This document shows positions 1 through 41,247 of a stretch of DNA of 41,247 nucleotides, one piece after another. Below the pieces are notes generated by a model that did not search any database, was not told the DNA's origin, and was given only the letters and a program-made list of their open reading frames with translations. The stretch comes from Ectothiorhodospiraceae bacterium. Its GTDB lineage: Bacteria > Pseudomonadota > Gammaproteobacteria > Nitrococcales > Aquisalimonadaceae. The position numbers were made by a program, and so were the translations under genes. The stretch is taken from contig PXAT01000036.1 in the NCBI GenBank assembly GCA_003565775.1, forward strand, positions 1-41,247. Direction: 5' to 3'. Numbering within the stretch: position 1 is the stretch's first letter; each line of letters starts with the position of its first letter.

Positions 1-121
1 CATTTTCCCCGAATGCTGTGTTGCGCTGCTTGACCGCAGAATGACTGCGGCGCTGCGCAGCGCGCCTTGCCTCGGAAAAAATGCAATGCCAACGCGGACG
101 TGCGAATAAATCAGCGTCTCC
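1..121 (-). mobile_element. Right part of a TIR element (copy A), cut by the window edge
   Basis: This stretch matches 1078-1200 (copy B) almost base for base. It holds the core GCGCTGCGCAGCGCGCC, then CTTGCCTCGG, and ends in the terminal inverted repeat GAATAAATCAGCGTCTCC at 104-121. The left half lies outside the window. It lies in the same orientation as copy B. The hydrolase reading in from the right ends inside this repeat: the terminal bases GGAGACGCTGA supply its last residues and its TGA stop. No protein is encoded. A MITE-like nature is inferred from the repeated copies. Confidence 0.75.
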
Positions 122-980
122 TTAAATGATCAGACAGGAAACCATCCAGCCCTTCAAGATAAAGCTCCCGATGCCGCAGGAAACCGGTGTTGTGATCGCC
201 GCGCAGTTCCAGCATCTGCTTCGGGTCCGGCGCAGCCTGATACAGCCGCTTACCGTGGGCGAACGGAATGATCTCGTCGTCCGGACTGTGCACCACCAGG
301 ACCGGTGCACGACTGTCCGCCAGCGCGGCACGGGTGTCGTAGCGCAGACGGGCCAGCCACCGTACCGGGTAGATCGGGTACAGCTCGGCCGCCAGATCCG
401 GCACCGAGGTAAAAGACGATTCCACGATGACGCCTGCCACCGCCTCCCTGGCCGCCAGGTGAGCAGCCAGAGCGCCACCCAGCGACCGGCCGAAGACGAC
501 GATCTCGTCCAGTCCCGCGCCCCGCTCCTCCTGCAGATACCGCAGAGCCGCCTCGGCATCCTGCTTCAGACCCTGCTCCGACGGCGAGCCGTCACTGCGG
601 CCATAACCGCGGTAATCGATGATCAGGACGGTCAGCCCCAGCTCGTGGAACAGTTCCAGCGAGTCCAGCCGATGGCCGATATTGCCGGCGTTGCCGTGCA
701 GGAACAGCAGGGTTCCCCGGGCCGTCTCGTGCGGCAGATACCAGCCGTACAGTTCGATACCGTCCCCGGTCTCGACCGTGACCGACTCGTATTCCAGATT
801 GATGCGTTCCGGCGTGGCCGTCAGTTCGCGCCCAGGCATGTTGGGCAGATGCACCAGTCGCTCCTGAAACAGAAACAGCAGCGCCAGCGGCACCAAGTAG
901 ATCAGAGCCAGAATGACGACAATTGTCTGGGGAAACACTGATCTATTCACGCGTCTGCGCCCGAGACCGGTTCTGGTCAT
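111..980 (-). CDS. Membrane-anchored alpha/beta hydrolase, Bem46/YfhR-like
   Basis: This serine hydrolase of about 275-289 aa has an N-terminal membrane anchor (TIVVILALIYLVPLALLFLF). The hydrolase fold then shows the oxyanion motif LHGNAGN, the strand-turn DYRGYGRSDG, the nucleophile elbow GRSLGG, an acid in PDDEIIPF and a terminal His in GDHNTGF. This is the Bem46/ABHD13/YfhR arrangement, whose substrates are mostly unknown. The start is uncertain. The ATG at 980 and the GTGs at 950 and 938 all lie inside repeat copy B, and none has a clear ribosome site. The last residues (RRR) and the TGA stop come from repeat copy A. The gene is therefore bounded by two copies of one element. A second family member is at 33692-34525. 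Confidence 0.85.
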   Translation of the reverse strand: MTRTGLGRRRVNRSVFPQTIVVILALIYLVPLALLFLFQERLVHLPNMPGRELTATPERINLEYESVTVETGDGIELYGWYLPHETARGTLLFLHGNAGNIGHRLDSLELFHELGLTVLIIDYRGYGRSDGSPSEQGLKQDAEAALRYLQEERGAGLDEIVVFGRSLGGALAAHLAAREAVAGVIVESSFTSVPDLAAELYPIYPVRWLARLRYDTRAALADSRAPVLVVHSPDDEIIPFAHGKRLYQAAPDPKQMLELRGDHNTGFLRHRELYLEGLDGFLSDHLRRR

Positions 981-1200
981 CTGGCAAGGCGCGGTGCCGG
1001 CCCGGTAGCGGGACTACCGGGCCGGTGACGCAACGCTGTCCAGGGACCAAAACCGGCCGGGCCCTCCGGGTTGAGCCGCATTTTCTCCGAATGCCGTGTT
1101 GCGCTGCCTGACCGCAGAATGACTGCTGCGCTGCGCAGCGCGCCTTGCCTCGGAGAAAATGCGGACTCCAACGCAGGCGTGCGAATAGATCAGTGTTTCC
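931..1200 (-). mobile_element. Complete long TIR element (copy B), about 270 bp
   Basis: The left terminus GGAAACACTGATCTATTC and the right terminus GAATAGATCAGTGTTTCC are inverted copies that continue inward as imperfect arms (CGCGTCTGCG against CGCAGGCGTG). The inside holds the shared core found in copies A, K and L. It also holds an extra segment of about 110 bp carrying a perfect 12-bp hairpin: CCGGCCCGGTAG at 997-1008 pairs with CTACCGGGCCGG at 1014-1025. No reading frame inside looks like a protein. It fills the gap between two divergent hydrolase genes and may contain the start codon of the left one. A non-autonomous transposable element is inferred. Confidence 0.8.
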
Positions 1201-1268
1201 CTCTAGCATGCGCGGCATGATTCGGTTACCGGAAGTCGTGTACGTGCAAGCCATGGTAACTTTTCCAT

Positions 1269-2384
1269 ATGCGCATCGTCGTCGTCCTGTTCGCCATGTT
1301 GCTTGCCATCAGCCTGTCCGGCTGCGAAACCGCCGGGCGCTCGCTGGATGCCGCCCTGCTGCTGGGCGACATCCAGGCCGGTGACGGGGACAGCCGCCTC
1401 AAGCGGCGCACCGAGACGCCGACCCGGACCACGGAACGCTATCGGTTTGACGGTGACCAGCGTCTTGCCGACCGATATCAGAGCGGCGACAGCCGGCGCG
1501 GACTGCTGATCCTGATCCATGGCTTCACCGAAGCCGGGCGACGCGATCCGAGGCTGGTAGAACTTGCGCAGAGCCTGGCCCGCAGCGGTTTCGAAGTGCT
1601 CGCCCCCGAGGTGCCCGGGCTGACAGATCTGTCGGTAGGCCGCAACGAACAGGCCGTGATTGCCGACGCCGTCCGCCATGCCGCGGGCGATGCTCAATCC
1701 GTGGCACTGGCGGCGATCAGCTTTGCGGTCGGACCGGCAATCCTTGCGGCCACGGAAACGGACACCGCCGAGCGGGTGGACATCATCCTGGCCGTCGGCC
1801 CCTATTACGATCTGGTGGATGTGATCCGTTACGCCAGCACCGGCGACGATCCGGCAGCGGACGAGAAGGTCATGCAACCGCGACCGGAAGGGCGCTGGAT
1901 CCTGCTGCTGGCGCAACGGCATCGTCTGGACAGCGAGGACGATCGGGAACTGCTTCGCCGGATCGGGGAGCGTCGCCTGGACAACCCGCAACACCCGATC
2001 GATGACCTGAGCGACGAACTCGGGGACGAGGCACGCGCCCTGCTGGACCTGGTGATCAACGAGGATCCCGAGGCCGTCGACCGGCTGGTCAGCGCCCTGC
2101 CCGATGGAATCCGCGAGGATCTGGCTGCGCTGAATCTGGCGGAACGGGATCTTTCGTCCCTGCGCGCCCGCCTGGTCCTGATCCACGGGCCGGAGGACCG
2201 GGTCATCCCGATCAGTCATAGCGAGCGCCTGATCGAGGCCCTGCCCGCGGGGCAGGCACGCCTGTTCCGCGCCGACGGCCTGGACCATGTGGACGTCGAC
2301 GCCGGATTCTTCGACGGCATCCAGCTCTGGCGCGCCACCCGCTACCTGCTCAGGCTCGCCGACGAGCGCGGCAGATCGCCATGA
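1269..2384 (+). CDS. Putative alpha/beta hydrolase lipoprotein
   Basis: The 371-aa product starts with a lipoprotein signal peptide ending in the lipobox LSGC (Cys19), so it is probably tethered to a membrane. A hydrolase fold follows: ILIHGFTEAG near residue 80 resembles an oxyanion strand, and LVLIHGPEDRVIP near 305 carries the likely acidic residue, with a candidate His in LDHVDVD. The nucleophile elbow reads AISFA rather than GxSxG, which still fits the small-x-Ser-x-small pattern. The middle (about 190-280) is a charged helical insertion. Its stop overlaps the start of the YbaK-like gene (ATGA), so the two are probably translated together. The substrate is unknown. Confidence 0.8.
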   Translation: MRIVVVLFAMLLAISLSGCETAGRSLDAALLLGDIQAGDGDSRLKRRTETPTRTTERYRFDGDQRLADRYQSGDSRRGLLILIHGFTEAGRRDPRLVELAQSLARSGFEVLAPEVPGLTDLSVGRNEQAVIADAVRHAAGDAQSVALAAISFAVGPAILAATETDTAERVDIILAVGPYYDLVDVIRYASTGDDPAADEKVMQPRPEGRWILLLAQRHRLDSEDDRELLRRIGERRLDNPQHPIDDLSDELGDEARALLDLVINEDPEAVDRLVSALPDGIREDLAALNLAERDLSSLRARLVLIHGPEDRVIPISHSERLIEALPAGQARLFRADGLDHVDVDAGFFDGIQLWRATRYLLRLADERGRSP

Positions 2385-2860
2385 CGCCGGCTGTCCGCCT
2401 GCTGCAGGCGCAGGGCATTGTGCACGCGCTGCACACCTATGCGTGTGACGACGACGGCGATTGGGGCATGAGTGCCGCCCGTGCCCTGGAACTGGATCCG
2501 GCGCAGGTCTTCAAGACCCTGCTGCTGACACTTGATGACCGTCGTCCGATGGTGGCACTGATCCCGGTCAATACACGACTCGACCTCAAGGCAGCCGCGG
2601 CAGCCGGCAACGGGCGTCGTGCCGGCATGACGCCGCCGGCCGATGCCGAGCGCCTGACCGGCTATGTGGTGGGCGGCATCAGTCCTCTGGGGCAACGGAA
2701 AGTGCTGCCGACGCTGGTCGATGCCAGCGCCGAAACGCTGCCCCGCATCTTTGTCAGCGCCGGGCGCAGGGGTCTGCAGCTGGAGCTGGCCGCCACGGAT
2801 CTGCTACGGCTGCTGCAGGCCCGGCTGGTGCCGATTGCACGGCCGCGGAACACGAGATGA
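2381..2860 (+). CDS. ybaK: YbaK/EbsC-type Cys-tRNA(Pro) deacylase
   Basis: The 159-aa protein has the length and layout of the YbaK/ProX editing family. It carries the N-terminal block around YACDDDG, the KTLLLTLDDRRPMVALIPVN core, the LDLKAAAAA helix and the GYVVGGISPLGQRK loop. In this family that loop forms the site that hydrolyses cysteine mischarged on tRNA(Pro). YbaK proteins act in trans in the cytoplasm, alongside prolyl-tRNA synthetase. The ATG overlaps the stop of the preceding lipoprotein gene by the ATGA arrangement. The link between a tRNA editing factor and a hydrolase lipoprotein is not explained by known pathways. Confidence 0.92.
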   Translation: MTPAVRLLQAQGIVHALHTYACDDDGDWGMSAARALELDPAQVFKTLLLTLDDRRPMVALIPVNTRLDLKAAAAAGNGRRAGMTPPADAERLTGYVVGGISPLGQRKVLPTLVDASAETLPRIFVSAGRRGLQLELAATDLLRLLQARLVPIARPRNTR

Positions 2861-2965
2861 ATACCCGCGGATAACCGGCTACTGGTTGCCGTCCCACGGT
2901 CCGTATTAAAGTGACGCTTTCATGATTACGGTATCGCGCTGCAATCCGGCGCGTCCGGAGAGACC

Positions 2966-3592
2966 ATGCACCATCACCTTCTCGTCAGCCTTCTGCTCGC
3001 CGCCATGCTCGCCTCGAGCACGGCGCAGGCCGAGCTGTATCGCTGGCTAGACGAGGATGGCGAGGTGCACTACAGCGACCGCTTGCCGCCGGACCGCGCA
3101 CCGGAGGAGCGGCGCATCTTCTCGCGCGGCGGTGACACGCTGCGCGACGTCGAGCGCATGCCCACCGCCGCGGAGCTGCGTGAACTCGAGGCGGCGCGAC
3201 AGGCGGCCGAGGAGGAAACCCGGCGCAGCCAGGAACAGCGGCAGTTGCAGGCCGAGTACGATCGCATGCTGATGCTCAGTTACGGCAGCGTCGACGACCT
3301 GCAGCGCAGCCGCGAGCGGCGCCTGCAACCGTTGCAGATCCAGCTCGACAACGCCCTGCGCCGGCAGGCACGGCTGGACGCGCGGATCGAGCAGTTGCGC
3401 ACCGAAGCGGCCGACGCCGAGCGACGGCAGGCGGACACGGGCGCCCTCGAACGACGTCTGGAACAGACCCGCGATTTACGTCAGCGCGAGACGGCTCGTA
3501 TCCGCCAGCGCGAGCAGGACATCCGCACCATCAAAGAGGAATTCGACCGCCACCAGGAACGCTTTGCGGAACTCGTCGACAACGGCGAATAG
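2966..3592 (+). CDS. DUF4124 domain periplasmic coiled-coil protein
   Basis: The 208-aa protein has a signal peptide (cut after AQA, about residue 22) followed directly by a DUF4124 motif, ELYRWLDEDGEVHYSDRLPP. The rest, from about residue 70, is a long Arg/Glu/Gln-rich coiled coil. A ribosome site GGAGAG precedes the ATG. DUF4124 proteins are common exported proteins of gammaproteobacteria with no settled function. The stop codon TAG (3590-3592) lies inside the inverted-repeat hairpin 3587-3625, so that insertion may have trimmed or replaced the original C-terminus. The downstream gene argB converges on it. Confidence 0.85.
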   Translation: MHHHLLVSLLLAAMLASSTAQAELYRWLDEDGEVHYSDRLPPDRAPEERRIFSRGGDTLRDVERMPTAAELRELEAARQAAEEETRRSQEQRQLQAEYDRMLMLSYGSVDDLQRSRERRLQPLQIQLDNALRRQARLDARIEQLRTEAADAERRQADTGALERRLEQTRDLRQRETARIRQREQDIRTIKEEFDRHQERFAELVDNGE

Positions 3593-3625
3593 GTCAGCGT
3601 TTCCACAGGAAACGCTGACCTATTC
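3587..3625. repeat. Facing outer ends of the TIR element; perfect 18-bp hairpin
   Basis: GAATAGGTCAGCGTTTCC (3587-3604), the spacer ACA and GGAAACGCTGACCTATTC (3608-3625) form a perfect inverted repeat. Both arms match the element terminus, but here the outer ends face each other, as in an end-to-end junction, and no element core remains. It lies exactly between the TAG of the DUF4124 gene (inside the left arm) and the TAG of argB (3627-3629). It probably works as a two-way transcription barrier, although no U-tract follows on either strand. Confidence 0.75.
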
Positions 3626-3626
3626 C

Positions 3627-6819
<3,193 letters not shown>

Positions 6820-6874
6820 CAGGCGCTGGACTCCAGCGCCGCCTGGCAGCTCGCTGTCGGTTGATGAAAGACCA

Positions 6875-7333
6875 TCAGGCCGTCCCCGTGTGGCCGAAAC
6901 CGCGCTCGCCCCGGGACGAAGCATCGAAGGTGCTGACCACCTCCAGCGCAGGGCGGATCACCGGCACGAACACCAGCTGCGCGATCCGGTCGCCGGCCTG
7001 GATACGGTACCCGGTCTGACCGCGGTTCCAGCAGGACACGAACAATTGCCCCTGGTAGTCCGAATCGATAAGCCCGACAAGGTTGCCGAGCACGATGCCA
7101 TGCTTGTGGCCGAGTCCGGAGCGGGGAAGAATCACGGCCGCGACCGCCGGGTCCGCAATATGAATGGCAAGACCGGTCGGAATGAGCAGGGTCTGGCCCG
7201 GCTCCAGTTCCGTGGGGCCATCGAGGCAGGCTCGCAGGTCGAGGCCCGCCGATCCGTCGGTCGCGTAGCCGGGCATCGGAAATTCCTGACCGAGCCGGTC
7301 GTCCAGCACCTGCATCTGCACCGCTTGCAGCAT
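6875..7333 (-). CDS. dut: dUTP pyrophosphatase (dUTPase)
   Basis: Dut hydrolyses dUTP to dUMP and PPi, keeping uracil out of DNA and supplying dTMP synthesis. The 152-aa frame matches the E. coli enzyme in length. It shows the trimeric dUTPase motifs in order: [34 protein letters not shown], the [12 protein letters not shown] block and the C-terminal arm [10 protein letters not shown]. The ATG at 7333 is preceded by GGGAG and lies 2 nt after the coaBC stop, so the two are very likely co-translated. algC follows, again in the Pseudomonas order. Confidence 0.97.
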
Positions 7334-7335
7334 GA

Positions 7336-8541
7336 TTACTCCCTGTTGAATCGTTCCGCGATAAAGGCAATCAGTTCCGATGCGACCTGTTCCTTGGAGG
7401 CTGGCCCGAGCCAGCAGTCGCCCCCCTGCCAGCGCAGCCACAGGCGGTTGTCCGCCACCTCGAAGCCGCTGCCCGGAACGCCGACCAGATTGGCCGCAAT
7501 CAGATCCAGCCGCTTGGCCAGACGCTTGGCCTCCGCATGCCCCTGGAGATCATCGGTTTCGGCCGCGAAACCAACCGTGTAGGGGCGCGGCGACGAGGCC
7601 GCGACTGCAGCGAGGATGTCCGGATTGCGTTCCATGTCCACCTGCATGCGCTGGTCGCCCTTCTTGAGCTTGCCGGCAGCGACTGTCGCCGGCCGGTAAT
7701 CGGCCACCGCCGCGCAACCGATAAAGATGTCACAGCCGTCCAGTGTGCCCATCACCGTCTCGTGCATCTCGCCGGCGGTTTCCACGTCCAGCCGCCGGAC
7801 TCCGGCAGGCGTCGGCAGACTGACCGGACCGCTGACCAGATGGACCGCGGCACCGGCATCCCGTGCCGCCGCCGCCAGCGCGAACCCCATGCGCCCGGAA
7901 CTGCGGTTACTGATGAACCGCACCGGATCCAGTGGCTCACGGGTCGGTCCGGCGGTGATTACCACCGTCTTCCCCTGCAGCGGCCGCGGCCCGAACAGGC
8001 TGCCCAGGCGGCGCACGAGATCCAGCGGCTCGAGCATGCGGCCGGCGCCCTGCTCGCCGCAGGCCTGGTCGCCCGAGCCCGGCCCGAGGATCGCGACACC
8101 GCGCCGCTCCAGCACATGCACATTGGCTGCGACCGCCGGATGCGACCACATCACACGATTCATGGCCGGCGCCACGGCGAGCGGCGCCTCGGTCGCCAAC
8201 ACCAGGGTGGTCAGCAGATCATCCGCCCGGCCGACCGCCAGCCGAGCCAGCAGATCGGCGCTGGCCGGGGCAATCAGTACAGCCTCGGCCCAGCGAGCAA
8301 GCTCGATGTGGCCCATGGCCGCCTCCGCATCGGAGTCCAGCAGGCTGGTATGCACCGGCTGCCCGGACACCGCCTGGAAAGTCAGCGGTGTAACGAACTC
8401 GGTCGCCGCCCGGGTCATGACCACACGCACGTCGGCGCCGACCTCGCGCAGGCGACGCACCAGGTCGGCACTCTTGTAGGCGGCAATGCCGCCGGACACG
8501 CCGAGAATGATGCGGCGTCCCTGCAGGCCTGTGTCGCTCAT
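7336..8541 (-). CDS. coaBC: Bifunctional phosphopantothenoylcysteine decarboxylase/ligase
   Basis: CoaBC (Dfp) performs two successive coenzyme A steps: joining 4'-phosphopantothenate to cysteine, then decarboxylating the product. The N-terminal half is the flavin-dependent decarboxylase, with [19 protein letters not shown], the catalytic-loop [19 protein letters not shown], and [13 protein letters not shown] with the conserved Asn. The C-terminal half is the CTP-dependent synthetase, with [20 protein letters not shown] and [12 protein letters not shown]. The ATG at 8541 is preferred over one at 8553 because AGG stands 5 nt before it, while the upstream ATG has no room for a ribosome site. 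It heads the coaBC-dut-algC-argB set. Confidence 0.96.
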
Positions 8542-8761
8542 GGTCACCTTCATTCCAAACCGGGTAGTTTAAGGAAGCTCTGATTCATTCGCACGCCTGC
8601 GTTGGAGTCCGCATTCCGGGGCTTCGATGCCGGTCGGCCGGATGTGGGTGGCGCATCCGAGTGACGTGGCTCCGACGCCGGCCTGAATCCGGCACTGCGA
8701 TTCGGCCCAGGGTTAGACATTCCCTCATAGGGACGTCGAGACGAGGGAAATGCAACCGACC
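8542..8761. other. Intergenic region upstream of coaBC with an element half-copy
   Basis: This 220-bp gap carries the coaBC operon promoter region. The coaBC-proximal end (8573-8615) is a partial TIR element. The rest contains loose inverted repeats (CCGGTCGGCCGGATG, and CCGGCCTGAATCCGG) and CATTCCCTC facing GAGGGAAATG around 8729-8752. No convincing coding region was found, and no sigma-70 promoter could be picked with confidence. Confidence 0.4.
8573..8615 (+). repeat. Partial TIR element (copy D), one terminus only
   Basis: GGAAGCTCTGATTCATTC followed by GCACGCCTGCGTTGGAGTCC matches the terminus and first internal bases of copies K and L, after which the match stops. No partner terminus was found nearby. 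It lies about 30 bp upstream of the coaBC start and could influence that promoter. It reads as a truncated relic. Confidence 0.6.
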
Positions 8762-8998
8762 CTACTGCTGAAGGTATGGCTCTTCCCAGGGTACGGATGC
8801 CTCCAGCCGCTCCTGCAACTCGCACTCGGACAGCGCCTGCAGCTCCTGCTGGGCCTCCAGCCGGGTCTCGGCGGCCAGCATTGCCTTGCGCACGCCGCCG
8901 CCGTTCGCGGGCACCAGCAGGACGACCAGCATGCCGTAGGATTCACGACCGACGCTGGCGGACCAGCGGCAGCCATCCGGATCGATAAAGTCACGCAT
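8762..8998 (-). CDS. Small hypothetical protein (78 aa)
   Basis: The frame from the ATG at 8998 gives an acidic, soluble 78-aa protein. It begins MRDFIDPDGCRWSASVGRES, continues with a hydrophobic strand YGMLVVLLVPANGG, and ends in a Glu/Gln-rich helix. I do not recognise a family. Support for a real gene comes from a protein-like composition and a plausible strand-turn-strand-helix pattern, not from motifs. The ribosome site is poor. It lies between radC and coaBC on the same strand. Confidence 0.55.
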   Translation of the reverse strand: MRDFIDPDGCRWSASVGRESYGMLVVLLVPANGGGVRKAMLAAETRLEAQQELQALSECELQERLEASVPWEEPYLQQ

Positions 8999-9062
8999 GC
9001 CGACAGCATACGCGCACAGCACAAGCCGGCCAGTCCCGACCCGCGAATCGGGCGGCGCCGGT

Positions 9063-9737
9063 TCAGAGCATGCCGCGCTCCGCCAACGACACCGGCTCGC
9101 CGTCACCGATCACGAAATGATCCAGCAGGCGGATCTCCACCAGACCCAGCGCATCGCGCAGGCGTTCGGTGATGCGCTGGTCGGCGCCGCTGGGCTCCGC
9201 GACTCCGGACGGATGGTTGTGGGCCAGGATCACGGCAGCGGCATTCAGGGCCAAAGCGCGCTTCACCACCTCTCGGGGATGCACGCTGGCCGCGTCAATG
9301 GTGCCGCGGAACATTTCCTCGAAGCGCAGTACCCGGTGCCGGTTGTCCAGGAACAGGACGGCGAAGACCTCGTGCGGGTAGTGGCGCAGGCGGGCGGTGA
9401 GGAAGTCTGCCGACTGACGCGGCGAGGTCAGACTCTCGCCCCGCTTCAGTTCGCCCTGCAGGTGTCGTCGGGCGATTTCGAGCACGGCCTGAAGCTGCGC
9501 GTATTTGGCATCACCGAGGCCGGGCGGGGCGCAGAAGGTCTCTCGGTCGGCCTCGAGCAGGGCCCGCAAACTGCCGAAATGCACGAGCAGAGCCCTGGCA
9601 AGATCGACCGCGCTGCAACCGGCAACCCCGGTACGCAGAAAGATCGCGAGCAACTCGGCGTCGGACAGTGCCGTCGGCCCCTGCTCCAGCAGACGCTCGC
9701 GCGGCCGCTCCGACGCCGGCCAGTGATTGATTCCCAT
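9063..9737 (-). CDS. radC: RadC/YeeS-family JAB-domain protein
   Basis: The 224-aa protein matches the usual RadC length. The N-terminal helix-hairpin-helix-like part begins [19 protein letters not shown] and contains [17 protein letters not shown]. The C-terminal JAB/MPN+ domain carries the zinc signature AHNHPSG...[12 protein letters not shown] with its two histidines and downstream Asp, plus the upstream Glu of the domain. The ATG at 9737 is chosen for its strong GGAGGTG ribosome site; the frame extends further upstream. RadC was once linked to DNA repair, but its true role is unsettled. In many gammaproteobacteria it sits beside coaBC (dfp), as here. Confidence 0.95.
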
Positions 9738-9817
9738 GACACCTCCGTCCCTGGAGCAGCGCGCCATCGGTCAGTGTGGTCGCCCGGTCGGGCGCGGGCA
9801 TCCTGCCCGGTTTACGA

Positions 9818-10681
9818 TCACGCCATGGCAGCGCGCAGTTTGCCCATGGCGTTCTTTTCCAGCTGCCGGATACGCTCGGCCGACACCTGATACTGGTCTG
9901 CCAGATCCTGCAGCGTGGTCTTGTCGTCCAGCAGCCAGCGGCGCTGGACGATATCCCGGCTGCGCTCGTCCAGCCCGCTGAGAGCCTGACGCAGCGAGGT
10001 CGACTGATGCGCGTCCCAGTCCGACTCCTCGACCAGAGCCGCCGGATCTGGCGACCCGTCCTGCAGGAAGGCCGCCGGCGAGCGCGCCACGGCGTCATCG
10101 TCGTCGGTCTCCGGCTGTGGATCGAAGGCCACGTCATGGCCACTCAGGCGGGACTCCATTTCCACCACGGTTTCCGGCTTGACGCCGAGATCGTGGGCCA
10201 CGCGGCGAACTTCCTCGGCAGACAACCAGCCGAGACGCTTCTTCGAACTGCGCAGATTGAAGAACAACTTGCGCTGGGCCTTGGTGGTGGCGACCTTGAC
10301 GATGCGCCAGTTGCGCAGGATGTACTCGTGCATTTCGGCACGGATCCAGTGCACGGCGAAAGACACCAGCCGCACCTTGACGTCAGGATCGAAGCGCTTG
10401 ACCGCCTTCATCAGGCCGATGTTGCCCTCCTGAATCAGGTCGGCGAGCGGCAGTCCATAGCCGTTGTAGCCCCGCGCGATATGCACGACGAAGCGCAGAT
10501 GCGCCAGCACCAGTTGGCGCGCCGCATCCAGGTCATCCTGCTGACGATAGGCAAGAGCCAGCTCCTGCTCGTCCTCGACGCTCAGTACCGGAATCTGATT
10601 CACGGCCTGGATATAGGCCTCTTCACTGCCCGAACGCAGGGGCAGCTGCTGGTAATTGATTGTCGCCAATGCCGTCGACAT
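9818..10681 (-). CDS. rpoH: RNA polymerase heat-shock sigma factor sigma-32
   Basis: RpoH directs RNA polymerase to heat-shock promoters. The 287-aa protein has the family length and order: region 2 ([19 protein letters not shown], then [19 protein letters not shown]), the RpoH-specific box QRKLFFNLR, and a region 4 helix-turn-helix ([20 protein letters not shown]). It follows ftsX on the same strand in the classic ftsY-ftsE-ftsX-rpoH order. It has its own 193-bp upstream region with a CIRCE-like operator 38 nt before the ATG (10719-10745), so HrcA repression is likely. That is a different logic from E. coli, where rpoH is controlled chiefly by mRNA structure and protein stability. Confidence 0.97.
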
Positions 10682-10718
10682 GGGTATTTGTCCCCCGATA
10701 AAAATGTATGGCTCAAGT

Positions 10719-10745
10719 TTAGCAGTCTCTTCCTTGGAGTGCTAA
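10719..10745. promoter_or_regulatory. CIRCE operator (HrcA binding site) upstream of rpoH
   Basis: TTAGCAGTC (10719-10727), a 9-nt spacer, then GAGTGCTAA (10737-10745). The CIRCE consensus is TTAGCACTC-N9-GAGTGCTAA, so this has the exact spacing and 17 of 18 matching bases. It lies 38 nt upstream of the rpoH start, in the intergenic space after ftsX. In other bacteria HrcA bound to CIRCE represses groESL and dnaK operons. hrcA itself is not in the window. Confidence 0.85.
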
Positions 10746-10762
10746 GAGGGGGAAGGGTTCAG

Positions 10763-10862
10763 GAAGAGGTGCGAGGTGCGGGGTTTCAGGCTGGCTCTGG
10801 CCGGGTTGCCTGGCAATCCCCGGCGCCGTCTGTTCCCTGAACGCTGAAACCCGAACACCGAA
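10763..10862. repeat. GAGGTGC heptad repeat with inverted partner, ftsX-rpoH gap
   Basis: Two GAGGTGC units and a worn third (around 10770-10787) lead into GGGGTTTCAGG. Across about 45 bp lies the inverse, CCTGAACGCTGAAACCC, followed by GAACACCGAAG. The arrangement resembles the longer heptad array at 39607-39648. The RNA could fold into an imperfect hairpin between ftsX and rpoH. It may limit read-through, but no U-tract is present. Confidence 0.5.
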
Positions 10863-10874
10863 GCCTTCCGGGAA

Positions 10875-11864
10875 TCACTTCGGCTCGATGGCGGCCAGAT
10901 GGCGGCCGACGGCGAGCCAGGAGCCGGCGAGGCCGAGGGCGATGCCGGCCAGCCCCAGCAGCAGAAAGCCCTGGAGGCCAGGGCCGACGAGGATCGGGCC
11001 GGTCTGGTACAGCCGCGCCAGCTCTGCCGCCGGTGCCGCCAGCGCGAGCCTGACGCCAGCCACGAGCACCGCCGCGGTCAGGCCGCCGAGGGCCCCGTAC
11101 CAGAGTCCTTCGTACAGGAAGGGCCGGCGAATGAAGCCATCGGTGGCACCGATCAGCTTGGCGATGACGATCTCCTCGCGCCGGTTCTGGATCGCCAGCC
11201 GGATCGTGTTACCGACCACCAGCACCACGGTCAGCCCCAGCAATCCGGCAATCAGCCAGACTGCCCGCCGCAGGAGCTCGCTGATGCGCTGCAGACGCTC
11301 GACCCAGGCCAGATCGAGACGCACGGTATCGACCTCGTCCAGCGCAGTCAGCTCATCACCCATCGCGCGCAATGCATCGGCATCCAGCGCCGATTCCGGC
11401 TGCAGCACGATCACTGCCGGCAACGGATTGTCGTCCAGCAGATCCAGCGCATCGTCCATGCCGGCGAGGTTGCGGAATTCGGCCAGCGCCTGATCCGGCG
11501 TGATCAACTCGGTCGACTGCACGTCGGCCCGGCCGCCAAGCTCGTCGGCCAGTGGCTGCAGACGCGCCTCGTCCAGATTCAGCTCGAGAAACACCGACAG
11601 CGAGGCGCCGCGGTCCCAGTCGGCACCGAGGCGTTCGACGTTCTGCAGCAACAGCAGAAACAGCGCGGGCAAGGCCAGCGAGATCGCGAGCACCCCGACC
11701 GTCATCAGGGCGGACAGCGGCGTCCTTGCCAGGCGCCCGAGCGAGCCCACCAGAGCCCGCCCATGCGCCACGAACCAGGCACCCAGGGCGACCTGCAGAC
11801 GTCGCAGCGGCGCGCCACCCGAGCGGCTCGCCGCCCCGCCGCCCTTGCGCCGTCCGCCATTCAT
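10875..11864 (-). CDS. ftsX: Cell division protein FtsX
   Basis: FtsX is the membrane half of the FtsEX complex, which activates septal peptidoglycan hydrolases. The 329-aa protein has a basic cytoplasmic N-terminus, TM1 (LMTVGVLAISLALPALFLLLL), a periplasmic loop of about 120 residues rich in acidic residues, and three further helices (AVWLIAGLLGLTVVLVVGN, GALGGLTAAVLVAGVRLALA, LQGFLLLGLAGIALGLAGSW). Between TM2 and TM3 lies the conserved IRLAIQNRREEIVIAKLIGATDGFIRRPFL stretch (split: IRLAIQNRREEIVI, AKLIGATDGFIRRPFL). The start overlaps the ftsE stop by 4 nt. Confidence 0.96.
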   Translation of the reverse strand: MNGGRRKGGGAASRSGGAPLRRLQVALGAWFVAHGRALVGSLGRLARTPLSALMTVGVLAISLALPALFLLLLQNVERLGADWDRGASLSVFLELNLDEARLQPLADELGGRADVQSTELITPDQALAEFRNLAGMDDALDLLDDNPLPAVIVLQPESALDADALRAMGDELTALDEVDTVRLDLAWVERLQRISELLRRAVWLIAGLLGLTVVLVVGNTIRLAIQNRREEIVIAKLIGATDGFIRRPFLYEGLWYGALGGLTAAVLVAGVRLALAAPAAELARLYQTGPILVGPGLQGFLLLGLAGIALGLAGSWLAVGRHLAAIEPK

Positions 11865-12538
11865 GCGGCGACTCCGGCGTGGTCGATGACCACGCGGCCG
11901 TCCTCGAGACCGATCCGGCGGAAACCGAGGCTGCCGACCAGTGCCAGGTCATGGCTCGCGATCAGCGTGGTCACGCCGACCCGGTTGAACTCGACGAACA
12001 GCTGCATGATCTCCGCCGACAGCGCCGGATCGAGATTACCGGTGGGTTCGTCGGCCAGCAGGATCGGCGGGCGGGTCACAACGGCGCGGGCAATGCCGAC
12101 ACGCTGCTGTTCCCCGCCCGACAGCGTTACCGGAAAATACTTCTCGCGCCCCAGCAGACCGACCTTGTCCAGCGCCGCACGTACCCGTCGCGAGACGTCG
12201 CGATGGTCGACCACGCCGTTGATGATCAGCGGCAGGGCCACATTGTCGAACACGGTGCGGTCGTGCAGCAGCAGGTGATCCTGGAAGATCATGCCGACAC
12301 GACGGCGCAGATAGGGAATGTGGCGGCGACGCAGGCGCGAGAGGTCGATATCGGCGACCCGGATGTGGCCGCGGCTCGGTCGCTCGAGTAATGCGATCAG
12401 CCGCAGCAGGGTGCTCTTGCCGGCACCGGAAGGTCCGGTGAGGAACGCCATCTCACCGCGGGCCAGCTCGAAATCGAGATCCCGCAGCGCCTCGAAGCCA
12501 CCGTCATACCGCTTGCCAACATGTTCGAATCGGATCAT
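11861..12538 (-). CDS. ftsE: Cell division ATP-binding protein FtsE
   Basis: FtsE is the ABC-type ATPase that drives FtsX at the division site. The 225-aa protein shows Walker A GPSGAGKST, the Q-loop MIFQDHLLLHDRTVFDNVALP, the signature LSGGEQQRVGIARA, Walker B ILLADEPTGNLD and the switch His in IASHDLAL. Its start overlaps the ftsY stop by 4 nt and its stop overlaps the ftsX start by 4 nt, so ftsY-ftsE-ftsX is a tightly coupled unit. Confidence 0.97.
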   Translation of the reverse strand: MIRFEHVGKRYDGGFEALRDLDFELARGEMAFLTGPSGAGKSTLLRLIALLERPSRGHIRVADIDLSRLRRRHIPYLRRRVGMIFQDHLLLHDRTVFDNVALPLIINGVVDHRDVSRRVRAALDKVGLLGREKYFPVTLSGGEQQRVGIARAVVTRPPILLADEPTGNLDPALSAEIMQLFVEFNRVGVTTLIASHDLALVGSLGFRRIGLEDGRVVIDHAGVAA

Positions 12539-13557
12539 GCCCGGGCCGCCTTGCCCTCCTCCCCGAGCACGTCGCCCAGCAGGGCGTCGACGAAATCCTC
12601 GGCGTTGAACGGCCGCAGATCGTCGACCCCTTCCCCGACACCGATGAAACGGATCGGCAGGCCGAGCTGTTCCGCCATGGCGAAGATCACCCCGCCCTTG
12701 GCGGTGCCGTCGAGCTTGGTCAGCACCAGACCGCTGACGCCGACCGCCTCATGGAAATGACGGGCCTGGGACAGGGCGTTCTGACCGGTGCCGGCGTCGA
12801 CCACCAGCAGCGTCTCGTGCGGTGCGCTTGCGTCGAGCTTGCCCAGCACGCGGCGGACCTTGCGCAATTCGTCCATCAGATTGCTCTGGGTATGCAGACG
12901 GCCGGCAGTATCCGCAATCAGCACATCCGCACCGCGCGCCTGACCGGCTTGCAGGGCATCGAAGATGACCGAGGCGGAATCGGCGCCGCTGTGCTGTGCG
13001 ATCACCGGAATCCCGGTGCGCTCGCCCCAGCGCTGCAACTGCTCCACCGCAGCGGCGCGAAAGGTGTCGCCGGCGGCCAGCAACACCTTGTGACCATCCT
13101 GCTTCCAGCGACTGGCCAGCTTGCCGATGGTGGTGGTCTTGCCGACGCCGTTGACGCCCACGGTGAGCACCACCCAGGGTCGGTGTTCGGTGGTCGCCGG
13201 TACCAGCGGCGCCTCGCAGGGCCGGAGAATATCCAGCATGTCCTCGCGCAGGGCGCGCATCAGACTGCTGATGTCCTGCAGTTCCTTGCGTTTCAGGCGT
13301 GCGGTCATGCCATCGATGATGCGACTGGTGGCCTCGACCCCGACGTCGGCCATCAGCAGCCGGGTCTCGAGCTCTTCCAGCAGATCCTCGTCGATGGTCT
13401 TGCGCCCGAGAAAGACCGTCGCCAGGCCTTCGGTCAGGCTGCCGCGGGTCTTGCCCAGCCGCTCGCGCAGGCGGCCGAAGAACCCCGGCCGCGCCGGCTG
13501 CTCGGGCGCTGCCTCGTCCGGCGCGTCCTGTTTTCCGCGTTTTCTGAAACCTAGCAT
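12535..13557 (-). CDS. ftsY: Signal recognition particle receptor FtsY
   Basis: FtsY docks ribosome-SRP complexes at the inner membrane and, with Ffh, hydrolyses GTP during co-translational insertion. The 340-aa form has a short acidic and basic N-terminal region, an N-domain (GSLTEGLATVFLGRKTIDEDLL) and the NG GTPase with GVNGVGKTTTIGKLA, the DTFRAAAVEQL motif, DTAGR, TKLDGTAKGG and GVGEGVDDLRPF. The A domain is short compared with E. coli. ATG 13557 (MLGFRKRG) is chosen; a GTG 15 nt upstream is in frame. The gene heads the ftsYEX unit and is divergent from the M16 peptidase genes. Confidence 0.96.
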   Translation of the reverse strand: MLGFRKRGKQDAPDEAAPEQPARPGFFGRLRERLGKTRGSLTEGLATVFLGRKTIDEDLLEELETRLLMADVGVEATSRIIDGMTARLKRKELQDISSLMRALREDMLDILRPCEAPLVPATTEHRPWVVLTVGVNGVGKTTTIGKLASRWKQDGHKVLLAAGDTFRAAAVEQLQRWGERTGIPVIAQHSGADSASVIFDALQAGQARGADVLIADTAGRLHTQSNLMDELRKVRRVLGKLDASAPHETLLVVDAGTGQNALSQARHFHEAVGVSGLVLTKLDGTAKGGVIFAMAEQLGLPIRFIGVGEGVDDLRPFNAEDFVDALLGDVLGEEGKAARA

Positions 13558-13683
13558 GGCTGTCACGGTCACTACGGTGGCTGGTGTGCGTATCCTACCA
13601 CCGAGAGATAGCCTGAAGTATGTCCTGCCTGCGTTGCAGCAGGTCAGCGTTTGCCGAGATCAATCCCGCGGGAGTCGACACGT

Positions 13684-15099
13684 ATGAAAGGCATGATGCA
13701 GCGGATCTGGCGGCCCCTGGGGCTGCTGCTGATCCTGGCGCCATTTACCGCCGGCGCCGCCGGTACGGTGCACGAATACACGCTGGACAACGAACTGCGG
13801 CTGCTGGTCAAACCCGACCCCCGCGCCCCCGTCGTGGTCACGCAACTCTGGTTCCCGGTGGGTTCCAGTCATGAACCTCCCGGTCTGACCGGCATCTCGC
13901 ATGCGCTGGAACACATGATGTTCAAGGGCACCAAGACCCGCGAGACCGGCACTTTTTCCCGCACCATTTCGCGCGAGGGCGGCCGCCTGAACGCCTTCAC
14001 CGGCAACGACTTCACCGGCTACCACGAGCAGCTCGGCGCCGACCGGCTGGAGGTCGCGCTGGAACTGGGCGCCGACCGGCTGGCCAACATCCAGTTCGAT
14101 CAGGACGAGTTCGAGCGGGAGATGGAGGTGGTCAACGAGGAGCGGCGCGAACGGGTGGATGACAACCCGCTGGGTGTCGCGCGCGAGCGTTTCAATGCCA
14201 TGGCCTGGAACACCAACCCTTACCGCCAGCCGATCATCGGCTGGCAACATGATCTGGATCAGATGACCCTGGACGACATCAGGCAGTGGTACGAGGACTG
14301 GTACGGCGTCAATAACGCGATCCTGGTTATCGCCGGTGACGTCGACCCGGACGAAGTCCACGAGCTGGTGAAAACCCACTTCGGTCCGCTCGAGCCGCGT
14401 CCTACGCCATCGCTCAAGGAGCAACCGGAAGTCCCCGGGCTGGGCGAAAAGCGCGCGACCCTCAAGATCACCAACGCCACCCCGTACCTGATGATGGGAT
14501 ACCACGTGCCGTCGCTGGCCACCGCCGATGAGCGCGAGGAATCCTATGCGCTGAGCCTGCTGGCCAGCATCCTCGATGGCGGCGCCAGTGCCCGCCTGCC
14601 GCAGCGGCTGGTTCGCGACCAGGAAGTCGCCAGCGGTGTCAGCGCCGGTTACCGCGGCCTCGCCCGCCTGGACACGCAGTTCTCGTTGAACGGCCGTCCG
14701 GCCCGGGACGGCAGCCTTGACGACCTGGAACAGGCCCTGCGCGAGGAAGTGCGGAAGATCATCGAAGACGGTGTCGATGATGACGAACTCGAACGGGCGC
14801 GAGTCCAGGCCCGTGCCGACTACGTCTACCGACTGGACTCCGTGTTCTATCAGGCGATGGAAATCGGCCTGCTCGAAACCGCCGGTCTGGGCTGGGAGGT
14901 CATGGACGAATTCCGTGACGCCATCGAGGACATCACCGCGGAGCAGATCCAGGAGGTGGCCGCCAGGTATCTGGTGGACGAACGCCTGACCGTGATGCAT
15001 GTGCTGCCGGACGACGACAACGGCGAGGCACGCATGCCGATGATGCCATCACCGGGCGCCGGAGACGGCCCCGCCCCTGCCGATCAATCCGGATACTGA
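13684..15099 (+). CDS. M16-family zinc peptidase (catalytic member)
   Basis: The 471-aa protein begins with a signal peptide (cut near TAGAAG), so it is probably periplasmic. The first M16 domain carries the inverted zinc motif HALEHMMFKGT (HxxEH) near residue 70, and the third ligand and helper acids in FEREMEVVNEERRERVDDNP about 75 residues later. The second domain contains the conserved Tyr/Arg region (RLPQRLVRDQEVASGVSAGY). The chosen ATG follows GGGAG. The next gene encodes a partner without the zinc motif. Paired active and inactive M16 subunits beside ftsY and rsmD are widespread in gammaproteobacteria. The substrate is unknown. Confidence 0.92.
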   Translation: MKGMMQRIWRPLGLLLILAPFTAGAAGTVHEYTLDNELRLLVKPDPRAPVVVTQLWFPVGSSHEPPGLTGISHALEHMMFKGTKTRETGTFSRTISREGGRLNAFTGNDFTGYHEQLGADRLEVALELGADRLANIQFDQDEFEREMEVVNEERRERVDDNPLGVARERFNAMAWNTNPYRQPIIGWQHDLDQMTLDDIRQWYEDWYGVNNAILVIAGDVDPDEVHELVKTHFGPLEPRPTPSLKEQPEVPGLGEKRATLKITNATPYLMMGYHVPSLATADEREESYALSLLASILDGGASARLPQRLVRDQEVASGVSAGYRGLARLDTQFSLNGRPARDGSLDDLEQALREEVRKIIEDGVDDDELERARVQARADYVYRLDSVFYQAMEIGLLETAGLGWEVMDEFRDAIEDITAEQIQEVAARYLVDERLTVMHVLPDDDNGEARMPMMPSPGAGDGPAPADQSGY

Positions 15100-15106
15100 G
15101 GCGCAC

Positions 15107-16459
15107 ATGACCATGGCACCTGATACAAACCGCGCAACCCACTGGTTCGGTCTGGCTTTGCTGCTGATCGCCACCCTGCTGCTGAGCGGTCGCCTGATCG
15201 CCGGCGGTCCGGAGATCCAGCACTGGACCACCGACGAAGGCCTGAACGTGTACTACGTACAGACCGACACCCTGCCGCTGGTGGACATGAGCCTGATGTT
15301 TGATGCCGGCAGCGCCCGCGACGGCGACCGACCGGGCCTGTCATCACTGACCAGCAATCTGCTGAGCGAAGGCGCCGACGGCCTCGACGCCGGCGAAGTG
15401 GCCCGGCTGTTCGAGGATCGAGGTGCACGCTTTTCCAGCAGCAGCGGTCGCGACTATGCCTCGGTGGAACTGCGCAGCCTGAGCGATGGCGACACCCTCG
15501 CAGCCTCGGTCGAGGCCCTGGTGCGGGTGGTATCGAAACCCGATTTCGACGCCGACGTCCTCGACCGGCAGCGCCGGCGCATGCTGGTGTCGCTGGAAAA
15601 TGCCGAACGCAACCCCGGTGCGGTCGCGAACCGGGCGTTCTGGGAGGCCGCCTACGGTGACCATCCTTACGCCAGCGAACCAGCCGGCACCGAGGACAGC
15701 CTGACCGCCATCGAGCGTTCCCATGTGGCCGACTTCCATGCGCGCTATTACGTGCGGGAAAATGCCACGCTGGCGCTGGTCGGTGATCTGGATCGAGACA
15801 AGGCGGAGGCTCTGGCGGCCAGCATCTCCGCCTCCCTGCCGGCCGGCGACAAGCCGGAGGCGATCCCGGAACCATCGCTGCCGGACGAGCCGAAGACCGT
15901 GCGCATCCCGTTCCAGACCTCGCAGACCCATATCATTATCGGTCAGCCGAGCTATGCCCGCGGCGACGAGGCGCATTTCCCGCTGTACGTGGGTAACCAC
16001 ATCCTTGGTGGCAGCGGACTCGTCTCCCGTCTGGCGCTGGAAATGCGCGAGGAGCGCGGCCTGTCCTACGGCGTGTCCAGCCGTTTTCTGCCGATGCAGA
16101 CCAAGGGGCCGTTCCGCATGACCACCCGGGTCCGCACCGACCGCACCGACGAGGCTCTGGAGGTGCTGCGTGACGCATTGACGGCGATGCGCGAGGACGG
16201 CCCGGATGACGAGGAACTGGACGATGCCCTGCGCAACATCACCGGCAGTTTCCCGCTCAATCTGGACAGCAATGCCAAGATCGCGGGTTACGTGGCCAGC
16301 ATCGGCTTCCACGGCATGCCGCTGGACTATCTCGACACCTTCAATGACCAGGTGAAAGCCGTGGACCGCGACAGCATCGTGCGTCACTTCCGCGAGCGCG
16401 TGGACCCGGATCGCCTGATCACGGTCATCGTCGGGCCGGAGGCGGATGACGAGGACTGA
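15107..16459 (+). CDS. M16-family peptidase-like protein (non-catalytic partner)
   Basis: The 450-aa protein has one N-terminal hydrophobic segment (WFGLALLLIATLLLSGRLIAG), which may be a signal peptide or anchor. Two M16-like domains follow. Where the catalytic partner has HxxEH, this one reads PGLSSLTSNLLSEGADGL, so the zinc site is lost. The second domain keeps the substrate-cradle motif LGGSGLVSRLALEMREERGLSYGV. It lies 7 nt after the catalytic member, consistent with a heterodimer like mitochondrial processing peptidase. It could be called pqqL-like, but no PQQ synthesis genes are nearby. Confidence 0.9.
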   Translation: MTMAPDTNRATHWFGLALLLIATLLLSGRLIAGGPEIQHWTTDEGLNVYYVQTDTLPLVDMSLMFDAGSARDGDRPGLSSLTSNLLSEGADGLDAGEVARLFEDRGARFSSSSGRDYASVELRSLSDGDTLAASVEALVRVVSKPDFDADVLDRQRRRMLVSLENAERNPGAVANRAFWEAAYGDHPYASEPAGTEDSLTAIERSHVADFHARYYVRENATLALVGDLDRDKAEALAASISASLPAGDKPEAIPEPSLPDEPKTVRIPFQTSQTHIIIGQPSYARGDEAHFPLYVGNHILGGSGLVSRLALEMREERGLSYGVSSRFLPMQTKGPFRMTTRVRTDRTDEALEVLRDALTAMREDGPDDEELDDALRNITGSFPLNLDSNAKIAGYVASIGFHGMPLDYLDTFNDQVKAVDRDSIVRHFRERVDPDRLITVIVGPEADDED

Positions 16460-16507
16460 CACGCCGCCGCTGCCGCAGTAGAGTCGCTGCGACAGCGGGA
16501 GAGGCAC

Positions 16508-17083
16508 ATGGCGGGCGGCAAACGGCAACTGCGACTGATCGGGGGCACTTGGGGCGGGCGCAAGCTCGGCTTTCCGGCCCTGCCGGATCTGCGCCCGACA
16601 GGTGATCGCACGCGGGAAACGCTGTTCAACTGGCTGCAACCGGTGCTGCCAGGCAGCCGTTGTCTGGACCTGTTCGCCGGCAGCGGCGCCCTTGGGCTGG
16701 AGGCCGCCTCGCGCGGCGCGTCACAAGTGGTGCTGCTGGAACAGGCCGCCCCTGCCCTGCGTCATCTGCGGGATGCCGTCGCACTGCTGCAGGCGGATCA
16801 GGTACAGGTGGTCGCCGGCGATGCGCTGCGCTTTCTGGGCGGTCCGGCCACCCCGTTCGATATCGTGTTCCTCGACCCGCCATTTACCGGTGATCTGCTG
16901 GCGACGGCGGCCGCGCGGCTTGAGCAGAGCGGCTGGCTGGCCCCGGGAGCCCGAATTTACGTGGAGCAGGCGCGCAGCGAACCGGCAGCGGTATTACCGG
17001 AGAACTGGGACCTGTCGCGCGACAAACAGGCCGGCCAGGTCCGTTATGCGCTTTACCAGCGAGCGGCCGGGGCTTCTTCTTGA
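16508..17083 (+). CDS. rsmD: 16S rRNA (guanine966-N2)-methyltransferase
   Basis: RsmD methylates G966 of 16S rRNA in the assembled small subunit, using S-adenosylmethionine. The 191-aa frame has the family start RLIGGTWGGRKLGFP, the RPTGDRTRETLFNWL block, the SAM-binding CLDLFAGSGALGLEAASRGA and the catalytic DPPF motif in VFLDPPFTGDLL. A GAGAGG ribosome site precedes the ATG. It follows the M16 pair and is separated from coaD by a repeat-filled gap of 372 bp; rsmD-coaD is a common pairing. Confidence 0.96.
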   Translation: MAGGKRQLRLIGGTWGGRKLGFPALPDLRPTGDRTRETLFNWLQPVLPGSRCLDLFAGSGALGLEAASRGASQVVLLEQAAPALRHLRDAVALLQADQVQVVAGDALRFLGGPATPFDIVFLDPPFTGDLLATAAARLEQSGWLAPGARIYVEQARSEPAAVLPENWDLSRDKQAGQVRYALYQRAAGASS

Positions 17084-17140
17084 GTGAAGCGTGACTGGGT
17101 GCGTCGTCGTGCCGGCACGGGCGAGTGCAAAGCAAAGAAT

Positions 17141-17233
17141 CCACCACGAAGATCGCGAAGGACACGAAGAGGGGCCAAAACAGGCTGCAGGAAAGGCCTT
17201 TTACTTCGCGCTCTTCGTGACCTTCGTGGTTAG
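17141..17233. repeat. CACGAAG inverted repeat pair
   Basis: The left arm (17141-17171) contains ACCACGAAGATCGCGAAGG followed by ACACGAAGAG. The right arm (17205-17233) is its inverse, CTTCGCGCTCTTCGTG then ACCTTCGTGGTTAG. Each arm is itself a short tandem of CACGAAG-type units. Similar repeats are scattered in many bacterial genomes. The transcript could fold into a long stem with a loop of about 33 nt after rsmD. Confidence 0.65.
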
Positions 17234-17293
17234 TCGATTATTTATTTAGGCCGGCATTCGCCGGCTCGGCATCGAAGCCCGCTGGTTGGTTGT

Positions 17294-17386
17294 GGCCGGA
17301 TTTCTCCGACTGCAGCGCTGAGCGAAGCGCCTTGCCTCGGGAAAATGCGGGCGCCACAGCAGGCGTACAAATGTTTCAGCGCTTCC
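17294..17386 (-). repeat. Degenerate TIR element (copy E)
   Basis: The run CGCCTTGCCTCGG then GAAAATGCGG matches the core of copies A and B. It is followed by a worn arm CAGGCGTACAAATG and the terminus TTTCAGCGCTTCC. The left side is unrecognisable. It is an old relic upstream of coaD. Confidence 0.5.
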
Positions 17387-17419
17387 TGGTTTTGCAAAGC
17401 ATCGCCGATGCTGGTGTGA

Positions 17420-17950
<531 letters not shown>

Positions 17951-17954
17951 TCGC

Positions 17955-19634
17955 ATGACCACACCCCGACTGATCCTGCTTCTCGTTATTCTGCTGCTGC
18001 CGGTGTCCGGCCAGACCGGCCAGACCCCGCCGGGCGCGGCGGTGGCCACGGCCCATCCGATGGCGACCGAGGCGGCGCGCGAAATCCTCGACCGCGGCGG
18101 CAATGCCTTTGACGCCGCGGTCGCGGCCACGGCGTCCCTGGCGGTGGTGGAGCCCTACAGCTCGGGCATCGGCGGCGGCGGCTTCTGGCTGCTGCATCGT
18201 GCCGAAGACGGTTTCGAGGTCATGGTGGACGGCCGCGAAACCGCGCCCGGCGAGGCACATTCCGAGATGTATCTGGATGACGACGGCGAACCGATTGCCG
18301 GCGCCTCGCTGAACGGCCCGCTGGCTGCCGGCATTCCCGGCACGCCGGCGGCGCTGGTGCATATCACCGAACGCTACGGCCGCCTTAGCCTGGCGGAGAA
18401 CCTGGCACCGGCGATTCGTCAGGCACGCAACGGGTTCCCGGTCGATCGGCAGTATCTGCGCATGATCGGCTTCCGCAAGAGCGTCCTGAACGAGTGGCCG
18501 GATGCGGCAGCGGTGTTTCTGCTGGACGGCGACGCGCCGCGCGAGGGGCATCTGATCCGGCAGCCCGATCTGGCGCGCACACTGGAACGTGTCGCCGAGC
18601 AGGGCCACGACGGCTTCTACCGGGGCCCACTGGCAGAACAGCTGGTAAAGGCCACACGCGATGCCGGCGGTATCTGGTCGCTGGATGATCTGGCCGACTA
18701 TTCCATCGTCGAGCGCGAACCCACGGTGATCCACTACCGTGACCTGCGGATTGCCGCCGCCGGGCTGCCGTCCGCAGGTGGCATTGCGCTCGGCACCATG
18801 CTCGGCCTGCTGCAGGACTATTCGCTGGATCAACTGGAGCCTGCCACTCGGGTGCATCTGATCGCCGAAACCATGCGCCGGGCCTACCGCGACCGCAGCC
18901 TCTTCCTGGGCGACCCGGATTTCGCCGGCGACCCCACGGAGAAGCTGCTGGGCGTGGAGCATCTGGCCCTGCTGGGCAGTGATCTGACGCTGGATCGGGC
19001 AACGGATTCCGGCGATCTGCCGGCGCCGGACGATGGCGGCGAGGACACCACCCATTTCTCGATCATCGATGTCGAGGGCAATCGGGTTTCGGCCACCCTG
19101 TCGATCAATTATCCGTTCGGCTCCGGCTTTCTGGCGACCGGCACCGGCGTGCTGCTGAACAACGAAATGGATGACTTCGCGATCCGCCCCGGGGAGCCCA
19201 ACGTCTACGGCCTGATCGGTGGCAGCAACAATCTGGTGGAACCGGGCAAGCGACCGCTGTCGAGCATGACGCCGGCCTTCGTCGAAAGCGGGGACCGGGT
19301 GGGCATCCTCGGCAGTCCGGGCGGCAGCCGCATCATCACTCAGGTGCTGCTCGGCATCCTGGCCTTCGCCGAGGACACGCCACCGGCGGAATGGGTCGCC
19401 CGACCCCGCTTCCATCACCAGTACCTGCCGGACCGCATTCAGTACGAACCGGGCACCTTCGACAGCGAGACAAAAGCGGAGCTGGAGAGCCTGGGCCATG
19501 CTCTTGAACCCATGACTCGTCAATACGGCGACATGCAGGCGATACTCTGGCATCGCGCCGACGGTATCCTGCGGGCGGCCAGCGATCCGCGTGGCATCGG
19601 CAGCGCCGTGGTGATCGACCGCGAACGGCCATGA
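17955..19634 (+). CDS. ggt: Gamma-glutamyltransferase
   Basis: GGT removes the gamma-glutamyl group of glutathione and related peptides, usually in the periplasm. The 559-aa proenzyme starts with a signal peptide (MTTPRLILLLVILLLPVSG). The large-subunit region shows AHPMATEAAREILDRGGNAFDAAVA and GIGGGGFWLL (split around residues 20-80). The small-subunit nucleophile is the Thr of EDTTHFSIID, where self-cleavage would occur. Downstream are NNEMDDFAI, KRPLSSMTPAF and LGSPGGSRIITQ, all typical substrate-site motifs. ATG 17955 is preferred over an in-frame GTG at 17931, which would overlap coaD and bury the signal peptide. Confidence 0.96.
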   Translation: MTTPRLILLLVILLLPVSGQTGQTPPGAAVATAHPMATEAAREILDRGGNAFDAAVAATASLAVVEPYSSGIGGGGFWLLHRAEDGFEVMVDGRETAPGEAHSEMYLDDDGEPIAGASLNGPLAAGIPGTPAALVHITERYGRLSLAENLAPAIRQARNGFPVDRQYLRMIGFRKSVLNEWPDAAAVFLLDGDAPREGHLIRQPDLARTLERVAEQGHDGFYRGPLAEQLVKATRDAGGIWSLDDLADYSIVEREPTVIHYRDLRIAAAGLPSAGGIALGTMLGLLQDYSLDQLEPATRVHLIAETMRRAYRDRSLFLGDPDFAGDPTEKLLGVEHLALLGSDLTLDRATDSGDLPAPDDGGEDTTHFSIIDVEGNRVSATLSINYPFGSGFLATGTGVLLNNEMDDFAIRPGEPNVYGLIGGSNNLVEPGKRPLSSMTPAFVESGDRVGILGSPGGSRIITQVLLGILAFAEDTPPAEWVARPRFHHQYLPDRIQYEPGTFDSETKAELESLGHALEPMTRQYGDMQAILWHRADGILRAASDPRGIGSAVVIDRERP

Positions 19635-19722
19635 CTCGGCGGTGTCGAAGGGGCAGCAAACAGAACCCGGTACAGGTGCCATCTGGCAACATCCGGGACA
19701 AAGCGGGTAAGGGGACTGGACG

Positions 19723-20379
19723 ATGAACAAGACGATCCGTGGAATAACGATGGCCTGGCTGGGCGCTGCACTGCTTTTCATCAGCAGCGGCGTGCAGGCC
19801 AAGGAAGAACCGCGCGAACTTATCGAGCGGCTGTTCGACGAGGCCGTGGACGCCCTGATGGACAACCGGGATGCCATCGCCGATGACCGGCGGGTCGCGT
19901 TCGATCTGATCGACGAAATCCTGTCGCCGCATGTCGAGTATGAACTGATGGCACGCCTGATTCTGGGTCGGCACGCCCGTGGCGCCTCCGAAGAGAGCAT
20001 TCAACGCTTCGCCGAGGCCTTCCGCGAGAATGCCATCCGGACCTATTCCCGCACCCTGTCCGACCATGTCGACGAAGTGGTACGCGCCGTTGACGGCAAT
20101 GGCCAGGTCATGGAAATCGTACGGGTCACCGATCCGGATTCGCGTAATCGGCTGCAGGTGCAAACCCGTTTTCTGATCGATGATCCGGCCGTGCCGGTCG
20201 TCTACGAAATGATCCTCGACGAAGACGATGATGCCTGGCGGATCTACAACATCAGTCTGGAAAACTTCAATTTCGTCATCAATTACCGGAACGAGTACGG
20301 CTCGGTAGCCGACCGGCATGGTCTGGATGGTCTGATCGAGCGACTGGAAGACCGCAACAAGCGAGCCTGGTCGAATTAA
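19723..20379 (+). CDS. MlaC/Ttg2D-family periplasmic protein, stand-alone
   Basis: The 218-aa protein has a signal peptide cut after VQA (about residue 26). The body matches the MlaC/Ttg2D layout: an N-terminal helix ending in MDNRD, the DEILSPHVEYELMARLILGRH block, FAEAFRENAIRTYSRTL and the C-terminal strand set with WRIYNISLENFNFVINYRNEY. MlaC ferries phospholipid between the outer membrane and the inner-membrane MlaFEDB complex. None of the usual mlaFEDB genes is here, so its partner is encoded elsewhere or its task differs. A ribosome site AAGGGG precedes the ATG. Confidence 0.88.
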   Translation: MNKTIRGITMAWLGAALLFISSGVQAKEEPRELIERLFDEAVDALMDNRDAIADDRRVAFDLIDEILSPHVEYELMARLILGRHARGASEESIQRFAEAFRENAIRTYSRTLSDHVDEVVRAVDGNGQVMEIVRVTDPDSRNRLQVQTRFLIDDPAVPVVYEMILDEDDDAWRIYNISLENFNFVINYRNEYGSVADRHGLDGLIERLEDRNKRAWSN

Positions 20380-20458
20380 TCCATGCCGCGTCTGCGCCTC
20401 GGGACCGGCTTCGGTCAACGGGCCATGCGTGGCACAGGAAAACTGCTTCGAGGCGTAG

Positions 20459-20491
20459 AAAAAAGACCCTCCGGGCCTTCGCCCGGAGGTC
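20459..20491 (-). terminator. Rho-independent terminator for the SDR gene
   Basis: Read on the minus strand, GACCTCCGGGC, the loop GAAG and GCCCGGAGGGTC form an 11-bp stem with one bulged base, followed by six T. It lies about 260 bp beyond the SDR stop, with a repeat relic in between. It may also slow plus-strand transcripts from the MlaC-like gene. Confidence 0.8.
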
Positions 20492-20563
20492 AAGGTTACG
20501 CGCCAGGGTGGGCGGACGCGTCCGGTGGGCGGGCCGGCTGGCCGAACCCGCTTATCGGCTTAG

Positions 20564-20680
20564 TGAAACACGAATCCGTGACCGCGTCTGCGTTGCGGTC
20601 GGCATTTTCTCCGGGGCTGGAGCGTGCTGCCCATTGCCGCAGTCATTCTGCGGTCAGGCAGCACTGCGCAGCGGCCAAGG
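20564..20680 (+). repeat. Degenerate TIR element (copy F)
   Basis: GTGAAACACGAATCCGTG then CCGCGTCTGCGTTGCGGTC is a worn left terminus. GGCATTTTCTCCGG and GCCGCAGTCATTCTGCGGTC followed by AGGCAGC match the core of copies K and L, and CTGCGCAGCGG follows. It lies between the SDR stop and the SDR terminator, so it may have inserted between a gene and its terminator. Confidence 0.55.
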
Positions 20681-20749
20681 GAACAGGTTAATGTTTTTCA
20701 GGTATAGCACACGCGGCGGCGGGTTTCCCGCAACCCCGCGGTGACATTC

Positions 20750-21511
20750 TCAGCCCCGCTCCTGGGCACGCCAGAGCGACTGCTGATCCGGATCGGTGAA
20801 GGTCCATTCACTGCGCCCGAAATCCTCGGCCGAGACATCCAGCAACAGCCAGGCCATGAAGGCCGCAACCTCGGCCGGGTCTTCCAGCCGACCCTCGGCA
20901 TGCAGCGTGAGAAACTTGTCGATGGCCGGGAAGTCCTCGGCGCGCTGCTGCCGCAGCAGAGTCTGCATCGGCGTATCGACCACGCCCGGCCGCACACTGC
21001 CTACGGCGATATCCTGCTCGGCCAGTTCCACGGACCAGACCTGATACAGCATATGCAGTGCGGCCTTGCTGGTGCAGTAGGCACCCCAGCCACTGTAGCC
21101 ACTGTGGGCGGCACCTGACGACACATGCAGGATGCGGCCGCCAACCAGCCGCGGCAGCAGACTCTGGGTCAGAAACAGCGGCCCTTCCACGTTTATCGCC
21201 TGACTGCGACGCCAGTCGGTCAGGCTGACCCTGGCCAGCGGGGCCACTGGCTCGAGAATCCCTGCATTGTGTACCAGGGCAGCCACCGGCCGTTCGGCAA
21301 CGGCCGTGGCGATGACTTCCCGTCCGGCATCAGTGGCGACATCGGCCGACACGGCAGAGATGCGCTCCGGCGCCAGTTGGCGGGTTTCCTCCAGCGGCGC
21401 CTGTCGCCGCCCGATCGCCAGCACGTCCAGACCGCGCGACGCCAGCCTCTGACACAGGGCACGCCCCAGTCCGCTGCCACCTCCGGTCACCACCGCCAAC
21501 TGATTGTTCAT
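20750..21511 (-). CDS. Short-chain dehydrogenase/reductase
   Basis: The 253-aa protein is a classical NAD(P)-dependent SDR. It has the cofactor loop VTGGGSGLGRAL, HNAGIL (NAG motif), the catalytic Ser in LHVSSGAAHSGY and the YxxxK pair in YCTSKAA. The C-terminal stretch VRPGVVDTPMQTLLR resembles sepiapterin reductase-like and YciK-like SDRs. The Arg residues after the first strand (GRRQAP) suggest NADP. A strong GGAGGATGA ribosome site precedes the ATG. It is divergent from prpE, and nothing seen fixes the substrate. Confidence 0.9.
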   Translation of the reverse strand: MNNQLAVVTGGGSGLGRALCQRLASRGLDVLAIGRRQAPLEETRQLAPERISAVSADVATDAGREVIATAVAERPVAALVHNAGILEPVAPLARVSLTDWRRSQAINVEGPLFLTQSLLPRLVGGRILHVSSGAAHSGYSGWGAYCTSKAALHMLYQVWSVELAEQDIAVGSVRPGVVDTPMQTLLRQQRAEDFPAIDKFLTLHAEGRLEDPAEVAAFMAWLLLDVSAEDFGRSEWTFTDPDQQSLWRAQERG

Positions 21512-21581
21512 TCATCCTCCGGGACACTATTGACAGAATCGTGCGGAAAACCGCCCGGCATTGGTGCTACGGTCAGAGTAC

Positions 21582-21695
21582 GGAAACAATGATTTATTCC
21601 CGCGTCTGCGCCAGAGACCGGTTTCGGTCATCCGCCAAGGCGCGATGCCACTTCGGTAGCCGGCTGCCGGGCCGGTGACGCAACGCCGCCAGGGG
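21582..21695 (+). mobile_element. Partial long TIR element (copy G)
   Basis: The left terminus GGAAACAATGATTTATTC and the following CCGCGTCTGCGCCAGAGACC match copy B. So does the extra segment specific to the long subtype (CAAGGCGCGATGCC, GGGCCGGTGACGCAACGC, CGCCAGGG). The right half is missing. It lies in the divergent space between the SDR gene and prpE. The match to B over the extra segment shows that the long form is a distinct subfamily, not a one-off. Confidence 0.65.
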
Positions 21696-21810
21696 GAAGC
21701 CCTGCCAGGCCCGTGCTGCGTTGCGATAAGGATAACAAGCCCTGCTTCCGCATAGGGCAACAGAAAATAGTGCGGCGGACCACCGTCGCCGATGAAGGAG
21801 GAGATCAGCC

Positions 21811-23703
21811 ATGTCGTATCACGAGCTGTACCAGCGTTCCGTCAACGACCCGGAAGGATTCTGGCGTGAACAGGCCGAGGCACTGCCCTGGTTCCAGCCA
21901 CCACGCCAGATTCTCGGCAAGGACGATAGCGGGCATCATCGCTGGTTTTCCGGTGGTCAGCTGAATATCTCGCCCCTGGCACTGGATCGGCATGTGGACG
22001 ACGGACGGGGCGATCAGACTGCCATCATCCACGACTCGCCGGCGACCGGTACTCAGACCCGCTACACATTCCGCGAACTGCGTGACCTGGTGGCCAGATT
22101 CGCCGGCGGCCTGCGCGAACTCGGCGTCGGCAAGGGTGACCGGGTAGTGATCTACATGCCGATGATGCCGGAAGCGGTCATCGCCATGCTGGCCTGCGCC
22201 CGCCTCGGTGCCATCCATTCCGTGGTCTTCGGCGGGTTCCAGCCGCACGAACTTGCAGTACGCATCGACGACGCCAAGCCCAAGGTGCTGCTGACCGCCA
22301 GTTGCGGTATCGAATTCAGCAAGGTCATTCCCTACAAACCGCTGGTAGACGAAGCGATCCGCCGCAGCGCCTCGCCGCCGTCCCGCACTGTGCTGTTCCA
22401 GCGCGCCCAGTGCACCGCCGACATGGATCCGGAGCGGGATCTGGACTGGCAGGATCTGATGCAGACGGCGAAGCCGGTGGACCCGGTGCCGGTGGATGCG
22501 ACCCACCCGCTGTACATCCTCTACACCTCCGGTACCACCGGAAAACCCAAAGGCGTGGTGCGCGATACCGGCGGTTATGCCGTGGCCCTGAACTTCAGCA
22601 TGAAGTACGTCTACGACCTGGATCCCGGCGATGTCTTCTGGACCGCCTCGGATGTCGGTTGGGTGGTAGGCCATTCGTACATCGTCTACGGCCCGCTGAT
22701 CTATGGCTGCACCTCGGTGGTCTATGAGGGCAAGCCGGTCCGGACACCGGACGCCGGCGCTTTCTGGCGGGTGATCTCGGAACACCAGGTGAAGGTCTTC
22801 TTCACTGCACCGACGGCGTTCCGCGCCGTGAAGAAGGAGGACCCCGAAGGCAAGCTGCTGGCGGACTACGACATCAGCTGCCTCAAGGCGATCTATCAGG
22901 CCGGCGAACGCCTGGATCCGCCGACCTATGACTGGATCAAGCAGATCACCGGACTGCCGGTGATCGACCACTGGTGGCAGACCGAAACCGGCTGGCCCAT
23001 TGCCAGCAACCCGATGGGCGTGGATCCACAGCCGGAAAAGAGCGGTTCGGCGACGTTTCCGGTGCCCGGTTATCAGATCGACGTTCTCGACCCCGACGGC
23101 CAGCCGCTACCGGCCGGGGAGCAGGGCAACCTGGCCATCCGCCTGCCGCTGCCACCCGGCTGCCTGCCCACCCTCTGGCAGGACGAGGCGCGATTCCGCA
23201 GTGCCTATCTCGAGCGTTTCCCCGGCTATTACGATACTTCCGACGGCGGCTGCCTGGACGAGGACGGATACCTCTTCGTCATGGGCCGCATGGACGATGT
23301 GATCAATGTCGCCGGCCATCGCCTCTCCACCGGCGAAATGGAGGAACTGATCGGCAGCCATGATGCCGTCGCCGAATGTGCCGTGGTCGGGCTGCGCGAC
23401 GAACTCAAGGGCGAGATGCCGATGGGCTTCGTGGTGCTGAAAAATGGTGCCGACATCGATCACACGACGCTGGAGCAGGATCTGGTCGAGATCGTACGCG
23501 ATCATATCGGTGCCTTCGCCTGCCTGCGTCGGGTGGCGATCGTGCAGAAACTCCCCAAGACCCGCTCGGGCAAGATCCTGCGCAAGAGCATCCGTCAGCT
23601 TTCCGTGGAAAAGGATGTCCCGGTACCTTCGACCATTGACGATCCGACAAGCCTGGACGACATCCGGGGGGCTCTGGAAAAGGCCGGAATGCGGACGTTC
23701 TGA
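21811..23703 (+). CDS. prpE: Propionyl-CoA synthetase
   Basis: PrpE activates propionate to propionyl-CoA with ATP via an acyl-adenylate. The 630-aa protein has the acetyl/propionyl-CoA synthetase layout: the N-terminal YHELYQRSVNDPEGFW cap, the ATP loop YTSGTTGKPKG, DHWWQTETGWP, GRMDDVINVAGHRLSTGEME and the C-terminal lysine motif PKTRSGKILRKSIRQ. The lysine in SGKI is the catalytic residue that Pat-type acetyltransferases modify in other bacteria. The ribosome site GAAGGAGGAG is very strong. The next gene is a Pat-like acetyltransferase. No prpBCD genes are in the window, so propionyl-CoA use must be encoded elsewhere. PrpE is preferred over Acs from sequence resemblance in the cap and the 630-aa length. 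Confidence 0.92.
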   Translation: MSYHELYQRSVNDPEGFWREQAEALPWFQPPRQILGKDDSGHHRWFSGGQLNISPLALDRHVDDGRGDQTAIIHDSPATGTQTRYTFRELRDLVARFAGGLRELGVGKGDRVVIYMPMMPEAVIAMLACARLGAIHSVVFGGFQPHELAVRIDDAKPKVLLTASCGIEFSKVIPYKPLVDEAIRRSASPPSRTVLFQRAQCTADMDPERDLDWQDLMQTAKPVDPVPVDATHPLYILYTSGTTGKPKGVVRDTGGYAVALNFSMKYVYDLDPGDVFWTASDVGWVVGHSYIVYGPLIYGCTSVVYEGKPVRTPDAGAFWRVISEHQVKVFFTAPTAFRAVKKEDPEGKLLADYDISCLKAIYQAGERLDPPTYDWIKQITGLPVIDHWWQTETGWPIASNPMGVDPQPEKSGSATFPVPGYQIDVLDPDGQPLPAGEQGNLAIRLPLPPGCLPTLWQDEARFRSAYLERFPGYYDTSDGGCLDEDGYLFVMGRMDDVINVAGHRLSTGEMEELIGSHDAVAECAVVGLRDELKGEMPMGFVVLKNGADIDHTTLEQDLVEIVRDHIGAFACLRRVAIVQKLPKTRSGKILRKSIRQLSVEKDVPVPSTIDDPTSLDDIRGALEKAGMRTF

Positions 23704-23712
23704 TGCATGTCG

Positions 23713-23751
23713 CAGGCCGCCGGATGTCGCGGAGCGATATCCGGCGGCCTG
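23713..23751 (+). terminator. Strong hairpin after prpE
   Basis: CAGGCCGCCGGAT (23713-23725) pairs perfectly with ATCCGGCGGCCTG (23739-23751) across a 13-nt loop, starting 10 nt after the prpE stop. No U-tract follows, so it is either a weak terminator or an mRNA 3'-end stabiliser. Confidence 0.6.
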
Positions 23752-23762
23752 CCGACGCCTTG

Positions 23763-23795
23763 AGAACAGGCTGATTTATTCCCGTGTCCGCGCCC
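23763..23795 (+). repeat. TIR element relic (copy H)
   Basis: GAACAGGCTGATTTATTCCC then GTGTCCGCGCC matches the left terminus of the long subtype (copies B and G). The rest is gone. It lies between the prpE hairpin and the pat-like gene. Confidence 0.5.
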
Positions 23796-23906
23796 GGCCG
23801 CGGACTTGATCCGAGGTTCCTGAATCAAGCTATGCTGAGACCTGACAGAGGCGCCGCCTATTCATTCGCCGACCGGTAGCGCCCAAGGCAGAAAAAGCCG
23901 AGCTTT

Positions 23907-26594
23907 ATGAGCCGTCATTATCTCGACCGCTTCTTTCGACCCCGATCCGTGGCCCTGATCGGGGCCAGCGACCGGCCCGGCTCGGTTGGCCGGCAGGTGC
24001 TGCACAACCTCCAGTTCGCCGGCTTCCAGGGCACCCTGATGGCAGTGAACCCGGGGCATCGCCGGCTTGGCGGTCTGGATTGTGTGCCCACGGTGCTGGA
24101 TCTGCCGGAGGTGCCGGACCTGGCCGTCATCAGTATCCCGGCAGCGGCGATCCCGGATGTGCTTGATCAGTGCGGCCGTGCCGGCATCCGCGCCGCGGTG
24201 CTGCTGGCGCCGGACCTGGCCGAGGGCGATCAGTCCGGCTCGAAGCATCACCAGGAAGCCCTGCGTGTCGCCCGCAGTCATCGCATCCGGCTGATCGGCC
24301 CGGACTGGGCCGGCCTGCTGCGTCCGAGTGCCGGGCTGATGGCCAGCTTCGGCACCGCCAGTGCCAACGCCGGGGACCTGGCCCTGGTGTCGCAGTCCGG
24401 CGCCCTGTCCGGTGCCATTCTCGACTGGGCGCTGACCCGCGGCATCGGCTTCTCCACGGTGGTCTCGCTGGGGGAAACCACCGATGTGGATGTGCACGAA
24501 ATCCTCGATTATCTCGCGCTGGATCCGCAGACCCGCAGCATTCTGCTGCATGTGGAACGGATCAATGATGCGCGTGGCTTTCTCAGTGGCCTGCGCGCCG
24601 CCGCGCGCCTGAAACCGGTGATCGTGATGAAATCCGGTCGCCACCCGCGCAGCGAGCGGACGGTGCAATCCCACGCTGCCGCCCTGATCGGCCCGGACGA
24701 GGCGTTCGACGCCGCTCTCGCACGGGCCGGTGCGGTTCGGGTGCCGGATCTGACGCAGCTGTTGTCCAGCGCGCTGTTGTTGGCCGGCGGTCGGCGCCTG
24801 TCTGGCGACCGGATCGCGGTACTGGCCAATGGTCGCGGGCCGGGTCTGATTGCCAGCGATCTGATCGGCCTGCGGCAGCTGGAACTGGCGCCATTGGCCT
24901 CGGACACGCAGTCGGCGCTGCGCGAACGGCTGCCACGAGCGCATTCGGTTGCCAACCCGGTGGACATGCCGTGCGAGGTCGAGCCGGCAGAGTACGCCGA
25001 CTGTCTGGATCAGTGCCTTGGCGATTCAAGCGTGGACGGCGCGGTCGCGATCTTCACGCCGCAGAGCCGGGTCGAGGCCTCACAGACCGCTGAACAGGTC
25101 ATGCTCGCCGCCAAGCGTTCGCGCAAACCGGTACTGGCCTGCTGGATGGGGGGGCATGACGTCCAGGCGGCACGCCAGCGCTTCAGCAACGCTCGCTTTC
25201 CTCACTACGGCACCCCCGAAAATGCCGTGGAGGCACTGGCGGCACTGGCCCGCTACCGGCACAACCAGCAGTTGCTGATGCAACTGGCGACTGCGCCCGA
25301 TTGCCTGGAGAGCGCCGATACCCGCGCCGCCGCCGGCATCGTGGAACAGGCCCTCGATGCCGGTCTCGACCGACTGACACCGGAACAGTCCAAGGCCGTG
25401 TTGCAGGCGTTCCGCATTCCGGTGACGCCGACCCGTGTTGCACGCAGCCGTGCCGAAGCCTGCGATCACGCCCGCGACCTGGGTTTTCCGGTCGCCCTCA
25501 AGATCAACAGCGCCGCCATTACCCGCAAGCTGGCAGCCGGCGGCGTCTGGTTGAACCTGGTGGACGAGGCGGCTGTTGCCGCCGCCTGGGATCAGATCAT
25601 GCAGGCCACGGCGCAACGTTTCCCGGAAGCTCCGACCGACGGATGCTCGGTGGAGCCCATGCACACGCCCCGCGGCGGCCACGAGGTCATGCTCGGCGTG
25701 GCACGGGACGCCACCTTCGGGCCGGTCATCAGTTTCGGTGCCGGCGGTTCGATGGTGGAAGCCATCCGCGATGTCGCGGTTTCGCTGCCGCCATTGAACG
25801 ACTTCCTGGCTCGCGACCTGATTCGCCGTACCCGTCTGTCCCGTTACCTCGACGATGGCCAGGGGCTGCCCCTGGCGGCCCTGGAACAGGCCCTGCTGCG
25901 GCTCTCGGATCTGGTCTGCAGCCTGCCGACGGTCACCGAGATCGACATCAATCCGATGATCGTGGATCAGGGCACGGCGGTGGCCGTCGACGCGCGCATT
26001 CATATCCGGCGGGCACCGGCCGATTCCGATTACCGGCATATGGCAGTGATGCCGTTTCCCTCCGATCTCGAGCACGAGGTCGCCCTGCGTGACGGCAGCC
26101 ATGTCCTGCTGCGGCCGATTCGTCCGGAGGACGCCGACATGGAAGCGGCTTTCATACGCGCGCTATCGCCTCAGTCCCGCTACCTGCGTTTCATGGAGCA
26201 CATGACCGAACTCAGCACTTCGATGCTGATCCGTTTTACCCAGATCGACTACGACCGCGAGATGGCGCTGGTGGCTCTGGTGCCGGGCCCGGACGGCGAA
26301 CCGCTGCAGGTGGGCGTGGCTCGTTACATCACCAACCCGGATGGGGAGAGCTGCGATTTCGGCCTGGTGGTGTCCGACGACTGGCAGGGTCGCGGCCTCG
26401 GTCGGATCCTGATGCAGGCATTGATGGACTGCGCCGCCGCGCGTGGATTACGGCGTATTGAAGGGCAGGTGATGGCGGCAAACCGGGGCATGCTGCAACT
26501 GATGGAACGGCTGGGCTTCAGCCGCCGGGTCGATCCGGATGACAGCGCTCTGGTGCTGGTCGAGCGGGAACTGACGGCGCCGGGTTCGGGATGA
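23907..26594 (+). CDS. Pat/PatZ-type protein lysine acetyltransferase (NDP-acyl-CoA synthetase + GNAT)
   Basis: The 895-aa protein joins an NDP-forming acyl-CoA synthetase-like part (about residues 1-700) to a C-terminal GNAT domain (about 715-890). The first part shows RSVALIGASDRPGSVG, the LVSQSGALSGAILDWA loop, an ATP-grasp section with VALKINSAAITRKLAAGGV and TEIDINPMIVDQG. The GNAT part has the acetyl-CoA loop DDWQGRGLGRILMQAL. This is the Pat/YfiQ/PatZ layout, which inactivates acyl-CoA synthetases by acetylating the SGK lysine. It lies just after prpE, a known Pat target in Salmonella. The region equivalent to the phospho-histidine of active ADP-forming enzymes reads QSHAAALIG and still has a His, which the enteric Pat proteins are reported to lack, so synthetase activity cannot be excluded. 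Confidence 0.9.
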   Translation: MSRHYLDRFFRPRSVALIGASDRPGSVGRQVLHNLQFAGFQGTLMAVNPGHRRLGGLDCVPTVLDLPEVPDLAVISIPAAAIPDVLDQCGRAGIRAAVLLAPDLAEGDQSGSKHHQEALRVARSHRIRLIGPDWAGLLRPSAGLMASFGTASANAGDLALVSQSGALSGAILDWALTRGIGFSTVVSLGETTDVDVHEILDYLALDPQTRSILLHVERINDARGFLSGLRAAARLKPVIVMKSGRHPRSERTVQSHAAALIGPDEAFDAALARAGAVRVPDLTQLLSSALLLAGGRRLSGDRIAVLANGRGPGLIASDLIGLRQLELAPLASDTQSALRERLPRAHSVANPVDMPCEVEPAEYADCLDQCLGDSSVDGAVAIFTPQSRVEASQTAEQVMLAAKRSRKPVLACWMGGHDVQAARQRFSNARFPHYGTPENAVEALAALARYRHNQQLLMQLATAPDCLESADTRAAAGIVEQALDAGLDRLTPEQSKAVLQAFRIPVTPTRVARSRAEACDHARDLGFPVALKINSAAITRKLAAGGVWLNLVDEAAVAAAWDQIMQATAQRFPEAPTDGCSVEPMHTPRGGHEVMLGVARDATFGPVISFGAGGSMVEAIRDVAVSLPPLNDFLARDLIRRTRLSRYLDDGQGLPLAALEQALLRLSDLVCSLPTVTEIDINPMIVDQGTAVAVDARIHIRRAPADSDYRHMAVMPFPSDLEHEVALRDGSHVLLRPIRPEDADMEAAFIRALSPQSRYLRFMEHMTELSTSMLIRFTQIDYDREMALVALVPGPDGEPLQVGVARYITNPDGESCDFGLVVSDDWQGRGLGRILMQALMDCAAARGLRRIEGQVMAANRGMLQLMERLGFSRRVDPDDSALVLVERELTAPGSG

Positions 26595-26600
26595 CGCCCG

Positions 26601-26620
26601 GGGAATCGATCAGCGCTTCC
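26601..26620 (-). repeat. Possible solo TIR relic (copy I)
   Basis: GGGAATCGATCAGCGCTTCC matches the right terminus GGGAATAAATCAGCGTCTCC at 16 of 20 positions. It starts 7 bp after the pat-like stop. It could be chance similarity, but its position directly after a gene end fits the other copies. Confidence 0.35.
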
Positions 26621-26684
26621 CTGGTACTTGCGAACAAGCCGGATGAACCGCAGCATTGCCACATTCGACTGAATGAGGCGCCCC

Positions 26685-27254
26685 ATGTCCGATTTTCTGC
26701 TTCCTGTCGCCGTCGTGCTGATACTGCTGTTGGCCGTCGGCTTCTCTATCCTGTTCCTGCGCGGCCGGCAGAAACTCCGGCTCAACGGCCGGCCGGTCCT
26801 GAATCCGGTGCAGACCAGCTTTTTCCACACACTGCGGCAGGCCTTGCCGGACCCGGACCATACCGTGCTGGCAGGTATGCCGTTGAGCCAGTTCATCGAG
26901 CCGCAGGGGCTGTCAGCGAAACGTAGCGAGCAACTGCTGCGGCAACTGGATCAGCAGACCACCGATTTCCTGATCTGTGACGCACAGCTGCGGCCGGTCG
27001 TCTGTGTCAGTCTGGACAGCGAGCCGGACAAGGCCACCCGGGAGTCTCTGACCGCGGCCCGCATCCCGCTTCTCGGCTGGCGCAGCACGGCCCTGCCAAC
27101 ACACCAGGAAATCGCAAGCGCGATCAAGAACTTGCGCAGCCCGGTCGCCGCCGCACGCCCAGAGCGGGATCCGACGATCAACCGTGTCGAGCCGGGCCTC
27201 GGCGAGGCAGACTTCCCCGACCTGGACCGCGGCCGCCAGGAACCGCGGCTTTAG
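26685..27254 (+). CDS. DUF2726-like single-pass membrane protein
   Basis: The 189-aa protein begins with a membrane helix (LLPVAVVLILLLAVGFSILFL) followed by a short basic stretch. The region from about residue 30 to 150 resembles DUF2726: LNPVQTSFFHTLRQALPD, FLICDAQLRPVVCVSLDSE and the later LTAARIPLLGW. That pattern recalls the nuclease-like fold suggested for this group, but no catalytic role is proven. The charged tail looks disordered. ATG 26685 is preferred to one 12 nt upstream because GAGGCG stands before it. It follows the pat-like gene by 90 bp. Confidence 0.7.
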   Translation: MSDFLLPVAVVLILLLAVGFSILFLRGRQKLRLNGRPVLNPVQTSFFHTLRQALPDPDHTVLAGMPLSQFIEPQGLSAKRSEQLLRQLDQQTTDFLICDAQLRPVVCVSLDSEPDKATRESLTAARIPLLGWRSTALPTHQEIASAIKNLRSPVAAARPERDPTINRVEPGLGEADFPDLDRGRQEPRL

Positions 27255-27329
27255 GAAAACCGCGGCCATCCGGAGATGGGTTGCTGGGCCCGTGGTGCCG
27301 GGCGCCTGGCGCAACGGCCGCCCCGGCCG

Positions 27330-28283
27330 TCAGACCACCCGCATCGGCACACCATCGCGCCAGGCACGGATGTTTTCCGCAACCTGATCGCAGATACGCT
27401 GACGGGCCTCGCGGCTGGCCCAGGCGGTGTGCGGGGTCACGATCAGATTGGGGATGTCCGGATCGAGCAGGACGTTACCCTGCCGCGGCGGTTCCTCGGT
27501 CAGGACGTCGAAGCCGGCACCGCCCAGCCGGCCGCCGCGCAGAGCGTCGGCCAGCGCGGTCTCGTCCACCAGACCGCCCCGGGCGGTATTGATCAGGAGT
27601 GCGTCCGGCTTCATCCGCGCGATCTGCTGCGCCCCCAGCAGGTTGCGCGTCTGTTCGGTCAGCGGACAGTGGAGACTGAGCACATCCGCCTGCGGCAGCA
27701 GTTCGTCCAGCGCCACGCGACCCTCGCGAGTGTCCTGCCGCCCCGGCCGCTCGGCAATCATCACCCGCATGCCGAAAGCCTCGCCGAGCCGGGCAACGCG
27801 CTGCCCCAGCGTGCCGTAACCGACGATGCCCAGGGTCAGTCCGGCCAGTTCCCGCACCGGGTAGTCCAGCAGACAGAACTGCGCAGCCTGCTGCCAGTCG
27901 CCGCGACGCACCGCAGTCTGGTAATCCGGCAGCCGGGAGCTCAACGCCAGCATCAGGCCCAGGGCGTGCTGAGCCACGGAGTCCGTGCCATAGGCGCGGG
28001 CGTTGCTTACGGTCACCTTCTGGTCAGCACAGGCCTGCAGGTCGATGTTATTGGTCCCGGTGGCGGCAACGCAGATCAGACCCGGCACGCTGTCCAGCGC
28101 CTGCAGATGCTCGCGCCCGATCACCACCTTGTTGCTGATCACCACATCGAAGCCGGCCAGGCGCTCGGCCAGGTCGGATGGCGCGGTGCGCGGATGGCAG
28201 ACCAGGGAATCCACTGCTGCGCGCATGCCATCGAAATCGACATCGTCGCCCAGTGTCTCGCTGTCCAGAAATACCGCTTCCAT
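27330..28283 (-). CDS. D-2-hydroxyacid dehydrogenase (hydroxypyruvate reductase-like)
   Basis: The 317-aa enzyme belongs to the D-isomer 2-hydroxyacid dehydrogenases, which reduce 2-oxoacids such as hydroxypyruvate with NAD(P)H. It has the Rossmann loop GLTLGIVGYGTLGQRVARL, the substrate Arg in INTARGGLVDE, the helper Glu in DVLTEEPP and the catalytic His in VTPHTAWAS. Length and motifs are closest to glycerate dehydrogenase/HprA, but substrate assignment within this family is unreliable. A GGAGGG ribosome site precedes the ATG. It is divergent from dusB. Confidence 0.9.
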   Translation of the reverse strand: MEAVFLDSETLGDDVDFDGMRAAVDSLVCHPRTAPSDLAERLAGFDVVISNKVVIGREHLQALDSVPGLICVAATGTNNIDLQACADQKVTVSNARAYGTDSVAQHALGLMLALSSRLPDYQTAVRRGDWQQAAQFCLLDYPVRELAGLTLGIVGYGTLGQRVARLGEAFGMRVMIAERPGRQDTREGRVALDELLPQADVLSLHCPLTEQTRNLLGAQQIARMKPDALLINTARGGLVDETALADALRGGRLGGAGFDVLTEEPPRQGNVLLDPDIPNLIVTPHTAWASREARQRICDQVAENIRAWRDGVPMRVV

Positions 28284-28460
28284 GGTTTACCCTCCGGGTT
28301 GTACACAACTTCGACATGAGGCCGGTCAGCGCGGTGATCGCGAGCACGACATGCAACCGTGCGCCAAACCTGAATGTTTTCCGCGGCTTACCATGGAAAA
28401 CGCGCTCAAAAGGCGCCATCGACCCTGGCAAAAGCCCGCGCTGCCGCAGGGCAGCATATT

Positions 28461-28481
28461 TTGTCCACAGAGTTATCCACA
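28461..28481 (+). promoter_or_regulatory. Two tandem DnaA boxes upstream of dusB
   Basis: TTATCCACA (28473-28481) is a perfect consensus DnaA box. TTGTCCACA (28461-28469) differs at one base and lies in the same direction with 3 bp between. They stand 7 bp upstream of the -35 hexamer of the likely dusB promoter. DnaA may therefore repress or activate this operon, or the site may bind DnaA for other reasons. No replication origin genes are nearby. Confidence 0.75.
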
Positions 28482-28488
28482 GCCTCGC

Positions 28489-28516
28489 TTGCACCGCGGC
28501 AGCGCAAGGGTATCAT
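28489..28516 (+). promoter_or_regulatory. Sigma-70 promoter for dusB
   Basis: A -35 hexamer TTGCAC (28489-28494) and a -10 hexamer TATCAT (28511-28516) are separated by 16 bp. The expected start of transcription is about 25 nt before the dusB ATG. The promoter lies directly downstream of two DnaA boxes. Confidence 0.6.
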
Positions 28517-28546
28517 CGGGGCCGTTGCCTCCCAGATACGTCGCGC

Positions 28547-29527
28547 ATGCAAATCGGTCCTTATCACGTCCGTGGTCAGGTGGTGCTCGCTCCCATGGCC
28601 GGCATCACGGATCTGCCTTTCCGGCTCCTCTGCCGGCAGTTCGGTGCCGCTGTGGCGGTGTCGGAAATGCTGACCGCGAACCCGCGCCTGCAGACAACCC
28701 GCAAGACCCGACTGCGTGCGGACCATGCCGGCGAACCGGAGCCACGCAGTATCCAGATCGCCGGCGCCGATCCGGCAATGCTGGCCGCGGCGGCGCAGCA
28801 TAATGTGGCCCAGGGGGCCCAGATCATCGACATCAACATGGGCTGTCCGGCGAAAAAGGTCTGCCACCGCATGGCCGGTTCGGCGTTGCTGGCTGACGAA
28901 AACCTGGTCGGCGAGATCCTGCAGACGGTGGTTGACGCCGTAGACGTGCCGGTAACCCTGAAAATCCGCACCGGCCCCGACCCGGAGCACCGCAATGCGG
29001 TACGCATCGCCCGCCTGGCCGATGCCTGTGGCATCCAGGCATTGGCGGTTCATGGGCGCACGCGAGCCGACGCCTACCGGGGCGAGGCCGAACACGACAC
29101 CTTGCGCGAGGTTCGTCAGGTCTTCTCCCGCACCCTGCTCGCGAACGGTGACATCGACAGCCCGGAGCGGGCCCGCGCCATCCTGCGGCAGACCGGTGCC
29201 GACGGCGTCATGATCGGACGTGCGGCCCAGGGCCGGCCCTGGATCTTCCGCGAGGTCCAGCATTTCCTGAGCACCGGGGAGTACCTCCCGCCACCACGGC
29301 AGGATGAAATCGCGACCTGTTTCACCGGACACATCGAGGCCCTGCATGCGTTTTACGGCGAGAGCCAGGGCCTGAGGATCGCGCGCAAGCATATCGGCTG
29401 GTATCTGGCCGGTCGCCATGATGCGGACGCAACCCGTCGCGCGCTGATGCAGGCGACCGGCGCTGACGAGCAACTGGCACTGATTCGCGGCTATTTCGAG
29501 ACGCGATCTCGGGATGAGGCCGCCTGA
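28547..29527 (+). CDS. dusB: tRNA-dihydrouridine synthase B
   Basis: DusB reduces specific uridines in tRNA to dihydrouridine with FMN and NADPH. The 326-aa frame begins MQIGPYHVRGQVVLAPMAGI. It has the family motifs ITDLPFRLLCRQFGA, INMGCPAKKVCHRMAGSALL (catalytic Cys in NMGCPAKKV), VTLKIRTG, VHGRTRADAYRG, ANGDIDSPERA and MIGRAAQGRPWIF. The ATG at 28547 gives the usual length; the frame is open further upstream without homologous sequence. In most gammaproteobacteria fis follows dusB. Here a J-domain gene follows, overlapping the stop (TGATG). Confidence 0.95.
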   Translation: MQIGPYHVRGQVVLAPMAGITDLPFRLLCRQFGAAVAVSEMLTANPRLQTTRKTRLRADHAGEPEPRSIQIAGADPAMLAAAAQHNVAQGAQIIDINMGCPAKKVCHRMAGSALLADENLVGEILQTVVDAVDVPVTLKIRTGPDPEHRNAVRIARLADACGIQALAVHGRTRADAYRGEAEHDTLREVRQVFSRTLLANGDIDSPERARAILRQTGADGVMIGRAAQGRPWIFREVQHFLSTGEYLPPPRQDEIATCFTGHIEALHAFYGESQGLRIARKHIGWYLAGRHDADATRRALMQATGADEQLALIRGYFETRSRDEAA

Positions 29528-29919
29528 TGCAGTCGCTACGCTGGCTGGCGATGATCATGGGCATGCTGTTCGGCTACAGCCTGGCAGGCCCGATCGGCGG
29601 TCTGATCGGTCTGGCCGGTGGCTGGTGGCTGTCGCGACGCAACGTGCTGCGCTCGCCACCTCCGCCGCCACCGCAACGGCCGACACCGCCGGCATCGGGC
29701 AGCAAACTGGCCGACGCCTACCGGGAACTCGGGGTGTCTGCCGATGCCTCCATGGAGGCGGTCCAGAAAGCCTATCGACGACGCCTGAACCGGACCCATC
29801 CGGACAAGCTCGCCGCCACCGGGGCGGACAAGGTCGCGCTGGACGAGGCGGCACAACGAACCCATGATCTGCGTCAGGCCTACGACAGGATCCGCAAGTC
29901 ACGGGCAAGGAAAACCTGA
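29527..29919 (+). CDS. Membrane-bound J-domain protein (DjlA C-terminal type)
   Basis: The 130-aa protein has an N-terminal membrane segment with glycines ([22 protein letters not shown], residues about 10-32), a Pro-rich linker and a C-terminal J domain (about 62-125) with the essential HPD in [10 protein letters not shown] domains stimulate the ATPase of DnaK-type Hsp70s, so this is probably an inner-membrane co-chaperone with the J domain in the cytoplasm. It lacks the TerB-like middle domain of full DjlA. Its ATG overlaps the dusB stop and it is 25 nt ahead of lipA, so the three genes are very likely one operon. Confidence 0.85.
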
Positions 29920-29944
29920 GCGCCACTGCGGCGCCGGAGACGGC

Positions 29945-30943
29945 ATGACACGACTCAAGGACATCCCGGTAGTGGTCACCAGCGGCAGCAAGTTCCAGAC
30001 CCCGCAGGGTTTCCGCGCGATCAAGAACGGCGTCAAGCAGCAGGCCGACTCAGCGCCGGTGCCGCGCGGTCAGAAACCGTCCTGGCTACGCGCCCGGCTG
30101 CCGTCCGGGGCCGGCTACGAGTCGGTCAAGCGTAACGTCCGCGCACACCGCCTGAGTACGGTGTGCGAGGAATCCATGTGTCCGAATATCGGCGAATGCT
30201 GGAACGCCGGCACCGCGACCATCATGCTGATGGGCTCGGTCTGCACCCGCGCGTGTCGCTTCTGCGCCGTGGACACCGGCAATCCCAAGGGCTGGCTGGA
30301 CAGCGAGGAACCGGCCAATACCGCCGAGTCGGTCCGCATCATGGGACTCAACTACGTGGTGCTGACCTCGGTGGATCGCGATGACCTGGAGGACGGCGGC
30401 GCCGGTCATTACGCCGCCTGCGTGCGTGCGGTGAAGGCCGAGAATCCGGAGACCGCGGTGGAAGCGCTGACACCCGACTTCTGCGGCCGGCTGGCCGATG
30501 TGGAGACGGTGGTGGACTCGGGTCTGGAAGTGTTCGCCCAGAACGTCGAGACCGTGCGGCGGCTGACCCATCCGGTGCGCGACCCGCGCGCTTCCTACCA
30601 GCAGACCCTGGACGTGTTGCGCCACGCCAAACGGCACCGGCCGGAGGTGCTGACCAAGACCAGCCTGATGCTCGGCCTGGGCGAGACAGATGCCGAAATC
30701 ATCGAGGCACTGGAGGATCTGCGCGCGGCCCGCGTGGACATTGTTACCTTCGGTCAGTACCTGAGACCGACCGTGAACCACCTGCCGGTGGAGCGCTACG
30801 TCACGCCGGACGAATTTGCCCGTTATCGCGAGATCGGTCTGGCCATGGGTTTCCTGGAGGTGGTTTCCGGACCGCTGGTGCGTTCCAGCTACCGGGCCGA
30901 CAAGGTTCTGGAGAAGAACAACGTCGGGCTGGGCGCCGACTGA
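29945..30943 (+). CDS. lipA: Lipoyl synthase
   Basis: LipA is the radical-SAM enzyme that inserts two sulfurs into the octanoyl group of lipoyl domains. The 332-aa frame has both iron-sulfur sites: the auxiliary cluster cysteines in [16 protein letters not shown] and the radical-SAM motif CTRACRFC. It also has [40 protein letters not shown] and [10 protein letters not shown]. The ATG at 29945 follows GGAG and gives the normal length. lipB, its usual partner, is not in the window. The gene follows the J-domain gene and probably shares the dusB promoter. Confidence 0.97.
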
Positions 30944-31252
30944 CTCCCCCAACGGCGCGCTGCGCAGCGCGCCTTACCGCGTAAAACTGATGCGAGTGCC
31001 GGCTCAGCCCGGGGAATCAATCCGCCTTCTCCGGGCACCCGGCTGATCCCCCTTCAGGCGCTTTTTTCGTAAAACCCTTTTAATTACAATGATTTTCCTG
31101 CGCAGACCGTCATGGACGCACCCAAACACCTGTGATATTCAGGACAAGGGGGTTCGGGGACAGTCGCAGACACGGGGCAGGACCGCCCGCCCGCATCCCG
31201 CAATCGAACGTTTAATTGCGAATCATGCGATCATCAAGAACAAGGAGTTTCC
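30944..31252. other. lipA to DUF3015 intergenic region
   Basis: This 309-bp gap has a worn repeat near lipA (30952-31032) and an AT-rich patch GTAAAACCCTTTTAATTAC around 31069-31087. TACAAT at 31085-31090 could be the -10 of a promoter for the DUF3015 gene. No good -35 was found. A leader of about 160 nt follows. No RNA gene or reading frame was recognised. Confidence 0.4.
30952..31032 (-). repeat. Degenerate TIR element (copy J)
   Basis: GGCGCGCTGCGCAGCGCGCC (30954-30973) is a perfect 20-bp palindrome equal to the element core, followed by a worn arm and a poor terminus GGGGAATCAATCCGCCTTCT. It starts 9 bp after the lipA stop. The palindrome may act as a transcript 3'-end hairpin. Confidence 0.55.
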
Positions 31253-31732
31253 ATGAAGACCAAGCTACTCGCAGCAGTTGCACTGGGGGCCCTGTGGTCG
31301 GTTTCGGCGCAGGCGGAAAACACCGGCTGCGGCCTGGGTTCTATGGCCTGGGAAGGTCAGTCGGGTATTGCACCGCAGGTCCTGGCCGTGACCACCAACG
31401 GCACCTCCGGCAATCAGACCTTCGGCATCACGTCCGGCACACTGGGCTGCAGCCGGGACGGCGTGGTCCGCTCCAGTGCCGCCCTCAGCATGTACACCGG
31501 CAGCAACATGGACCTGATAGCACGCGACATGTCGGTCGGTGACGGGGAATCACTGGACGTGCTGGCGGAACTGATGGGCGTGGAAGCCGATGACCGGGCC
31601 GCCTTCAAGACCGCCCTGCAGCAGAACTATGGCGAGATCTTCTCGACCGCGGACATCACCGCCGACGAGTTGATCACCGCCATCGACGCCACCCTGCGCG
31701 AGGACAGCCAGCTGGCCCGTTACGCGGCCTGA
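31253..31732 (+). CDS. DUF3015 family exported protein
   Basis: The 159-aa protein has a signal peptide (cut after AQA, about residue 21) and a mature part that starts ENTGCGLGSMAW. It continues with the conserved VLAVTTNGTSGNQTFGITSG and a second Cys (TLGCSRDG), giving a possible disulfide. The C-terminal half holds helical repeats with MDLIARDMSVGDGESLDVLAEL. The family has no known activity. An AAGGAG ribosome site precedes the ATG. A DUF4105 gene follows after an intrinsic terminator, a pairing I recall from other gammaproteobacteria. Confidence 0.9.
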   Translation: MKTKLLAAVALGALWSVSAQAENTGCGLGSMAWEGQSGIAPQVLAVTTNGTSGNQTFGITSGTLGCSRDGVVRSSAALSMYTGSNMDLIARDMSVGDGESLDVLAELMGVEADDRAAFKTALQQNYGEIFSTADITADELITAIDATLREDSQLARYAA

Positions 31733-31752
31733 TCCCCGCCCCTGCCCGATCG

Positions 31753-31783
31753 CGGCCGTCCGGCTTCCGGGCGGCCGTTTTCT
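31753..31783 (+). terminator. Intrinsic terminator between the DUF3015 and DUF4105 genes
   Basis: CGGCCGTCCGG (31753-31763), the loop CTT and CCGGGCGGCCG (31767-31777) form an 11-bp stem with one G-U pair, followed by TTTTCT. It lies 20 bp after the DUF3015 stop and just ahead of the DUF4105 start. It probably lets part of the transcript through, keeping DUF4105 at a lower level. Confidence 0.75.
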
Positions 31784-31796
31784 CATGGATGACCCG

Positions 31797-33695
31797 ATGC
31801 GTGGATGCATCACCGCCCTGCTGGTCCTTTCGGGACTGTGTCTGCCACTCGCGACTATGGCCGCAGGCGATTATCTCGAGCAGCTGCAGGAACTCGCCCG
31901 GGAGCAGCAACTTGCCGATTCCCGCGACTGGCTGAACCTGCTGCACTACGAAGATCGGCGCTGGCTTCCCGGCCGTCGGGGTAGCAAACGGTCACCCGGA
32001 TTTTTTCTGCATGCCGATGGCTGGCGCGACCCGGCGGCAGAACTGGACGCAACGCTGACGGCGTTATTTCAGCCACTCCCCGAAAACGACGACGCGGCGC
32101 AGCATCCACAGTGCGCCTTCATCTCCCGTTACCACTGGCTGCAGGAGCAGCTGGCCATTGATACGGACCGACTGCCGGCCGCGGACTGCCAGCGCTTCCG
32201 CGAGTGGGTGGACGCGATAGATCCCGGCGTGGTGACGCTGGTGTTCGCCGACGGCTACATGAACAACCCGGCGTCGATGTACGGCCATACCCTGCTGCGG
32301 GTGGACCCGCCCGGGGACCAGGAGAGCAGCCGGCTGCTGTCCTACGTCATCAACCACGCCGCGGATACCGATGAAACCAGCGGCTTCCTGTTCGCCATGC
32401 GTGGCCTGACCGGTGGCTACCCGGGTCGCTTCTCGATCATGCCGTATTACGAAAAGGTTCAGGAATACAACCACCTGGAAAATCGTGACCTGTGGGAATA
32501 CACGCTCGACCTGGAACAGGACGAAGTCGATCAGATGATGCGCCATGTCTGGGAACTGCGCGGCATCGGCTTTCCCTACTTTTTCCTGCATCAGAACTGT
32601 TCCTACCGTCTGCTCCGACTGCTGGAAGTGGCGCGGCCCGGCACCCGGCTCAGCGATCGCTTCAGCTGGTGGGCGACGCCCACCGACACCATTCGCGTCG
32701 TCTTGGAGACCGAGGGTCTGCATGCCGGCACCCGCTATCGCCCGGCCAGCCGGACCCGGCTGGACCACCAGCTCACGCAGCTGAGCGACGCTGAACGGAC
32801 CGAAACCCTGGCCCTGGCCGAACACGGTCCGGACGTCATGGAGAACAATGCCTCACCCGACCGCCAGCAGCTGGTACTGGAAAGCGCCTACGACCTGCTG
32901 CACTACCGCATGGAGGCCGGTGACGAGGAACAGCGGAGCCGCATGCGTAATCTGCTGGTGGCGCGCAGCGAACTCGGCCGGGCGAGGCAGCAATACGAAC
33001 CGCCGATACCCGACACCCGGCCGGATCAGGGCCACGGCACACACCGGCTGGGGCTGTCCGGCGGCCGCCGGGACGACACCAATCACGTGGGACTGCACTG
33101 GCGGCCGGCCTATCATGATCTGCTGGATCCGGCGCCCGGCTACCGGCCGGGCGCGCAGATCAGTTTCGGTGACACGCGGCTGTTGTACGATCTGGATCGC
33201 AGCCGTCTGCAGCTGGATCGCCTGCGACTGGTGGATGTCACATCGCTGGCGCCGCGCGACCCGTTTTTCCGGGAACGGTCCTGGCATATCGGCGGCGGCC
33301 TGGAACAGCACCTGCGCCCGGGAGGCGGTTACGGCCTGCAGGCCGGCCTGGATGGCGGCGGCGGTCTGAGCTGGCGGCTCGATCAGGACCGGCAGTGGCT
33401 ATTCTATGCCGGGCTGCAGGCCGCGGTTCGTGGTGCAAATCACCTCGATGACACGCTGCGCGCCGGTGCCGGCCCGCGCCTGGAACTGCTGCACAGCGGC
33501 GACCGCTGGCGCGGTCGGCTGCGGGCAGAGGGCGGCGCCTTCACCGATCATCAGTTCCAGTGGCGGCTGAGTGCAGAACAGGATGTCAGCCTGAGCCGGC
33601 AATTCGGGCTGCGCCTGCGGGCCAGTCGCGAGGCGGACTTCGACCGGCACGCCAATCGCGTGGACCTGATCCTGCACTGGTACCTCGACCCATGA
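31797..33695 (+). CDS. DUF4105 domain outer-envelope protein
   Basis: The 632-aa protein has a signal peptide (cut near TMAAGDY). A DUF4105 core follows, with ASMYGHTLLRVDPP, the GLTGGYPGRFSIMPYYEKVQEY block and a Cys/His motif FLHQNCSYRLLRLLE. The conserved His and Cys suggest a peptidase-like site, but no activity is established. The C-terminal 200 residues alternate hydrophobic and polar positions (RLGLSGGRRDDTNHVGLHWR onwards) and end in WYLDP, which looks like an outer-membrane beta-barrel. ATG 31797 is preferred to 31785 because GGATGA precedes it. The stop overlaps the next gene (ATGA). Confidence 0.85.
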   Translation: MRGCITALLVLSGLCLPLATMAAGDYLEQLQELAREQQLADSRDWLNLLHYEDRRWLPGRRGSKRSPGFFLHADGWRDPAAELDATLTALFQPLPENDDAAQHPQCAFISRYHWLQEQLAIDTDRLPAADCQRFREWVDAIDPGVVTLVFADGYMNNPASMYGHTLLRVDPPGDQESSRLLSYVINHAADTDETSGFLFAMRGLTGGYPGRFSIMPYYEKVQEYNHLENRDLWEYTLDLEQDEVDQMMRHVWELRGIGFPYFFLHQNCSYRLLRLLEVARPGTRLSDRFSWWATPTDTIRVVLETEGLHAGTRYRPASRTRLDHQLTQLSDAERTETLALAEHGPDVMENNASPDRQQLVLESAYDLLHYRMEAGDEEQRSRMRNLLVARSELGRARQQYEPPIPDTRPDQGHGTHRLGLSGGRRDDTNHVGLHWRPAYHDLLDPAPGYRPGAQISFGDTRLLYDLDRSRLQLDRLRLVDVTSLAPRDPFFRERSWHIGGGLEQHLRPGGGYGLQAGLDGGGGLSWRLDQDRQWLFYAGLQAAVRGANHLDDTLRAGAGPRLELLHSGDRWRGRLRAEGGAFTDHQFQWRLSAEQDVSLSRQFGLRLRASREADFDRHANRVDLILHWYLDP

Positions 33696-34525
33696 ACCGA
33701 CTGCACCTGCTGCCACTGCTGCTGATGGTCGCGCTGCTTCAGGGCTGCGCCGGTCTGTTCTTCTTTCCGGAACGCGAGCACCGTCTGGATCCGGCCGATC
33801 ACGACATCGTCTACGAAGACGTCTGGTTCACCACCGAGGATGATGTCCGCCTGCACGGCTGGTGGCTGCCGGCCGCCGGCGAGGCCGACGGCACGGTGCT
33901 GTTTCTGCACGGCAACGCCCAGAACGTCAGCACCCATATCGCGGCCGTCCACTGGCTGCCGGACCAGGGCTTGAACGTGTTCCTGCCGGATTATCGCGGT
34001 TTCGGCAAGTCGGAGGGACGCCCCGACTTCGCCGGCGTGCATCGGGATGCGGAAGCAGCCCTGCAGACCGTGCTGGAGCGCGACGACGTGGATCCGGATC
34101 GCCTGATCGTGTTCGGCCAGAGCCTGGGCGCCTCGGTCGCCATCACTCTGGTCGCGGAACGCGGTCATGCGGCCGCGGTGCGGGGTCTGGTCGCGGACAG
34201 CCCCTTCAGCAGCTATCGCGGTATCGCGCGGGAGAAATTCGCCGGATTCTGGCTGACCTGGCCTTTCCAGGCACCGCTCTCCCGCACCATCAGCGACCGC
34301 TTCGACCCGATCGACCGGGTGCACCGGATCGCGCCGATTCCGCTGTTGCTGCTGGCCGGCGACGAGGACCGGATCGTGCCGCCGCATCATGCCCAACGGC
34401 TGTTCGAGGCGGCCGGAGATCCCGTGGAACTGCGCCGCGCGTCGCCGGCCGGCCATACTCAGGCATTGACCATCCGCGGTGAACGCGAGTACCTCGTGGA
34501 CTGGATGCGACAGCAACTGCGTTGA
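33692..34525 (+). CDS. Alpha/beta hydrolase lipoprotein, Bem46/YfhR-like
   Basis: The 277-aa protein carries a lipoprotein signal peptide with lipobox LLQGC (Cys18). The hydrolase domain shows FLHGNAQNVSTH, LPDYRGFGKSEG, the nucleophile elbow FGQSLGAS, the acid in AGDEDRIVPP and the His in AGHTQALT. It belongs to the same group as the membrane-anchored hydrolase at 111-980, but it uses a lipid anchor instead of a helix. It starts inside the stop of the DUF4105 gene and is probably co-translated with it. A complete TIR element lies after it. Confidence 0.9.
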   Translation: MNRLHLLPLLLMVALLQGCAGLFFFPEREHRLDPADHDIVYEDVWFTTEDDVRLHGWWLPAAGEADGTVLFLHGNAQNVSTHIAAVHWLPDQGLNVFLPDYRGFGKSEGRPDFAGVHRDAEAALQTVLERDDVDPDRLIVFGQSLGASVAITLVAERGHAAAVRGLVADSPFSSYRGIAREKFAGFWLTWPFQAPLSRTISDRFDPIDRVHRIAPIPLLLLAGDEDRIVPPHHAQRLFEAAGDPVELRRASPAGHTQALTIRGEREYLVDWMRQQLR

Positions 34526-34580
34526 TGCCGCATGGATCGAAACGGGTCAGCCCCTTCCCGGCCACCTCGAGCGGCCTCTA

Positions 34581-34738
34581 GGAAGACGCTGATTTATTCG
34601 CACGTTCGCGTTGGCATCGCATTTTTCCGAGGCAAGGCGCGCTGCGCAGCGCCGCAGTCACTCTGCGGTCAAGCAGCGCAACACCGCCAGGGGCCAGAAT
34701 CGACTCGAGCGCGAACGCGGGAATAAATCAGCGTCTCC
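34581..34738 (+). mobile_element. Complete short TIR element (copy K), 158 bp
   Basis: The termini GGAAGACGCTGATTTATTC and GAATAAATCAGCGTCTCC are inverted copies, followed by inner arms GCACGTTCGCG and CGCGAACGCGG. The core has CCGAGGCAAGGCGCGCTGCG, CGCAGTCACTCTGCGG and GCGCAACACCGCCAGGGGCC, as in copy L. Both flanks show CTA (34578-34580 and 34739-34741), a possible 3-bp target duplication. The right CTA is the TAG stop of the PIN-PhoH gene. The copy sits between convergent genes. Confidence 0.8.
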
Positions 34739-36133
34739 CTACAACACCGCCTCCGCCTCCAGCGCCAGGCGTGAGCGCTCCACATCCTGCAGGGTGATAT
34801 GTGCCGCATGCGGCCAGCGCCGGAAGCGCTGCACCAGATAGGTGAGACCGCAAGTCGTGGCGGTCAGATAGGGGCTGTCGATCTGCTTCACGTTGCCGAT
34901 GCAGATGATCTTGGTGTTGCGACCGGCACGGGTGATCAGGCTCTTGATCTGCTTCGGCGACAGGTTCTGCGCCTCGTCGATGATGAGGTAGGTGTCGTTG
35001 AAGGTGCGCCCACGCATGAAGCCAGGCGCGCGGAACAGGATGCGCCCCGACAGCATCTCGCGAGTGGCGGCCGCCGCCCAGCCGTCGTCGGTCCGCAGCA
35101 GCGCCTCGAGGTTGTCCTGGATACCGCCCATCCAGGGCGCCATCTTTTCCTCTTCGGTGCCCGGCAGAAAACCGATGTCCTCGCCCATCGAGACGGTCTC
35201 GCGGGTGACGATAATGCGCTCGAAACGGCGCTCCTCGTAGACCTGGTGCAGGCCGGCGGCGAGCGCCATATAGGTCTTGCCGGTGCCGGCAACGCCGGCC
35301 ATGGTCACCAGATCGATCTCGGGGTCGAGCAGAATGTTGAGCGCGAAATTCTGTCGTGCATTATGCGCGGTGACACCCCAGACCGCGTGGCGCTCGTTGC
35401 GGAAGTCGCGACACACCTCCAGTTCGGCGGTCTCGCCCTCGCACTGGCGGACGATGGCCTCGAAGCCCGATGCCTCGCTTTCGCAGACCAGCTGCCCCGG
35501 GCGCCAGTCCAGCACCTGGCTGCCATGCACCCGGTACCAACTGCGGCCGTTGCGCGTCCATGACTCGACGCCCTCGGAGAGCCCGTCCCAGAAAGCTTCG
35601 CCGGCCACCGTGACGCCGCTGGTCATGGCCTCGATATCGTCGATCACCCGATCGTTACGGTAATCCTCCACCGGGATCTGCAGTGCAGCGCATTTCACCC
35701 GCAGATTGATATCCTTGCTGACCAGGATCACGGTCTCGTCCGGCCGCGCATTCTGCAGCGCCTGCACTTCGGCAATGATCCGGTTATCCGCCGACTTCGG
35801 ATCCAGCGCCGGGTTGCGCGAAACATCGGCGGTCAGCGGAAAATAGAGCCGCCCGGAAGCACCGGCTGCGTCCGGATGCAGGCCTACCGGAACTCCCTCG
35901 CGCACCTGCTCCTGATCCACCTGGTCGAGCAGCAGCCCGAGGCTGCGGGTCGCCTGACGTGCACTGCGAGAAAGGTCCGTGGTGCCGCGCTTGAGCCGGT
36001 CCAGCTCTTCCAGCACGGTCATGGGGATGATGACGCTGTGTTCTTCGAAACGGCAGATGGAGGACGGGTCGTGAATCAGGACGTTGGTGTCGAGGACATA
36101 TGCGCGGCGCGCCTTCTTCTCGATTCGGACCAT
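34739..36133 (-). CDS. PIN-PhoH family ATPase/ribonuclease
   Basis: The 464-aa protein joins an N-terminal PIN nuclease-like domain to a C-terminal PhoH ATPase. The PIN part has the acidic residues of LDTNVLIHDP, LEELDRLKRG, DNRIIAEVQAL and SKDINLRVKC. The PhoH part has Walker A GVAGTGKTYMAL, the VTRETVSMGEDIGFLPGT block, Walker B YLIIDEAQNLSPKQIK and IICIGNVKQID. Family members, also called PhoH2 or YlaK-like, are ATP-driven RNA-unwinding ribonucleases in the examples studied. A GGGAGGTG ribosome site precedes the ATG. The TAG stop touches repeat copy K. Confidence 0.93.
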   Translation of the reverse strand: MVRIEKKARRAYVLDTNVLIHDPSSICRFEEHSVIIPMTVLEELDRLKRGTTDLSRSARQATRSLGLLLDQVDQEQVREGVPVGLHPDAAGASGRLYFPLTADVSRNPALDPKSADNRIIAEVQALQNARPDETVILVSKDINLRVKCAALQIPVEDYRNDRVIDDIEAMTSGVTVAGEAFWDGLSEGVESWTRNGRSWYRVHGSQVLDWRPGQLVCESEASGFEAIVRQCEGETAELEVCRDFRNERHAVWGVTAHNARQNFALNILLDPEIDLVTMAGVAGTGKTYMALAAGLHQVYEERRFERIIVTRETVSMGEDIGFLPGTEEEKMAPWMGGIQDNLEALLRTDDGWAAAATREMLSGRILFRAPGFMRGRTFNDTYLIIDEAQNLSPKQIKSLITRAGRNTKIICIGNVKQIDSPYLTATTCGLTYLVQRFRRWPHAAHITLQDVERSRLALEAEAVL

Positions 36134-36213
36134 GGCACCTCCCGGAGTGGGTGAAAGACCGTCAGTGGAGCCTCGGTTCGAGAATAGCGCCGGCAGATGA
36201 CAGTCACCAGCAC

Positions 36214-36250
36214 GATGTTCGGGGCACCCCTCGCGGGTGCCCCGAACATC
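36214..36250. terminator. Perfect 16-bp hairpin between the CHI-like and PhoH genes
   Basis: GATGTTCGGGGCACCC (36214-36229), the loop CTCGC and GGGTGCCCCGAACATC (36235-36250) form a perfect stem. No T-tract follows on the minus strand. It lies about 175 bp beyond the stop of the CHI-like gene and 80 bp before the PhoH start, with repeat copy L between it and the CHI-like gene. A factor-independent stop or a protein-binding operator are both possible. Confidence 0.6.
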
Positions 36251-36256
36251 CGTTAA

Positions 36257-36415
36257 GGAGACACTGATTTATTCGCGCGCCTGCGTTGGAGTCCGCATTT
36301 TTCCAGAGGCAGGCGCGTTGCGCAGTGCCGCAGTCGTTCTGCGGTCAAGCAGCGCAACGCCGCCAGGGGCCAAAACCGGTCTCGGGCGCAGACGCGGAAA
36401 TAAATCAGTGTCTCC
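36257..36415 (+). mobile_element. Complete short TIR element (copy L), 159 bp
   Basis: The termini GGAGACACTGATTTATTC and AATAAATCAGTGTCTCC are inverted copies with inner arms GCGCGCCTGCG and CGCAGACGCGG. The core matches copy K over its length (CGCAGTCGTTCTGCGG, GCGCAACGCCGCCAGGGGCC). The left flank is TTAA and the right flank TTTTAA. It sits 10 bp after the stop of the CHI-like gene, between that gene and the hairpin at 36214-36250. Confidence 0.8.
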
Positions 36416-36424
36416 TTTTAATGA

Positions 36425-36997
36425 CTAACGCGTGCCGAGCAGATCCCGTTTCAGGCCCGCCGACATCGGATCGTCACCGATCCACATGCCGAAATAGGCG
36501 CGCGCGAAGTCCTCGCCTTCGACGGAGCCGAGCTTTTCACCGTTGAAGTACAGGGTGCCGCCCTCGCCCGGTACATACTCGAAGGCATAGCGATCACCCG
36601 CTTCGATGTCCTGATACAGGCCGGCGAAGTAATCGAAGCGATCCTTGACCGCGGCATAGCTCTCCTCGTCCAGCTGCCGCCGGAGCAACTGGTCGGTGGC
36701 CTCGTTGATGTCATCGGCGGCGATATCACGCAGATATTCGATCTCCAGGCGCCGCGTTACGTCCTTGTCCAGCATCTCGTTCGGCGCCACATCCCCGGGC
36801 GCGTACAGCCCGGCAACGTAAACCTTGAACACCCGGGCGTAACGAGCGGTGCCGTAGCCGAACAGGGTCAGCTCCTCGCCGTTGACCGAGAACTGCCGAT
36901 CCAGGGCCACTCCGTCGCGCGTGGCCTGATCGGCCAGCGCCGGGCTCAAACCGAGGCTGCAACCAAGCAATAACAGCAAGAGAAAGCGTGCGCGCAT
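36425..36997 (-). CDS. Chalcone isomerase-like periplasmic protein
   Basis: The 190-aa protein has a signal peptide (cut near ALAD, residue 22). The body resembles bacterial chalcone isomerase-like proteins: LTLFGYGTARYARVFKVYVAGLY early on, then RRLEIEYLRDIAADDINEATDQ, and the end YFNGEKLGSVEGEDFARAYFGMWIGD. Those proteins do not make flavonoids as far as known; the fold can bind fatty acids or haem-like ligands. A GGAG ribosome site precedes the ATG. It is 72 bp downstream of the AEC transporter gene on the same strand. Confidence 0.88.
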   Translation of the reverse strand: MRARFLLLLLLGCSLGLSPALADQATRDGVALDRQFSVNGEELTLFGYGTARYARVFKVYVAGLYAPGDVAPNEMLDKDVTRRLEIEYLRDIAADDINEATDQLLRRQLDEESYAAVKDRFDYFAGLYQDIEAGDRYAFEYVPGEGGTLYFNGEKLGSVEGEDFARAYFGMWIGDDPMSAGLKRDLLGTR

Positions 36998-37069
36998 GGG
37001 TCGTCTCCAATCCTTTTGTCAGATGTCAGTCAGTGACTGCAATGCGTCAACCGAGCATTGCTCGATCAC

Positions 37070-37948
37070 TCAGACCATCAACCAGAGCAAAAGTGGCGGC
37101 AGCGTGATCACCGACATCACCGTCGACACCACCACCAGCCCTGCCGTGGTCTCGGGATCGCGGTTGTAGCGCACCGCGAACAGGTAATTGAACACCGCCA
37201 CCGGCATCGCCGACTGCAGAATCAGCACGCCGCGGGCGACGCCCTCCATCTGGAAGGCCTCGGCAATCAGCCAACCGACCAGCACACCGCCACCGATCCT
37301 GAGCGCGGACAGCCAGACCGCGCGCGGCAGGCGCGTGACCTGCAGCTGCGCCAGCGACACACCCAGCATCAGCAGCATCAGAGGAATCGTGAAGGCGCCC
37401 AGCAGGCTGGTGGTGCTATCCAGCCAGACCGGCGGCTGCGCATCGGCCAGCAGGAACAGCACGGCCAGCGCGGTAGCGTAGATCATCGGCGAACGCAGCA
37501 GGTGACCGGCGCTGCCGGCGCCGGCATACAGCCAGATACCGAGAGTGAAGTTCACCACCGAGAACACCGCCAGCACGACGATGGCGAGGGCCAGGCCTTC
37601 ATCGCCGAAGGCAAACAGGCATAGCGGCAGCCCCATATTGCCGATATTGGCGAACATCAGCGGCGGCAGATAGGTGCGATAGGGCAGTTTCAGCGGCAGA
37701 AGAAACGCCAGACCGATGATTCCGAAGGCGGCAATGCTGAGCAACGTCGCCAGCGCCATCTGCCACAACTGCTCGGCCGCCAGCGCCACGCCGGTCAGGG
37801 TCGAGAAGATCAGACAGGGCGTCCCGACCAGGGTAATCAGGTCGGCCATGCCGCGGGTATCGAAGGGCCGACGCTGCCGCGCCCACAGCCAGCCGGCCGC
37901 GATACACAGCAGCACGGGCGCGATCACATTGAACAATGCAACGATCAT
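37070..37948 (-). CDS. AEC-family membrane transporter
   Basis: The 292-aa protein is nearly all membrane, with about ten helices in two halves of five. The N-terminal half includes FNVIAPVLLCIAAGWLWARQ, LITLVGTPCLIFSTLTG and the motif FANIGNMGLPLCLFAFGDE. The second half includes FTIPLMLLMLGVSLAQL and ILQSAMPVAVFNYLFAVRYN. This matches the auxin efflux carrier family, whose bacterial members export or take up small organic acids such as malate. The substrate here is unknown. It is divergent from the PQQ-type dehydrogenase gene. Confidence 0.92.
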   Translation of the reverse strand: MIVALFNVIAPVLLCIAAGWLWARQRRPFDTRGMADLITLVGTPCLIFSTLTGVALAAEQLWQMALATLLSIAAFGIIGLAFLLPLKLPYRTYLPPLMFANIGNMGLPLCLFAFGDEGLALAIVVLAVFSVVNFTLGIWLYAGAGSAGHLLRSPMIYATALAVLFLLADAQPPVWLDSTTSLLGAFTIPLMLLMLGVSLAQLQVTRLPRAVWLSALRIGGGVLVGWLIAEAFQMEGVARGVLILQSAMPVAVFNYLFAVRYNRDPETTAGLVVVSTVMSVITLPPLLLWLMV

Positions 37949-38233
37949 GGCTGTCCCGCAATGCAGGTGGATCGATCAGCGCGGAGTACACACCGGCAAT
38001 GACCGCTGATCGTTCGGCGAATGCATCATGGATGGCGAATCCGGCTTGCGTCAGTGGGGATCGCGTTCACAATGCGTCAGGAAATCAGTGAAAACCGGCA
38101 GCGGGGCTGCCGCTATCTGCTCGTGGCCCGCTGGAACTGCGCGCCAGAACCATACCGCAAACGCGTGGCGTGAGGGCAGTGCCGCGCCGGAATCGGGCGG
38201 CAACTACCCTGGAAGACCAGTCTGGAGGCCCGT
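37949..38233. other. Divergent intergenic region, AEC transporter / PQQ-type dehydrogenase
   Basis: This 285-bp gap must contain promoters for both genes. I see no repeat copy, no clear operator and no convincing sigma-70 promoter; the best pair (TTGCGT at 38046 and CACAAT at 38068) is weak. No coding frame looks real. Confidence 0.35.
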
Positions 38234-39589
38234 ATGACCCGGAGGCTGAGCATCAGCCTTGCAATTCTGTTCGCCGCCTGGCTTCCGGCATCATCCACGA
38301 TGTCGGCAAGCGTGGCCTGCGACGCCGACAATGGCGGTCTCTCGCTACCACCGGGTTTCTGCGCCCAGGTGGTTGCCGAGGATCTCGGCCATGCGCGCCA
38401 TCTGGTCGTAACCCGCAACGATGACGTCTATGTCGCCATTGCCGACCGTGACGGGGTTACCGGCGGCATCGCCGGCTTGCGTGACAGTACCGGTGACGGC
38501 CGGCTGAACGAACAGATTCGATTCGGCGAACGCGGCGGCACCGGTATCGGCCTGTCCGACGGCCATCTCTACTTCGGCGAAGACCGCCGCGTGATTCGTT
38601 ATCGACTGCAGAATGAACACCTCGGGCCGGAAGACGATCCCGAGGTGATCGCCTACGATTTTCCGCAACAGGATCAGCACAGCGCTCGCAGCCTGGCTTT
38701 CGACAACAACGGCAGTCTGTTCGTGAATGCCGGCGCACCATCCAATAATTGCCAGCGCGAAGACCGCCAACTGGGCTCTCCCGGGCTGGTACCGTGCCCG
38801 GAACTGACCCACGGTGGCGGCATCTGGCGCTTCGATGCGACCACCCGCGGCCAGACCCAGAAGGATGGTCAACGTTACGCCAGCGGTATCCGCAATGCCG
38901 TAGCGATGGCCTGGAACCTGCGTGAAGGCCATCTCTATGCCATGCCGCATGGCCGTAATCTGCTCGGCCGCAACTGGCCGCACCTGTTCGATGACCAGGC
39001 CAACGCCGAGCAACCGTCGGAGGAACTCATCCGGGTGACCGAGGGCAGTCATTTCGGCTGGCCCTACTGCTACCACGACCCGATACGCGGGCAACGCGTC
39101 CTGGCGCCGGAATATGGCGGCGATGGCAGCAAGGTGCACAACTGTGACCGCTACCCGCCGCCGGAAATGGCCTTCCCGGCACACATGGCACCCAATGATC
39201 TGCTGTTCTACCGCGGCTCGGGGTTTCCCGAATATTTTCGTGGCGGAGCGTTCATCGCCTTTCACGGGTCCCGGGACCGCGCTCCGCTGGAGCAGCGCGG
39301 CTACAAGGTCGCTTTTCTGCCCGCCGACGAGGACGGGCGCCTGAAGACGGAAGAGGACTGGCACGTCTTCGCCGACGGCTTTGCCGGCAACAAGCCGCCA
39401 CGCACGCCGGACGAGGCGCGCTTCCGGCCGATGGGTCTGGCTCAGGGGCCGGACGGCAGCCTCTACATCAGCGATTCACAGCAGGGCAGGATCTGGCGCG
39501 TCCATTACATCGGCGAAGAGGAACGGCGACCGCCAGGACTGCGCCGACAGGCGGAACGGCTTCTCGATCGGTTCCGGCGGATGGAGTAG
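38234..39589 (+). CDS. PQQ-dependent sugar dehydrogenase-like beta-propeller protein
   Basis: The 451-aa exported protein (signal peptide to about residue 26) has the six-bladed propeller pattern of soluble glucose dehydrogenase and sorbosone dehydrogenase-like proteins. It shows LPPGFCAQVVAEDLGHARHL, GIGLSDGHLYFGEDRRVIRY, SARSLAFDNNGSLFVNAGAP, YASGIRNAVAMAWN, HFGWPYCYHDP and MGLAQGPDGSLYISDSQQGRI. Several Cys residues could form disulfides. If active it would oxidise a sugar or alcohol in the periplasm with PQQ. No pqq genes or cytochrome partner are here, so cofactor supply is unproven. A GGAGG ribosome site precedes the ATG. Confidence 0.85.
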   Translation: MTRRLSISLAILFAAWLPASSTMSASVACDADNGGLSLPPGFCAQVVAEDLGHARHLVVTRNDDVYVAIADRDGVTGGIAGLRDSTGDGRLNEQIRFGERGGTGIGLSDGHLYFGEDRRVIRYRLQNEHLGPEDDPEVIAYDFPQQDQHSARSLAFDNNGSLFVNAGAPSNNCQREDRQLGSPGLVPCPELTHGGGIWRFDATTRGQTQKDGQRYASGIRNAVAMAWNLREGHLYAMPHGRNLLGRNWPHLFDDQANAEQPSEELIRVTEGSHFGWPYCYHDPIRGQRVLAPEYGGDGSKVHNCDRYPPPEMAFPAHMAPNDLLFYRGSGFPEYFRGGAFIAFHGSRDRAPLEQRGYKVAFLPADEDGRLKTEEDWHVFADGFAGNKPPRTPDEARFRPMGLAQGPDGSLYISDSQQGRIWRVHYIGEEERRPPGLRRQAERLLDRFRRME

Positions 39590-39606
39590 GCGGGCGCTGC
39601 GCGCCC

Positions 39607-39648
39607 GAGGTGCGAGGTGCGAGGTGCGAGGTGCGAGGTGCGAGGTAG
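39607..39648 (+). repeat. GAGGTGC heptad array (five copies plus a partial)
   Basis: Five perfect GAGGTGC units in a row (39607-39641) are followed by GAGGTAG. The inverse lies at 39733-39758: CCCTCGAACCTCGCTCC then TCGTTCCTAG, so the pair can fold. A short relative is in the ftsX-rpoH gap near 10770. The array lies between convergent genes. Arrays of this kind are prone to copy-number change. Confidence 0.8.
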
Positions 39649-39792
39649 ATGTTCGTCGGGTTCGCTGGGCGCGCAGAAGGCTTTTCGCTCAGAGGGCTGA
39701 ACTCCTGACACCCGGAATGCCGGGATTATTCCCTCGAACCTCGCTCCTCGTTCCTAGCCCACCCATTTCCGGTAGGCCCGGACTCCCGAGGG

Positions 39793-40542
39793 CTACCGTT
39801 CGAGGCTGGTTAGAGTCGCAGTGTAGGTTTCCCGATCGATGCGTTCGTGCTGGACCTTGACCGGGACGTATTCGAGATCGGGGGCGAACCACATGCGGGT
39901 GCGGCGCTTACTGGAACCGCCGACCCGTTCGACCCGAATGGTCTCGAGACTGCCTTCACCGGTGTCGATGGTCTCGCGGCCCGTCACTTCGAAGTGGTAC
40001 TCGTCCACCTCGCCATCGTCATCGACCACGCTGAAAGTCATTTCCGTTTCGCCGGCCCGGACGGCCAGCAGCAGGCGCAACTGCGACAACAGCTCGTCCA
40101 TGGTCTCACCGGCGATGCTCTTCTCCCAGGTATCATCACCACGGCTGGTCACCCGCTCTTCCTCGGGATAGAAGAACAGCCGGCGGAACTCGTTGTTGTC
40201 GCCACGGGCCTCCTGCCGGTAGTGGTATTCCTGCGGCACCAGCCCCCCGTTATCGTCCAGGCGGAAGCGGGTCCACTCGTTGATTCGGCCGCGCAGCACC
40301 AGATCAGCCAGGCCGACGGTCTGACCCCGGGAACGGAATTCGCAGACGTTATCCTCGCAGGACAGGCTGCGCGAGAGCTCAGCCGCTCGCAGATTGTTGC
40401 GCCGCAACTCATAGGTAGCGGCAAACATCGGCAGGCCATCGACCGCCCCGTTGCCGGATTCGTCGGCGGTCACCGGTGCCATGACGAACAGCAGCAGCCC
40501 GACAACGACCGGAACCAGAAGCGGCAGGCGAAACGTCATCAT
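39793..40542 (-). CDS. DUF3108 family exported protein
   Basis: The 249-aa protein has a signal peptide (PLLVPVVVGLLLFVMAPVTADE). The DUF3108 fold follows, with FAATYELRRNNLRAAELSRS, PQEYHYRQEARGDNN, RRLFFYPEEERVTS and the end RTRMWFAPDLEYVPVKVQHE. In this family the fold recalls the LolA/LolB-like half-barrel that may bind lipid, but no function is known. ATG 40542 has GGAG 7 nt upstream and is chosen over a GTG at 40548 and an ATG at 40539. Its C-terminus faces the heptad repeat array. Confidence 0.88.
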   Translation of the reverse strand: MMTFRLPLLVPVVVGLLLFVMAPVTADESGNGAVDGLPMFAATYELRRNNLRAAELSRSLSCEDNVCEFRSRGQTVGLADLVLRGRINEWTRFRLDDNGGLVPQEYHYRQEARGDNNEFRRLFFYPEEERVTSRGDDTWEKSIAGETMDELLSQLRLLLAVRAGETEMTFSVVDDDGEVDEYHFEVTGRETIDTGEGSLETIRVERVGGSSKRRTRMWFAPDLEYVPVKVQHERIDRETYTATLTSLER

Positions 40543-40618
40543 GCGCACACTCCGCGGGCGTTATGACAGCGCCGGATAACGCCGCCTGAACAGTGGACAG
40601 GCCGGTACCGGCGGTCGT

Positions 40619-41188
40619 TCACGGGTTGCTGAGGAAATCCATCAGACGGTCGTTGTAAAGATTGCGGAGCGCGCCGTCCACGGCCTCCTCGATGTACCTG
40701 GCGTTGTCCCGCGGTGACGGCCGCACGGTAACCGAGTCGGTCTGCGAGGAGCGGCTGCTGCCGGACAGGGTCCGACCGTCGTTGGCGGCATCGAAACTGA
40801 GTTCGACCCGGGTGCGGACCTGTCGCGGCACCGCGCTGCTGACATTGTGCTCGAGTTCGCGGATGCGCACGGTCAGGCGCCGATCGGCGGATTCACTCCA
40901 GGCCACCGGGCGGAAGCCCTTACGGCGCAGCGCCTGTTTGGCGGCATCGTTGACCACATCGGCCAGATCCCGGTCTGAGACCAGCGGCTCGGATTCGCTG
41001 AGCCGGCTGTCAGCCATCCCCAGCCTGATGCGATCGCGCTCGTTGACCGTCCGCACCGCCACCTCGCGGCCGACCCCGACTTCGGATTGGTCAACGGCAC
41101 CGCTGGGTGACAGGGAAATGACCTGCCCGGTGGGGGCACAGGCGGCAACAAGGGCGACACTCAGGACGAGCAGCAGGATACGGATCAC
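40619..41188 (-). CDS. YajG-like lipoprotein
   Basis: The 189-aa lipoprotein starts at a GTG with GGAGG 8 nt before it and has the lipobox VAAC (Cys17). The mature part resembles the YajG family: VAVRTVNERDRIRLGMADS, DLADVVNDAAKQALRRKGF, LTVRIRELEHN and the tail YIEEAVDGALRNLYND. Proteins of this type are outer-membrane lipoproteins of unknown job. It lies 76 bp upstream of the DUF3108 gene on the same strand; what precedes it is outside the window. Confidence 0.8.
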   Translation of the reverse strand: MIRILLLVLSVALVAACAPTGQVISLSPSGAVDQSEVGVGREVAVRTVNERDRIRLGMADSRLSESEPLVSDRDLADVVNDAAKQALRRKGFRPVAWSESADRRLTVRIRELEHNVSSAVPRQVRTRVELSFDAANDGRTLSGSSRSSQTDSVTVRPSPRDNARYIEEAVDGALRNLYNDRLMDFLSNP

Positions 41189-41247
41189 GGGTTCTTCCTC
41201 CCTGGAAACAGGTCGTCGAATAAGGTGGCGACATTATCCGCCAGCAG

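Follow-up and report, generated by a model that had tools for sequence, protein, structure and literature searches.

The control of sigma-32 is known mainly from Escherichia coli, which is without HrcA. In E. coli K-12, rpoH is preceded, 121 nt before its start codon, by TGAACTT-N16-TCTGATAAAAC, which we take to be the core of promoter P3, and the 240 nt upstream of the gene contain no CIRCE, the best match having eight mismatches. The P3 promoter of E. coli rpoH is transcribed by RpoE (PMC8103513). In Geobacter sulfurreducens, a perfect CIRCE was reported at -51 of rpoH and HrcA control of this gene was predicted (Rodionov et al. 2004, PMC545781, Table 8). The locus analyzed here belongs to a window of 41,247 nucleotides (positions 1 to 41,247 of contig PXAT01000036.1 of an Ectothiorhodospiraceae bacterium). 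As in G. sulfurreducens, a CIRCE precedes rpoH and hrcA is present in the genome; however, G. sulfurreducens belongs to a different phylum, represents a single species and provides a prediction only, in which promoter overlap was not described (PMC545781). The arrangement also resembles E. coli P3, in which a GAACTT-N16-TC core precedes rpoH within the ftsX-rpoH interval, but E. coli P3 is devoid of CIRCE. It also resembles the control of groESL and hrcA-grpE-dnaK-dnaJ, with the same 27-bp operator and the same repressor family, relatives of this bacterium having both groESL and hrcA sites.

In the window, rpoH (9818..10681, minus strand; NCBIfam equivalog TIGR02392, 407.9 bits versus a cut-off of 323.1) has ftsX as its upstream neighbour (10875..11864, minus strand; TIGR00439, 338.7 bits versus a cut-off of 255), a gene order identical to that of E. 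coli. Read on the rpoH strand, the 3′ end of the interval between them is ...CTGAACCCTTCCCCCTCTTAGCACTCCAAGGAAGAGACTGCTAAACTTGAGCCATACATTTTTATCGGGGGACAAATACCCATG. This interval carries a CIRCE operator, TTAGCACTC-N9-GACTGCTAA (10719..10745, minus strand), separated from the ATG of rpoH by 37 nt; the complete site is TTAGCACTC-CAAGGAAGA-GACTGCTAA on the rpoH strand and TTAGCAGTC-TCTTCCTTG-GAGTGCTAA on the plus strand. The earlier note had reported a match to the CIRCE inverted repeat (TTAGCACTC-N9-GAGTGCTAA) at 17 of the 18 arm bases with an exact N9 spacing, which was confirmed by pattern scan and shuffles. The single mismatch, GACTGC for GAGTGC, lies in the gene-proximal arm (10722-10727). 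With up to three mismatches allowed, this site is the only CIRCE of the window (0 in 100 shuffles) and one of only two in the whole 3.2 Mb assembly (reversed control pattern: 0). The other, with two mismatches, is located 82 bp upstream of hrcA (C185:66750-67766, 325 bits versus a cut-off of 197), which is followed on the same strand by a grpE-like gene identified by reading its translation. The hrcA gene, whose presence the earlier note had proposed to verify, was found; of the classical targets that it had also proposed to scan for CIRCE, hrcA-grpE has this two-mismatch site, and groES is absent from this incomplete assembly. A perfect CIRCE precedes groES in the congener G001. The genome also contains rpoE.

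The comparison of 86 rpoH CIRCEs, collected by searches that left their flanks unconstrained, with a control set of 48 groES and hrcA CIRCEs revealed that the rpoH operator overlaps promoter-like elements. The first is a sigma-70-type candidate. Its -35 (TTAGCA, 10740..10745, minus strand) is formed by the left CIRCE arm; this register reads TTAGCA in 58 and TTGGCA in 23 of the 86 sites, which is weak evidence on its own since this arm is fixed by CIRCE anyway. Its -10 (TAAACT, 10716..10721, minus strand), separated by an 18-nt spacer, overlaps the right arm and extends 3 nt past it. Across the alignment, -10-like hexamers (TAAAAT, TAATAT or TAAACT) emerge from the right arm, as in TGC-TAAAAT, and CIRCE position 30 is a T in 85/86 rpoH sites versus 2/48 groES/hrcA CIRCEs. 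The second is a sigma-E-type candidate, with a -35 TGAACCC (10755..10761, minus strand; consensus GGAACTT) and a -10 TCCAA (10734..10738, minus strand) that corresponds to CIRCE positions 8-12, the 16-nt spacer being the same as in E. coli rpoH P3. GAAC is found at the -35 register in 59/86 rpoH sites versus 1/48 other CIRCEs; this motif, in most cases extended to GAACTT, precedes the TC at CIRCE positions 8-9 by 16 nt in 51 sites and by 17 nt in eight. An A occupies position 12 in 63/86 rpoH sites (73%). The sigma-E promoter motifs are GGAACTT and TCAAA (PMC4890791), and the GAAC spacing together with the A at position 12 is the geometry that would be expected of a sigma-E promoter. The TC of this -10, like the sigma-70-type -35, is fixed by CIRCE itself and is therefore not independent evidence. 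We rejected the idea that promoter overlap is a trait of all CIRCEs, as groES and hrcA CIRCEs are devoid of the flanking -10 T and of the GAAC register. Unlike the rpoH sites, groES CIRCEs follow a TATNA -10-like element (29/29) and thus coincide with the start site or follow it instead of covering -35 and -10 elements, so that HrcA would meet a different promoter layout there. Overall, the operator probably overlies sigma-70- and sigma-E-type rpoH promoter candidates that share 46 bp. The earlier note was right about the CIRCE before rpoH but missed its overlap with two conserved promoter-like elements.

We infer HrcA binding, the identities of both promoters and their occlusion from sequence features. 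HrcA probably uses this site as a working operator that lies over the core promoters of rpoH, so that bound HrcA would shut both. In unstressed cells, GroESL would keep an HrcA dimer active; this dimer would cover CIRCE, including the -10 of both promoters, and would block RNA polymerase at the sigma-70 (TTAGCA-N18-TAAACT) and sigma-E (TGAACCC-N16-TCCAA) promoters. The operator would be freed when misfolded protein occupies GroEL or when HrcA is inactivated by heat; rpoH mRNA would then rise and sigma-32 would induce its regulon. The envelope-stress input through sigma-E would act only when HrcA is off. In other bacteria, HrcA activity depends on GroESL, hence the expected derepression of rpoH when misfolded protein occupies GroEL; this GroEL feedback is proposed by analogy, from what is generally known of HrcA. 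It is possible, although somewhat unlikely, that HrcA represses rpoH but that the sigma-70 promoter alone is relevant here, GAAC being a weakened remnant or an element of another ECF sigma factor. Consistent with this, the window -35 is TGAACCC and not GGAACTT (its spacing and GAAC core fit, but its outer bases match weakly), and 27 of the 86 rpoH sites, many of them of Burkholderiales type, have a sigma-70-type -10 but no GAAC at the register. However, GAAC is retained at a 16- or 17-nt spacing in the 13 members of the family that were read (13/13), and rpoE is present, both of which count against this reading.

In the GTDB family that includes this genome, a CIRCE is found at the same place before rpoH in 14/14 genomes, and the distance from operator start to the QEG motif is 308-315 nt in the 13 genomes that were read. 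Several of these genomes have no CIRCE at hrcA, so that retention of the rpoH site is stricter there than that of hrcA autoregulation. Four genomes of genus g2 (G004, G007, G010 and G012) have CIRCEs at groESL and rpoH only; as none was found at hrcA within three mismatches, HrcA is apparently not autoregulated in them. In families f4 and f5 of the same order, the site is absent from the rpoH loci that were read, and CIRCE is retained at groESL and often at hrcA; the families of this order devoid of the rpoH site retain hrcA, which weighs against the proposed control. In the sister family f2, one genome (G014:C8:47854-47898; L273 1455-1499) carries the GAAC + CIRCE + TAA..T module before clpB, recognised by reading its translation, and not before rpoH.

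The GACTGC gene-proximal arm is found in 12/86 rpoH sites versus 0/48 others (p 0.004, relatedness not corrected) and may tune the affinity of HrcA at rpoH. This C/G change recurs at rpoH operators (L027, L237 and others) and, within the family of this genome, is always gene-proximal. A few genomes have the C/G change in both arms (GCAGTC-N9-GACTGC), and the rpoH site of Xanthomonas pisi is a further degenerated form of CIRCE (L013). In another genome (G063:C61:202264-202622, L233), rpoH is preceded by two tandem CIRCE-like palindromes, and a GCAGTC arm is present in the upstream palindrome. A GCAGTC distal arm was rejected as a common alternative operator: with only 5/369 genomes, it is at most a lineage curiosity. 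The arm mismatch of the window, shared by most g1 and g2 genomes, could also indicate a weak or decaying operator of little effect, sigma-32 levels depending chiefly on translation and turnover, as they do in E. coli, where control is largely exerted after transcription. This is improbable, since the altered arm is itself conserved (3/4 in g1 and 5/5 in g2) and recurs in other lineages, and a retention in 14/14 genomes is not what decay would produce. It is still less probable that the main role of CIRCE is that of an RNA stem-loop affecting mRNA stability in the rpoH leader rather than that of a DNA operator. Some HrcA-controlled mRNAs of other bacteria do carry CIRCE in their leader, but here the -10 overlaps the right arm, which places the predicted sigma-70 start downstream of the palindrome, and the predicted sigma-E transcript would hold only its right part.

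The presence of CIRCE upstream of rpoH extends far beyond this family. It was detected in 43 of 80 named rpoH loci, including those of Dyella, Rhodanobacter, Methylocaldum, Pseudoalteromonas luteoviolacea, Nitrosomonas, Polynucleobacter and Pandoraea; among these 80 loci, none from Enterobacterales, Vibrio, Shewanella, Haemophilus or Aeromonas has one. The absence of such a site in enteric bacteria, put forward in the earlier note, is thus borne out, as enteric and Vibrio loci lack it. An anchored pattern, in which CIRCE had to stand at a fixed distance from QEGNIGLM, a conserved motif of RpoH, was found in 153 of 369 class-wide genomes (control: 0). A second, gene-free composite pattern (GAAC-N11/12-TTRGCACTC-N9-GASTGCTARNNT) was found in 133 genomes, with a single occurrence in each (control: 0). 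A first sample of the composite loci all lie before rpoH (30/30), and among 36 further ones missed by the anchored pattern, 35 lie before rpoH and one before clpB (G014), G222 being present in both lists. The union of the two patterns gives about 193/369 gammaproteobacterial genomes with an rpoH CIRCE, anchored matches outside the sampled loci being accepted on pattern alone. About 200 genomes from other classes of the same phylum gave no match, although their RpoH may carry the anchor motif at another distance. Taken together, the comparison of related rpoH upstream regions showed the site to be kept both in the family (14/14) and in the class (about 193/369). The view that the site is peculiar to this genome is rejected (14/14 in the family, 43/80 named loci and 153/369 genomes by the anchored pattern); the arrangement is widespread and had already been predicted once, in G. 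sulfurreducens (PMC545781).

The distribution of the site follows that of the repressor. The hrcA gene was detected in 270/369 genomes, and only 10 of the 153 genomes with an anchored rpoH CIRCE have no detected hrcA, nine of these ten being less than 90% complete. With one genome per family and a completeness of at least 90%, an rpoH CIRCE is present in 75/108 hrcA-positive versus 1/34 hrcA-negative genomes (Fisher p 8e-13, to be taken as indicative because families are not fully independent); G014 was removed from this comparison since its module sits at clpB. Such a dependence is what would be expected of an operator useless without its repressor. One 97% complete genome (G187; L309, G187:C10:91500-94500) has a CIRCE before rpoH and no detected hrcA, which also weighs against the proposed control; its site, in which the -10 T is missing (TAAGAA), may therefore be a relic. 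That the palindrome arose by chance, an origin ruled out by the shuffles and reversed-pattern controls (all zero), or that it serves another repressor can be dismissed as extremely improbable, as no point in favour was found and site presence follows hrcA. The HrcA control of rpoH proposed in the earlier note is thus supported by the presence of hrcA, the conservation of the site and its tracking of hrcA across families, and the heat-shock repressor system probably gates the sigma-32 system in this bacterium and in about half of the class genomes sampled.

The same sigma-E core is kept at many CIRCE-less rpoH loci, enteric and other. These sequences are most simply explained by a sigma-E promoter common to both kinds of loci, the CIRCE-less lineages having lost the HrcA operator along with hrcA. 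We tentatively propose, as a plausible extension, that rpoH was ancestrally controlled by the 46-bp HrcA/sigma-70/sigma-E node in Gammaproteobacteria (the former betaproteobacteria included), with HrcA and GroEL gating both the housekeeping and the envelope-stress input. The E. coli P3 promoter devoid of HrcA control would then be what remained after the loss of hrcA.

A literature search that covered few subscription journals found no description of a CIRCE overlapping sigma-E and sigma-70 promoters of rpoH. Permina and Gelfand (2003) may list CIRCE-rpoH cases from beta- or gamma-proteobacteria. The CIRCE-rpoH link is not new in kind, having been predicted before in G. sulfurreducens (PMC545781); the superposition of promoters and operator at rpoH and its breadth appear to be new. 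We thus describe a widespread variant of this known link, with sharp definition at the sequence level. If the core promoters of rpoH are indeed repressed by HrcA in roughly half of the class, a repressor system would stand above a sigma-factor system in many Gram-negative bacteria. The load of GroEL would be read at the level of rpoH transcription and the wiring of E. coli would be the exception, which would also provide a simple evolutionary account of its P3 promoter.
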